Source: Pseudofabraea citricarpa (lineage: Eukaryota; Ascomycota; Leotiomycetes; Helotiales; Dermateaceae). From it: a stretch of DNA of 64,000 nucleotides. Both the position numbers and the translations under genes were made by a program. The DNA lies in assembly GCA_029641185.1 (NCBI GenBank), contig JAPWGK010000023.1, positions 434,001 to 498,000 of the forward strand, given 5' to 3'. Shown here piece by piece: positions 1-64,000 of this stretch (its first letter is position 1; each line of letters opens with the position of its first letter). The notes below the pieces were generated by a model. It made no database searches and was not told the origin of the DNA. It saw nothing but the letters and a program-made list of their open reading frames with translations.

Positions 1-149
1 GTTTCATTCTTCCTGATTGTTACTCTACTTTTGCACTTGAGATTCGGGCATTTTTGCTGTTGGATTAAGAATCGGGCTTGGGCTTTGGCTTTGGCTTGGG
101 TTTGGGCTACCTAGTGACCGGGTTAGTTGATAAGATACTGTAGATTATC

Positions 150-2216
150 ATGATGGCTTCTTCTTCCCCTTCCTCTCCTTCTCCTGCTCCGTCTGCCAAA
201 AGAGAGACGATCGATACGCAGATTCTGCTCGATGGCGACGGCGGTGATGCGGTCCCGAAACGAACATCTCGTGAGTTTTCCCATCTTTTCTTTCCTCTCT
301 CTCCCTCCTCACTAAACCACCAGAAAAGAAATGGAGGCCGAGATTGAATTAACAGATCATCCTCTGACAGTCCCAGCACCAGCAGCTCTCGCTAGAGAAA
401 ATGATGCCCATCTCACGCTCTACGAGAAGAAGGCGCGCCTGATCGATGATGAGCTCGATGCTATGGGCATGGGCCGATACCAGTGGTATATCTGGAGTCT
501 CTGCGGCTTGGGCTATTTCCTGGACCTGTTGTGGGCGCAGGCTTTTGGCTTGGTTGCGGGCCCGCTGCAGAGGGAGTTGGGGTTTAGTGGTATGTCATCT
601 TTTTATCTTTTTCGTCGACTTATATGAAGAAAAAAGGAAGGATTGATCACTGATGTTTTTTCCCCTCTCTCGGATATAGATGCTCAATTAGGCAATATCT
701 TCACGGCGTTTAGTTCTGGTTTGTGTGCTGGAGCATTCGTCTGGGGCGTACTAGTAGATGTGATAGGTTAGTACCATGCCCTTCCTTGTCAAATTCAAAG
801 ACGAAAAACTGACGCAAAAGATAGGTCGGCGATGGGCGTTCAATGGTACGGTTTTGATTACATGTATATTTGGACTTTGTCTAGGGGCGCCGGATTCCTA
901 TAATGCCATTTTAGTCCTTACGGCATTCAATGGGTTTGGGATTGGAGGAAACATCCCCATCGATACTACCATCTGTCTTGAATTCATCCCACATGTAGGT
1001 TTCCACGCATTGTTGCTAACCGCCGTACCTGACAATTCCACTTCTGTAGAACCGACGCTTTCTTCTCGCTCTCCTATCCATCTTCCAACCTCTAGGAGTC
1101 GTCATCTGCAGCGGAATCGCATACGGCTTCATCCCCAACCACTCGTGCGCCGTGGATCTAAAAAGCTGCAAGGCATCCGACCTAGTACCAGGAGAGGCAT
1201 GCTGTACCAAAGCAGCCAACTACGGATGGAGGTACCTGATGTTCACGCTCGGAGGGATCTCGCTCTTCGTCTTCATCCTCCGGTTCCTCGTCTTCACCTT
1301 CCAGGAATCTCCCAAGTACCTGCTCGGCAAGGGGAAAGATGCAGCGGCTCTAGAAGTCCTGCATACAGTGGCACGTACGAACAGGCGAGAGTGCCACATA
1401 ACGATGGCGACGTTTGAAGAACTAGAGAGTAGCGATTCTTCATCTCCGAGCACCAGCTCGAGCTCGACTGAGAACGAAGGCGAAGCTGAGGAGAGAAGAG
1501 ACATGTTAAGCCGCCGTCGACGAAACCATGCTCCTCCTCCTCCTCCTCCTCATCGTGAGCAAGAGCTCGGACAGAAGAAGCAGAGCATCCGGTCACACAT
1601 GATATCAGAAGCAAAGCGAACGACGATTCTCTTCTCGACGCCGACCCTAACACGGCTGACGATTCTGATCTGGCTGATCTACGCATTCGACTACTGGGGC
1701 TTCAGCGTCGCGGGGTCGTTCCTGCCGACGATCCTGGCGCGCAAGAACTCCCGCATCGACGTGTCCATCAGCGAGACGTACCGGGACTACATCATCATCT
1801 ACGTGCCGGGGGCCGGCGGCGTCGCGCTGGGGGCCTACATGGTGTACATGCCGCGCGTGGGGCGCAAGTGGGCCATGGTGTTCTCGTCGCTGCTGATGGC
1901 CGTGTCGCTGTTCCTCTTCGCCGCCGTCAACACGCAGGCCTCCAACGTCGGCCTCAACGCCATGGAGTACTTCTTCCAGTCCATGTTCAACGCCGTCCTG
2001 TACGGCTGGACCCCTGAGGTCTTCCCTACCGAGGTGCGCGGCACCGCGGCTGGCCTCGCCAGTTTCTGGGGCAGGCTCTTTAGCATCTTCAGCCCCCTCA
2101 TCGCCGGCCATCTGCTCGCTGTCAGCTTGAATGGCCCGCTGTACCTTGCCGGTTCCGGTGTCTTGGTTTGTACCCTCGCCATTCTGGGTCTTCCTTCGAG
2201 GGGGTTCGAACTTTGA
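150..2216 (+). CDS. MFS transporter, SV2/sugar-porter-like
   Basis: Predicted 12-helix plasma- or endomembrane transporter of 601 residues; the substrate cannot be told from sequence. Exons 150-270, 329-589, 680-766, 825-994, 1050-2216, and every junction keeps phase. The loop 2-3 signature is present (DVIGRRW, completed by splicing at 766/825), as are its loop 8-9 echo (RVGRKW) and FPTEVRG near the end, as in sugar-porter/SV2-type MFS proteins. Helices 1-6 lie before about residue 270. A hydrophilic central loop with Ser/Glu runs and a six-proline stretch (about 1530-1550) separates the two halves. The first intron is the weakest call: the in-frame acceptor is at 327-328 rather than the better-looking CAG at 321-323. 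Translation could instead start at the ATG at 331, losing about 41 residues. Confidence 0.87.
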
Positions 2217-2940
2217 GCGTCTTTGGTTGAGAAATATAGAGGGAGAGAAGAGAAGAGAAGGGAAGGGAAGGGAAGGGAAGGGAAAGGAAGAAAGCGTCGG
2301 GCGTATACGTAAAGGGTTGGGGGTTAGCGGGGCGTTTGGATTTAACTTATGCTTTTCAGTACCTCGATAGATTATAGAGATCTTCTGCTTGTTGCGTATC
2401 TTTGTACCTCATGTTATGTCGACTGCCCATCTTCAAACTCGAGTTTCCTCGCTTGACTTCTAATAGCCGAGAGAGCACAAACAAATTTGATAACTTGGGT
2501 CAAGCGACTGATTTAGTTTGGGAATATGCGGAAACAAGCTGAAGAGATTCATAAATATCTAACACTGCCTACAAGCTAGCTAGCTAGCTACCTTATATAC
2601 GTACGCCCTACAAAAGCCTCCATCCTTTCTTTCCTGGCGATAAAAAAAAAGTAAAAATACTCTGCAAGCAAGACATGAGACGGCAAAAAACATGATATCT
2701 TATCTCGAAACCTATCAACACAAAAAAGCAATCTTGAACCTAGCTGGGAAAACTCTAAACACTACAAGGGATGTTAAATAGGCAAACATGAAATGCGTGC
2801 TACTTCCAAACAAGTTATCAAGTTGATGCACTGATGGTGCACACCCAGAACCCTTGAATACATGGCTTTGCCTTCCGTGCACGAGGCTTTCTTCTCCGCG
2901 TAAACCGAATTGTACATAACTGCGTTGTGTAGGAGCACGA
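2217..2940. other. convergent 3' intergenic region
   Basis: Spacer between two convergent genes. It holds an uninterrupted purine tract at 2239-2294 with repeated GGAAG units, in the presumed 3' UTR of the MFS gene, and a TAGC tetranucleotide run at about 2576-2591. No coding signal seen. Confidence 0.6.
2239..2294 (+). repeat. 56-nt purine tract (GAGAA/GGAAG)n
   Basis: Low-complexity all-purine run just after the MFS stop codon, beginning with GAGAA units and continuing as GGAAG units. It is a simple repeat that probably varies in length between strains. Confidence 0.85.
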
Positions 2941-4047
2941 TTAAGCCTTTGCTGCTTTGGATCTAGCCACCTGCGGTGGGTCTCGGTTGAATACAGTCCT
3001 GAATTCCTGGTAATAACGCTCAAGATCCCGAGCACCCTTATCTTCATAAATCTATAAATTGCTGTTAGCACGAGTCTTGCATAACGTGGAGGCTTTTTAC
3101 TGACCTTGCGCTGGCTTGCAGGTAGTTTGCTGAACTCTTCCTGAACGACTTTGTTGGCCTCCGGTACTTTCAGACCTTTCAGATCCCCAGAACTCCATCT
3201 TTCAACCAGGAAAAAGTTGTAAGGAGCCGACGGCCGTTTTGGAATTCGGATGTCATGAATGGGTTTCACATTTGCCTTTCTGATCTTGTTCAATTGGTTA
3301 CGTGCGTTGTTAGCCTCACGAATCTGCTCTGGTGTATGGGTCTCAACCCATTGGCTGAAAGCTGCTACATTGATATCTCTTTGCTGGTTGGCTTTGTGGT
3401 TCCATTGCTTGAAGGCACGAATTAGCAGTTGTCAAGTATCTGTGGCCGGATTGATTCTATACCTCTCGCTCGGCTGGGCTGAGCTCCTTGTATTTTGCGG
3501 CAGCATCTGGCATTGCTCGTTTAAGGAAACCGGCAGTGCTGCGATCGAGTGATTTGGTGAAGTCCTGGAAGAAGGATGTCCAGGCTGTGGGGCGAAGTGC
3601 AATCTTGGGTTGCGATAAGAGTAAAGATTTCTCCTTCAATTCCTTCAGGTTTCCCTTTGCCTTGAGTATCGCTTTTTTGGCCTTGATCTGTTCTTTCTTC
3701 TCTGGCGTCAGAACAGGTTTCTTAGCGACAGGCTTCCTCTTCAAAGGCTTCTTCGCAGCAGCTTTCTTCACAGTTGTCTTCGAAGCTGGTTTCTTGGCAG
3801 CCGGTTTCTTCGAGGCGGGCTTCTTTGCTGACTTGGGTGATGCTTTCTTGGTAGCTGTAGAAGCTGTAGCAAAGGATCGTCGAAGGACAGATGTAGATGG
3901 CGAGCGGTCCGAGGTGTTGTTGGGGGATTTGGAGCTATCAACTCGGTGCAGGTACCAGATATTTCGGATGGCTCGACTCTTGGTTGTGGTATGCGACGCG
4001 CCGGCGCCAACCCTCCTGATGGCGGCTCGGCCAATTGAATACATCAT
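2941..4047 (-). CDS. mitochondrial HMG-box DNA-binding protein (Abf2/TFAM-like)
   Basis: Likely packages or maintains mitochondrial DNA. The 332-residue model uses exons 4047-3463, 3407-3105 and 3051-2941, all phase 0, with donors GTATAG and GTCAGT. The N-terminus (about residues 1-58) is rich in Arg/Ser/Ala with few acids, like a mitochondrial presequence. A Lys/Ala/Pro repeat follows (about 67-115), then a first HMG-like box (about 150-220, broken by intron 1) and a second, clearer box (about 251-316) beginning PKRPSAPYNFF. The start is the first of two adjacent Met codons; longer upstream open frame lacks presequence features. The gene is divergent from Prp5. A nuclear HMG protein is possible, but the presequence and box spacing fit the mitochondrial class. 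Confidence 0.85.
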
Positions 4048-4469
4048 ATTGAAGATTTGCAGCAGCTGTTGATGGGTTGGTGTGTTGATGTCTTGGGAAG
4101 GGAGATGTGGGTGTGGGGAAATGAAAGAGTGACTGAAGCCGGCAGAAGAGCTCGCGTTCTGGCGTGCCAGCCCCTTCCTTTCCATGACACGCGAGCACAG
4201 CCTTGCGCCTTTGCTAACCATAAATGGCCTAGCCGCAATTCAGATGATCTGCCTTGTACTGCAACTTTATGTGACTGAGGGGAAAGCCAAAATTTTGTTA
4301 ATCTATCATCTAACTACACACACGCATCGCTGATTATTGTCTCACGCACAGCACAGGCACATCAGTTGCCCTAGTCACTACAGTTTACAGAGTGAAGTAG
4401 CGCGTTTGGTGATAACCCCAGCTGCCAGAAAGTATTTCTGCCCGTTGAAATACAGGCCGAGACAGAACA
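4048..4469. promoter_or_regulatory. shared divergent promoter, HMG-box gene / prp5
   Basis: 422 bp separate the start codons of the minus-strand HMG-box gene and the plus-strand prp5 gene, so both promoters and 5' UTRs must lie here. I see no convincing TATA box; the evidence is gene arrangement only. Confidence 0.6.
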
Positions 4470-7400
4470 ATGGCTCGGCACAGGGACTCTCGCTCACCAT
4501 CGCCAACAGGAAGCCAGCACTCCTCCAAACGAGTTCGAAGGGATGACGATATCCGGCGGGATAGAGATAGACGCGATGATGTCCGAGGGCCACCGCGCCG
4601 CCGCAGTCGCTCTCGAAGCATCGATGTAGGAGCGCCCAGAGCATGGAATGCCAGATCTCAGTTGACTGACCAAGCCCCCGCACAGCGCCGTCACCGAGAC
4701 CGCGATATCCCCCGACGACGAGATCGATCGATAGACCGCCGAGATGACTACCACAGAGTAGATCGAAGAGACAGATCAAGAGATCGCCGCGATAGATACG
4801 CAGACAGAGAACGATCTCCAGATAGACGGCGACGGAGAAGCCGTGATCGAGATTATCGTGACAGGCGAGACGACTCTTTGGATAGGGCTCGAAGGCGCGG
4901 CGTGGACTCAGCTGATTCGTGGTCCCACAGCAGAGATGAGAATCGCCCTAAACCCGTGAGCAAAGTGGACATTGCGAAACCTGCCGATGTAAGTTCTCCC
5001 GTATTGACAAGTCTGCAAGTGAGTTGCTAATATTATCTCACAGGCACCGAAGCCACCAGCTCCCGCTGGCCAATCCGAAGCCGATAAGAAGGCTGAGCGC
5101 CTGGCGAAGTTAGAAGCATGGAAAAAGAAGATGACAGAAGATAAAGAGCGCAAGGAAAAAGAGGCATCGGCTGGAGGACCGAGAAAGCTACTTGCTGAGA
5201 TAGATCAGAAAGCTAATGGATCTCCTGCAATTGCTTCACCAGCCTCTCCAGGAACTCCTAAGAATGCGCCTTCTCCAGCACCATATGCTGGAAAATTCGA
5301 CCCAAAGGCAATAGCCAAGAAAGCCGTGGCTACGTCAAACACTACAAATGCTCTCGGCAAGGATCTACCCCTAAAAGAATTGTCTAAGGCGTCTGCTACC
5401 TTAACTGCTTCTAAAGGGCTACAAGCTGACAAAAAGCCAACAGCTTTCAACAGCACATCAAATGGTAATATTCTGGACACTGCACTAGTTCTACTTCCAA
5501 AAGCTAATCGAAGTCTAACAGTTACAGCATCTGCATTACCTAAAGCTCGCGCAAACTTGAGTGGTTTCGGACTTGGCGCAAAATCCAACACCGACCACGA
5601 GAAGGCATCTTCAAAGCGAGCGTTAGATTTCGGCGAGGATGAGGGGGCAAGAAAAAAACTTGAGAAGCTACCAACCCTACCCTTAGCAAACATCGAAAAT
5701 GAGGATACTGCGCTCGCTAACGGTGATAATGGAGAAGATGACGACGACGATGTCGAAATGGAGGATGGGACAGAAGAAGAGGCGGCAGCTGCTGCAAGAG
5801 CTGCCGCTGAAAAACGTGAAGAGCGTCTTCAAGAACAATTGCAGACACAAGAGACTGATGAAGCTATGGAGCCACAAATCGATACCAATGGCGACATAAA
5901 AATGGCCGAAAATCCTGTTCCGCAACCTGAGCCTACACCAGTCGAAGAAGACGATGAAGTCGATCCTCTAGATGCCTTTATGGAGGAGATGGGTGATCCA
6001 TTTGCCGCGCCGAAAACGAATGACAGCTTCAACAAAACAAAGAGCAAGAGTCAGCAGCAGGAGCCCGAAGCATTGTTTGGTGATGACGATGTGGAACTCA
6101 AAGCCATGGAAGCGGATCCAGACGATATTCTTGCTATGGCAAGTAAAGCTCGGAAAAAGAAGGATTTGCCAACTGTCGATTATTCGAAGCTTGTTCTTGA
6201 ACCCTTCCGTAAGAACTTTTACACCGAACCAGCTGAGCTGACAGATATGACGGAAGCAGAGCTCGCAGATCTGCGACTTGAACTTGATGGTATCAAAGTG
6301 GCTGGTAAGGATGTCCCAAAACCAGTCCAGAAATGGGCCCAGTGTGGTTTGAATGCTCAATCGTTGGAGGTGATTCGCAAACTTGGCTACGAGAGACCAA
6401 CTTCCATTCAAATGCAAGCAATCCCGGCCATTATGTCCGGGAGAGACGTCATTGGTGTTGCCAAAACTGGATCTGGAAAAACCATTGCCTTCCTTTTACC
6501 CATGTTTCGCCATATTCGAGACCAACGACCCCTGGAAGGTTCTGATGGTCCAGTCGGTCTCATTGTGTCACCAACCCGAGAGTTGGCAACTCAGATTCAC
6601 AAAGAATGCAAGCCGTTCATTAAGGCTATGGGCCTTAGAGCCGTTTGTGCCTATGGTGGAGCCCCTATCAAAGACCAGATTGCTGACCTTAAGCGTGGAG
6701 CGGAGATAATTGTCTGTACCCCTGGCCGTATGATAGAGCTTTTGGGTGCCAACTCCGGTAGAGTAACAAATCTTCTAAGAGTTACATATGTTGTATTAGA
6801 CGAAGCAGATCGTATGTTCGATATGGGATTTGAACCTCAGGTCATGAGGATCTTTGCTAACATTCGTCCAAATCGACAAACCATTCTCTTTTCCGCAACA
6901 ATGCCTAGGATCATGGATGCATTAGCCAAGAAAACGCTCCAGTCACCAGTTGAAATTACTGTAGGTGGTCGAAGTGTAGTCGCCCCAGAGATTACCCAAA
7001 TTGTAGAAGTGCGAGAAGAGAAAGAGAAATTCCACCGACTTCTAGAGCTTCTCGGGGAGCTATACGATAAAGATGAAGACGCCCGAACCCTCATTTTTGT
7101 TGATAGGCAAGAGAAAGCAGATGACTTGCTTAAAGACTTGATGAGAAAAGGTTATCCATGCATGTCAATTCACGGCGGAAAAGACCAGATTGACCGAGAC
7201 TCAACCATCGATGATTTCAAAGCCGGAGTTGTGCCCATCATGATCGCCACTTCAGTTGCTGCCCGAGGATTAGATGTAAAACAGCTCAAGCTTGTTGTAA
7301 ATTTCGATGCGCCAAATCATTTGGAGGATTATGTCCATAGAGCTGGTCGTACAGGAAGAGCTGGCAATACTGGTACAGCAGTAACCTTCATCACCGAGGA

Positions 7401-8226
7401 GCAGGAACAGTTCTCAGTTGGCATTGCTAAAGCGCTTGAACAGAGTGGCCAGCCTGTCCCGGACCGACTAAACGAGATGAGGAAGTCTTTCCGAGACAAA
7501 GTCAAGAGTGGAAAATCCAAAGATAGCTCTGGTTTTGGTGGCAAGGGTCTTGAACGACTTGATGCTGAGCGAGAAGCAGCACGGAACCGTGAGCGTAAGA
7601 CACACAAGACTGATGGTGATGACGAGGAAGAGAAAGAAGAGAAGACTAGCGATGAAGACGTTGTCCTCAAAGCTGCGTCGGCTGTCCAGCCAGCTGCCGC
7701 CCCAACACCACAGCTTGTGGGCGTTCCCAAGGGCATTGATCTTGATGGCAAGATCACAGTCCACCGCACCGAACCAGCTGCCGCATCATCTGGTGGTTCA
7801 AGAAATCCTTTGGATAAGGTTACATCTGCCATTGATGCCATCAATGCCAGACTCAACAAGACTGGTCAATTGCGCTCTGGAGTACCTATCGACAACAAAG
7901 GGCCCGATGCTGGTGCTTTTCACGCAACTCTTGAAATTAACGACTTCCCACAAAAGGCTCGTTGGGCTGTTACCAATAGAACCAATGTTGCCAAGATTCT
8001 TGAAGCAACTGGTACTTCAATTACCACGAAGGGCAGTTTCTATGCAGCAGGTAAGGATGTGCAGCCAGGTGGTGATCCAAAATTGTATATCTTGGTCGAA
8101 GGTGATACAGAAGTTGTTGTAACAAATGCCATGCGAGAACTAATGAGACTATTGAAGGAAGGTACCATGGCTGCAGCAGATGCAGAAGGAAGGGCTCCTG
8201 CAAGTGGGCGATATAATGTTGTATAA
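4470..8226 (+). CDS. prp5: pre-mRNA-processing ATP-dependent RNA helicase Prp5
   Basis: DEAD-box ATPase that acts on U2 snRNP during branch-site selection in pre-spliceosome assembly, in the nucleus. Two exons, 4470-4988 and 5044-8226 (donor GTAAGT, branch GCTAAT, acceptor CACAG), give 1233 residues. The N-terminal 150 residues are an RS/RD/RDR-rich tail. The Prp5-specific DPLD motif sits near residue 480 inside an acidic stretch. Helicase motifs follow in order: Q motif, AKTGSGKT (about 646), PTRELA, TPGR, DEAD (about 759), SAT, ARGLD and HRAGRTGR. The C-terminal domain (about 1040-1230) is the usual Prp5 extension. The DPLD motif and the extension separate it from other DEAD-box families. 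Confidence 0.96.
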
Positions 8227-8428
8227 GCAGTACTTTAGAATATAATAGATCAAGAACATCCAGAATTTCTATAATGCGACGTTTCGTCGTTGGCGTCAAG
8301 CTGGCGCAAGAAACTCCCGAACACCGTCACGATATTATAACTCCGTTTCACCAACGTCCTTGAATCAGCTTCCACTCTACTGTGTTGAGTAGGTATAGCT
8401 TCACCGTACACTATTGGGACTAAGCGCT

Positions 8429-8891
8429 TCAATTATAATTCCTCGATTCCTGCGCAGAATCAACCTCTCTCTGCCTCCTCTCATCCCTGCTTAACTCTCC
8501 CAATGTATCACTCCTCGTCTGTTTCTTCTGCTCTGCGAGCTTTCCTCCCAGTTTCCCCTTCGGCCTATTTGCTTCTTTCGCTCTTGCCTATATTTCTCCG
8601 CGTCAATTTTAACATTCTTACTATCGAACCTCTCCCGTGGCGAATTGAAATCAAAGCCCAACGTACCTCTGCAGCTTCCGCAGCTTTCTTGCGCGCATCT
8701 TCCCTCTCGGCCTCGGTTCCTGCCCCTCCTCCAGCTCCCCCTAACGTCCGCGCTGGACCACCGACTTTCCTCGGTAGGGGCGCTGTGGGTTTGCTGTTCG
8801 TTGTGTTGGTGGGCGCGGGCGCTGAGGAGAGGGTTCGTCCTGGTTGCGCGAATGGATCGTCGTTGCTTTGCTTCCCGCAGAGGTTACCCAT
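8429..8891 (-). CDS. small MGNLCG-type protein, predicted N-myristoylated
   Basis: 127-residue protein built from exons 8891-8667 and 8587-8429 (donor GTACGT, acceptor ATAG, phase 0). It opens MGNLCGKQ: Gly2 and Cys5 fit an N-myristoylation plus palmitoylation signal, so it is probably membrane-anchored. The middle is Pro/Ala/Gly-rich (residues 20-60). The C-terminal half is a charged Ala/Glu/Arg helix that ends ESRNYN. I recognise it as a small conserved ascomycete protein of unknown function; the second exon supplies its characteristic KGKLG, KKQTR and RNYN elements, which supports the splice. Without splicing the frame runs on into unrelated residues and stops at 8565. Confidence 0.8.
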
Positions 8892-11460
8892 GGTGTGCTT
8901 CTTGTGCTGTCCTTGATCTGCAGGAGATGGAAAGTGAAGGGAGAAAGGAGAGGGGGGAGGATTGCAGGTGGGTTAAAAAGGTTTGCGCCCGCTGCCTGGA
9001 CTTGTCGTTGTCGTCGTAGTCCCGTCTCTTGGGTTTCTTGGGTTTCTCGGATCAGGGACCGAGTGAGCAGAAGAAGGTGGGGAAAGAATGGGTGAGAGGG
9101 CTCTTATCGATAAGAAATTTGCGCTTGTCCTCTTATGCTACGGAGATTGAGACCAGATGGAGTTAATATTTTTGGAAGGATGACGTAGTAGGTCATTTGC
9201 AGTCTTCATTGACGGGATTCACGGTAAGATTTGAAAACGTGGTTTCATTTGAGTGCAGTGATGGAGGGAGGATGGGATTCATGTTCGTTATGCGGGTAAA
9301 GTTCTCGGCCTGCAGGGGTCTTGGCTTCTCTGCGTGCGTGATTCAACCGCGCCACAATGAACACCTGGATATCTCCTGGACACCTTGGCTAACTTTTTGT
9401 GTTTTCTTTTGGATAGATAGAAAGTTTCTGGACTTGGTATGCCCTAGACCGAGTGGACCCATGTGGTAATCACCCGGTGGAAGTAATTGTTGGTCGTTTT
9501 GTAGATTGCAACCTCATAGTACCTATGTGCCTTTTAATATCCATAACTCTTCTAGGACCCTTATACTTTTAAATGACTGTACATGTGATAATTCTATGTT
9601 TTCTTCTAAGTATTAACATAGTATAAATATAGGAATCAAATTCCTTTAAAGAATAATTGACAGCTGCCTTAACCTACTCGACTAGTATTAAGCGGCTCGT
9701 AACCAAAAATACCAGATCTTACTTGAAATACTTTGAGGACATGCTTTGCGAGCTGATATCCGAGCATATATGACCAGTATATTAAAGATTTTGTAACTTC
9801 ATAGGAGAAAGTATCAGCCGATTCATATCTTTATAACGTTTGACCTTATAATAATCATGTGCCTTCGAATAGGTAACTATATTCTCTCAAAGAATCCTAA
9901 CATTATTAGATACATGGCTACTTAAAAGCATAAAAGTAGCTAGCTAACTTATACCTCGGCTTTAAACTGGCTTGCCAAAAGTTGCTTCTATTACCTATGT
10001 ACTTGTATAAAGTATACTAATATAGCTAGCAATTCATCTAAGGCTTGTTACTCTTAATTTCATGCTCCACTTTGAACTTCTCGGTATATATCTTAAACCA
10101 TCCAGTCGGTTCCTACGTAAAATATCCTGTGATATCATACAATGCATTTGTTGAGATATGATCCGTCTCTCTCTTACCAACTCACGAGTCCTACTTCACA
10201 AAATACTAAATCTCTAAAGGGTCAGATTCTAATTGTTCTTGCAGAAATTCTTGTGCTTCTTCTTATCTGATCCGGAATCAATCCGTGTTTTCTAACTCTT
10301 GAGCGAAAAACATGCTTGTCGTCAAATCCTTGCTTGCCCTTTCTAGAAAGAGCATGAGTCAAAGCTGTGGTTGTATCAAAGAAAGTACAAATAGATTGAA
10401 TAGATATTTTGATACAAGTAGAAGCAAGATTATTATAAAGAGCAAGCTAGACTGAGATTGTGAGATTGAGACAAAACTAGTTCTTGAAGAAGAAAAGTTG
10501 TCGCTAAGCACCATACAAGCGATAAAGTCACGAGAGCATAAAAGAAACACATAAGTTGGCAGAAGTGAATCACTAAGCTTAAGCGGCAGGACATCTTCTC
10601 ACCTAATTATAACTTGCGGTCATAAGACAGTAAGCTGGCAGAAGGAGTAAGCATTCATCACGTGAATGTCCTTGATATGTGAAACAGTGCCAGCCCAGAA
10701 CAACCAATGGACTTTGAGCCACCTTGATTACTTTGCCAGGAGTACATAGCTTTGTACGGTACTACATTCAGCCTTGCATCATGTGAACTCCGGACGCCAA
10801 ACGAGAGTCAGAGACCCTTCGTCCTTGTTGCTGGATTGTACATGAAGCAAGGCACAAGGATAAATAAGGTTGCTGCAGAACAATGTCTCTGGTTTTAGAA
10901 CCATGTGAAAGCGAATCCCGTGGAAATTAAGAAATCAAGGCATGTATCGCAGAAGTACTTCGTAAAGGAGTCGTGGGCTGGAAAGCATGACATACGAAAA
11001 CGTCAAGACGCACTGCAAAGGACACAACAAAGAACCTAAGCGGGAACGACAACAACAAACAAAGAAGGTGGGCCCAACACAGCAACTCTGGAGATGATGC
11101 ATGAATCGTGGAAATCAAGAATTTGCGATTGCCTGACTGCGCCAAGGCTGAAGTTCCCTCCCCCGTCCGTGTCTCCCCACGCCGGGTTCCCGCTGCAGCC
11201 ACGCTAATTTTCATCCATCATTTTCGCAGATCCTCCTCCGCGTGCTCCCTCTCTTTCTCTCTTTCTTTCTCTCCTCACACCACCGGTGAAACATCCAACA
11301 ACACGAACAATTACCGCCAGCAAATGCATATCGAAACAGACCCGACGAACATTTCTTTCCTTTCCTCTGCACCCCAGATGCGCACACCAGGCCTACAGAA
11401 ACTGGACCGCAATTATCGATCGCAACTTCGAGCTGATGGGGAGAGACGCCGTGGTGCGCC
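8892..11460. other. long intergenic region
   Basis: About 2.6 kb with no gene I can support. 8892-9480 is of ordinary base composition and should hold the 5' UTR and promoter of the MGNLCG gene. 9480-10560 is clearly AT-richer with many TAGCTA and TATA words and stop codons in all frames, like decayed intergenic DNA. 10600-11460 leads into the AGC kinase gene and contains a C/T-rich stretch at about 11222-11276, a common feature near fungal transcription starts. Confidence 0.6.
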
Positions 11461-11464
11461 ATGA
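11324..11464 (+). promoter_or_regulatory. upstream ORF whose stop overlaps the kinase start (ATGA)
   Basis: An ATG at 11324 opens a 46-codon frame that ends with TGA at 11462-11464, overlapping the kinase ATG at 11461 as ATGA. If the mRNA starts upstream of 11324 (a C/T-rich block at 11222-11276 would allow this), ribosomes translating it would end exactly at the main start, an arrangement suited to reinitiation control. The transcript start is not known. Confidence 0.4.
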
Positions 11465-12969
11465 ATAATTCAGTTGCAGCCCCCGCGTTGACCACCGTCC
11501 GCGGTTTCCATACTCCAGCAGCCTCTGGAGATGAAGACTCGGACTATGGTTCAACTACCCCTCATCGCAAAACTCGAACTATTATTCACGATGTTGTCAG
11601 CGCGAACAGTAGCCCCATGCTCCGCTCCACTTCGTCTCCAGGCATAAGCGGAATCTCAAAGTTAAAGCTCCAACTCGACACTTTGAACTTGGAAAATGGC
11701 GACTCCATTTCTAGGACGCATTCCTTTGTGCGTGGCAAGAGTCAGCTCAGGAGTCAGCCGCAGAGTAGCACGGGCACCGATAGTTTCAGCGACGACGAAA
11801 CGTCCGAGTGCACCTCGTACGAAGTTCCCCTTGAACACGACTTTGTGAGCGAGGAGGTACGCGACAAACCTCTGTATGGTGCTGTCGAGGGCGGCCTGGT
11901 ACAGGATACGATCGCGAGGAAGATGACCGCGGAAGATTTCGAGCCATTGAGATGTCTTGGAAAGGGAACATTTGGCACCGTCTTGCTTGTGAAGCAGCAA
12001 GCTACAGGAAGATTATACGCCCAGAAACAATTCCGCAAGGCCAGTCTTACTGTACACAAGAGATTGGTGGAGCAAACCAAGACAGAGAGGTCAATTTTGG
12101 AGAGTGTTAACCGCCATCCTTTTGTTGTGAAGCTATTTTATGCCTTCCAAGACCATGAGAAACTCTACCTCATCTTGGAGTATGCTCAGGGCGGAGAATT
12201 GTTTACACATCTTGCACATCAGCGCATGTTCCCTGAAGAGGTTGCTTCTTTCTACATGGCAGAGATGGTCTTGGCCTTGGAACACCTCCACCGCAATCTT
12301 GGTGTTATCTACCGTGATCTGAAGCCTGAAAACTGTCTCCTCGATTCTGAAGGACATCTCTTACTCACTGATTTTGGATTGAGTAAAGTTGCTGTTGACG
12401 AGAACGACAAATGCAACTCGATGTTGGGCACGGTCGAATACATGGCACCTGAAATTGTTCAAGGACATAAGTATGGCATGGCGGTTGATTGGTGGTCATT
12501 TGGTGCCCTCGGCTTTGATCTCTTGACCGGTGCACCTCCTTTCCAAGGGGGCAACCATGCTAAGATCCAGGAGAATATTGTGAAGAAGAAACTTGTCATG
12601 CCATATTTCCTTGGACCTGATTCAAAAGATCTCCTTACTCGTCTGCTTCGCAAGGAGCCCTCCAAGCGCCTTGGATCTGATATGCCCAAGGATATGCTTT
12701 TGATCAAGAAGCATAGATTCTTCCGCAAAATTGACTGGAAGCTGTTAGCAAAGAGAGAGGTCGAGCCGCCAATCAAGCCACTTATTACCGACCCTGAGCT
12801 GGCAGAAAACTTTTCAGAGGATTTTACGGCCTTGTCGCTCAGTCCAGTCCTGACAAGCCAGAAGGATCGATCCTGGAGCATCAGTGCGAATGAAATCAAC
12901 CCGTTTGGCGGATTCAGCTACGTAGCTAGCTCTAGTCTGTTGGAGTCAAATGGGTTTGCAGTGCTGTGA
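11461..12969 (+). CDS. psk1: AGC-family serine/threonine kinase, Psk1/S6K-like
   Basis: Predicted cytoplasmic AGC kinase of the S6-kinase/Psk1 group, expected downstream of TORC1 and a PDK1-type kinase. Single exon, 502 residues. A disordered N-terminal segment (1-155) precedes the catalytic domain: glycine loop LGKGTFG (about 166), catalytic Lys in YAQKQ, YRDLKPEN, DFG, and the T-loop ending in APE. The AGC C-terminal tail has a turn-motif-like LSLSP and ends in a hydrophobic motif FGGFSYV (about residues 482-488), where the Ser would be the TORC1-type site. The start is the first ATG of the frame. Psk1 is the closest named match from memory; Sch9 or Ypk-type kinases are less likely because no C2 domain is present. 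Confidence 0.88.
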   Translation: MNNSVAAPALTTVRGFHTPAASGDEDSDYGSTTPHRKTRTIIHDVVSANSSPMLRSTSSPGISGISKLKLQLDTLNLENGDSISRTHSFVRGKSQLRSQPQSSTGTDSFSDDETSECTSYEVPLEHDFVSEEVRDKPLYGAVEGGLVQDTIARKMTAEDFEPLRCLGKGTFGTVLLVKQQATGRLYAQKQFRKASLTVHKRLVEQTKTERSILESVNRHPFVVKLFYAFQDHEKLYLILEYAQGGELFTHLAHQRMFPEEVASFYMAEMVLALEHLHRNLGVIYRDLKPENCLLDSEGHLLLTDFGLSKVAVDENDKCNSMLGTVEYMAPEIVQGHKYGMAVDWWSFGALGFDLLTGAPPFQGGNHAKIQENIVKKKLVMPYFLGPDSKDLLTRLLRKEPSKRLGSDMPKDMLLIKKHRFFRKIDWKLLAKREVEPPIKPLITDPELAENFSEDFTALSLSPVLTSQKDRSWSISANEINPFGGFSYVASSSLLESNGFAVL

Positions 12970-13414
12970 CTTTTTTTATTTTATAAAAAAAACAGAACAT
13001 GTTAAATGGTTTTGTCTATCATCGGGTTCGTCGGAGATTATAGTATTCAGACTCGGTTTACGGTCTTATGCATACTGGCTAGGAAAATGGTTAATGGTTG
13101 TACGGTGCAAGGATAACGGATGTATTTTTGAGAACGCGCTGAAATTTTTAGCATATCATAGAGAGGACAGTAGATCGTCTTTGAATAGACTGGTTTATAT
13201 AATCAGCAATAATGTTCCCGGCCATCGGTAGTGCTGTTCAGTATTTTTAATGGTGTGCTTTACTTGTTGTTCGATTCCTCACGATGGCAGAAACCGTTCG
13301 CTGTACTCCGGTCATTCACCCGGAAAAAGCTCGGCCTGCAGGCACGAAGCAGAAATAGCTAGCAGCAGTTATGATTAGTTAGAGGTAGCTGGTTTTTATC
13401 CGTGTTATCTAACT
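12970..13414. other. convergent 3' intergenic region
   Basis: 445 bp between the stop codons of the kinase (+) and the GH127 gene (-). A T-rich then A-rich run lies at 12970-12990. No other signal seen. Confidence 0.6.
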
Positions 13415-15637
13415 TCAGAGTGTTTGAACTTTTGGTAAACTAATTACAGGCAACTGTGCCATATGGAGCTTCGCACTTCCGTATGGAACCAATCTCGCCG
13501 TAAACGATTCTCCAACCAGCTCTAGATTGCTAGGTGGAAGTCCAGCTGTACCTTTATCCTCCGGCCAGGCAATTCGACTTGCAGCAACCTCCAAGTATAC
13601 CGGTGGTCCTCCCCTATCAAAGATGGGATTTGCCAAACTCTGATTAGTCGTGGAGCTCTCACGTACAGTTATTTGAGAAGCATCGATTCCGATGGCCCAT
13701 GAATCTGCCAATACAGGGACGTATTCGTAGTCGTGGACACGAGGGTCAATCTCGGAATCAGAGAGAGTAGTTTTGTCGAGCCAGTTTAACGGTGTGGAAG
13801 ATGTGACATTGTACTCGATGTCTAACGCGTAAAGCAATGCACCACGGTAGATGGCTACGGTATTGTTCGCAAGTGGTACTACTCGTACGTCGACCCCAAG
13901 AACCACGGAAAGACGAGTGATCCCGGGATTAATATCCACTTTGTGAAGGCTATCCTCGTCTGCTAACAGTGGCTGAGCATCTTTACCGTTCCTGATTGTG
14001 GAATTTGACGTGGCCCAACCCGGCACGCGGATGTAAAAGTCCCACGAGGTCGATGAATCTATTGTATACTGGATAGTCTGTCCAAATGGGTAGTTAGTGT
14101 TGCATATTATCGAAGCGGTTCTTCCGTTGATGCGTAATCTTGTTGAAGTTGGAATTAGGTGCTGGTGGACGAGACCAGAATCACCCTTCCTGACAAACGA
14201 GGAGATGAGAAACTTTGGTAGTGCCTGTGGATGGTTTACAGTACAACATGGCTACAGGAAGATTAACATTTACAATCAAGAAGATCACGACATCGGGTTA
14301 TCAAGGACAGACTTACAAAGTTCGGCTCCAAACCGAAGACATTCCCGTAAGAAACAACGTTGAAGAATGGCTTTCCAGCCAAATCCTTTGACCACGGCTG
14401 GTTGGTTTGGGTAACATATTGGTGGCTCCACCAATCTGGAGCAATACCAGCAGGCAGTGCATTGAAAGCGGCCAATTCAGCTCTATCTGCAAAGAGATTA
14501 TCTCCCATCGCTCGGTATAGGTAAGACATAGAAAACATGACCTCTACAGCCATGCAAAGTTCTGATCCACGTTGAGGACTCAAGCCTCCGAGATACTCAT
14601 CAGCGATGATGGTTCCTGAAAGGGATGACTGGTATGCTATCACCATATTCACAGCATCTCTTGATTGCTGCACGAGATCTTCATTCCGCGTCATTCTATA
14701 TTTTTGATACATGTATCTTAGACCTTCAATATGCGTTAGCGACAAGGTCTATAGTCAAGAATGTGTGGAATTAACCTTGAGCGAGATTCACACCGTGTTC
14801 ATGGTTACTCTTAGCCTTCACCGTCGCCACTCTAGGGAAAACTCCATCAACAAAAAAGTTGGACCAATCTCTGTTGGCAGCTATGGCACCCGACCACATC
14901 AAATCCATGGTTTCCCAGATCAGTGCATCTTCTCTACCGGGATACGCCTCGTATAGCCATTGCAGAGTAGTCGAGAGCTCGTGAGCTCGCACGAGTCCAA
15001 AACCAAACGGATCAAAATTATCACCGGGCTGCTGTATAAACCCAGTATAATTAGCTTTCAGCATTGTATTAGCCAGCTTAGTGAACCGAAACATGGAATC
15101 CACGATTCTGCCCGCCTGCTCTTCGTCTGCAATGGCATGATTCATCATTCCCTGGAGCAATAGACACCTCGCCCAGATTCCCCTAGTCTCCCTTGTAGTC
15201 TCTGGTCCCAGCCAACCGTCCTCTGCCTGATGATCCAGAGTATATTCTAGAAATTGGTTGACCTGGTCTTTTAAACGCTGGTCATCGAGAACGTACGCCA
15301 AGGGAACAATGCCATTGTACCAGTAAGGAGCGGACTCATGAAGCTCGCTGTATTCTTCTGTGCCACCGAGCCACTGGCTTCTCTTGACGTACCGGTAAAA
15401 GTCGAAAAGGTGACCTGCGAGACCGCTAGCTTCTAACTCGAGTTGGTCTTTGACCCATCCTTGGGGCTGGATAGCCCCTACTGGAAGTAGATCATATTTC
15501 AGTGGAACCAAAGTCTGATTATTTGCTCTGCGGCTTTTAGAAAAGTCGGATCTTGGTTCTGGAGATGCCATTCTTGGACTCATCGACGCTACAAATGAAA
15601 GCAATGATAGAACAGCAATGGCAGCGACGAGGTGCAT
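13415..15637 (-). CDS. secreted glycoside hydrolase GH127/DUF1680 (beta-L-arabinofuranosidase-like)
   Basis: Expected to release terminal beta-L-arabinofuranose or a related sugar from plant glycans outside the cell. The 701-residue model uses exons 15637-14776, 14723-14317 and 14251-13415. Starting at the ATG at 15637 gives a hydrophobic signal peptide (about residues 1-19); no earlier ATG lies in this frame. The (alpha/alpha) barrel region carries HGVN (before intron 1), an ELC triplet (Glu342, Cys344) and a CC pair (Cys425-Cys426). These match in order and spacing the Glu-x-Cys and Cys-Cys zinc/catalytic set known from GH127, so the enzyme looks active. Both introns are confirmed by motif continuity. 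The C-terminal beta domain ends at residue 701. The exact substrate is uncertain. Confidence 0.87.
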
Positions 15638-16414
15638 AATTTCCACCTGCAAATAAAGATTAGCCCAAAGAAATGAATAAAACGGATTTGTTTGTCAAGT
15701 TTGCTTAAATGGTGGTTTTTATAATAGCTCCATTTGCAGGTCTCGGTAACCGTGTTAATGACCGGGCAAATGCCCGACGGCACGCTTATTGTAAAAATGG
15801 GGTTTGCCAATCGAATAATCAATGCCATATCATGTCCAAGGTACGGGATAAAGTGCGGAGTCTGCTTGCGTTTCTTTTAGTTGTAAGTAAAGAGAAGAAA
15901 TGGAAACCCTAGAGGGTATTTGTTAATCCATGTCTATGCTCGCTTGCATGTAAGAGCCACCTCAAGGGCTGAGACTTTACGAGGCGAATCCAGATTCGGC
16001 TCCGGAGAAGAAAACCCAACCTTTGTTAATTCTCAGGTTGATACGTTTTTCATGTGTATTTGTTTATTAGCATACGGTATACAGGTAACAGGGTACGTTT
16101 TGAGCAACGACTTTCGGAATGGGATGAGATTGGTTCTTATGATGCTTGCACTGTCACGAAAGTTCGGTATACTATAACTAAACGCCATGGCAAAATTGGA
16201 CATTGTGAATGTGAAGCACTTGCACATTCTTGTTTTCCAATCGCCTCATTGGTTTAGGCTTTTTTGCATACCTAGCGAATCGAATTTCTCACAATTGTTG
16301 TTTTTCTGAAAAAAATATCACATAAGACTTTGGAATCAGCGAAAGTTCTCAACTGCTAACAACTCTCGTAGAACGAGTTTCGTTTCTTCTCGATTCAATA
16401 AAAACGTCTCTGCT
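15638..16414. other. intergenic region, GH127 promoter side
   Basis: 777 bp upstream of the GH127 gene and downstream of the GST gene, both on the minus strand. No coding signal seen; short open frames lack family resemblance. Confidence 0.55.
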
Positions 16415-17272
16415 TCAGTCCTCGTCCAGCTCAGGATAGTGACGGTAAATACCCATGCTGTACTTACTTCTCCTCTCACTCTCTAAGTACGCCTTGATCT
16501 TGGGTTGGTTTTTTACTCTTTCGTGGAGTTTGAAAACGGCATCATATTCTCCTTCCTTCTCCAATCTCTGCAAAGTCTTCGGGAAAGCATATTTCACTCC
16601 ATCTAGACACTATTTTTCGTCAGCTGGTCACGATTCTCAGCAAAACAGAACGGTAGAAAAACATACTTGGAAAAGCACAAGATCAGCATAACTCAGCTTC
16701 CCACCAAACAACCACTCGCCACCTTTCGAGGCCTCTCCTTTCAGCACCCTCTGAAAGTAACCCAAGAACTTCAGGAGTCGTGTCTCCCTATAGTGCTTGG
16801 CTTTTAAAAGTGCTTCTTCTTTCTGATCTTCATAATACAGTCCAGAAGCGATTGGGTGATGAGTATCATGTGCCTCATTACTCAGACCATCCAGAGCTGT
16901 AAGAGTCAAAGCATTGACTCGCCATTTCCCATCCGGAGAATCCCCAGCGAGGTCAAATTTCTCACCGAGGTACATAAGGATGTTAGGTGTCTGGCTTATT
17001 AGTAAATCACCATGTTTGAGAATCGGTGGTGCTAATGGTGGTGGGTTATGGGCGTCACCTAGATTTGACGGTGAGATTTGCGAGGTGATAAATCCAATAC
17101 CGTCTTCGCCTTTTGCCGTGTCGGTATATGGTATACCTGCTTCTTCAAACAACAGCCGGATGTGCTCTCCTCGTCCCGGAATGCCGGGCCAGTAAAGAAG
17201 TTCGTAGGGTGCTTCATTATCTAAAGAAGCATCTTTCGTAGATTTCTGACGTTTGCTGGGAGGTGAAGCCAT
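16415..17272 (-). CDS. glutathione S-transferase
   Basis: Conjugates glutathione to electrophiles or reduces peroxides in the cytosol. The 266-residue model uses exons 17272-16667 and 16609-16415 (donor GTATGT, acceptor ATAG, phase 0). After a 22-residue polar leader comes a thioredoxin-like N-terminal domain (ELLYWPGIPGRGEHIRLLFEE; the Tyr of LLYW is the likely glutathione-activating residue; the QTPNILMYLG segment matches the gamma-glutamyl contact). The all-helical C-terminal domain contains GGKLSYADLVLFQ at the intron. It resembles the sigma/alpha-type GSTs of ascomycetes. A TGACGTAA element lies about 130 bp upstream. Confidence 0.9.
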
Positions 17273-18181
17273 GATTTTCCTCGATCGAGTGTTGGTTTTC
17301 AGATGGTGTGATCCTTAGAAAGTTTTGCTATGCCTTGGCTATTATGAAGACGAGACGAACAGGAGGAGAGGGGTTGAAGGTGGGGTTATGTAGACTAGAC
17401 CCGTGACGTAAGCGCAATCAGGGTGCGGGACGATCCTCGCTAGGCAAAACGATGCCCCTGAATTAGGCGAAGGATATCCAAAGCCTCTTAGATATGCTGT
17501 GAATTGAGCATTGAATTATCACTGCCTCTTTGTATCAGTGACCCCAGAGTTTAGATCTGACATGAAATATCACTAGCCAAGAGAAATTATCCCACGTAAC
17601 ATCTAAGTATATGTATACATAAGCATATAAGTACTTCGGTAGGTAAATAATTCACAATCTCACAAGATTATATATTGACCTGGAATACCTTGACTCTGTA
17701 TACTAAAGCGTAGAGCTGAATCGGAAATTACTACTGATAATATCTTAAATGCCAACATGTAAAAGTACTTAAATTGGTTGGACCTCATGATTTCTTCCTC
17801 TCCTTTTTCACGGGGAAAATCAGCTTAGCGCGAAGGGTATATTTATTAGCATGGTTGGCATTTTAAAAGAATTGGTCTGAATCGCCATCAAGCTCTTAAC
17901 GTTCATGAATTATTGAAACCGCGTCAAAGGTAGCCAAGATTATTCAAGGTACACACCTCATAGTATCCGCGGTTACTAGCACAGATAGATTGTAAGATTT
18001 GGGGTGCTACCTCAAATATTTGCCATTTATTTTATGTTCTAAAACTATTTAAGAGTACATCCAATTCTATATAAATAAAAAAAATGCAAAAACTCATTAC
18101 TATAGAAATAGATGTTACATGAACAATGCCGGAAAAAAAGAAAAGAAACAAAGGGAATTTAATCTGATTGTAGTAATATGC
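17273..18181. other. intergenic region between GST promoter and ABC gene 3' end
   Basis: 909 bp. The GST-proximal part should be its promoter; 17480-18110 is AT-rich with no open frame of note. Confidence 0.55.
17404..17411 (-). promoter_or_regulatory. TTACGTCA element (bZIP/AP-1-like)
   Basis: On the minus strand, TTACGTCA lies about 132 bp upstream of the GST start codon. This octamer fits fungal ATF/CREB-type and Yap1-like bZIP sites, which commonly drive oxidative-stress genes. One copy of an 8-mer can occur by chance. Confidence 0.35.
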
Positions 18182-21100
18182 TCAAGTCGAGTCAACCCCT
18201 TTCTCCCGGGGATTATCCTGAGAGTTCTCTTGGGGGTTTTCCTTTGGCTCTTCATTGGCAACGACGGGTGGTTCAACAGCTTCCTTCTGGGCCTTTGGCT
18301 TTGGCACGCGTACCCACCAATAGAAGAAAATAGCCGCAGCCGCATTGAAAGAGATGAATGCCCACATGATACCGAAATTTCTCCACCTGAGGTCATAACT
18401 CAGACTCATACTAGCTAGCAGAGTATTTGTATCCCTGATGGTGCAGAATTGGCAACCCGAAGTAGCTTGAGGGTCCTGTAAATAGCCACCAGAAAGTGAG
18501 ATGTATTCTGCCATGTACTGAGCACAGGTGCTACCGTTCGGCGGCTCGAAATTGAGCAATTCGATATCAGAACATGTGACGAGCGTGTTTGCCAATCCGG
18601 TAGACAGTATGCCATCTACAAGGTAGGTGAAGGGACTGATTCTGTACATCCAGATCCAGAACCCTGGGAGTGCATCAGGACTCGCCAGAACTCCGCAAAA
18701 GATCAAGCATAGTCCGAATATGGTGTTCGCAAGATTACTTCCTTCGTCCGCAGTCTCAATACCTGCAATTACCATGTCGGTGAAGGTTGAAGTAAAGAGA
18801 AGGAAGGCCCAGATAAACAGGAAGAAAAGTCCACCGCGTTCGACAGTTTGGCCAGCAGCTTCGGCATTCTTCTGCATACCGATTGGATAATAAAAGCAGA
18901 CAAATATAATCACAGAACAGAGAGTATTCCATGGGAGCTCAACGATGATATTGCTTGTGATAAACACTTGCCAAGAATAAGTTTTCGATGGACGTTCGCG
19001 TGCCTAGTATTTGAGTTAGTTCAAAAATCTTCTCTTGATTGATAGCAAGAATTAGCAATTTGGAATGACGAACCTCGTATAATGACCGTTGAGTAACAAA
19101 GTGAGGCATGATTTGTTGAACAAGATTACCAAAAATCGTGAACAGCATAAAAATACTGAATAGTTGATTCTGTGAACCTTGCAAAGAGACCGGTGTATCC
19201 CAAAACGAGAACCCAATAAACAACGATGCAGCGGTGACTAACAGAACCTTCGAGTACAAATATGAGGGTGTGCGCCAGTACTGTTCGAAAACTCGAGTCA
19301 AGACTATTGGAAGTTGTGTAGTAAATGGTGCTGCATATTCTTTGAGTGCATCAGGATCTTCGTGACTGATTGGTTTTTGGGAGAGCTCAGTTTTCATAAG
19401 CATAAGTTGACGCTTTACTTCTTTACGTTCAGGTGAGTTGTTCCAAACAGAGACCCAGTCAATACTTGTGTTTGAACCCGGTGCTGCGCCAATAACGTCG
19501 AGCATATATTCTGCAGGATTTTCATCGGCACCACAGGGGCGTGATCCGTTGTTGCTGAAGTATGTCGTGAGTATCTCGCTGTTCTTACCAATTTCCCCGA
19601 AATATACCGTATGTCCTCCTTTTGCCAAGAAGAGCAAGCGATCAAATTCCTGGAATAGGATAGCTGAAGGTTGATGAATGGTGCATAGAATAGCTTGACC
19701 GTTGTTCGCAAGCTTACGTAGTAAACTGCAAATAGACCAGGCCGTCTGCGAATCCAAACCAGATGTAGGTTCATCAAGGAACAATAAAAGAGCCGGCTTT
19801 GCTGCCATTTCCACGCCGATTGTAAGTCGTTTGCGTTGTTCAACATTCAATCCTTCACCGGGCACACCCACAACAGCGTCGGCATATGACTCCATTTCGA
19901 GTAGAGTGATTACTTCGTCCACATACGCGATACGCTCTTCTTTTGGGATATGATGTGGTTGTCTTAGAATAGCAGAAAATGCAAGTGCTTCGCGAACTGT
20001 AGATGTGGCCAAATGAATGTCTTGTTGTTGGACTATTCAAAACATTAGTAAACATCTAGCGAGCTGTATTTAACCACTTACCATATCCAGTTTTACGTTG
20101 AAATCCAGAGTCACAAGGGCGTCCATCGACGTAAGTGTTTCCAGAAACAACACCCATCGTGACACGAGACGCAAGAACATCCAAAAGAGTAGTTTTACCA
20201 GCACCTGATACACCCATAAGGGCAGTTAGCGTTCCAGGCTTGACCCATCCATCCACTTGATCAAGAAGACGTCGAGGCTCTTTCTTAATTTTGATGTCGT
20301 AATTTACACTATCCCAATGGAATACCGCTGTCTGCCTCTGAATATTGACTGGAATTTGAGTTTCGGTCCTCGTGACTGTGACCATATCCTGATCAACCCT
20401 GTCTGGTGAAAATTCCTCGATATCCTTCTTTCCCTTTTTGAAAATTGGAATCTTAGTTCGGGGAAATAATAAAACCTCCCCCTTTGATTTTTTGGCAGTA
20501 ATGTATTCGGTAGAGAAAAGATAGAAAGCACAGAAGGCGATGGTGAGAGCCCACAGGATACCCAGGTTTCTGTCTCTATTAGCCAAGAGTATATATAGTA
20601 TTAAAAGAATCACTTACCTCCATAAATGAGAGTGCTCATAGAGATAATTGACCCGGAGGAAAACATCTCCATCAACAAAGTCAGCACCAGCGGCTGCCCC
20701 TGTTGTCGAACAGATTCTTTGCTCCGGAGTAACATCAGCATACTGAGGCCCCATTGGCACGAAGCTACTGCAAGGTATTCTTCGGTTGTGGAACTCGTTA
20801 ATCATCAACGATTCAAAGCCATAAGCGACAGGATTCAAATAATTTAACCACCGGAACCAAGGGCGCATATCTCTTACAGGAATTGTAAATCCCGTGTAAG
20901 TTACTAGTGCTAACATCAAAACAGCCGAAGGAGCCATCGCTTGAGAGACCGTTCTGGAAACGGCACCGATCGATCGAAATACCATAGACATAGCTAGAAC
21001 AACTGTAAAACTAAACAGGAAGAAGACAAAAAATGCTTCTGGCGTACGTCGCAAATTCGTCATAAAATAAAGGATCAAGTTGAAGGTAATTGCGGTAACG

Positions 21101-23135
21101 ATCTTTTGTGGGAGATCACACAGCATTCCGGCGATTCCCTCAGCGAAAGGATGGTAAAATGCGTATTTGGTTTGCTTCTCGACAATAGGACGCTGAGCAT
21201 ATAGAGTTTGAATCTATAGAATGTTAGCGTATATTCTAAATAGTGCTTGGATCTCGAAACCCACTTCAAGCATGGAAGAAAAGGCACTCAAAAGAATTCC
21301 AAAGAACAGGAGCGCACTACGACTAAATAGTCCTGCAGTATCTTCACCCAAATTAAAAAAGACGCTGCTAACAATCAAACCCATGACGTTGTTTCCGATA
21401 ACACCGATGAGCAAGAGTGATAGGTCACCTCTTATTCTCCAAAAGCCACGTTTCATGCAGAGCTTGACCTGCATTGCAACTGATATTGTATAAGGCGACT
21501 TGACGCGTTGATTCTTTGCTTGCTGGGCCTGTCTTGCCTTTTGAAACCTCTGCAGTTGCTGGGGATCGTCAATAGGAAATTCTTGGTTGTATGCGTCAAT
21601 CTCTTCGATCAGCCTAGCATGATCGGCACTCTCTAGCCATCGCTTTTCAAATTCTTCGGCTGTATGTGGCACACGGGCTTCCCACCCCTCACGGGGAGTT
21701 CTTTCTGCAGCACTTGTCAAGGATGTAAGGAAATCGGCTGTCGTTTGTCGATTAGGACATACAAAGCCCATCTCGAGGAAGAAGGTTTTGGCAGCGTCTT
21801 TGTGGCCGAAGTAAATCTGTCGACCCTCATAAAGTAGTGACACTTTATCAAAAACCTAGTTAGTTAGTATTGTTACTGTCTAGCAAGTGAATTGTATTGA
21901 CTTACATCATACATGGATTGCGAGGCTTGGTAGATGGCTACAACACAAGTGGCTCCCGTAAGGTCAGCAGACAAGCGGAGTGATTTTACAAATTCTAGCG
22001 CCGTTGCACTGTCAAGACCTCTTGTAGAATTATCCCAGCACTGCATTGGGGCGCCGCCGAGTGCAGCTTCGGCAATGCTGACACGTTTTCGCTCTCCTCC
22101 AGATACGCCGCGAACTGCGTCGGTTAACTTGTGATACATTGAATTTAGAGAGGGTGAACCCACTAAAGTCATTTCCCACCTTCGTGTTAATCGTATGGGA
22201 CAATCCATATATTGCCATGACGACATCTCTGACATGTGTGGCATATTGTTCGCGAGTGACACCTAGGGGTCTGTTTCGAGGAGTTCGAGCTTCGGCGGCG
22301 AAAGAGAGGGTTTGTCCAACTGTCAACTGGGGGAAATGGACATCTACCTCGGCTTGATAAATACATTCTCCTCTGAAATCTTTGTGCATAACCTCCTTTG
22401 GAATACCTGGTTTTCAAGTTAGTGTCGATTTTTCCACAGGCAGAAACAACCAACCTTGATAATTGATTTGAGATGATACGTCCACAAAGAAGCCATTGGT
22501 TTCTCCTGAAATCGTTTTCAAAAGAGTTGAGCAACCACTAATTACAAGGTTAATTATGTACGGCATTAGGAATATAGAGAAACATACCTTCCTGGCCTAC
22601 CAAGGACAACTAGCATCTCACCACTCTTAACTAATCCATCAAAATTACGTAGAATCTGGATCTTCGTCTTGCCCTTCTCGCCTTTGAGCATATTTGGTAT
22701 GTTTGACAGACCAAGAGGGTAGTTTCCAAATGTCTTCTGGTAGTCTGTTGACTCGCCGAAACCATGCACATTCAGATTTTTGTAAGAGATACCTGCTACC
22801 CTTGCGGGATAGCGTTCTGGATCTCTAGAAGCTATGCCAATCAGGGTTTTAATCCAGGCACGCTGACTAAAAGATCCAGAATTTGGATCTAACAATGGGT
22901 CGTCGCTACCCTCGAATGGGTTCAAGTACTGGCCCTGTGAATTCTTGACGGAATTATGAGTGAAAGTCTTAGCCAGCTGCGTAACGGTGTCATCTCGATC
23001 CGTCTCGGATCCATCTTCGGATGAAAAGAGGCGAGCTGGTATTGGGGTCGTTTTCCCATCAACGTCCTTTTCCCCAGAGATAAGATCGTGAACAATGGCT
23101 TCTGATTGGGGGACCACACCCCATGGCGAAGACAT
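18182..23135 (-). CDS. PDR-type ABC-G transporter (pleiotropic drug resistance)
   Basis: Plasma-membrane ATP-driven efflux pump for hydrophobic compounds, 1512 residues in (NBD-TMD)2 order. Exons 23135-22588, 22537-22455, 22406-22164, 22114-21906, 21855-21265, 21213-20618, 20569-20082, 20032-19074, 19003-18182. NBD1 has the degenerate PDR Walker A (GRPGSGCST, Cys for Lys, about 178-187), signature [10 protein letters not shown] and Walker B with Asn (WDNSTRGLD). NBD2 has a canonical Walker A (GVSGAGKTT), degenerate signature ([10 protein letters not shown]) and [13 protein letters not shown]. This asymmetry is the normal PDR pattern. The third intron (22163-22115) is fixed by restoring GNDFIRGVSGGE, and the sixth (20617-20570) by WRNLGILWA. 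The N-terminus is long and polar, as in fungal ABC-G group proteins. Confidence 0.93.
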
Positions 23136-26100
23136 GTTCGCCAGACTGTACGAAGTAGACTATAGTAGATTAGATGAATAGATGACTGTAAAGAAAAGAC
23201 GGGACGGTATTAAGAGGATATTGTTGGAGGAAAAGAGCGTGTCTGAAGAAAGGATGAAACAACTTCGGGGAAGACGTTCACTTTCATGCTATTAGTCTTC
23301 GGTACAATCCAGACGCGCGAGATTCACATCTCGGAGACTTATGTATGGCGAATTAAGGAAATGGGCTTGGCGGGATCTTAGGGATTGAATAGCGAGTACG
23401 GAGTACGGGCCAGGGCATACAGGGTGTGGTTACAGCGTTATGATTTGTTGACACGTCGCTAAGCCAGAGCTCTTTGGGAACGTATTCGTTCCCGCACGGC
23501 CCACCCGTCGAATCAATGTCGATGCTCTTGGTCTGAACGTTTTCGTATTCGTCTTCTTAATGCTCCTGAAGGCCGCAAGAGGTCATTAGCAACAAAGATG
23601 CCGAAACGCCTTGCCTAAGCCCCGGCAAAATATTGGTGACTTGCAGCAAAATCAAGAACACATTTCAAAAGCTCCAAGAAATTTGTAAATTGGCACATGA
23701 GCAGCCACTGTTATTGACGTGGCCGTCGCCGTCCTCGTGCTTCTCGGTGCGAGATTTTCGTTCTCGCATTCAAAGTTCGCTTTGTTGTTTGATTACGCCA
23801 CAGAATTTCAGCGGCCTATCACAGCTTAGCAAGAAGAATTTGAGGCAATGTAAATCACGATACCCAGAATCTGCTTCTGTCAATGCTTGAGCTCGTCAAA
23901 ATCCCATCCTCCAGCGGGAGCTGGACATATATTGGCCGGTCACGGAGACATAACTCATGGTATCTCCACTTCATGATATTTCTCTTAAAGATGCAATCCT
24001 CCAATCTCCCCCCTGTTTTCGAAACTATTTGTGAGTTCCAATATTTTGTCATGGCTTTTGCCAGTCCTGTTATTGTCTCAAGAAAGGACTGCCAGTAAAT
24101 CTCTTACATACACAAATAACGGATCTTAAAGTTTCCGAACTGTCGTCATCATTAAGTCCATGTCAACCACCAAAGGCATGTCGGTTTGCTGATACGAAGC
24201 CACCAGTAAAGCCTTTTACTTCTGCAAGGAAGACTAAACGATTACGTGAGATCCGGTAAACGCGTTTTGCTCTTGATCCCTTCACCAGCAAACCATCCAA
24301 TACTTATCGGAAATAATACTAATATCCACCATAGCTACTATTCAGTTGCTTGGTGATTTCATCTTAAAATTTTGGTTATATTAAGGCGGAGTCGTATCGA
24401 TAATTGCAGAGCTGCAGTTATTATTCAGACTATAATCTCATTCTCAATGACCATATATGTGAGGCTAAAGGTGGAAGCCTTCTAGAGCCTGGCCCTATCT
24501 GTATAGTAGCTGAGAAGTGTGTGTTGGAAATTTAGTCATGTATTAGCACCGAAATCGCAACGCGGTAGCAAAGATAGCCTTGCTTCATTCAAGTATAATC
24601 AATTAAAGTTCAGGATCTAAGTAGATGATGAAAAAGCCGACTTCCTGAACTGGGCTTGTATACTCGAGTCTGATCTGATTGTACTATAGCAATATAATAA
24701 TTAATGGATCATCGTTGGATATCGTTGACGGGTTTGATATATCCAAATTAAATAATAAACTAGTATGTGTCTGACGTTATATCCAAGATCATCGCGTACA
24801 TACCGGAGGATTTAAAGCAGTAAGATACATGACTAGGAATAGGAGGTTATAAAGTGTTAGACGAACAAAAGATCGAAAAGCCTAAGATCAATAACTTGTT
24901 GGAAGCGGAGCAACTAAATATTGTCTCAAAGCCCTCGCCAACATTTCACCATCTTGCTATCGTCTTATATTAGTTCTCGCATAGATAAAAAAACGATCGA
25001 TAGCTCAAGAATTGGCGAATAAAGACGTACTATTAGTTTTATGAAGGGTTTGGTCTCCTTCTATCTCATACTTCTTTTTCTGATCTCAATTGAGACATGC
25101 TCTCTTTATTGGCGGAGATAAGAACCTAGATTATAATTATTATAATTTAGATTCATTGAGACCCCCGGTCTGATATCCTCTATCGACCTAATGCTATTCT
25201 TACCACGATATGTCTTAAACAGAATAAATTCGGACAAAGATAGGTTTGGCAAGCGAGTTCGTTTTTGAAGAGCTACTTTTATACAGTCGAAGCTTAAACG
25301 ACGACTATATTATTACGACTGCAACAGCCATTCAACGAAGTCCCCGTAGTGAGTAGAATCTACTTATTCTCATAAATAAATTTCCATTGACTTTCACTTC
25401 TGAAAACATGTTCCTCTGTATCAGGACAATTAATCCAAACTTCATTTGATCTCCACCAGCTTGTTTCTTGCAGTTCTTTTGATTTTATAAATGCTTGCGA
25501 CTGCAAAGAAAAAATCCTTCCCCCCTCCAAAACAACTATCGAAGGTCGGATATTAAGCCTTCCTCAAGTAAGCACGCACTATTCATGCGGAAGGAGGTGG
25601 TACAGAGCTAGCGCCAAATTATAAAGCTTATTGAATCGCGAGGATAAAATAGTTTTATGGTAGCAGGAACACTAAATATAAAATGCTACTAACTAATCAG
25701 ATATTTGTTAACCAGAGTATCTAGGTGGTAACTACAGAATGAATGCTTAGCTGGCTGCAGTTGCGTACGAATTCAAGTAAGCGACAGTCAAGGTAGCGAA
25801 GCGATATATTAGGTTTTGATTGATCTCTTGCTGGTTGGTTATGCTATTTTTCTTTTTCAAAGCCATTTCCTAAACTAATCTTCATTTCTGTGAAATAAAT
25901 TCTGGAATTTGAACCTGATTCAGATCATAACTACTGCTTTTGTTGTCCAACTATCCACGTAATATAGGCTCCGAAACATCTCCATCCACATCCGATGATG
26001 TCGAATAATTTATGAACCAATACTATGAATTCTATGAATACACAAATCTTTAAAAAATTATGTAGGATTATGCTGTTCAACGGTATTTTTCATGTGACAA

Positions 26101-26269
26101 CCAGATCTTCGCTAAATGGCGGGGAAAGCTCAAAAGTCATGATGTCAGATGGCTGACTTCATTCCTCAATCGTGACGACAGTCTGGGAAATCGTGTTACT
26201 TTTTAATGTGAGTAAATAGGTAACCTCTCCTTTTTATTACATTTCCCTATCTTTCTATATATCAATTTC
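23136..26269. other. 3.1-kb gene-free region, AT-rich after 24.1 kb
   Basis: 23136-23600 should be the ABC transporter promoter. From about 24120 to 26200 the DNA is AT-rich, has stops in every frame at short intervals and shows no recognisable protein. It may be decayed repeat DNA, but I found no terminal repeats or transposase motif. Confidence 0.55.
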
Positions 26270-27166
26270 ATGCGTTCCTCAATTATACAGTTCTCTTCAG
26301 GCTTAAGAACTTGTACCAATTCATACAAACCTTCAACCACAAGTCTCAGACGCCTTCGCACAATGTCTACAGGAGTACCATCATCTACTGCTGGTCTGCA
26401 AAAGCAGTCAGACAACAAATCTACTTCAATGGGTGATTTGGAAATCGAGAATACAAATATCAATACCTCGCCCGGCGTAAGCCTTTCTGAGCAGCAGAAG
26501 GTCTATGTTGGAAGTGTTTTAGATGTATTGTTCTCTCCTTGCTATCAGATAGACATACACTTACTTTTACAGCTGTTCGCCGGCCGGCCATCTTTGAAAA
26601 AGCTGCAACTTTGGGCTGATGACGCCGAATTCAACGATCCTATTACCCATGCTACCGGCCGTAAGCAATACGAGCCACAATGGTACGGCCTAGTCGCAGC
26701 ATTCTCCGAAATTGAGCGTCTCTCTCACAACGTCACCTCGGCCGGAAACCCAATCTCAATGGATATGAAAACTCGATACAAGATCAAAGGTGTTGGCACT
26801 GAGAAGGTGATCGAAAGCGCAATCAAGATCCACTACGATGAGACAACAGGAAAGATCACAAATGTCGAAGATAAATGGAACAATGAGCTACCAGATGGAG
26901 CTTTTGCTAAGGTTAGTAAAGGAGAGATCTTTGATTTGAAGTGGTGGGCAAATTACTGGTTCAGATGGGGATGGTGGGCTTGGGGCTTGGTTTGGTGGAC
27001 TTGGCCGTGGTTGGTGAGTGCTACCACGGCTTGCTCCATTATGACCTTTATTGGATCAATTGACTAATATTTCTACCAGGCATTCAGAAACGCAAACTCG
27101 GTCGTTGTCCCGGCGTTCGTCTCAGTTCCAAAGAATGATGAGGAAGACAGAAAGAAAGGTCTATGA
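26270..27166 (+). CDS. conserved fungal protein, possible NTF2/SnoaL-like fold, organellar leader
   Basis: Function unknown. The 260-residue model uses exons 26270-26524, 26573-27013 and 27080-27166. The first intron is only 48 nt, a multiple of three and free of stops, so it can be read through; splicing gives the expected SVLDLFAGRPS. The core (about 70-190) has the helix-then-sheet look of SnoaL/NTF2-like proteins (WADDAEFNDPITHATGR, then alternating strands); that fold call is inference. A very Trp-rich segment (about 210-232, WWANYWFRWGWWAWG) precedes a polar tail. The first 31 residues are Ser/Arg-rich without acids, like a mitochondrial presequence; a second Met at residue 32 could start a cytosolic form. 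Confidence 0.83.
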
Positions 27167-29342
27167 GGGTGGTTCATAGAGTCATGTAGCATGAATGCTG
27201 CGCAAGCGAAATCTCAAGGTTGTATAAAAGCTAGACCAAATAGCAGTAAGCAAGTTACACTAAAGTGACTTCTTGTTAAGATTCAATTTACAGATGTTCA
27301 AAAACCAAAGTGACTAATACTGTGCCATCTGTTCAAATGTACGCTGTTATGCAATGAACGGAATTTATAATAAGGTTATCGCATCTTCTAAAGAACACCT
27401 ACCTACCTTACCTCATAGCACAGCGAGCTTAGATAAACTGTTTTCGATAGAACGAACTATTATGGGATTTAGACAGCCATTTCCACTATTTTTGTACCTA
27501 AGGTCTCGATACCTTGTAAAACAGGTTAAAGAATACCCCTCAAGGCTCTATATACAGGTTTATTTTCGATCTTGAGACATAATTTGGCCCTAGAGAATGT
27601 TAACTGAGACTTGATATTTGGCTCTGATATCTCTTATAGGAAGGATATCGACGTAGCTCTGCATTTGCATGGATCCTATATTTCTTGAGTACACTTAATA
27701 TCCTGTCTTCTGTAGTGCTCGGCACAGCTGCGGTGCATGCCAAAGGTTTGGGAGAATATATCATCAACCTTCCATAACACTCAGGAATGTTACATCCAAA
27801 TTTTTATCGCCTCCATCTAAGGCAACCTCTTGGCAGTTTTAGTCGTGTATACTTAATTTCTAGAAAGCTTATTACTTGGAAATGGTGAAGCTGTCGAATG
27901 AATACCTTGGAACAGTACACAAAATTCTCTCCTTGGAGGTTAAAAAGAACGTAAACTAAAGAAGGAAACTAGCAAGGGACTTTAGCGGCGTTACAAGTCC
28001 AATATCAACCTAGCTATTTCAAACTGCTAAGTTTTGTATCTCTCCATGCGAGCATCCAAAATAACCGAGCCGAAGACACTTTCAAACTGAATGGAAGCAA
28101 AGCGGTTATACGTCTTCCTACCAATCATGTTCTACTTCCAGGGTAAATATTTCAATAGAGAACACAGCAGTATTCAGAGCTTACATGCAATATTACATCA
28201 AAATGTCTACTTCTACAAATAGCATGTGCTACACTCTCAATTCATATTTGGTCAATAAACCTCTCATGCAGCTCAAATTTGAATTTCACAGCTGTTGGGA
28301 TCTTGTAACATCTAGGCAATACTTTTATACCTATCAAATGATTGTGCAAATCTGACAAATGCCTGAAGGATAGTCTCCAAAGACACATGATTGCCCACTC
28401 AACATCACTTAAAATGAATGTGAAAATTAGTGGAGATTTTAAGGACTGAGAATGCCCTGTTAACTCTGTAGTCTGAAGGGAACATTTTAGGAGTGAAGAG
28501 GAGAGACAGTTCTTCTACCTTTATGGTTCATCTCGCATATTTGAGTTTTTTGCATTTATGGGAGCTGGAGGCACAGCCATATGTGCCATGATAAAAATGG
28601 CCCTTGCTGAAAGCAGATCGTCTGCTATGAACGGTCTCCAATATATCATGAGGCGTAGTGCAACGCTTAACCATTACAAAATTGCCTGGCTGTACTCTCC
28701 AGAATTAATACCGTTGGTGGTAGAATTTGAGGGGTTGCAAGCAACAACCAAATCTTCATTCTGCTTTGGAGTCTTGATCAGTCTAAGTTTTTTTTTTCTT
28801 TTAAAAAAAAATTCATAGCTAGAGATTTATTTTGAGTGTGGAAATCGCCTGCTCAAGACAGTCTAGATCTTCCAAGACAAGCGAGCGACGACACGAAGTA
28901 TCGTCAAGTCAGATCGTCCCTAATCAAATTAATGCGATATTCGCTATATTACAGATACAATACAACAAAACCATTGATATTGGAGTTGACTATGCTGTCA
29001 TGTATCTAGAGATGTGTCTGCTGAGCCCTGTATGGAAACAGCAACGCACACGTGATAGACCACTGGACTTGGCGAACTGTTGGAAAATAAATAGAAAAGA
29101 AAAGACAAGTTGCTGTAAAACAAGAGCCTTCATATTTTGGATAAAAATATTCTCACTATAGCTATCAAGCCAACTTTCGCTATTGACTGCCGTCTTTACA
29201 TGCCCGTGACATGGTTCGTCGGCGTCAAGAGCGCCTCGGCATCGGCGGCGGCCCCGATGAGCCGAAAATCTGGGGTATGGCGGGGCGTTTGCCTTCAAAC
29301 TTCTTCAATCTTTCATCTTCTGAACCTCATCTCTTCAGCATC
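27167..29342. other. 2.2-kb gene-free region
   Basis: AT-rich spacer with many short frames and no recognisable protein; a T-run then A-run lies at 28787-28812. The last 200 bp should hold the promoter of the CoA-transferase gene. Confidence 0.55.
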
Positions 29343-30870
29343 ATGACTACATCATTATGTTCGCGGACTCTTCTGAGAGCTTCACGGAAGTTAATACAGC
29401 CCAATGGCTTACGACGCAGGACTTTTGCTGATATGTCGGCCAATGACGGCACATTGCCGTTGAAGGGGTACAAGGTTTTAGATATGACGAGGGTACTGGC
29501 TGGAGTACGTTCAAGATCCTCTCGGAAGTTTAATATCTCTCTGATTAGTATTCTAGCCATACTGCACTCAAATACTAGGCGATCTTGGGTATGTTCAATT
29601 TTCTACCCTTTTTTATGCCCAGGCTTATGAGAAACAGTGCCGAGGTCATCAAAATAGAACATCCAACCCGGGGTGATGATACGAGAGCTTGGGGTCCTCC
29701 TTATGCGCCTTATAAAGAGGGCTCAGGTAAAGATGGACCTGGGGAAAGCGCATATTTCTTCGCAGTCAGTTGCTGTAAAACCCTTCAAGAAGTATAAGCT
29801 GACGCGCAATACAGGTAAACCGCAACAAGAAGTCACTTGGACTATCATTTCAACATGAATCTGGCGTCAAGATTTTGCATCAATTGGCTGCAGAATCAGA
29901 CATTCTGGTGGAGAATTATCTACCAGGCACATTGAAAAAGTACGGAATGGATTTTGAGACGCTGCACAAGCTCAATCCAAAACTCATCTATGCCTCAATC
30001 ACAGGATATGGTCAAACTGGACCCTATTCTTCTCGAGCTGGTTACGATGTCATGGTTGAAGCAGAGATGGGATTAATGCATATTACTGGAAACAGAGATG
30101 GTCCTCCTGTGAAGGTTGGCGTTGCAGTAACAGACTTGACTACCGGCCTTTACACGAGCAACAGTATCATGGCCGCTTTACTTGTCCGAGGAAGGACTGG
30201 AAGAGGCCAACATATCGATGTTGCTTTGAGTGACTGTCAAGTCGCTACTCTGTCGAATTTGGCTAGTAGCTGTTTGATCAGTGGCGAGAAAGATTCAGGC
30301 AGGTGGGGAACTGCACATCGTAAGTAAAAGTCACTCCATTTATGTAACTTGCTAATATTATCAGCTTCCATTGTACCATACAAATCATACAAGACAAAGG
30401 ATGGTGATATCTTATTTGGAGGGGGTAATGATCGTCTTTTTGGCTTGATTTGCGATGGTCTGGGCCGTTCAGAATGGAAGACCGATCCAAAGTTCGTTGT
30501 CAATACTCAGCGAGTTTCTAACAGGCTTGAATTGGATAGCTCAATAGAGGCCATCACACAGACACAAACCACACAACATTGGCTAGAAGTTTTCGAGGGC
30601 TCCGGATTGCCCTATTCGGCAGTCAATGATGTCCAGGGAACATTAAACCACGAACACGTCCTGGCCAGAGACATGGTGAAAGAAATGGATCATGAGTTCT
30701 GCGGTCCGATAAAGATGGTGAATACTCCAGTCAAATATAGTGAGAGTAAACCAAGTATCCGAACGCCACCACCTGTTTTGGGACAACATACAGATGAGGT
30801 CCTGAGAGAGGTGTTGGGTATGAACGAAGCAGAAATTGCGAATTTGAAGGCTGAAGGGGCTGTCAAATAG
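29343..30870 (+). CDS. CoA-transferase family III (succinyl-CoA:glutarate/formyl-CoA transferase-like), mitochondrial
   Basis: Transfers CoA between carboxylic acids; by similarity to the animal C7orf10/SUGCT group, a dicarboxylate such as glutarate is a plausible acceptor. The 443-residue model uses exons 29343-29504, 29557-29588 (32 nt), 29638-29764, 29815-30319 and 30365-30870. Splicing restores the family core: LDMTRVLAG, PYCTQILGDLG, AEVIKIEHP, GDDTRAWGPP, then NRNKKS, VENYLPG and ITGYGQTGP. The likely catalytic Asp is in the region around SGYDVM/EAEMG seen as RAGYDVMVEAEMG. The first 30 residues are basic and Ser/Leu-rich and end in RRRTFAD, a good mitochondrial leader. Substrate not provable from sequence. 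Confidence 0.9.
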
Positions 30871-31534
30871 ATCTCGTATAGATTTAGATATACATATAGA
30901 CAACATACAACTTCGTATACAACTTATCGGGAAAGCATTTCAGCTGGTCTACTTGATACCTTCTACAGCGGCTTAGGTTATATTACTATTTATTAACTTA
31001 CTTCGCACATGTCCAGAAAAGTAAGTATTTGCCTAGAAATATTAGGTACAAAATATCTAAGATTTTGACCGCTTTCTTTGCCGTAGGTCTGTGTCATTAC
31101 ACCATTTGCAAGCTTGACTTAGTTCCAAGGTTCCAAAGAGCCAAGCCAATACACGTGATATATTATTATCACGTGGTCGGCAGCCAAACTCTTCGTCGCA
31201 TGATCATCTTTTGTACACTCATTGCAAGCAAACAGCTATTAGAGGTTTCGCGGCACTACAGTGGATATTCGTGTACTTCCTTGAGCCTATTTATGGTAAG
31301 TTTGTTTCCATTGGAGGTATTTACACGTGTCTGGCATCCTGTCGCGTCAGATCGATACCAATTCCATTCCTATGCTCAAATCACCAAGGTTGCTAACCAT
31401 TATAAGAGAGCTATCAATGCAATAGATTGAGAGACCATTGTGCTTCTCGAAGTGAAATCAATCTCTGCCGACCACTTCGGCGCAAGCAATAGCTGCCGGC
31501 GCAATCTTTGAAGCTTCTTACATCAAATAACACG
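30871..31534. other. intergenic region before PHD gene
   Basis: 664 bp between two same-strand genes. No coding signal seen; an inverted CACGTGATA/TATTATCACGTG element sits at about 31155-31175 (two CACGTG cores facing each other), a possible bHLH site. Confidence 0.5.
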
Positions 31535-33025
31535 ATGGACTCGAATCCCAATCCGACGAATGGCGCTGGCAATGGCGACGAGCAGAGCATGGATTCCTCT
31601 TCGGCGCGTCCATACGTGCAGCAATTCTCTGCGAATACTGCCATGATTCTCCAGCGCATCAAGTCGGGGGTGGGGGGATTGGGCGTGGGAATGATTGGCC
31701 AAGGTGCTGCACCACCACCAGGTTATGAGGACATGAAGAAGAGCGTGTTGCAAGGGATGAAGACGAGCATGAATATGGAACTACCTCAACCACTATCTGC
31801 CCAAGCCCGTCGCCTCGCAAAGCAAAGCCCCGTGCCAGCGGGCTCTTTGAGGGGGTCGGCAATGGGAGGAAACACGGGCTCCTACGTTACACCTTATGGG
31901 AGCAAAAATGCAGGAGCTAGTACACCTTCTGGAAATGGGTCCGGTCGTGGAAGGAAGTCAAGAAGTGCAAAGGCAGGATCAAAGAGAAAGAGGATGAAAT
32001 CAGAAAGCATCAGCGCAGAAGATTCTGAGGATTTGCCAGACTTGGGAGACGATTCCGATTCAGATGGTTCAGGAAGTGTTGTGATGCCCAGGATGACACA
32101 ATCAGGCCGACAGATCGTAAAGCCTGCGCAATTCGTCCCTTCACCCGCACAGTCATCCAGGAAGCGGGGGCCATCGAAGAGAAGCCAAGAAGAGAAGAAT
32201 GAACAAGCTTTGTGCAAGAGATGCGGCAGAGGCCACAGTCCGCAGAATAATCTAATTGTTTTCTGTGATGGCTGTAACTTGCCTTGGCATCAGATGTGTC
32301 ACGATCCTCAAATATCAGCTGAGGCAGTTCAAGACGAGGACGCGGATTGGTTCTGCGCAGAGTGTAGCAAGAAAAAGGGAATAACTCCACATGTTGAGCC
32401 GCCCAAGGGAGTCAGCTGGCATGACCGGACTACCGAGTTTGTAAGTGATTCTGCTCAAATTTTTATTCTCACATCTAATACCTTTCAGAAACAGGCATAT
32501 CTCCAGTCTCTCAATCACGAGCAACTTGTCTCCCTGCTTGTACAAGCTACAACAATTCAGCCAAACTTACCCATTTTCCCCGCCTCCTGGTCTCAACCAC
32601 CATCACGAGACATTTCACAATCACAAGATGGAAGAATTCCTACAACGCACGCTCATCAGCCATTCCCTGCGTCAGTCACTACGTCGTCAGGTCTATTTTC
32701 GAGAACAGAGTCAAATCCCAATGCTACGATGAATTTTATCCGCAAAATCAATACAGCAGAAAACTCACCTTCCCCATCTATTCCCGCAAACAATCAACAG
32801 GCATCTTCCCTACCGCCTTCGCTACAACCAGTACCTGGTGAAGAAGATGCAGACGGCAGCAGAGAAAGTACCCCAGCTAGTCCACCATATCCCAAACCTG
32901 GCATGGGATTGATGGCCAAGCTTGGACCTGATGATCAAGACGACGAGTGGCTGGTGGATAATTCTGATTTTGATGCTTTTAGCCATGTGGTATTTCAAGA
33001 TACCGATAATAACGGTAATGTTTAA
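31535..33025 (+). CDS. PHD-finger nuclear protein
   Basis: Likely chromatin-associated reader, 480 residues, exons 31535-32440 and 32489-33025. The PHD finger (about residues 227-282) shows the C4-H-C3 ligands: CKRC, then CDGC, PWHQMCH and WFCAEC. Before it lie a basic Lys/Arg stretch usable as a nuclear signal (about 150-165) and an acidic Ser/Asp run (about 168-185). The C-terminal half is Ser/Pro-rich and ends in an acidic segment. The single intron is 48 nt, divisible by three and free of stops, so a retained form would add 16 residues. The start is the first true ATG; an upstream TTG is in frame but is not a normal fungal start. Confidence 0.88.
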   Translation: MDSNPNPTNGAGNGDEQSMDSSSARPYVQQFSANTAMILQRIKSGVGGLGVGMIGQGAAPPPGYEDMKKSVLQGMKTSMNMELPQPLSAQARRLAKQSPVPAGSLRGSAMGGNTGSYVTPYGSKNAGASTPSGNGSGRGRKSRSAKAGSKRKRMKSESISAEDSEDLPDLGDDSDSDGSGSVVMPRMTQSGRQIVKPAQFVPSPAQSSRKRGPSKRSQEEKNEQALCKRCGRGHSPQNNLIVFCDGCNLPWHQMCHDPQISAEAVQDEDADWFCAECSKKKGITPHVEPPKGVSWHDRTTEFVSDSAQIFILTSNTFQKQAYLQSLNHEQLVSLLVQATTIQPNLPIFPASWSQPPSRDISQSQDGRIPTTHAHQPFPASVTTSSGLFSRTESNPNATMNFIRKINTAENSPSPSIPANNQQASSLPPSLQPVPGEEDADGSRESTPASPPYPKPGMGLMAKLGPDDQDDEWLVDNSDFDAFSHVVFQDTDNNGNV

Positions 33026-33289
33026 AAGGTACGGCTCGTATATGTGGTTCAACGTGGCGTTTGGGAGGTTGTGTAGGGACCATGTAACATAATCCAGGGC
33101 GCTTTTATGAAGCAAGAGAGAGCCCACTGACCGGCAGTGTAAGAGCAATCATATTTAGATTCAAAAATTCGTACTATTCTGTTCACTATTAAACCATCAC
33201 TACGACCTAAACAATGAACCGATTCTACTTTATAGAATACACCCTCTTAAAGCTACTCGTAGGTTTTGTTAACGCCCAACGACTCTACC

Positions 33290-34382
33290 TTACTCGTCAC
33301 CTTCGCAGTACAAAACTGCACGATATCTCACCTTTCCTTCTTTCAATCTCTCCATGCTCTCAACAACGCCATCTCTCGTCATCGGGAACTTGGCAATGAT
33401 GGGCTTGATGCCATGAAAAGCCGCAAACTCCAGCATTTGACGATACTCAGCAGTTGTCCCAGCCTGCGGATAGACGATCCTCACCGACTGCCACGAGAAA
33501 GGCATATGCGGGAGAGCAAACACGGCATCAGGAGAGGTCAACAACAAGGGATAGATGGTATAGCCGGACTCCATGAGCGGCAAGAGCAAATCCCAATCGG
33601 GCATGGAGGTAGCCGTGACGATCAGCTGGTTAAGTTTCCTCGGGATGCCGTCCAACTCCTTCCTGTCCTTGGTGGCGACGAAATGCGCCGCCCCGAGAGC
33701 GAGCGCGTCGTCTTTCTTCTCGTCAGTCCCGCTGAAGGCAACGACTTCGCAGCCCAGCTTGGCCGCGAATTGGATGGCCAGGTGCCCGAGTCCTCCTATG
33801 CCGACCACCCCAACACAGTCCGTACTCTTGCAGCCGTAGCTCGTGAGAGGTCCCCAGACAGAAGTGCCCGCACACATCAAGGGCGCCGCATCAGCAGAAT
33901 CCATGGCGTCCGGGATGCGGAAGAGGTAGGGCTCGCGGACCACGACGCCTGAGCTGAAGGCGCCGTTGTCGAAAGAACTCGTCGCGTACATGCCGGGCTC
34001 TGGGCACGCGGCGTATCGACTGGCGATGCAGTGCTCACACGCTCCGCAGCTTTCTGTCGAGTATCCCCATCCGACACGGTCGCCGCTGCCTCTCTCTTTC
34101 AGTCTACCCTCCCTCTTGACTCTTCCTCTCTGCAACGGCCGCCGGACGCCGGGAGACTCACATTTTCAAAAGACGCACGTCTGGACCGAGGGCTTTGATG
34201 ACTCCGATCCCTTCGTGCCCGAGCACGATGTCCCTGCGTCGCATGTGCTGGTCTGTCCCACACACGCCTGAATGCGTCGTTGCTATGTGCACCTCATCGC
34301 GGGAGGGTGGTGGGCGTTCGATGGTAGACTCGACGATGTCACCACTTTTAGAGCCTTTGAATACTTTGAACGTGAGAGACAT
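33290..34382 (-). CDS. zinc-dependent alcohol dehydrogenase (MDR superfamily)
   Basis: NAD(P)-dependent oxidation of an alcohol or reduction of an aldehyde. The 338-residue model uses exons 34382-34162 and 34085-33290; splicing to the acceptor at 34087-34086 restores LLKIGDRVGWGY. Catalytic zinc ligands are seen in HSGVCGTD and LGHEG. Structural zinc cysteines follow in SCGACEHC and AAC. The Rossmann motif is GIGGLGHLAIQ (about residue 155-165), then FSGTDEKKDDALALGA. The overall look is the cinnamyl-alcohol-dehydrogenase/Adh branch common in fungi. Its 3' end lies 264 bp from that of the PHD gene. Confidence 0.9.
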
Positions 34383-35442
34383 CTTCCTCTTCTTCTTATA
34401 GAAGCTATCCCTTGCATTGGCAAAAAATAAAACTTGAGGAAATCACCTGTTATATATATATAATTCTTCTATTAGCTGCTCGCTGTGCTTATATCCTGTA
34501 CGTCTAACCGTCCAATCAGGATTGTGTATGGCTTTGACATCCCCCACTTTGTGCTCCTTGGCTGGCTATACACCCTTGTCCGGATTTGGCAGGCGGCTAT
34601 TAAAGGAAGGTAATAAGCCAGTAAATCTGACTATAGATAACTATTATCTATTGATTGATACTAGCCAAGCACGAAGATAGATAGGCAAATTCTGCTGTCA
34701 TCATGTACAAATTCTTAAACTAGACCCCTTTTCTTTCTATTTATGCTTCTCACTCATCACTGCATGAGACACTAAGTGAACTTCATCTACGGGTATGGGT
34801 CTACAGTGTAATACAATATGATACCGTACTGCCCAAAGCATCTACCCTGTTTCTCTATCGCCTTACCTCACTCCCGCTTTTCCAAATTCAGCCACCGGCA
34901 TCTAACTAGCAAGACGGTCAAAGCACCATGCCAAAACCTCCCAGCCACAGCAATCCAACCCCACTCCAACATTTACGCAGTTCTCTAGTCGGAAAAGAAA
35001 GGCAGCTAAAGTAAGCAAAATCCTCGCTAATTTACTGTACATGTTCAGATTCAGATTTAGATTCATCCAGCATCTTGATACCCTGTGCACGCATCAGTAG
35101 GTATGTAAGCAGGTATCGTACAAAATTTGTTTATGCTTATCTTCCCTCTAGACATGAGAGAATAAGAACTAGATACGAAAAGGCATGGCACCGCTGAGTA
35201 GAAAGCTGATGGAGATCTATCAGATCTGGGAGATGCCTTGAAACAGACGCGGGGCTTTTAAGCGACCGCGTATATTTTCATCACTTTGATGTGTTTAGAC
35301 ACACAAAAATACAAGGGTGGGTCATGAAATTCAATATCTGCAGACACTTATATATCCTATCTAAAGAAACCTCTACACCTTGTATATCCTTTTGTGTACA
35401 TCTCGGAGAAGCATTCTCAAGGTTCCTTCACAATCCAATTCT
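34383..35442. other. intergenic region
   Basis: 1060 bp between two minus-strand genes. It should hold the alcohol dehydrogenase promoter (near 34383-34700, with a TATATATATA run at about 34451-34460) and the 3' UTR of the next gene. No coding signal seen. Confidence 0.55.
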
Positions 35443-38400
35443 TTACGCCTTCTGCTTACCGCTCCCCTTGGTCCCTTCTGCATCATGCTGATATGCAGAA
35501 CCAGTAGTAGTAGCATTGACCTCTGTCATCCAAGGATGTTTCATGCATTGCTTGATTGTAAATCTCTTCTCGGGGTCCACTACTAGCATATGATCGATAA
35601 GATCCAGCGCTGGATCGCCAATTGTGTCCCAGTACGGGGACGGGTAATCGAAACGTCCCAGCTTGATCTGCTCTGAAAGCGTATGAGGATTTTCTTTGCT
35701 GTAGAGCTCATCGCTGAAGGGTGGGAATCCACAGAGACAAATGTACAACACAACGCCGAGTGACCAAACGTCCACGGCTTTATTATATCGGCGATTATCT
35801 GCTTCTTGTAGTACCTCTGGCGCTACGTCTGCTTTTCGTTAGTTTCATACTCATAGCTAGTTGGGGAGTGCAAGAAGGGTGATAGCTTACAAGATGGTGT
35901 GCCGCATCTTCAAAAGGGTTAGCTGAAATTCTGACTGTTTGGGACTGAGACTTACAAAGTGTTATCGAATCCATCCTTGCCCGTTCTGATAGAGAGACTG
36001 AAATCCCCAAGTTTCACATGCACGTCCTTGTTCATGACAGAAATATTTTCAGGCTTGATATCTCGGTGGATGATATTCCGGTCATGCTATCACACCAATT
36101 AGCTAAAAGTTCTATGAAATACAGGCATGATTTTACGAACCAAATACTTGACAGCGGAGAACAATTGGCGAAAGATCTTTTGTGTTTCTTCTTCTGTCAA
36201 CTTTTCCTTTTTTGTAACCCAATCAAACAAATCTCCTTCGGTGGCATGCTCTTCGATTTGTAAACAGCATTCATCTTCAAGGAAAATTTCCTTCGGGCTG
36301 ACAATGTTCGGATGTGCAAGTGTAACATGCAGCGCGATGCTCTGACTGGGAACTGTCCCTTCATGCTTTGACTCTCTTGTCACATATCGTAGGCCGGTCG
36401 CCTGTTCAACACATAGATATACTTCATATTTGATTTTCTTCTCAAGGCTCTGCAGCTTGGAATATCGTGTTGCGTAAATTCCTCTATTATTTTCGCGGGA
36501 CTCCCTGAACACAAGATTGAAAATTTTCCCAATTGATATTATATCTCCCCCATTGAGCTGGTATGTTTCATTGAAGTGTACCGGCTGCCTATTGATAAGA
36601 GTCCCATTCGTCGAAGTATCCGTTATAAAGGCCCTCGTCACACCCGAAATGATGGCATAGAATATTGAACAATGGAGGTATGAAACTCTAGAAGTCTGTG
36701 CACGAACATCTATAGCGAGATAGAGATCAGTTTAACTTGTTGAATAGTTTGACAATTTTGCAAGGACCAGATCGTGATGAAAACCTCATGCTTTACTTAC
36801 CACATAATGAGTGACGCCCGATCAAGTATGCCAGTGAATAGGTTTCTACGATGGTAGAAGCGGCACCTTTTGAGCCTGACTCGACACTTAAACTGGCTTT
36901 GCTGTTCTGCGTTGTACCAAATTGTTTGTGACTTCTCAATTTCAAGGGAAGTACCCAGTTTTGGGAACTACAAGGACTCAAGTAACCCCATTCTGTCTCG
37001 GGTATTCTGCTTGAATACGGCCGTGCCCACAGCCTGGACCGCAACTCTAGAGTGTCACGCACAGAAAATTTCTCTTCGGAGTCATTATCTTCCAAGGGGC
37101 CAGAAGTGACTATGCAACTTAAGTTACGCTTGATACAATTCGAACATCGGTTTAGCGGATCTCTAGGTGAACTTAAACACTCAAGTCTCATTCTACGGCA
37201 TCGATCTATATTTAATCAGCCAAGCCCGTATATCTTGGTTCATGTTATAATTTCAGGCTTTCTTGGCTTACCGCATATTGTGGAACTTTCGTAGTAACCT
37301 GGCTTGTTAGATCTCTTATCTGATGTTGCAAACTCTTCGACTCTCTGTAGCAAAGTTTCGCGAGGCAAGACATATGCTAACTTGAGTGAGCTGCATCCAG
37401 AGATAATCATGCCCGCCATTGTGTCGCTTAATACATCTATGAACCAGGCTCCACAGTCACCCGGCACTTAAAGCAAGCATCAGTAGCCCGATAACACTTT
37501 TCGGCATAGGAACGGGCACTCACATAAATGTTCGTATAGATAAACAGAAAGAGTCTTAATAAATTTATCAGAGCCTTCTGGTTTGATAGCGCATGTAGCC
37601 CTTTGTTCATATCGGCCTTCAAGTGGTCCGTGTACAGTAGCTGCCAGAATACAAAATCGTGGTTCTTCAAGCTTGATATAGGTTGGGGTTGGAATTTGAT
37701 GGCCAATTCGAGAATATGACATGTTAGAGACTAATCGTGTAGGCAGCAGGGCGCAATCAATGTCGTGGTCGACCATATAAGCATCGTTTACAGATACGTT
37801 GCCGTCTATATTTAATATGCCGTGCGAGACCTTATCTTCTTGAACCGTACTTGTTTTTGTGAGTCGACCAGCTGTTTTCGAATACCTAGGTAAGCTTGGA
37901 ACGGATGTTGTCCAAATTTAGGATTAAAAGATCTGGGTAACAGGACAAAGAGAAGTAGGACGACTCACAAAATACAGGATCCCGAGTCTTAGAAGGCATA
38001 TAGCTATCATTGGGTGCCTCTGTTTCCGCTTCGCTGCCATATTCTTCAAAATCCACCGATCCGAAATGCCTGAGAACACCCAGTGAAATGGTTTCCATAG
38101 ATTTGTCAGCCGAAAGAGCGACTATTTCACTATCGTCATCGCTTTTGATCGATGAATAGTCTGTATCTGAGGACTCATCGCTGAACCCATCATTATCAAA
38201 TTCCAGCTTCAGGTCCCCAGGAGCTGCAGTTTTGGAATCAAGCGGTTGAAAGATATGCGCCACTGTTACAACAAAATCACCACCGTTGACTAGCATTTGG
38301 CCTCCAATCGTTGCACTGGCAGAGGCTGTAGAAATACGCATGCCAGCTAACTCCCGTGTACGTTTCAAACGTACAGTCGGCTCAGGCGTGTCGGCTGTGC

Positions 38401-39028
38401 TGTTTGGACTTTTGATATTGGGAATGCTGTCCGTTGAATGGTTATATGTAGGATTTTCAGGAGGATCAATCATTGGCACATCTTCGTTAGTAGAAGGGTT
38501 GTCGGCCGCGATCGAGAGTTGCTCTTGGCCTTCAGAGAAGGGTGACCCCCCATCGCGCTCAATTCGAGCAGCCAATGCCATCATACGGAACCCCGTGTCT
38601 TTGAGAGCTTTCTTTTTCTTCATCAGCCGTTGAGCTTCATCTCGATAATTCTTATCCTCCGAGACAAGAACCATTGTTGGGTGGGCATGATCTTGATCGA
38701 TCCCAACCATCCAACCATGCAGGCTTGCTGAAGGGCGATCATTTGGCCGTGAGAGCTTTCTCGGGTCGATAGGGTTCATCGTGAGAATGTTGAATGCTCT
38801 TGGAAATAATGTTTGCTCCCAAGTATCTTGTGCAATGCCCTGCAGGTCCCAGAGGGTATATCTGCCAACTTTTGTTGGCCACATTTCCCCGAATGAGGTT
38901 CTGAACTCATCTTTGGTACTCTTCGGAAATATACCCAGAGCGATAGTCTCTCTGGTGGCAGCCTCAAAGAGATGGAGCCCCGCAGTGGGATTTTCTATTC
39001 CTGTCATCGTGGTGGTCGGTGAAGTCAT
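35443..39028 (-). CDS. fusion protein: trypsin-fold protease-like + Zn2Cys6 + FHA + CHK2/Rad53-like kinase domain
   Basis: Predicted 1036-residue protein of unknown function. Exons 39028-37969, 37871-37524, 37466-37272, 37205-36801, 36709-36141, 36086-35956, 35907-35891 (17 nt), 35828-35443. Domain order: N-terminal region of a fungal protease-like family (1-225); a trypsin-like domain with His258 (TVAHIF), Asp392 (DIDCALL) and Cys474 in GDCG where Ser is usual; a Zn2Cys6 cluster with Cys534, 537, 544, 555, 558 and 565; an FHA domain (about 640-740: LIGRH, SYLH, TSTNGTLIN); then a kinase domain (about 748-1010). The kinase keeps HRDIKPEN (866-873), APE (911-913) and DVWSLG, but has no glycine loop, Arg781 at the VAIK Lys position and DFS for DFG. 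Exons 3, 4 and 5 each span two neighbouring domains without a stop, so the fusion does not rest on splice prediction alone. The ATG at 39028 is the first in frame. Confidence 0.85.
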
Positions 39029-39383
39029 GTCGATTGATACTGAGGAAGCAACCTCATTCAAGACGTGACAATTGCCCAGCGAAGTTCTCTACAATCATCT
39101 TCGATAGAAGAATAAGAAGAAGAATAAGAAGAGACGATGATGCTGCTGAGGCTCCATTGTGCAACAGCCTCTGAGCACAAGGCTTTCTTCGTTGGGCTGG
39201 GCTGAATGTGGCAGTGAAGTCGCCGTGCAGTAGCGCACAGGACGGAACATGGGGGCCAGTGGTGCGCACGTGATGAGCTGAATCGCCCTTTAGATTTCAT
39301 TTAAAGCCACAAAGGCTGGACGACGCTTTTGAGGCTTACTTCCAGGAGTTTTTATTTCCACTGGTATTATAGATTCTGTTGTG
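39029..39383. promoter_or_regulatory. divergent intergenic region between fusion gene and broken membrane-protein gene
   Basis: 355 bp between the two start codons, so both promoters, if alive, overlap here. A short AAGAAGAATAAG repeat lies at about 39108-39130. No TATA box stands out. Confidence 0.5.
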
Positions 39384-40777
39384 ATGAACGAGCCGGACCT
39401 CTCTCAACTCTCGTTATTCGAACCCTTACCACCTCGCCTGAGAGTTCGTGTCTGCGATGCGATCATTTCGGAATTTTGGGTTACGAGACTACCAAAGTAC
39501 TTCAATTCCCTCTTAGGAACCGAGAATTAAAGCTCATATTGTATTCCAGTCTAAAACTCAAAACATTTGACGATACTTCTGCTTATATCGAGTTTTTCGA
39601 ACGGGAATGCCGCAATGCCAGAAGGCGAGATCATGCAGCAAAGTCTTATCAAGATATCATTGATATTATACATCATAGCCATCTGGTTGGAAACAGAAAG
39701 CTATCGAGAGAATACTTGAGGAATACTCTTTGCTGCTTATGCCCACAGCTCCGTTCTGACTTTGGGATGAGCCTCGAGGCAAACGAAAGCGCTATTGTAA
39801 GATATCAGCCACTCAACCCAATCGTGAAAAAGAGTCTAAGACACCACAAAGGAAATTCTGGATAATTCCATGGATCTAGCCTTCCGTGTTTTCCTCATGG
39901 TCAAACTTCAACGAGCTGATTCTCACCACTTCTCAAATCCATATGCCATAGCAGGCGAAACTATAATCAGTTGGCAAGGCAAACAAACGTTGAATGAAAT
40001 ACTGGATAATGAGTTCCAAGAGAGTCAAGTGCGAGCTCACAGGGACCGTGAGTTCTCAGCTTTGCTCACAGCTCAGAATCTCGAGCTATATGGAGGGTTT
40101 CGCATTACCTGGAGTATATATTTGAACGTTGTGTCTTCTTGAAAAGGAATGTACTAACGTAAGTAGCTAGCAACCTTGCCGAACACCTCTGCATAACACG
40201 GTACGACAACTTCACTGAAGTAGCTATATTCCACTATGCTACTGTATTGCATTGGCATTCTTCGAGGTATGTTGACTACTCTTGAAAGTAGCTATTGCTC
40301 CTCTAACAGCAGGGAAAATAGTGGTATTCTCCCACGCGGGCTAGCAGAAGAAACTCTTCGCACGCTGGCCCTCCTATTGCCATCAAGAGACTTCGCAACG
40401 AGTCACTACTCGCGCTCGGGAATTGACACGCGAGCTTTCTCACATGGTGAGACTCACCAGAGGGATCTACGTAAAGTAACGAAATCCCCAAATCCCGCCC
40501 GAAACTGAGGCCACAGCTGACTCCTTGGCCAAACAAGGTAGCAACGTATACATATTGGCGGGATCGGCTCTTGAACCTTGAGAGAGCCTTCGATGAATCC
40601 GAGCCAGCTTCGCTCTGGCAATGGTGGTACGACCGACGGAAACGCCGCGAGTGGGCTACATTCTGGGTCGCTGTCTTAGTGCTCGTGCTCACAATCTTCT
40701 TTGGATTGATCCAGAGCATCACCGGGATTGTGGGTGCCTGGGCTGCTGTGCAACAGCTACAGCAGGGTGGTAATTGA
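39384..40777 (+). pseudogene. broken copy of a widespread ascomycete membrane-protein family of unknown function
   Basis: Conserved pieces appear in the right order but in shifting frames. From the ATG at 39384: FEPLPPRLRVRVCDAI and LPKYFNSLLGTEN, then a TAA at 39525-39527. One frame over: FDDTSAYIEFFERECRNA, then SYQDIIDIIHHSHLVG. A likely intron (about 39797-39851) leads to EILDNSMDLAFRVFLM. After 40142 the frame breaks again before NLAEHLCITRYDNF (from 40172). The end is FDESEPASLWQWWYDRR and a hydrophobic helix (about 40668-40745), stop at 40777. The family, as I remember it, is an N-terminal FERECRNARRRDHA region plus a C-terminal membrane anchor. At least one 1-nt shift (near 39520) cannot be explained by an intron. 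A sequencing error there would rescue only part of it. Confidence 0.7.
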
Positions 40778-41850
40778 GGGGAGTTTGTGTGATAAAAACC
40801 TAGGTAGGAAGTGACTTCACCAAAGACAGCTATCTAAACCTGTAGGCTCTGGCTTGCTCTTATTTTGCTGGGCCCACTCACTACGGCGGGAAAAAAGATC
40901 AGCCGGTGGTGTGTTGTGACAACAAGCTTCAACTTGACTCAGTCACTTAAAGGGTCCTTGAGTCTAAGAGCATAGAGCCGAGAGGGAATTATTGCTATAG
41001 CTAGCTCCAGATGTTTCTTGCAATGGCGACTTTCTTGTTGAAATAACTACATGGCTCAACGCTAGCTCAACCGCAATATCGTCCGCATTCTTTGACCGGA
41101 CCGGGTAGCTGTAAAGTTTGCGATTATGCACATTCCATTCCACGGATAAGAGCTTAGATCAAGATGATGCTTATCTCAACCACGTTGTCTGGGGAGAGCT
41201 AGAGATGGTTGAGAGAGAGCAGATCCACTGTGCTCAATAATTGCGACAGCGACATTGAGGTTGTGCTCGGGGGGGCTGGATAGCCTCAAGTTAAATGAGG
41301 TGCAAAGTCAATAGGGAGCTGTTGCCCGGCCTACCGGTATCTGTCCCATCTGTCCCACGCATCGGCGAGGGTTCGTATCCATTTAAGCTTGGCTCCCGTC
41401 CAGCCCCCCTGGCTGATTCTGTTGGGCGCCAAAATTGCGATCTGATGTCAAACGGATCATCATGATTTCATCAAGCCCTTGAGCTCACACCCTGGAGCAA
41501 CAACCGGCGGCTATCGAGTACCGCCCTCTGGATCCGTTTGCAATTCAGAATTAAAAAGATTGCGACAGTGGGTGCGAGGAAAAAGCAGTGCAGCAGTGAG
41601 TCTAGGCCAGAGATGCAGAGGCGAGCAAGTGCAGAGTGCAGAGCGTCTGCAGTATTCCGGAGGCTGGGAAGAAGATGAGTGGTCTGCAGTTGCTGAAGGC
41701 GAATGAGAAACACTGCCACAAGACCGTGAGCTGCATATCCCGCCACCCCATCCCACCGGCCTCCAGCATGTGAGTGGTGAGTGATGAGTAGTGAGTGGTG
41801 AGTTGTGAATGGTGAGCTGTGCTTCCCCCCCCAATTATCTCCCATGCGTC

Positions 41851-41878
41851 TTTGCCATTTGCCATTTGCCATTTGCCA
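41851..41878 (+). repeat. tandem heptamer (TTTGCCA)x4
   Basis: Four exact copies of a 7-nt unit. It follows a degenerate GAGTGGT/GAGTGAT repeat at about 41770-41818 and a poly-C run at 41824-41832. Confidence 0.85.
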
Positions 41879-42032
41879 ACAGCCATCAGCCATCATCCGT
41901 AAGCCGTCCGTCATCCATCGATCCTGCAGCTGCTGAAGAGTCTTGAGTCTTAAGTCGTGAGTCTTGACGCCGTTTGCCGCATGGGCTGTTGTATGTTGGT
42001 TGTACCGTAAAGCAAAAGTTAAAGAAGCGGTC

Positions 42033-42062
42033 GAGGACAAGGACGAGGACGAGGACGAGGAC
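42033..42062 (+). repeat. tandem hexamer (GAGGAC)x5
   Basis: Five copies of a 6-nt unit (one with a base change), about 635 bp upstream of the next start codon. It would encode alternating acidic residues if translated, but lies outside any supported gene. Confidence 0.8.
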
Positions 42063-42697
42063 TAGCTCTCATCCCTCTGTGTGGTCCATGCTCCTGCTCC
42101 TCCTGCTCCGAAGCTCTCCAAAAGTGTAAACAAGCTGAGGGAGAACCAGCCCGCCCAAAAAAAAAATAGTGCCCAGAAAAGCAAACCTCCCCCAATTCAC
42201 TGCACGAACCATAAATCTGCCCCGTAAAAATATCTTCTATCCGTTCACCCCCCCCTTCCCCCTTCCCACTTCTTAGAGGCATCCTGCATCTCTCGCTGAT
42301 TGCGTTTACCCCCAGCAATTGGTCCACCATCCAGCAAATCCTGTGCTTCAGACCCCTCTTGCAGCTGATTAGCTCGTCGTTCATGACAACGCAGAGATCC
42401 CAGGGTCCCTCGCTCTCTTAACGCAGCTTCTATTATCCTCATCGCAACCTTTCGCCAGAATCACGCTTTGGAATCGCGGCATCCTGGGCGCTCATATTGA
42501 TTTCCATTATCTTTTCTTCGTCCTCTGCACCATCTCGGGGAGGCTCTGCGGGACTGTTTGAGGATCCTCGCACCTTGGGGCTGAGAGACGGTGAACATCG
42601 CCAGCCTTCCCAATATCTGCACATCTCCGCCGCAACCAAGGCAATATCGTCTCTAATGCGGCCCTAATATCACCTAGCCGATCTTCGAGTCGCCAGA

Positions 42698-45600
42698 ATG
42701 GGTGTCGAATCACGAAGAGCCGGTCCTCCTCTCCCTGCGCCAACAGAGACAGACAGTACCAACGTAGGCACCGAGCTCGACTCCAAAGTGACAGATAAAA
42801 CTACATACAGTCTACCGGAGGACGGAACACCTGTCACGATAGCCACACGCCGGAAGAAACACGACAAGGACGGTCTGAAGGGTCTGACGTCCAACAACAA
42901 GTCGCAGACATCTCTGCTGATAGAGTATTTCGAGGGCGGGAAAGGCAGCCAAGCTGACTCTCGACGGCCGTCTGTTCGAGTCAAAGTAACACCATCCTCG
43001 AAAAGCAGGAGCCGATCTGCCAATGACCACATCCAAATCACCGAACGAAAGGGCACGCGCAAACCGTCCTATACCAAACGAATACAGCTATCACCTAATC
43101 CAAAGGTCGAAGGCGACGGCGACGACAAGAGTCTGAGCTCATACGCCTCAGCTACAGAAGAATCCAACCTCTCACAGAGGCCAATTGAGGTGGAGATCAT
43201 GCCTCGCCGCCACGGAAGCCCTCTGATACCTACGGGCGAGAGCAGCTCCAGATATGTACAACAGAATGCCTCAGAGATCTCGTCTATGCCAGCGGACAGT
43301 TTTCTCGATGGAAAATCAGGATCACCGGAACGAAAGCGCAGTCGGAGTCTGACCCGTGGCGAAGCATTGGCTGCAGGCGCTGCGACCGGCCTAATCGCAG
43401 GCGAGGTTGCAGACAAGCTGCGCACGCCTTCACGCCGCCGAAGTCGAAGTCTGAGTCGGGAGCGCATTGTCGCACAAAAGGCTGTGGAGAAGGTGCGGGG
43501 TGAGAAATCAGAGCGTCGACGTAAACATAGGGACAGAAGTCGATCTGTCAGTAATAGCGAGCTTGCAGAGAGTGTTAGGTCTCCACGGAGGAGATCAAGT
43601 CGAAGCCATCATGAAGAATCAACATTGACTGCCGGTGCCGAATCAAGTCTACTCAGTTCGCAAAGTCGCAGATCTGGCGACGCATACTCATTCCGATCAG
43701 GTACTTCAAAATCCTCAATCAATAACCCAAAACTACTTGAGACCGTTGAAGACGCCATCCGTCGTCTTATCCTTCCAGAATTAACAGCCCTCAAAAGAGA
43801 GCAGAGCAAGCATGCAAGTCGCGAAAAGGATCGCCGTGGTTCAGTCACATCTGCGAGTGCTGTATCGCGGGACTCCAGAGACGAATCAGTAAGTGGGAGG
43901 CGGCTATCAGACAGACTAAGCACAACCGATCTATCTGCAAGGCCTGCCGTGGCTGTCAACGACGAAGAAATACTCCCAGGAACACCAAAGCGACGCCGGG
44001 ATAAAACCACAGAACGCATTATAGCAGGGGACTCCCCACGAAGTTTTGAGCGAGGCGAATCGGAGGACACTGTAGTTCAAGACAAAGTTCGTAAGAAGAG
44101 GAGTAGTGATAAACATCGTGGTCTCGAATCAGCTGCCATCGGCGCTGGTATCGGTGCATTGACAGCAGCAGCACTAAACAACCATGCATCGAAAGATAGC
44201 CTCGAAGAGAAAAAAGAACGTCGAAGACGGAGAACCAAGAGTCACAGTCGAACCGACAGTTTGGCTGAGAGCTACGAAGAACGTGAACAACAAGTGGCTG
44301 TCCCGCCTATGCCGCTCATGAGTGATATCAATACTTCTGATCTCACCAGAAGCTCAATTCTTTCAGCCGAGACCGAGAGACCTCTTTCTGCCAGTGAGGA
44401 GCATCTCGCCACACCAATCAAGGAAGTTCCGAGAGGTGTTATCTCGCCCTCCCAACGTACACCAACAAGAACTCCGGTGGCTTTACAGCAAGGTTTGGGT
44501 ACTCAACACTCCAACTTTTCACGTGGAAACCTCAGTCTTCACAGCCAGAACAGTGCTCAGCAACTACGTAGTAAAGAGTACGAGCTAGACGAGCATGGAC
44601 GTAAAATACCTATGCATAATTCTCCATCTGGATACGAGGATGAATATGTCGAGGAAGAACGTCACAACGGACATTCTGGTGCTTTGGGTGCCGGGTTTGC
44701 TGGAGCTGCTGCCGGCGCAGGAATTGCAGCTCTTCATCGCCGTAATGATAATGATGACCATCACGATCCGGAACTCGCTGAAGACCAAGAGCAACATTAT
44801 GACTACTACCAAAACCATCAGGAGGTACCTCCGCCGTTGCGTTATGTACCTTATGGTCATGAGAGACGTGGTCTAAGCCCTATTCAAAGCGTTTCTGGCT
44901 ACACTGAGGATGATTACGATACACGGCAGAGAAATTCCAGACTAACTCAAAGCACTGGGTCATACTCTTCATTAAACAAGTCTACACACCACAGAGACTC
45001 TGGTCGGTCGATCAGATCCTCGGATTCTGCTGGAAATGTACATCGAAACCCTCACGATTTCGCCGAAGTTAGACAAGGGGGGCTCACAGATTCAGAGCTC
45101 ACTCAGGATCCAGATGGTGAGTACTGGGAGGAGCAGCACCAAGAGAATGATCGCGTCCGTGATCTGGATGGTGTAGATAGCTATCGCAGTTCGGACCCAC
45201 GTATCGACTATAAGCACATGACAAACTACACTGATGACAGTATGGTTGACTCCGAGATGGACCGCGTAGCCGCTGGTCAGAATGTCCGGGGCATTGGTGC
45301 CAACCCTGACTATGTACATACACCTGTCGCAGTAGAGTCCGCAGTTGCCTCGCTCGTGAATGCTTCGGAATTAACTGGCGCATCTGGCTACTCAGGAAAC
45401 ACGGGTCAGTATGACCGAAGGGCTTCTTACGCGTCGTTTGAGGATGGCTCAGAAGCCCAATTCACCAGCAGAGGAAACAGTCCTACGAAGCAAGACATCC
45501 GCCGACAAAGATCGTACAATCCTGATGACAATGGTATTTTGAGCCAGTTCAGCGGTCGAGAGTCGCCTATACAACAGGGCGAGGAATACGAGCTTGATGA

Positions 45601-48441
45601 ACATGGACGCAAGGTTGCAATGCCCAAATATGGAAACTCACATACCGCAGAGAAGGCTGGACTAGCAGGTATCGCCGCTGGTGCTGCTGCAGCTCTTGCT
45701 GGACGCAAAAACAAGAAATCATCTGCGGATGATATCCACTACGAAGACAGACTTGAGACTACAGGCGCGCCATTGCAAAAATCATTCAAAGATCGCGCTG
45801 CAGATGGACCTATTCCGTCTCCAAAGCATAGTGTAGATGCGCTCAGTGAAGCTGCAAGCCATGAGCAGTACCAGATGGGTGCAAGTGGAATTCCTGATGA
45901 TCAACATCCAATGCCTGAGATTGGGTATGGCGATGGAGATTCCGATGTGACGACAAATCCTTCTATAATTCAAGGGCCGATTGGAGGAACGCAAAATGAT
46001 AATCGGGATCATTGGCCAGGACACCCCACACCTCCACGAGATCAATTGTCGCATGCCAGCAGTCGAGAGCAAAGTGAGTCTGGTCTCAAGGCTGCAGAAG
46101 CGGGCCTGCTTGGAGCAGCTGCTGGTGCAGGAGCCGCTGCCGCAATTGCGAACCATAATAGAGATGCTAGTATCGATCATGATGAGGAGTGGCAGAGAAC
46201 ATCTGGGGAACGAAAACGCGATACTCTCATCACCAATCCTTGGGAGGGCACCAGCCCCGTCGCAGTTCTCGGCGATGGATTGGATCACGATTTACTAGCT
46301 CAAGGCGGCTATGGTAACCACGATTTCAGCTCTAAGATGGGTTACCAAGCTGGAAGCCCACTTGCCATGGCAAAGGATGAAGGTTATATCTCATCTGCAC
46401 CCAACGCTCGATCTCCAGGCGCTCTCACACCGGAGCCAAGAACGAAAGGTGTTGGGTTTATGGACCAAGATATTGGAGGTGCAACTGAGGCCATGGCCGG
46501 AGGCGATCCCTTCTACACACCAAAGCATTCTCGACACCTCAGTGGTATGTCTCATGGTATGGGTTCGCCAATCTATGATAGTGCTACTGGAAATGGCATT
46601 GATCGGATCCAATCCAAAGATATCGTGGCGCTGATGGATCATGTAAGTTTGCCTATATCAATTAGAGGGCCATTACTAACATTTTATTAGCTTACTGTTC
46701 GTGATGCACAACGAAGCGCTCGTGACACCGAGATCCTCGTTACGCTCGTCCGAGCAGCCGCTGAAATGAGAAATTCATTTGAGGATATGAAACGTCTACT
46801 AGCAGACACAGAAGACGTCATCATCACGGAAGTCCAACAGAACACAGACAAGTCCATCCAAAAGGCAATCAACGGACCTCGACCCCAACCACAAAGCGCA
46901 CCTCGATCACTTCGACAAGGCTCACAAGACGAGATGTTTGATGACATACCCACTAAGCGAAGAAATGTGTTCCGAAGAGCTTTGAAGGGTCTTAGCATGA
47001 AGAGTTCAAATGACCTCGGTAAGATTGAGGAAATGCTCGTTCAACTTCTTGGAGAAGTCGAAGGCCTAAAGGTCGCTCAAGGACTCAAAGGCAATTCAAG
47101 TCCGGGTGGAACATATGATGATCTTCAACAAGAAGGCAACTACGAGAATGACCGTGGGTACGAGCCTGAAGGCCATTCTGGATCAACTACTGCCAGCCAT
47201 GCCAGTCAATCTGGCCATCTATCACTTCCTTTGTCGTCGCGCGGAGCGAGTGCAAACAGACCATTCGATGGCAGGAAGTTCTCGGATCATCGTATTAGCA
47301 CTGTACACGAAGGGGATGAGGAGGATATTGCACGAGAAAATGAGATCGATGCTCGTGAGCAGGAGATTCTCAACAATCAGTTCGAGAATAACGAACAATT
47401 GCTCACCCCAACCAGAGAGAACTTCCGTGGCGGTTCTGCACCTCTCGGTACACCTCCACAGCAGCAATATGTTGCACCCGCTTCGCTCAGCAATGAAAAC
47501 ACACCACGAACAGGAACTGATAAAAGCAAAAAGCACAAGTCCAGCAGTTCATCTGGTTGGATCCCGAAAGTTTCTCGATGGTCTGAAACTACTGCTTCGA
47601 CTGTCTTGAGAGGTTTCCGTAGCAGTGGACGCAGTAGCGGGCGAAAAGAAAATGATCAATTTGCTGATCCTCCTTCTCGATCTGGGTCAGACCTTGGCAA
47701 TTACGATGATCAGGATCAATATGAAAATGACAAGCTTCATTCTGGCTTTTCGGAAGACCGATTGCACCAGTACGACGACAATGGGCCTGCATCCTTGCTT
47801 CCCCCTGAGGATCCTAAATACAAGGCTCATCGAAACTCCTTGAATCTTCAACATCCTCAGCCTAGGCCAGGACATCATTATCAGACGAATTTGGAGTCAC
47901 AGGCTCAGAACTACGATTCCGCTCCATACTCACCTAAGTCTATTGATTGGGGATCCTCTACAAGCATCAACCGCTTGCCCGTGCCTCAACCTAACCGCTA
48001 CAGCAACGGTACTACCAATACTGGTGGTAACCTGTCACCTATTTCGGATGCTGCTTACTCAAACGGATCGGCAAAGGCTCCAACAAGACCTCCAAAGGAA
48101 CCAATAGTCCCAGACATTCCACCAAAGATTCGGAACAAACTTCAGAAGCCCAGTCCTCTCAGCAATGAACACCTTGTTGATAACAACCAATATAGAAGCA
48201 ACTCGCCAGGCCTGAGATCTCCTGCGGGGTTGGGTGTACCCGCAAGAAAGCCTACAGGGCCAAGAAGTATGAGTTCCGTATCAAAGAGCGGAGATTTGAA
48301 TAGGGATGAGACAGTAATCCGGAGAAATAAGAATAGAGGTATGGAAAGTAATTATTTATAAACATAGTCACCTTCTAACATTGCACAGATACATTCGGGA
48401 CCATCGCCAGCGATCACAGTGGCGAATCAGAAACATTCTAA
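42698..48441 (+). CDS. large disordered conserved fungal protein (1881 residues), function unknown
   Basis: Exons 42698-46642, 46691-48338 and 48389-48441; the last 17 codons come only by splicing and end SGESETF. The whole chain looks disordered: Ser/Arg-rich blocks (RSRSLTRGEA, RRRSRSLSRER, RRRKHRDRSRS) in the first 320 residues, several Ala/Gly-rich patches (for example AAAGAGIAALHRR, GIAAGAAAALAGRK, GLLGAAAGAGAAAAIA) that could act as short helices, and the repeated element EYELDEHGRK at about 44577 and 45587. A short ordered stretch is likely around the first intron (LMDHLTVRDAQRSARDTEILVTLVRAAAEMRNSFEDMKRL as an amphipathic helical region, about residues 1310-1355). I recall the opening MGVESRRAGPPLP as conserved in ascomycetes. 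The Ala/Gly patches resemble so-called involucrin-repeat proteins, but no function can be assigned. Confidence 0.85.
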
Positions 48442-49736
48442 AGAGAACGAAGTACATTACGTCTTAATATTGCGGGAAAAGTAAAATCATGCTACGGGTT
48501 TAGCGATCGTTTTAAGGATATGATGGGGAAAACTTCCTTCTCTTGAATTGTCTACCTTTTTGAGACATAGACGGGAGGGCCGCGTAGGGATTTTTTTCAG
48601 TTTCGGGATTTGATTTGGGAGCGGACACGAAATGATTTGGGGGATTAACACCTTTTTTGATGATATGATGATACGAAAACCAGCCGCCCTCTTAGTACTA
48701 CCTACTTAGTTATGGGTACTCCTTTATACCACTAAACTCGCTGCTGCTGTTGTTGCTTTTTTCGGCTTGCATTTCTGCATGGGCATGGGCATGGGCATGA
48801 CGTGGGCTTCCAGGTCGAAGCTTGGTTATGTTTTGTGCTATTTGTTTGTTTGTTTTGTGCGTGTGTATGTGCTCTTGCTAGGATTTATCTCGGGCACTTA
48901 CTTACATGCATATAATATAGCCTCTAATGGATACCTGTCTGATGTCTCTTGGAAATCTCGAGTCCCTCTTTTCCCTCGGTGGCTTTATCAGTATAGGAAT
49001 TCAGGTTGGACTCCGACATAGCCAAATGGCCAGTAGGTAATATCCAGGAAACAGCTGGAATGCGTCTAACGCCGTATACTGTACATTTCAGTCTTCAGAT
49101 ATATCGGGTGACTGAACCCTGACAATTGACCATTGTTCTCTTACACCTTGACAGATATAATAATATCTTGCAAACTCGACGACTTCCCCAAAGTAGGTAC
49201 TCTGTTGCACATCGATTAGAAATTATCGAATGTTTGTTTTCGAGTAACTGGATGTAGTGCGATGTGAAGATAGAGATGCTCTACCAAGTTCGTACCATCC
49301 AACAAGGTGGGTGCAGTGGTTTGTTGCACGTCGACTTGAAGCTATTGAATCTTGTTTTTGTTATAACATACCTACCTAATTCTGGTTTTGTTATGTTTTG
49401 TTCCTTGTACACCCTGAGAGATATTTATCCAAAGTCAGATTTGTATCTCTTTACGGTCATCTCGTTGCATGTCGACCGCATACTATTGAATCTTGTATTT
49501 GAAAGAGTCGGAAACTAGATGGGAATGGCAGATAGGCTTAATTGTACTCAAGATATCATAGGTATCTGGGTGAGGACCTTGTAAGGGACCCAGAACTTTT
49601 CTCATATGCACATATGGAAACGAATCGTTAAATCGTATCGTTATCATCAAAGAGCTCGTGCATAATTCCGTCTACAGTAAAGAGAAGTCAATACTCAAAA
49701 TCAACGACACAAGCGACCGGTCCACTCTCGGGACCC
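48442..49736. other. convergent 3' intergenic region
   Basis: 1.3 kb between convergent genes. It holds a GGGCAT hexamer repeat at about 48778-48800 and T-rich DNA. Short frames show no family resemblance. Confidence 0.55.
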
Positions 49737-52396
49737 TTATACCAAATACCACCTCTCCTCCTTGGTCCTCCAGCTCGCTTTCAAAGCCGGCCGCCTCATC
49801 TCCTCGCGGTCTGCCTCCGTATAAGGGATCCGCGGATACTTGAAGTAATCACTTCCGTCCAAGACCACACTCACAAGCCTGACGTACTGAGCCGTCCACG
49901 TAAACCAGCCTCTCCTCTGGACGACAAGCAAAGCTGCGCGTGTTGCTGGAAACCCCCATCTGCTGCCCTTTCCAGCGCCTGTATCTTCCACGGGCGAATC
50001 CAGCTCTTTTGGCAAGAGCTCCACAATGACAGCGAGCTGTTTTGCTCGTGCGAGAATGGCGGCCGCGCCGGAAAAATCCAGCGTATCGACGCCTGGCCGG
50101 ATGAAATACTTCTGGCCGTCTAATTCGCAGACGAGGAAGTTCTTCACGGGCTCGTCGCATGCAGGAGGCGGGGGCAGTACGAAAGCCTTTCGCGGCGGGA
50201 GCTGCACGGTGAGTCCTACTGTGGGAGCCAGCGGGATTCGCAGGAGAGAATTTAGGATCCACCGAGGTCTTCCTCCCCAGATATCGTCCGACACCCAGCT
50301 CTTGGAGATGGCCCCTGTAAGCTCTGTTCCTGGGCCCGTTTTCTCGCACGGCATTAAGGATGCTGGCGCCCATGTGAATCCGGCGATGGGCAGTTTGGCT
50401 CCAGGAACGAAGAGAATTGGCACGGGCAATCCCGAGGTATGCAGTTCCCAGAATCTACGCATCCGCTCGTGAGCTTCTGCTTCGGTCACAACTTCATGGT
50501 CTTCGTCGCTTTGAGATTCGTCTTTGGGAAGTGTACCAAGGATATATCTCAGATCAAAATCCATGAGGATCGCGCCGCAAATCGGTTCGTCGCTTGCCAT
50601 CGTTACCGACCGGCTACTCAAGATCTCTGCCCAGATGTACTTTATTCGCGAGGCGGGAGTTTTGAGCGTTAGATAGTGCGTGAACGACGTGTAGCAGTCC
50701 CAGCCAATCGAATTATAGTAGTTGGTACGCAGATCTACCTGCCGTTCTTCCCAGCGAAGGCTGCCCGTGGAAGTGATGATGGATTCTTCTTTGAACTGGA
50801 AAAGAAGACTGTGACCCACAGTGAGATGGTTAACTCGCGCTCGGGGGTTGGATCATCTTACCGCTTTGCCAGGACTGCTTCTTGTGCTGTCCATAGTCGC
50901 CGGATCCAGCGCGAGCTCTGAATCCGCATGTTCACCTCCTCGTACGACGCTCTGGCGGACGATGCTAGAAACTCGGCATCGAGCACCAAGACCCTCTCTG
51001 CTTCTGCATATACATGCCTCATGCTCATGACGGCTTTGTTGTGGATATCCTTAGGTGTTCGAGGAACACATAGCGTATCCATCCAGAAATATAGCTTTCC
51101 AACGTGCCCTCTGTCCGGAGCTGGGACCCAACTCCCATCGGAAGATGGCAGTGAGTATGAAGAAGCGCGTTGCCATCGCCCCGAACAAGATTGCATCTGA
51201 AAATCAGACAGTCTCTGGAAATTGCCTACCTCCTTTTGTGTTTTAAAGTCGGGGATGGAGTAGCTTGCTTTCATCCAGGTTACCAGCTGTTTAATCCTGC
51301 AAAGTGAGAGACTATTCTTTTGCGGATTGCCCCAACCGTCTGACCAGCTACGATGATGTTAGCTAAGTTTTCCTTTTCTACTCTTGGCAGTCATGAGGAT
51401 TCCTTACACGTGTGAGAGAGCAACATATTCCAAATCCGGCTGGCTTTTTGACGATATTACATCCAGTGTCTTGGTATATTCGTCAAAACATAACACGGGC
51501 ACCTCATCCTTTTCCACGATCTCAGCAAGATGAACGCTATCTACTTCAACCGTGTCACATTGGCACCCCGGGATCAGATGCTTATCAAAGCCAGCAAATC
51601 CCCAATAGCCCTTGCAGTCCTTATCGGATTTGGTACACTGGCTATGATCAAGCTGTCGCACGGGAGGCTGGAATAGACTGATGTAATACTGGCCGAGTAA
51701 ATTACAGGACTTCTGCATCTGGTCGCTGACAACAGGGCACCAGTTGAGCTCCTTCATACGCTTCTCCATGAAGGCATCTGGGGTGATTCTCCAATGCATA
51801 TCATTCTCCCACGGCACGACTCGATATCCCGGCTGCGAAGCCGTCTCAAGAGGATAAATATAACATCTACCCAGACCACAAATCTCAGTGGCTCCGACTT
51901 GCAGCGTGTTGGCCATGACATGAATCCCAAAATAAGCCTCTTCCGGTAGAGGGTTGTTTTCCAGGTCTGCGAGCGCTAGCCAATAGCTACGTGCAACACT
52001 GAAGCAGTTGCGGATCCGGACGTTGCGCACTTGGAAAATCTCCTTCATGTTTTCCTCAAGTCGCTCTTCTTCAACTCGCTCTCGGAATGCTTGCATGTAC
52101 TCAGGTAGCTTCTGTGTCGTGATCCACTTCCCTGATTCATCCGTCCGCACGAAATCATCCATTTGGATATCGGTGTGGAGAATCTCGCGTATCATTCCAA
52201 AGTACAGCCATGTCTGGAGAAAAGATGCGATTTGTTCTGGGGAGAAACCTTGCAGTTCTCCCTGCAACAACAGGTTGACATTTAATCCTCTCGGATTGTG
52301 GAAGTCGGAAAAGTCGAACGAGTCGGCATTGTGATCTGCTAGAAACGGAATGAAAATAGGCTTGTAGGGATTTACAACTGGTGGTAGATGTTCCAT
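49737..52396 (-). CDS. HET-domain (heterokaryon incompatibility) protein
   Basis: Predicted 848-residue protein; HET domains are related to TIR folds and often trigger incompatibility-type cell death. Exons 52396-51408, 51347-50862 and 50808-49737. An N-terminal region of about 310 residues without a recognised domain precedes the HET domain: YVALSHVWSDGWGN (about 323-336, completed by splicing), YFWMDTLCVPR, then WIRRLWTAQEAVLAKR at the second intron. Between the first two motifs lies an unusually long linker (about residues 345-415). The C-terminal 350 residues are specific to this protein. HET genes vary strongly between species, so function is inferred from the domain only. Confidence 0.88.
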
Positions 52397-53704
52397 CTTC
52401 CTCTACACTTCGCCTCTTTTTTCTATTGCAATTTAGAAGGCCGGACATGGCGGATGTGATGAGGAATCGGGGTTTTATTCATTTCTGTCATTATCCTCAG
52501 CCGCAGGTTCCAGAGTAACATGCAGACGCCATGTTTCCTTCTTGGGACATGTCGTCAATAAAAGCTCGATAAGGAATTCCAGGGACACAGAAAGACCGTC
52601 TTGAAGATTAGTTCAAGAGGGCGAACTGTCCGACACTGAGGGAAGATATATCTTTCTTGTCATTTTAATCCGCAGAGATAATGCATAAGAATTATTCAGG
52701 TGTTAGGATCTCAAGAAGGCGGTTGAGGTGCTCGGTCGCTAGTGCCAAGAAGGCAATGATGAGTGGTGGCTTGAAACTATTGACAGCACGCCAACCACAT
52801 CGCAAGAAAATCGCCTGCCTTCGGAGCACCTGATACACCTGGGTATTGAATAACCCAAAAAGTAGACAGTAACCCGAAAGCAGTAGATAGCGAAGATTAA
52901 CACATACATGCAAAATATGGCTGGTATATTTTCCCTTCATGGCAGATATTCATGTTTTTCTTGATTCCGAATATGCCGAACACAGCAACTAAACCGAGAG
53001 ACCGGTCAAATGACAATGGCTTGCTCCGATACGAAAATGGTCAGAGCCCAGTGCAATTGCAACTTTAATCCGTTCGGAAACAGAGACCTTGAAGTTGTTT
53101 CTAACTATTCTAACTAGTCAGGCACTGTAGTAGCCCCTCGCAACTCACCAAAACACCCACTACGATGCGATGATCTATACATAAGTGAGAGGTCAACCAG
53201 CCTGTTCAAGTCTGATTGATTTTTCCTTTCTCTTCTTCTTTCCCCCTTTACTTAATGATTAAGCGGTGCTGGCCTGGCTCGTTAAAGCATCCCCAATCCG
53301 TGTATCAAATTGGCCTTCTGCGACGAAGAAGCTTCTCTCTTCAATTGTATTCATTTGATCTTTCATATGACTTATCTTTACACTTTATATTGATTGTCAA
53401 AGCAGGGGCAGAGGCTTAATTACGATTACTTAAAAAACGAAACATGATAACCCCCACTTAAGCACTCGTTTCTAGATAATAACGACGAGTTATCAAACCG
53501 GCACAAAAGTATCACTTTATAACGAATCGATTATCCAATTAGATAAAATATCGATTATATCTTCAATTCTTCCTACAACCAGAGCGTTTTCTGATATCGC
53601 TTATGTAAACTACGATCTCCTCGTTTGACTTTAGTGGAGACTTTCAGAAAAGTTAATAGAACTTTACAGTACCCAAGCGACATTTCTCGGTTCCCGGATC
53701 AGCA
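52397..53704. other. intergenic region
   Basis: 1.3 kb. The first few hundred bases should be the HET gene promoter. A minus-strand 82-codon frame at 52692-52940 is hydrophobic but not recognised. 53420-53600 is AT-rich. Confidence 0.5.
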
Positions 53705-54429
53705 ATGCATTACAGAAGCCTGAGCATGTGCGAGAATTTTCGTGGAGCAGTTAGCAACCCCACCAGCCCTGAAAAATGGGGCTTCAGAATCTACCGTTGC
53801 ACGTATGTGTCCCAGGATACATGGGATAAGTTCCTATTGTTGATGAAGGAGGATGCAAGAGAGGTCTTAGAGGGGCACGGGGCTCTGGAATTTTTCGACA
53901 CGATGGGGTGGGATGTCATTGAGGATAAGGAGGCGTTGGACAGGAAGAACTGGAAGGAAGTACGGGCACTCCACGACCGCTGGGTGCTCGACGAACTGCA
54001 CAAAGAAAGAGAGGAGGAATGAACCCTGACTGGGGAGCTCATTTATCGGAATCTGAAATACTAAGGTGCCGAGTCCAAAGGCGTCCAGAGTAAGAGTTCT
54101 TTATGTTCGCCGACGAAGCTTCTGTCAACAGCGTGGTGAACTGTGATAAGAACAACTGCCGAACTGCACCCGGCGGTTACTATGTTACAATAGTGCAGTC
54201 CGATATCATTCCAAAGGATGGGCCTTGGCTTGACGATTGGGATTCTCAGGAGGAGGAGTTTGAAGGAGTTCCAAGACCTGAGCCGGATGAGTCAGATCCT
54301 GAACATAGAAAGGCCTTCGGGAATAATTTCATCGCTTGGATGTTGGTAGACGTGTATATTGCACTTGTAAATGAATGTTGGCACGAAGAGTTTGATGTAA
54401 TAAATAATCGGATCACTGGGCTTTTGTAG
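53705..54429 (+). pseudogene. broken small gene of the WGFxIYRCTY fungal family
   Basis: The ATG at 53705 opens a 105-codon frame with KWGFRIYRCTYVSQ, then DAREVLEGHGALEFF and WDVIEDKEALD. It stops at 54022. The second half of the family (FFMFADEASVNSVV, later GYYVTIVQSD and FIAWMLVDVYIAL) follows in another frame at about 54094-54429, with a TAA directly before the EFFMFADEA segment. No donor/acceptor pair joins the halves cleanly. I remember intact relatives as single proteins in which both parts are joined; their function is unknown. An unrecognised intron remains possible. Confidence 0.55.
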
Positions 54430-57211
54430 ATGCCAGGCAGGTGGAGCAGATGGAGGAATTCATCACTAAGACACAACAATCCTTCGTTCTCATAACTGCG
54501 ATCTAATTTGTCGCCTGACTTCATTTTAGGCTGCAGTATAACTCTTTCTAAAACCTCTTCTCACACAAAACTTTCGAGTATAATATCAAAAAGGCTTTTT
54601 TCCTCGAAGCAACAACATTCTTGGGTTCCGGGGGTAAGCGAAGAAAAGGTTCATTTCGTCCCCATACTATCATTCAACAGCATGGAAATTCTTTAATATC
54701 ACCTTTCTTCTTTCGCGTAGAGCGCGCTAAAACATTAAGGCTCTTGATCTCCGATACTTCTCGAGATGAGCGTGCAACATTATGGAAATATTGCAAGAGC
54801 AGTAGTTTGCAGAGTGCAGCTAGGTTGTGGGGAGAAATAACAGAATACCGAGATCTATATGTTAATAACACTAAACGATACAGCTTGGGACTTCGATAGA
54901 CTACTAGATGTGCTCCAGATTCGGGTAAGATGAGCTTTAGGGCAAATAACAAGAAAGATGAAAGACGACAACGCCGGAAAAAGCAATCCAAACATGGCTT
55001 GGAGGCTGCTACCGTACCATCTACCACCTGTCTCTCCCAAGCCCATTCCTTCTAAGAATCGATAGAAGTAAATGTGGCATTGACCTTAATTGAAGTCTTT
55101 GGAAATTGGTTGAAAACACTATATAGGTTTATCTTACTGAAGTGAAAAAGCTTCGGGTCTTTCGATCTCCCTCCTCCCTCTGGTGGTTCCTCCATCATTG
55201 CGTACTCCGTAGAGGTAATTTAGAGGCAAGGTCAAAACCTTGAAGGGCGTTCTTTGTTCTAAGTGAGCAAAGTCCCTTGGTATTTCTACACACATTAATA
55301 GGTTTTCATTCGGTTGACTGACAGGTCAAGCGACGCCTCCCTTTGATAGTGCGGACGACCAGAGCAACACGAATCGGATCATCACTGTCCACACGTGTTG
55401 AACCTTTTTATTTATTTTTAATTCCACAATCTTTTTTCAATATCTTATGTGTTAAATGGGTTTTTCTTAAAACGTCATTGAATTTTAGGAATTTTGGAGT
55501 AATTTCAACAGAAGATTGCGTGCGTAGAGTGGCTCGTGGCGATGCCGAAGGCACACTCACCTTGTGACCACACAAACATCGCCAACTCCGAACTGTGACT
55601 CCTTGGTCACATTCAAGCCTCGGTCTCTTACGCCTTACCAACAAAGACGGATTACTCGTATCCGAGGAATAGCAGAAATTTCTACAAAGCATTCGCAAAC
55701 AGCACAAAACACGGAAAGAATTGCATTGCCACCAACTAATCCGATTAATAGCTGCCCGCCGCACATGCTACAAGCCTACAACGTAATATTCGAGAACAAT
55801 AGCGCCCAGCTAAAGGCATATTAGGAATGCAAAGCCCTCTCTGTGCTGTCATACACCGCTATTCCACTTAGCGCTCTGAAATCCTGAAGGAATTGCAGGT
55901 TCAATATCCGGGCGACGCCTCAAGTAAAGTACAGAACCTCATGACCAGGTTCTGGGTCGCGATTCGCCGAAGTCCAGAGGCGTCATTTGCACTTTGCATA
56001 GGCCGCCCGCTGCAAGAGGAAGATCAGAGAAATGCGGGGAAGGGGAATTTTCTCAGCCCTGCCCTGCTTCACAAGATCCAATTCCAGGCCCAGGTCTGGC
56101 GCTCTTACCTAACCACTTCCAGGATGTCTAGAGCGTGTTGATGGTCTGTCTCTTGTTTGGACTCTGGAGCTCGAAAATCTCTGCTGGGGCTACTGAGCCG
56201 GGCGTGACTTTGCCGTCGGTAAAGCGTGAACCTTGATGAGGTATGTCTTGTGGCTAATTTTGGACGAAATGGAAAACAACGCAAAATAAGTGGGCTTTTT
56301 TCTTTTTTTTTTTCTTTTTCCAGATCATGATCTTCCTGCCGTTGACTCGTTACTGCCAGGTACAGAGCACTGGGCCGCAGCAGAGTTTTAGAGCTATCCT
56401 CCCTTTGCCGCAGGGATGACGAGCGAAGGGAATACTCTTGACTCTTTGAGCCTCAAAAACGTCATACTCATCCATAATTCTGGGTCGATGAAGGAACCAA
56501 AAAATCTCAGTCTCACTGCTGAATCATGGCCTGGGCTCCAGTCAGCCAGGCACGCCCCCTTTGTCCCTGGAATCCTGGATCCGGGCGACTCGGGCGTGTG
56601 GCCACTGGCCAAGTCTTCTGGACAAGGCATGACATGAGAATAGTTCTCAAGCACGCAAAGGCAGTAGCAGTGTCGCACAAAACACGACGTTTCCAACAGA
56701 CATCACGACACCAGGTCCGACCAATCCCCAATTAATCGGGGGTAAAAGAAATGGAAGACTCGCCAGGTCAGGAATTTTGCTTACCCCATATTATTCGAAT
56801 TGTGGAACGCATACAGGGGGCTAGTCGAAGGGAGGTGCTTGGTTCAGGGCCGGATACTGGCCCAAGCCGTAAGCGACGACACACGATTTCGTAATTACTC
56901 GATCACCTGGCTGGCAATGCTTGGGCCACTGCAGTTAACGGCAAAGTGCCAAAACATCGTGAAGAATCCAGCGCTGCAGAAACTTTTCGTCAGCTGTGAC
57001 TCGCAAGGTGTCATGCCGTGGGAGCAGAAAGGGTATAAGAGCGCCCCTTTCACGCTCCCCTCTATTTCGTTTCGTCCCTTAATCACATCCATCAGCATAC
57101 ACTACCTGACTTCACCAAAGCAACTCACATCTCTACTATACATCTCAGCTTTGATACTTGATACTTTGTTTACTAAGTGTCCATTTACGCCACACTACCC
57201 CGTCAATCAAA
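54430..57211. other. gene-poor region ending in the DUF3602 promoter
   Basis: 2.8 kb without a supported gene. Short frames at 55564 and 56394-56735 show no family resemblance. The last few hundred bases carry a TATA-like box and a C/T-rich block ahead of the DUF3602 gene. Confidence 0.55.
57034..57041 (+). promoter_or_regulatory. TATA-like box of the DUF3602 gene
   Basis: TATAAGAG lies 178 bp before the start codon and is followed by C/T-rich DNA (57045-57075), the usual setting of fungal transcription starts. Confidence 0.5.
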
Positions 57212-57646
57212 ATGACTTACTCAGTTACTGAACCACACCCAACCGTCCGTGCCAGCACCTACGTGTATGCTGGCCGAGGCGGAGCTGGTAACATCTTCAA
57301 GGCGCCCAAGACTAGCAATGGCAGCAACGCCCATGGGCCAGCATCTCTCTTTGAGAACGGTCTACCCCAGAACAGCTCCAAGTTCAGCAGTGGACGTGGT
57401 GGCGCAGGAAACATCCACTTGAGCTCCGAGAAGGCACCCTTCTCTTTCGATGAGGAGTTGGAGAGACAGAGCACCCGGGAGCGCAAGGAGCGTGAGGGTG
57501 CTGCATGGCACGTCGGGAGAGGAGGTGCTGGCAACTTTGCCCAAACGGCCCAGAAGCCTAGCACTCGCAAGGACTCGATGAGCTCCAACGAGAGCTCCGG
57601 AAGTGGATTCTTGGGTCGTCTCAGCCACACCTTCGATCGAAGATAG
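57212..57646 (+). CDS. DUF3602 family protein with three GRGGAGN repeats
   Basis: Single exon, 144 residues, low-complexity and probably disordered. The family signature GRGGAGN occurs at residues 21-27, 61-67 and 102-108, each followed by a hydrophobic residue (Ile, Ile, Phe). Between repeats two and three lies a charged stretch (about 80-96, DEELERQSTRERKERE). The C-terminus is Ser-rich and ends GFLGRLSHTFDRR. Yeast members include Par32, a regulator of ammonium uptake under TORC1; whether this protein does the same is inference. The ATG at 57212 is the first in frame (upstream frame has none). The upstream TATA-like box and CT block suggest a strong promoter. Confidence 0.92.
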   Translation: MTYSVTEPHPTVRASTYVYAGRGGAGNIFKAPKTSNGSNAHGPASLFENGLPQNSSKFSSGRGGAGNIHLSSEKAPFSFDEELERQSTRERKEREGAAWHVGRGGAGNFAQTAQKPSTRKDSMSSNESSGSGFLGRLSHTFDRR

Positions 57647-60600
57647 GAACATCTCTCTGTCGCTTCTCAACTCGACGACAGCAACTTAGAAACCTCGTAC
57701 ATCAATCTCATCATCGGCGTCATCATCACAACCCGGCGCAAATCTTTCAACAATTTATTTTTAACGACTTTCATGGAGACACAATACAATACAACGAAGA
57801 AAAGAAAGAGAAAGCAACAAACAACGACTAAAAGTTTTATGGGACCTCAAGGCGAAAGGAAGGAGAGATTTGCAAACGCTCTGATCTGGCTGGCATGACT
57901 CCAGATTCGACGCAATCTCTTTTTATGAATGTCTTGGTGAATTATTTATTTCAGCGAAAAACCAGCGATGGATATACCCCAAACTTTTTTGTGTCAATTT
58001 TTTTTTCTAAAAAAGGATAATACCCGGCGTCTTTTGTATTTTTCTTATTTATCTGTACAGCATTTTTGGGTGGGGGAGGGGATTGGAACTGGCATGGCAT
58101 GCGGTGTTGGTCTCTAGGTCGAGCTTCGGCTTTGCACTGCTGTCTGTAGCATTATCAACTACATTGAATAATCTCAAATCTTCCCTTCAAACACTACACT
58201 GCTGTTCAGACATCGCTATTGATTGTGACCTTGTGCTTGGAGTTAAGTATAAACTAACAAAACATTAAACTGTTGCGAACAAGTTACTTTTGCCCTTCGA
58301 AGTCTATAGCCTCTGAAGAATACAAACTGAACATTGATCCTGCATATAATTATGTTGTAAAGAGCATTACATGAACCAGAAACGTTGAGGCTATTCCAGA
58401 TGCTTGGTATTCACACGCTGTATGTCCATAGCCAACAAATCCATAACTTGCCTGTGAGGTTAGACTTTCAGAAAATACCATTAAGCTCCAGTCGTCAGCA
58501 CCTTAAATCGTCGGCACCTTAAATCGTCGATACAAAGAAACCCAACACAGAAGTCCGTCTACAGGCACTTCTGATCAGAACGAGATGAAAGAGAGAGAGA
58601 AATCGAGTTTTCTTTGGTGGCTTTGGTCAGTCAGTACTTCTATATTGGGAGAAGTAGAAAAAGAAAAGGCTAATCGCCGATTCAGGCGGTGGGTGGGTAT
58701 ATTTACATACCATCCACACTTGTCTTTTCGCTGAGTTATACCAATTCATAACACGGGAATCCTGGAGAGTCAACACCGCTCTAGCTAGAATCCAACTGCG
58801 GTACCGTAGTGAAAGCACGCAAAGAAACCAACGGTGTAGTGAAGCGAACGACTTCGTTCCCAAACGCACCCCGACCTAGGATCCAGGCAGGTACTTATCC
58901 CATGACACATCAAGCGGGGAAGTGGGAAGCGGGAAAGCGCGAAGGAAGGAGGAAAACGAGGGGAATAAGTGACAGCAAGATGAAAAGGAGAAAAAAGAAA
59001 ATGCGGGGAACTTGGCTGGGGCTGGGCTGGGTATCGACGATGGCGGAAAATGTGGAGAAACTTGTTACGTTATGGCATTCCTCTTCTGCTCCGCATACTT
59101 TCCTAGTCTCAGGATGGGATGCGGAACCCCGGGGTATGGGATTGGGAATCATGTCGCGTGTGGTTGGGATTGCAGGTCGTGTCCAGGTTGCTGGATAGAC
59201 TTGTATTGCGCAAGATTCTTGATTGCTTGCCTCATCGCGTCGCCTGCGTCGTCGCCTCTTGAGGTACGGACTATCACACCTCGCTGACTCTTATAGACGG
59301 TGTTTATTGCGTATGGGTTGAAGAGAATATACAAGAGGTAGTGTTATAAACCATGAGACTTGAGTTCTATCATTCGGGACTACCGTCTCTTCATTTTACG
59401 GGTTATAAAAGTCAAGAAATAGCTTTTGGAGTAGCGAATCGATATCGAGTAAAGGCAGTACAACTTTCTGTGGTTCTATAAGGTATGTTGCTGTTTCCAA
59501 ATCATACCACGCTCTGACATCCTACAGGTGTGGTAGATGTGGTAGCCTTACCCCTCAGACTTTCTCTACTGTCATTTAAAAAGTAATCTGAGATATTTCA
59601 ATACGTTCTTTGTAATCCATTACTATATCTCGAGACGCTGAAGACTTTATAGACTATATCATCCGACGCAAGAGCGTGATCATTTCCTAACTCAACGGTA
59701 CATGCTACAGGTGTTATTCTTACATTTTTTTGTTTCTCTCGGGTAATTGGAAAGTGAGGTGAGCTATTATCAAGTTAACTAATCACCATATCTTACTTCC
59801 ATACGGAGACGAAGTTATTACTTTCAGGATCAGGAGAGAGATCGATTAAAGTAAACGTGTGAAATTTGGGGCTCTTACTAAGTCGCATTGCGAAATCGTA
59901 ATAGCGAGTAAGCTTAAAGAGCTATATTCCAACTACTAAGAGGATTGAGAGAAGAGAAGAAGCAGCAATTAGTAGTCATTGGTACCAATGAAATACTGTC
60001 GTATAACCGATCAAGCACCTTAATCTACTCCCCTCGATTGTCAGTTCCGAGCTGATTGTCGTCATGAAAGTATATTAGCGTAATCCGTTCAAGAATTAAG
60101 TGTGTCGTGTTTTGATTCTCGATCTTCCGCTCTGGAAGAAACTCAGACTGATAAATAGTAAACAAGCAACAAAAGATTCCTGCCCTGTGAATACAAACCG
60201 GATATTCTTTCAAGCCGAGACCCGAGGCCATGTCTCTAAGTTCAGAAAACCATAATATAAATATCGTTTTATCGTGTGTGATGTTATTATACTTAGACTC
60301 GTATATCTTCTTGTTCCGTTTTATATACTATTACTAACAGAATCTAGACCCTGATTGAGCTGACTTGAGCTCCAAGTACAAAGGTTCTCCCAAAGATAAG
60401 TCAGATCAGTCTCATTAGTCCCTTAGTCTAAGACACAAAAAGCATTGACGACTTTTCCACTCGCTCGAGATGCTGATTACAAGACTACCCAGACGAAATT
60501 ACCTCGTGAGAATAAGAAGCTAGTCTTAGGTTCTTTCTTGATTCCACCTTACCTTCTTGTTGTGACACAGCCTTTCTCTCCGGATTAATTAAGCGAGCAA

Positions 60601-61134
60601 TCCCTCGCTCTCCCGTGCACCATATTGAGAATTTATATGATGGCCTCTTCTCTTCTGCATTTCCATGAATGTATTTGTTCTTATCTATACTCGCAGAACT
60701 ATTTAGTCGTCGCTTTCGTCACTTTTCCCCTCCTCTTCGTCATGATCTTCATCAAACACATCAGACTGATTCCTGATTCCTAATCCCAGAAAGACAAAGT
60801 AGAAAGAGAGTAGAACTTACGTACAAACCCACACACACGCACACACACATATATACAATCTAACAGCTACAGTGCATAGCAACAAGCCCTTCAGAAAAAA
60901 AAAAAACGCGAACCTCAAGCCCCGATATAAAGATCCAAAACCTGTACCCATCAAGCGAAGAGAGAAATCCGGCTTCACATTCTAGGACAGAACGGTGAGA
61001 GAGTAGACATATTTTAGGACAGAGCATGTTCAGTCTGTCGCTTGGCTTTATAAAGGAAAGATTTATTCGGCATGCAACACCATCCAGCTGGCGTTGAAAA
61101 CCACGTAAGAACCCGGCCCCTTTCACCACTTGAC

Positions 61135-61394
61135 CCATCCCGATTTCAATCCGCCTTCTGCTTTCTCCAGAGCCTGTGCCGAGAGAGTATGCCGATATAC
61201 CAGCACCAGGTTCCTTTCGAGACTTCTTGGATATCCCAATACATGAGAAGTTTCTCCCCGGCGACGCATGCTTGTATCCGGAGATCACGAGACAACCTTG
61301 GGATGGCTTTCTGATTCCGATTGGAAATTTAGTGGTTCGGTTTAGCGAGGAACCGGATATTCAGCGTGGTATAGCAATCGAGGTCCTAACTTAA
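61135..61394 (+). other. coding-like fragment of unknown origin
   Basis: An open frame of about 86 codons without its own ATG, ending with TAA at 61392-61394. Its amino-acid make-up looks protein-like (IPIHEKFLPGD, QPWDGFLIPIGNLVVRFSEE), unlike the surrounding DNA. It could be a last exon or a gene relic; I do not recognise the family and found no clear partner exon. Confidence 0.3.
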
Positions 61395-62647
61395 CAAATC
61401 TATCATCCTGCAACCGATACTGCGTGCTATAAAGGCAATTTCATTATCATCAATCACTAGCCGCTACCTGAAGTCCGTCGAGTCTGCTCATGAATCAATC
61501 TACTAGATCGCCTATCTGGGTTTCCAGGTCCAGATAGTCCACGGCGATATCGTCTGGACGTAGGAGAATATATTGATCAAGACGAGTGAGTATCATCGAC
61601 CTCTGGTAGCCATCTTCGATTCAATTCAGCATGCTCTGGAAAGCCGGCTTCATCCTTTTCGCGTGCACACGTTCTGGAAAGAAGGCATAAATGGTGGAGC
61701 AGATACGGTCTGCCATCAGGACGAAGGCTAACCATCTAGAACCAAGGGAGATTCCGATGACTGGATTCCACATGTCGATGACGAGGCCCTGGGATACTGC
61801 CGTGCTGGAGACCGTACTTGCTCAGAAGCTAGGAGCTTGCTTGCAGTAAGCATGGATGGTCTACGGCTTTGGAGTTAACAGAAGATAATCGGTACGGGAT
61901 TCGACTTCTCTCTCACCCTCTCTCTCTCTCTGGGGATGGAGCGCTAGAACAAGATCGACGTCGAGTCACCGAGTCGATCTAGCATGCCCTGCTCAAGAAC
62001 GAAAGCTACTTCGACTCCCACATCAAACGTGGTGTGGTCTCCTCGCGTAGATGTTACGACGGCACGGCAAGCCAAGTTTAGATGGACTATGTTATCTAAC
62101 GGCTGGCGGCTGATGACCAATATACTCCAAAGTTCGCACCAGCCAGAATCCCCTGGGAAAAGAGTTAGCATAACAAGAGATAGCTATAGCCACGTATCTT
62201 GTTTATCTCTCAGCGTGACAGACGTGAATTCTCCTGGCTGTATAACTCCCTACTGCAGTAACATATGGGCTCTTAGTGGCTAAGGCCAAGGCCAAGGACG
62301 CCGGGCAGGTAGGTAGTGGGTAGAAGAAGCTCTTCTGAACAGAGGTTAACATGGTGGTGGTGGGGGAAAAAAACAACAACAGACGGATTCCAAGCGCTGC
62401 CACAGCACACGATACTTAAAACCCTTGCCAATGATAGGTAGGTAATCAGAACGAGCTGATCAGATAAAAAGAAAAGCGTAAAAAGTACATACTACCACGG
62501 TTGAAAAGCCCAAGGTACAGCTGTAGCAGGAACATGACAATCCGGCTGGGGCTCAGGTAGGAAAGGAGAAGCAAAGCAAAGCAGGGTTTTAACAACAAGA
62601 GGAGTAGCAACGTGCCGTCGCTTAAACGCCCGCCTAGCCCTTCCCAA

Positions 62648-62679
62648 GTGGAAAAGTGGAAAAGTGGAAAAGTGGAAAA
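62648..62679 (+). repeat. tandem octamer (GTGGAAAA)x4
   Basis: Four exact copies of an 8-nt unit in gene-poor DNA; a simple repeat likely to vary in copy number. Confidence 0.85.
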
Positions 62680-64000
62680 TCCAGCCGGGAAGGGAGAACG
62701 GCAAGCTTTCTTCGATTCCTTTCTCATATACTTCGTTCGTCGCCTGGTATCGGTATCCGGTGCTGGAGTGAAAGCGCGTTGAGGCTTCCTCGATGATCAG
62801 CCTATCGGAGCGAAGTGCAGAGACTAGAAAGCACACTCGGGATAATCAAGCTTGTCTGACCTCTCTGACAGAGAGGTTGATTCGCAAAGCCAAGTCATAA
62901 ACCGACGAGATAGCAATCAAGTATACCGTGAATAAATAGTATAGACGAACTCTTCTCTCTTCGGATGTGGATAATTGGCCTTGCTATAGATATCTAGTTG
63001 GGAATGCTACTTGGATTATTGAAAGAGAGCTAAAATACCGAATCACTTGAAAGCAGTTGGATCCTTGGGAGAGCTCTCTAGATTCCAAGAACCCAAACTC
63101 AATCACAGGTGCTCGAAGCTCAAGCGCAGCGACAAATGCCTGGCACCCGAACAGAACCTGGTAATTCAATAGTACATGTCCATGTACCAGAAACTCGAGC
63201 CGAGATGGAAGATCTCAAATACACAAGAACAACACAACAGCAAAACAACACCAACAAGTCCATCTACGGTACCGCACCCTCGCACACCACATGGCGATCG
63301 ATTACCTGCTTAAGACTTTACACCGCCCCCAGACCTAAACACATGTGGCAGACGTGCTGGACGGCCATGTTTTTCAATGGTACAGCAGCAGACGATCCTG
63401 CCAACTGTTTCCCAATCGAACACACCTCGCACCGAAGTAGGAAGATAGGAATAACGAAAAGCGGAGCCCTCTCCGCATTGAACCTCCAAAGCGGAACGCA
63501 GCCCCATGAACGGTAAGATCGCTCTGCGATGTTAAGGGAGATGATTTCCACCAGCGGGCCTTGGCAGAGCCTCTGAAAGGAATACCCTTCGACGCGCTCC
63601 ACCTCTGATCAATGCATTAACTAGTTCGCGTCTCATAAGGGAAACACATGGACCACTGGTTCATGCGAAAGAAAACAAAAGGAGGAAGATAGTAAATAAA
63701 CAAAGAAAGAGCTCCTTCGAATGCGACGGTAGGAATATCTCCAAATCCCCTCTCAACATGATCAGCACCCCTTTGTTGGGCCACGCGAAGGAACACGCGA
63801 TGAGGTTTGTGCAGGTAAGACGCGCTTCCGCACCTGCTTCGGACGCGAGAAAACAAATGAAATGAGATTGCTTATGATGTCAATTATCAAAACATCATCA
63901 GACGCGTGCCTGGAAGACGCGTTGAGCGTGGGCTGGCTTTGCTTACCTACAGAGAAATGGCGACGAACGGGATGCAACTCTAATTTCCGACCTGCCGGGT

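Follow-up and report, generated by a model that had tools for sequence, protein, structure and literature searches.

Background

The closest described systems are fungal proteases that act on transcription factors. In A. nidulans, the protein SltB (AN6132) is described, in the sections of the papers cited here, as having 1272 residues and consisting of a pseudokinase and an S64-like protease (PMC4557415, PMC11011638). According to these sections, SltB cuts itself first and then cuts the zinc-finger factor SltA, and deletion of SltB blocks the cutting of SltA from 78 to 32 kDa. The same sections suggest that the pseudokinase perhaps serves as a prodomain, and they place the role of the protein in cation and pH stress (PMC4557415, PMC11011638). 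The portion of the SltB paper cited here also states that no gene resembles the SltB protease part alone (PMC4557415). Ssy5, the amino-acid sensor protease of yeast, belongs to MEROPS S64 (PMC5567314, PMC4557415), and is described in one of them as single-domain (PMC5567314).

Here we describe a gene from the ascomycete Pseudofabraea citricarpa that is a real chimera of three known modules: a protease of a family that includes a protein with SltB-like anatomy, a Zn2Cys6 cluster, and a copy of the checkpoint kinase Chk2 that has evolved fast. As a combination, it is new in the database searches, as far as these covered their matches (the best 120 of 840). The gene lies on a 772 kb contig of a 44 Mb genome in 43 contigs (assembly GCA_029641185.1). 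The window, meaning the whole stretch of DNA that was analysed, is 64,000 nucleotides long (contig JAPWGK010000023.1, positions 434,001 to 498,000), and all coordinates below refer to it.

Structure of the gene

Eight exons on the minus strand, from 39028 to 35443, join into an intact frame that encodes 1036 residues without an internal stop; 46 and 68 stops occur in the two remaining forward frames of the spliced coding sequence. An earlier note on this DNA had proposed precisely this eight-exon model, which proved exact; translation confirmed exons 37466-37272, 37205-36801 and 36709-36141 (exons 3, 4 and 5), the order of the four domains that the note had given, and the joining of neighbouring domains within these three exons.

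Exon 1 (37969-39028, minus strand, as are all exons and introns below) encodes an N-terminal module, a linker, the part of the protease with the predicted catalytic His258 (38257-38255), and the beginning of an acidic insert. The remainder of this insert, the predicted catalytic Asp392 (37758-37756), and a PLEGR motif that is also found in the related protease gene L058 are encoded by exon 2 (37524-37871). Exon 3 (37272-37466) encodes GDCGAW, which contains the predicted nucleophile Cys474 (37455-37453), and carries the protease to its end at residue 518 (37321); it continues with a stretch of 15 residues (519-533) that has its homologue in the Zn2Cys6 gene L014, followed by the first cysteine of the zinc cluster, and so contains joint 1. 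Exon 4 (36801-37205) encodes Cys2 to Cys6 of the cluster (to 37114), a linker, a Chk2-homologous stretch beginning with WGYL (from 36990), and the FHA opening LIGRH, and contains joint 2. The FHA core and a degenerate kinase N-lobe follow in exon 5 (36141-36709). Exon 6 (35956-36086) encodes part of the kinase C-lobe, exon 7 (35891-35907) is a micro-exon of 17 nt, and exon 8 (35443-35828) encodes the end of the C-lobe, the C-terminus and the stop.

The seven introns are spliceable: all are GT-AG and 48-97 nt long, and in each a single CTNAY site precedes the 3′ end by 9-18 nt. The acceptor of intron 1 must be the one before 37871; use of the acceptor before 37885 destroys the frame. Four introns match genes related to the respective module in both codon and phase, as compared by eye. 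Intron 2 (37467-37523) lies directly before the GDCG/GYCG box, as in the protease genes L057 and L058, and a third relative, L063, has a same-phase intron two codons further up. Intron 3 (37206-37271), in phase 1, lies directly after the first cysteine of the cluster, as in L014. Intron 4 (36710-36800), within the FHA domain after LIGRHSLC, and intron 5 (36087-36140), between KYL and HDR, are placed as in L017, which is the genome's own Chk2. Because these four intron positions are common to the gene and its separate relatives, it illustrates clearly how a new gene was assembled out of three known ones. Both joints are in frame and internal to exons (3 and 4), and each is flanked by homology to different genes.

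The earlier note had also proposed a domain search of the 1036-residue translation. With Pfam, this search recovered FHA (3.6e-12) and Pkinase (9.7e-58), both above their cut-offs; the zinc cluster stayed below its cut-off, and no protease family matched this protein alone. Rfam gave no matches at gathering scores. Overall, the case for a real gene is strong, and its splicing is predicted from sequence and homology.

The protease module

Residues 1-518 are well supported, by profile and not by structure, as an N-terminal module followed by a trypsin-fold protease with a predicted cysteine nucleophile. The predicted triad of H258, D392 and C474 occurs in this order, and the motifs TxxH, DxAL and G-x-[S/C]-G are present. 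Searches of the genome with this sequence and its relatives gave a protease family of 10 loci (L055-L063 and this gene). Its weak entries (C14:57k at E 0.0185, C23:1542k at E 0.058, and this gene at 0.015) were admitted on the motifs. Together with P0121, a 505-residue protein of A. steynii (P170DRAFT_175299), the family has 11 members, of which 10 (nine genome loci and P0121) entered the core alignment after acidic inserts and linkers had been trimmed by hand; L059 was excluded since its gene could not be read through. Smaller alignments, A2 and A3, were built from 3 and 4 members. Nine columns are invariant in the 10-row alignment, namely T and H of TxxH, D, A and L of DxAL, both glycines of the box, and two other glycines.

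Searched against PDB sequences, the family profile gave 29 matches at E<=10, with Der p 3 the best (5.3e-4) and the sole one below 0.001. Twelve of the matches are named as PA-clan or trypsin-fold proteases, and we take the other 17 to be trypsin-fold proteases as well (Der p 3, AlgW, NARROW LEAF 1 and three viral entries). Among 10 members scanned with Pfam, Trypsin_2 matched three (best 3.4e-4), while Trypsin, S29 and S64 matched one member each, S64 (PF08192) weakly at E 0.029; six unrelated families also matched one member each, at 0.1 or worse. An hhalign comparison of the family with E. coli DegP/Q/S aligned H, D and S with a P of 0.0018, at a reported probability of 15%; the control with Chk2 gave a P of 0.69. 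Searches of the PDB with single sequences or few rows returned no protease: residues 1-656 had a zinc-cluster protein as top match (E 0.1), P0121 had a general transcription factor (E 1.5), and the 4-member alignment A3 had zero matches. NCBIfam likewise returned no protease match for four relatives. An AlphaFold model of the relative P0121, made from a 4-row alignment only, failed (pLDDT 39.7), so the trypsin fold is supported by profile only.

The earlier note had called this part a trypsin-fold protein with a GDSG box. The fold is borne out by the family profile, and the box is not: it reads GDCG. Cysteine also occupies the nucleophile position in L057, L058, L061 and P0121, thus in 5 of the 11 members, while L055, L056, L059, L060, L062 and L063 have serine. 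Since the replacement recurs in this way, Cys474 is unlikely to be a lesion, and the assignment as a GDSG serine protease was rejected. The nearest relatives of the module are L057, L058 and P0121, all of which share with it an N-terminal stretch that carries a PT or PS motif; the alignment of P0121 spans residues 60-518 with 23% identity (pairwise E 4e-20).

By these domain assignments the protease family is modular within this genome. L062 has a HeLo domain above the Pfam cut-off and a kinase-like DUF7580 match below it, and L061 carries an RRM. By eye, L056 and L058 contain C2H2-like stretches, where Pfam gives only zf-C2H2_12 at 0.1 (L056) and PAS_3 below cut-off (L058). A second protease-Zn2Cys6 fusion was considered at L055, which is followed on its strand, after about 480 nt, by a Zn2Cys6 frame, and was rejected; the two are taken as separate genes because the L055 protease frame ends nearly where L059 and L060 end.

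The zinc cluster and joint 1

Residues 534-565 have the spacing CX2CX6CX10CX2CX6C, which fits the Zn2Cys6 consensus CX2CX6CX5-12CX2CX6-9C in its X10 form. When the protein was shuffled 200,000 times this spacing never arose, and every unspliced frame of the window lacks it. The cluster is completed by the removal of intron 3, as Cys1 is encoded in exon 3 and Cys2 to Cys6 in exon 4. In Pfam, Zn_clus stays below its cut-off (17.2 against 21 bits, E 0.0054); behind the cluster, the scan shows no domain of the fungal regulatory (middle homology) type at E<=10. The Zn2Cys6 assignment of the earlier note stands in its spacing. Some Zn2Cys6 regulators have no fungal regulatory domain.

The top match to the cluster elsewhere in the genome is L014 (C34:559k, E 0.0016). 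Over the 47 aa of residues 519-565 the identity to L014 is 45% (pairwise E 5e-13), and the similarity starts 15 residues before Cys1. An unrelated cluster, at L055, gave 8e-7 with similarity only from Cys1 onward, and the other four genome matches to the cluster have no stop at the place of the intron of L014 and intron 3. Joint 1, between protease and zinc cluster, is thus placed near residue 518/519 in exon 3, because homology to L014 starts there and the intron after Cys1 is common to both genes. The cluster lies about 60 residues C-terminal of Cys474.

The Chk2-like part and joint 2

Residues 607-1009 resemble Chk2. A protein-database search gave 840 matches, and the best 120 of these all have Pfam FHA and Pkinase domains, with a query coverage of 34-45%. 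The Chk2 homology sets in at WGYL, 55 residues ahead of the FHA domain, which places joint 2 inside exon 4. The normal Chk2 of the genome, L017, is encoded elsewhere and is 53% identical to this gene. Its nearest relatives are a metagenome protein (83%) and then proteins of Tricladium and Mollisia (79%); in the tree it pairs with Mollisia at a support of 92/87, which is below the tool's star. L017 is intronless across the region of the micro-exon, and so has neither of the two introns that flank these 17 nt. Descent of the FHA-kinase part from Chk2 is supported by its closest relatives among the best 120 of 840 matches and by introns 4 and 5, which are placed as in L017.

An alignment of 118 of the best 120 kinase proteins (those below 760 aa) defined near-invariant positions, and 32 of these proteins with three other rows were used for the tree. 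The Chk2-like part keeps 6 of 8 such positions before the FHA domain, 19 of 32 in the FHA domain, 17 of 37 in the N-lobe and 97 of 116 in the C-lobe. The corresponding counts for L017 are 8/8, 32/32, 36/37 and 116/116. In the N-lobe encoded by exon 5, the glycine loop is absent (both loop glycines are changed), Arg781 stands at the VAIK lysine with a ten-column gap following it, and Ser793 stands at the alpha-C glutamate. In exon 6, HRDIKPEN is retained and DFG has become DFS (Ser889), so that DF of this motif is kept; APE is also retained. An active kinase was rejected because these catalytic residues are lost, and the kinase part is predicted to be a pseudokinase. The FHA domain scores 47 bits against a Pfam cut-off of 20.7 and retains R665, S679, H682 and TNGT; its SNRH motif carries the changes N680Y and R681L. 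Arg665 and Ser679 are presumably phosphothreonine-binding positions. With 19 of 32 positions kept and N680 and R681 changed, however, phosphothreonine binding by this domain is uncertain. Of the earlier note's reading as a CHK2/Rad53-type FHA kinase, the FHA domain and the relation to Chk2 hold, with the kinase now predicted to be inactive. The tree gave no firm place to the Chk2-like part, whose end branch has a length of 4.57, compared to a median of 0.13.

Relatives of the whole architecture

The earlier note knew of no protein with all four domains in this order, and none appeared among the matches listed: the best 120 of 840 protein-database matches include no full-length four-domain relative. 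Residues 1-645 had no protein-database match among 7994 candidates scored, a list probably filled by the acidic insert, and the last protein search gave one match from 7997 candidates scored, probably filled in the same way. A genome search with residues 1-656 gave seven matches; four are strong and all at this locus, and the other three have E values of 0.05-0.11. Within the same genome, the protease, Zn2Cys6 and Chk2-like modules each have a separate relative elsewhere. No report of this protease-Zn2Cys6-FHA-pseudokinase architecture appeared among the papers listed in literature searches, and the main text of a study of fungal NLR domains contains neither "trypsin" nor "FHA" (PMC9815663).

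Possible function and alternatives

We favour, with somewhat less than even confidence, a lineage-specific chimera that works like SltB and SltA, but in cis. This cis version is the most economical reading, since counterparts of what SltB and SltA divide between two proteins (trypsin-like protease and pseudokinase on the one hand, zinc DNA-binding part on the other) are present here in a single chain. The FHA domain would dock onto a phosphothreonine partner, and the pseudokinase would restrain or position the protease. A signal acting on these two parts would release the protease, which could cut its own chain near the cluster and thereby free or destroy the adjacent Zn2Cys6 DNA-binding part. 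In this way, a phospho-signal would be converted into altered DNA binding or transcription. A more specific form, a self-processing switch in which the FHA domain and the Chk2-derived pseudokinase gate the protease and checkpoint-type phosphorylation triggers a cut in cis that frees or removes the DNA-binding fragment, so that a two-protein pathway like that of SltB and SltA would be contained in one gene, seems doubtful to us. With a protease, a zinc cluster and a degenerate checkpoint-kinase part united in the gene, sensing, cutting and gene control may share one protein. SltB/SltA offers a precedent for the coupling of proteolysis, DNA binding and phosphothreonine recognition that the earlier note had proposed as a possibility.

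The main rival, to which we assign a rather low though appreciable probability, is an immune or non-self sensor with baits, in which the protease delivers the response, for instance by activating a cell-death protein, and the zinc cluster, FHA domain and pseudokinase are decoys or docking sites for a factor of an intruder. An arms race would then account for the fast divergence and for the restriction to one lineage, in keeping with the very long Chk2-like branch and with the lack of a full-length relative among the best 120 of 840 matches. The HeLo domain and kinase-like part of the family member L062 also fit such a sensor, as do a HET-domain frame about 12 kb distant and the description, in the part of one study cited here, of frequent fusions to repeats or to kinase-like domains among gasdermin-controlling fungal proteases (PMC12881547). 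Yet Pfam reveals neither a NACHT nor a repeat nor a HET domain in the protein itself, none of nine scanned stretches of the window matched a gasdermin family (Pfam may miss fungal ones), and SltB, the studied protein closest in anatomy, acts in cation and pH stress according to the sections cited above. The evidence for a non-self role is circumstantial.

Alternatively, the chimera may have no function, having drifted as a recent relic since its kinase activity was lost. Lost catalytic residues and low retention in the N-lobe and FHA domain agree with this, but 1036 codons without stop or frameshift, in a gene whose Chk2-like part agrees with Chk2 at no more than about half of its residues (53% identity with L017), make it improbable; splice and branch-like sites are intact, and the loss is uneven, with the C-lobe retaining most of its near-invariant positions. 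It is also quite improbable that the model fuses two genes, a protease gene ending in intron 3 and an FHA-pseudokinase gene starting in exon 4. Retention of intron 3 would indeed lead to a stop after 544 residues, near the length of P0121 (505). However, such a division would break the cluster, whose Cys1 lies in exon 3 with the NKxGY segment shared with L014 and whose remainder lies in exon 4; intron 3 stands at L014's own intron position, and exon 4 has its first in-frame ATG at residue 540, within the cluster. An assembly artefact that merged unrelated genes would explain why the architecture is not seen elsewhere among the matches listed, but it is very improbable given two in-frame joints within exons, a contig of 772 kb, and four strong genome matches to residues 1-656, of seven, that all fall at this locus.

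If the chain is made as predicted, the gene would suggest that SltB-like fungal proteases act on DNA-binding partners close enough for fusion, and it would provide a single construct for testing protease activity, cleavage and DNA binding together. The favoured cis reading is of interest because the published protease-transcription factor pathway of SltB and SltA allows a direct test. The locus also presents a Chk2 copy converted into a predicted pseudokinase. The protease family, moreover, occupies 10 loci of this single genome, where the SltB paper had reported no gene resembling the SltB protease part alone (PMC4557415), and cysteine replaces serine in 5 of its 11 members.

Comparison with known systems

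L014 has the same cluster spacing, the NKxGY segment before Cys1 and the intron after Cys1, whereas a protease or FHA-kinase part is not seen in the frames of its 3.1 kb. P0121 has the N-terminal module and a GDCGAW protease with the same triad order, but zero Pfam matches, thus no zinc cluster, FHA or kinase. The Chk2/Rad53-type kinase of Neurospora is PRD-4. The Chk2 of the present genome, L017, shares with the chimera the WGYL segment before the FHA domain, the FHA domain itself, the kinase C-lobe and two intron positions; in the chimera, by contrast, the N-terminus is replaced, the ATP-binding residues are gone and the C-terminal tail is absent.

Among the proteases, Ssy5 is similar in belonging to the PA clan and in processing a transcription factor, and differs in being described as single-domain; its family, PF08192, matches 1 of 10 family members here (E 0.029). 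L062, with HeLo, kinase-like and protease parts, is SltB-like by anatomy only, and its DUF7580 match is below cut-off. The zinc finger of SltA is of the C2H2 type. SltB, as described in the sections cited, has an N-terminal pseudokinase and a proposed serine nucleophile, while the order here is protease, Zn2Cys6, FHA and Chk2-derived pseudokinase, with a predicted cysteine nucleophile. In the same sections neither an FHA nor a DNA-binding domain is named for SltB, and its target SltA is a separate protein. In SltB as in the gene described here, nonetheless, a single protein unites a trypsin-like protease with a pseudokinase and is coupled to a zinc-finger regulator that binds DNA.

Micro-exon and neighbourhood of the gene

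The kinase part of the protease-Zn2Cys6-FHA-pseudokinase gene contains a 17-nt micro-exon (window 35891-35907, minus strand), which lies immediately ahead of the APE motif, is flanked by introns of 48 and 62 nt, and is absent from the Chk2 gene of the same genome. The head-to-head neighbour of the gene (39305-40777, plus strand) comprises multiple open frames terminated by a hydrophobic WATFWVAVLVLVLTIFFGLIQS tail, and is presumably of a common fungal protein type; no Pfam family exceeded the cut-off in the three stretches that were scanned. A HET domain (50861-51358, minus strand; Pfam, 2.8e-9) is found about 12 kb away from the gene.

Relatives of the protease in the same genome

The protease gene at L055 (G000 C17:635000-642000) has a GDSG box, and some 480 nt further downstream lies a Zn2Cys6 frame of the same orientation. 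L059 and L060, close relatives of this protease, have an almost identical end point. At L061 (G000 C20:112500-119500), one 979-aa frame (1466-4402, minus strand) encodes both an RRM (Pfam, 2.1e-13) and a GDCG protease domain.

The 1176-aa frame of L062 (G000 C34:2367000-2375000, frame 2425-5952, minus strand) contains a HeLo domain (Pfam, 8.5e-7), a DUF7580 kinase-like match under the cut-off (Pfam, 1.1e-4), and a protease reading GDSGAWVVD. By its domain layout, L062 has the anatomy of SltB, the Aspergillus nidulans pseudokinase with an S64-like protease. The available portions of the SltB reports name no HeLo domain for that protein (PMC4557415, PMC11011638).
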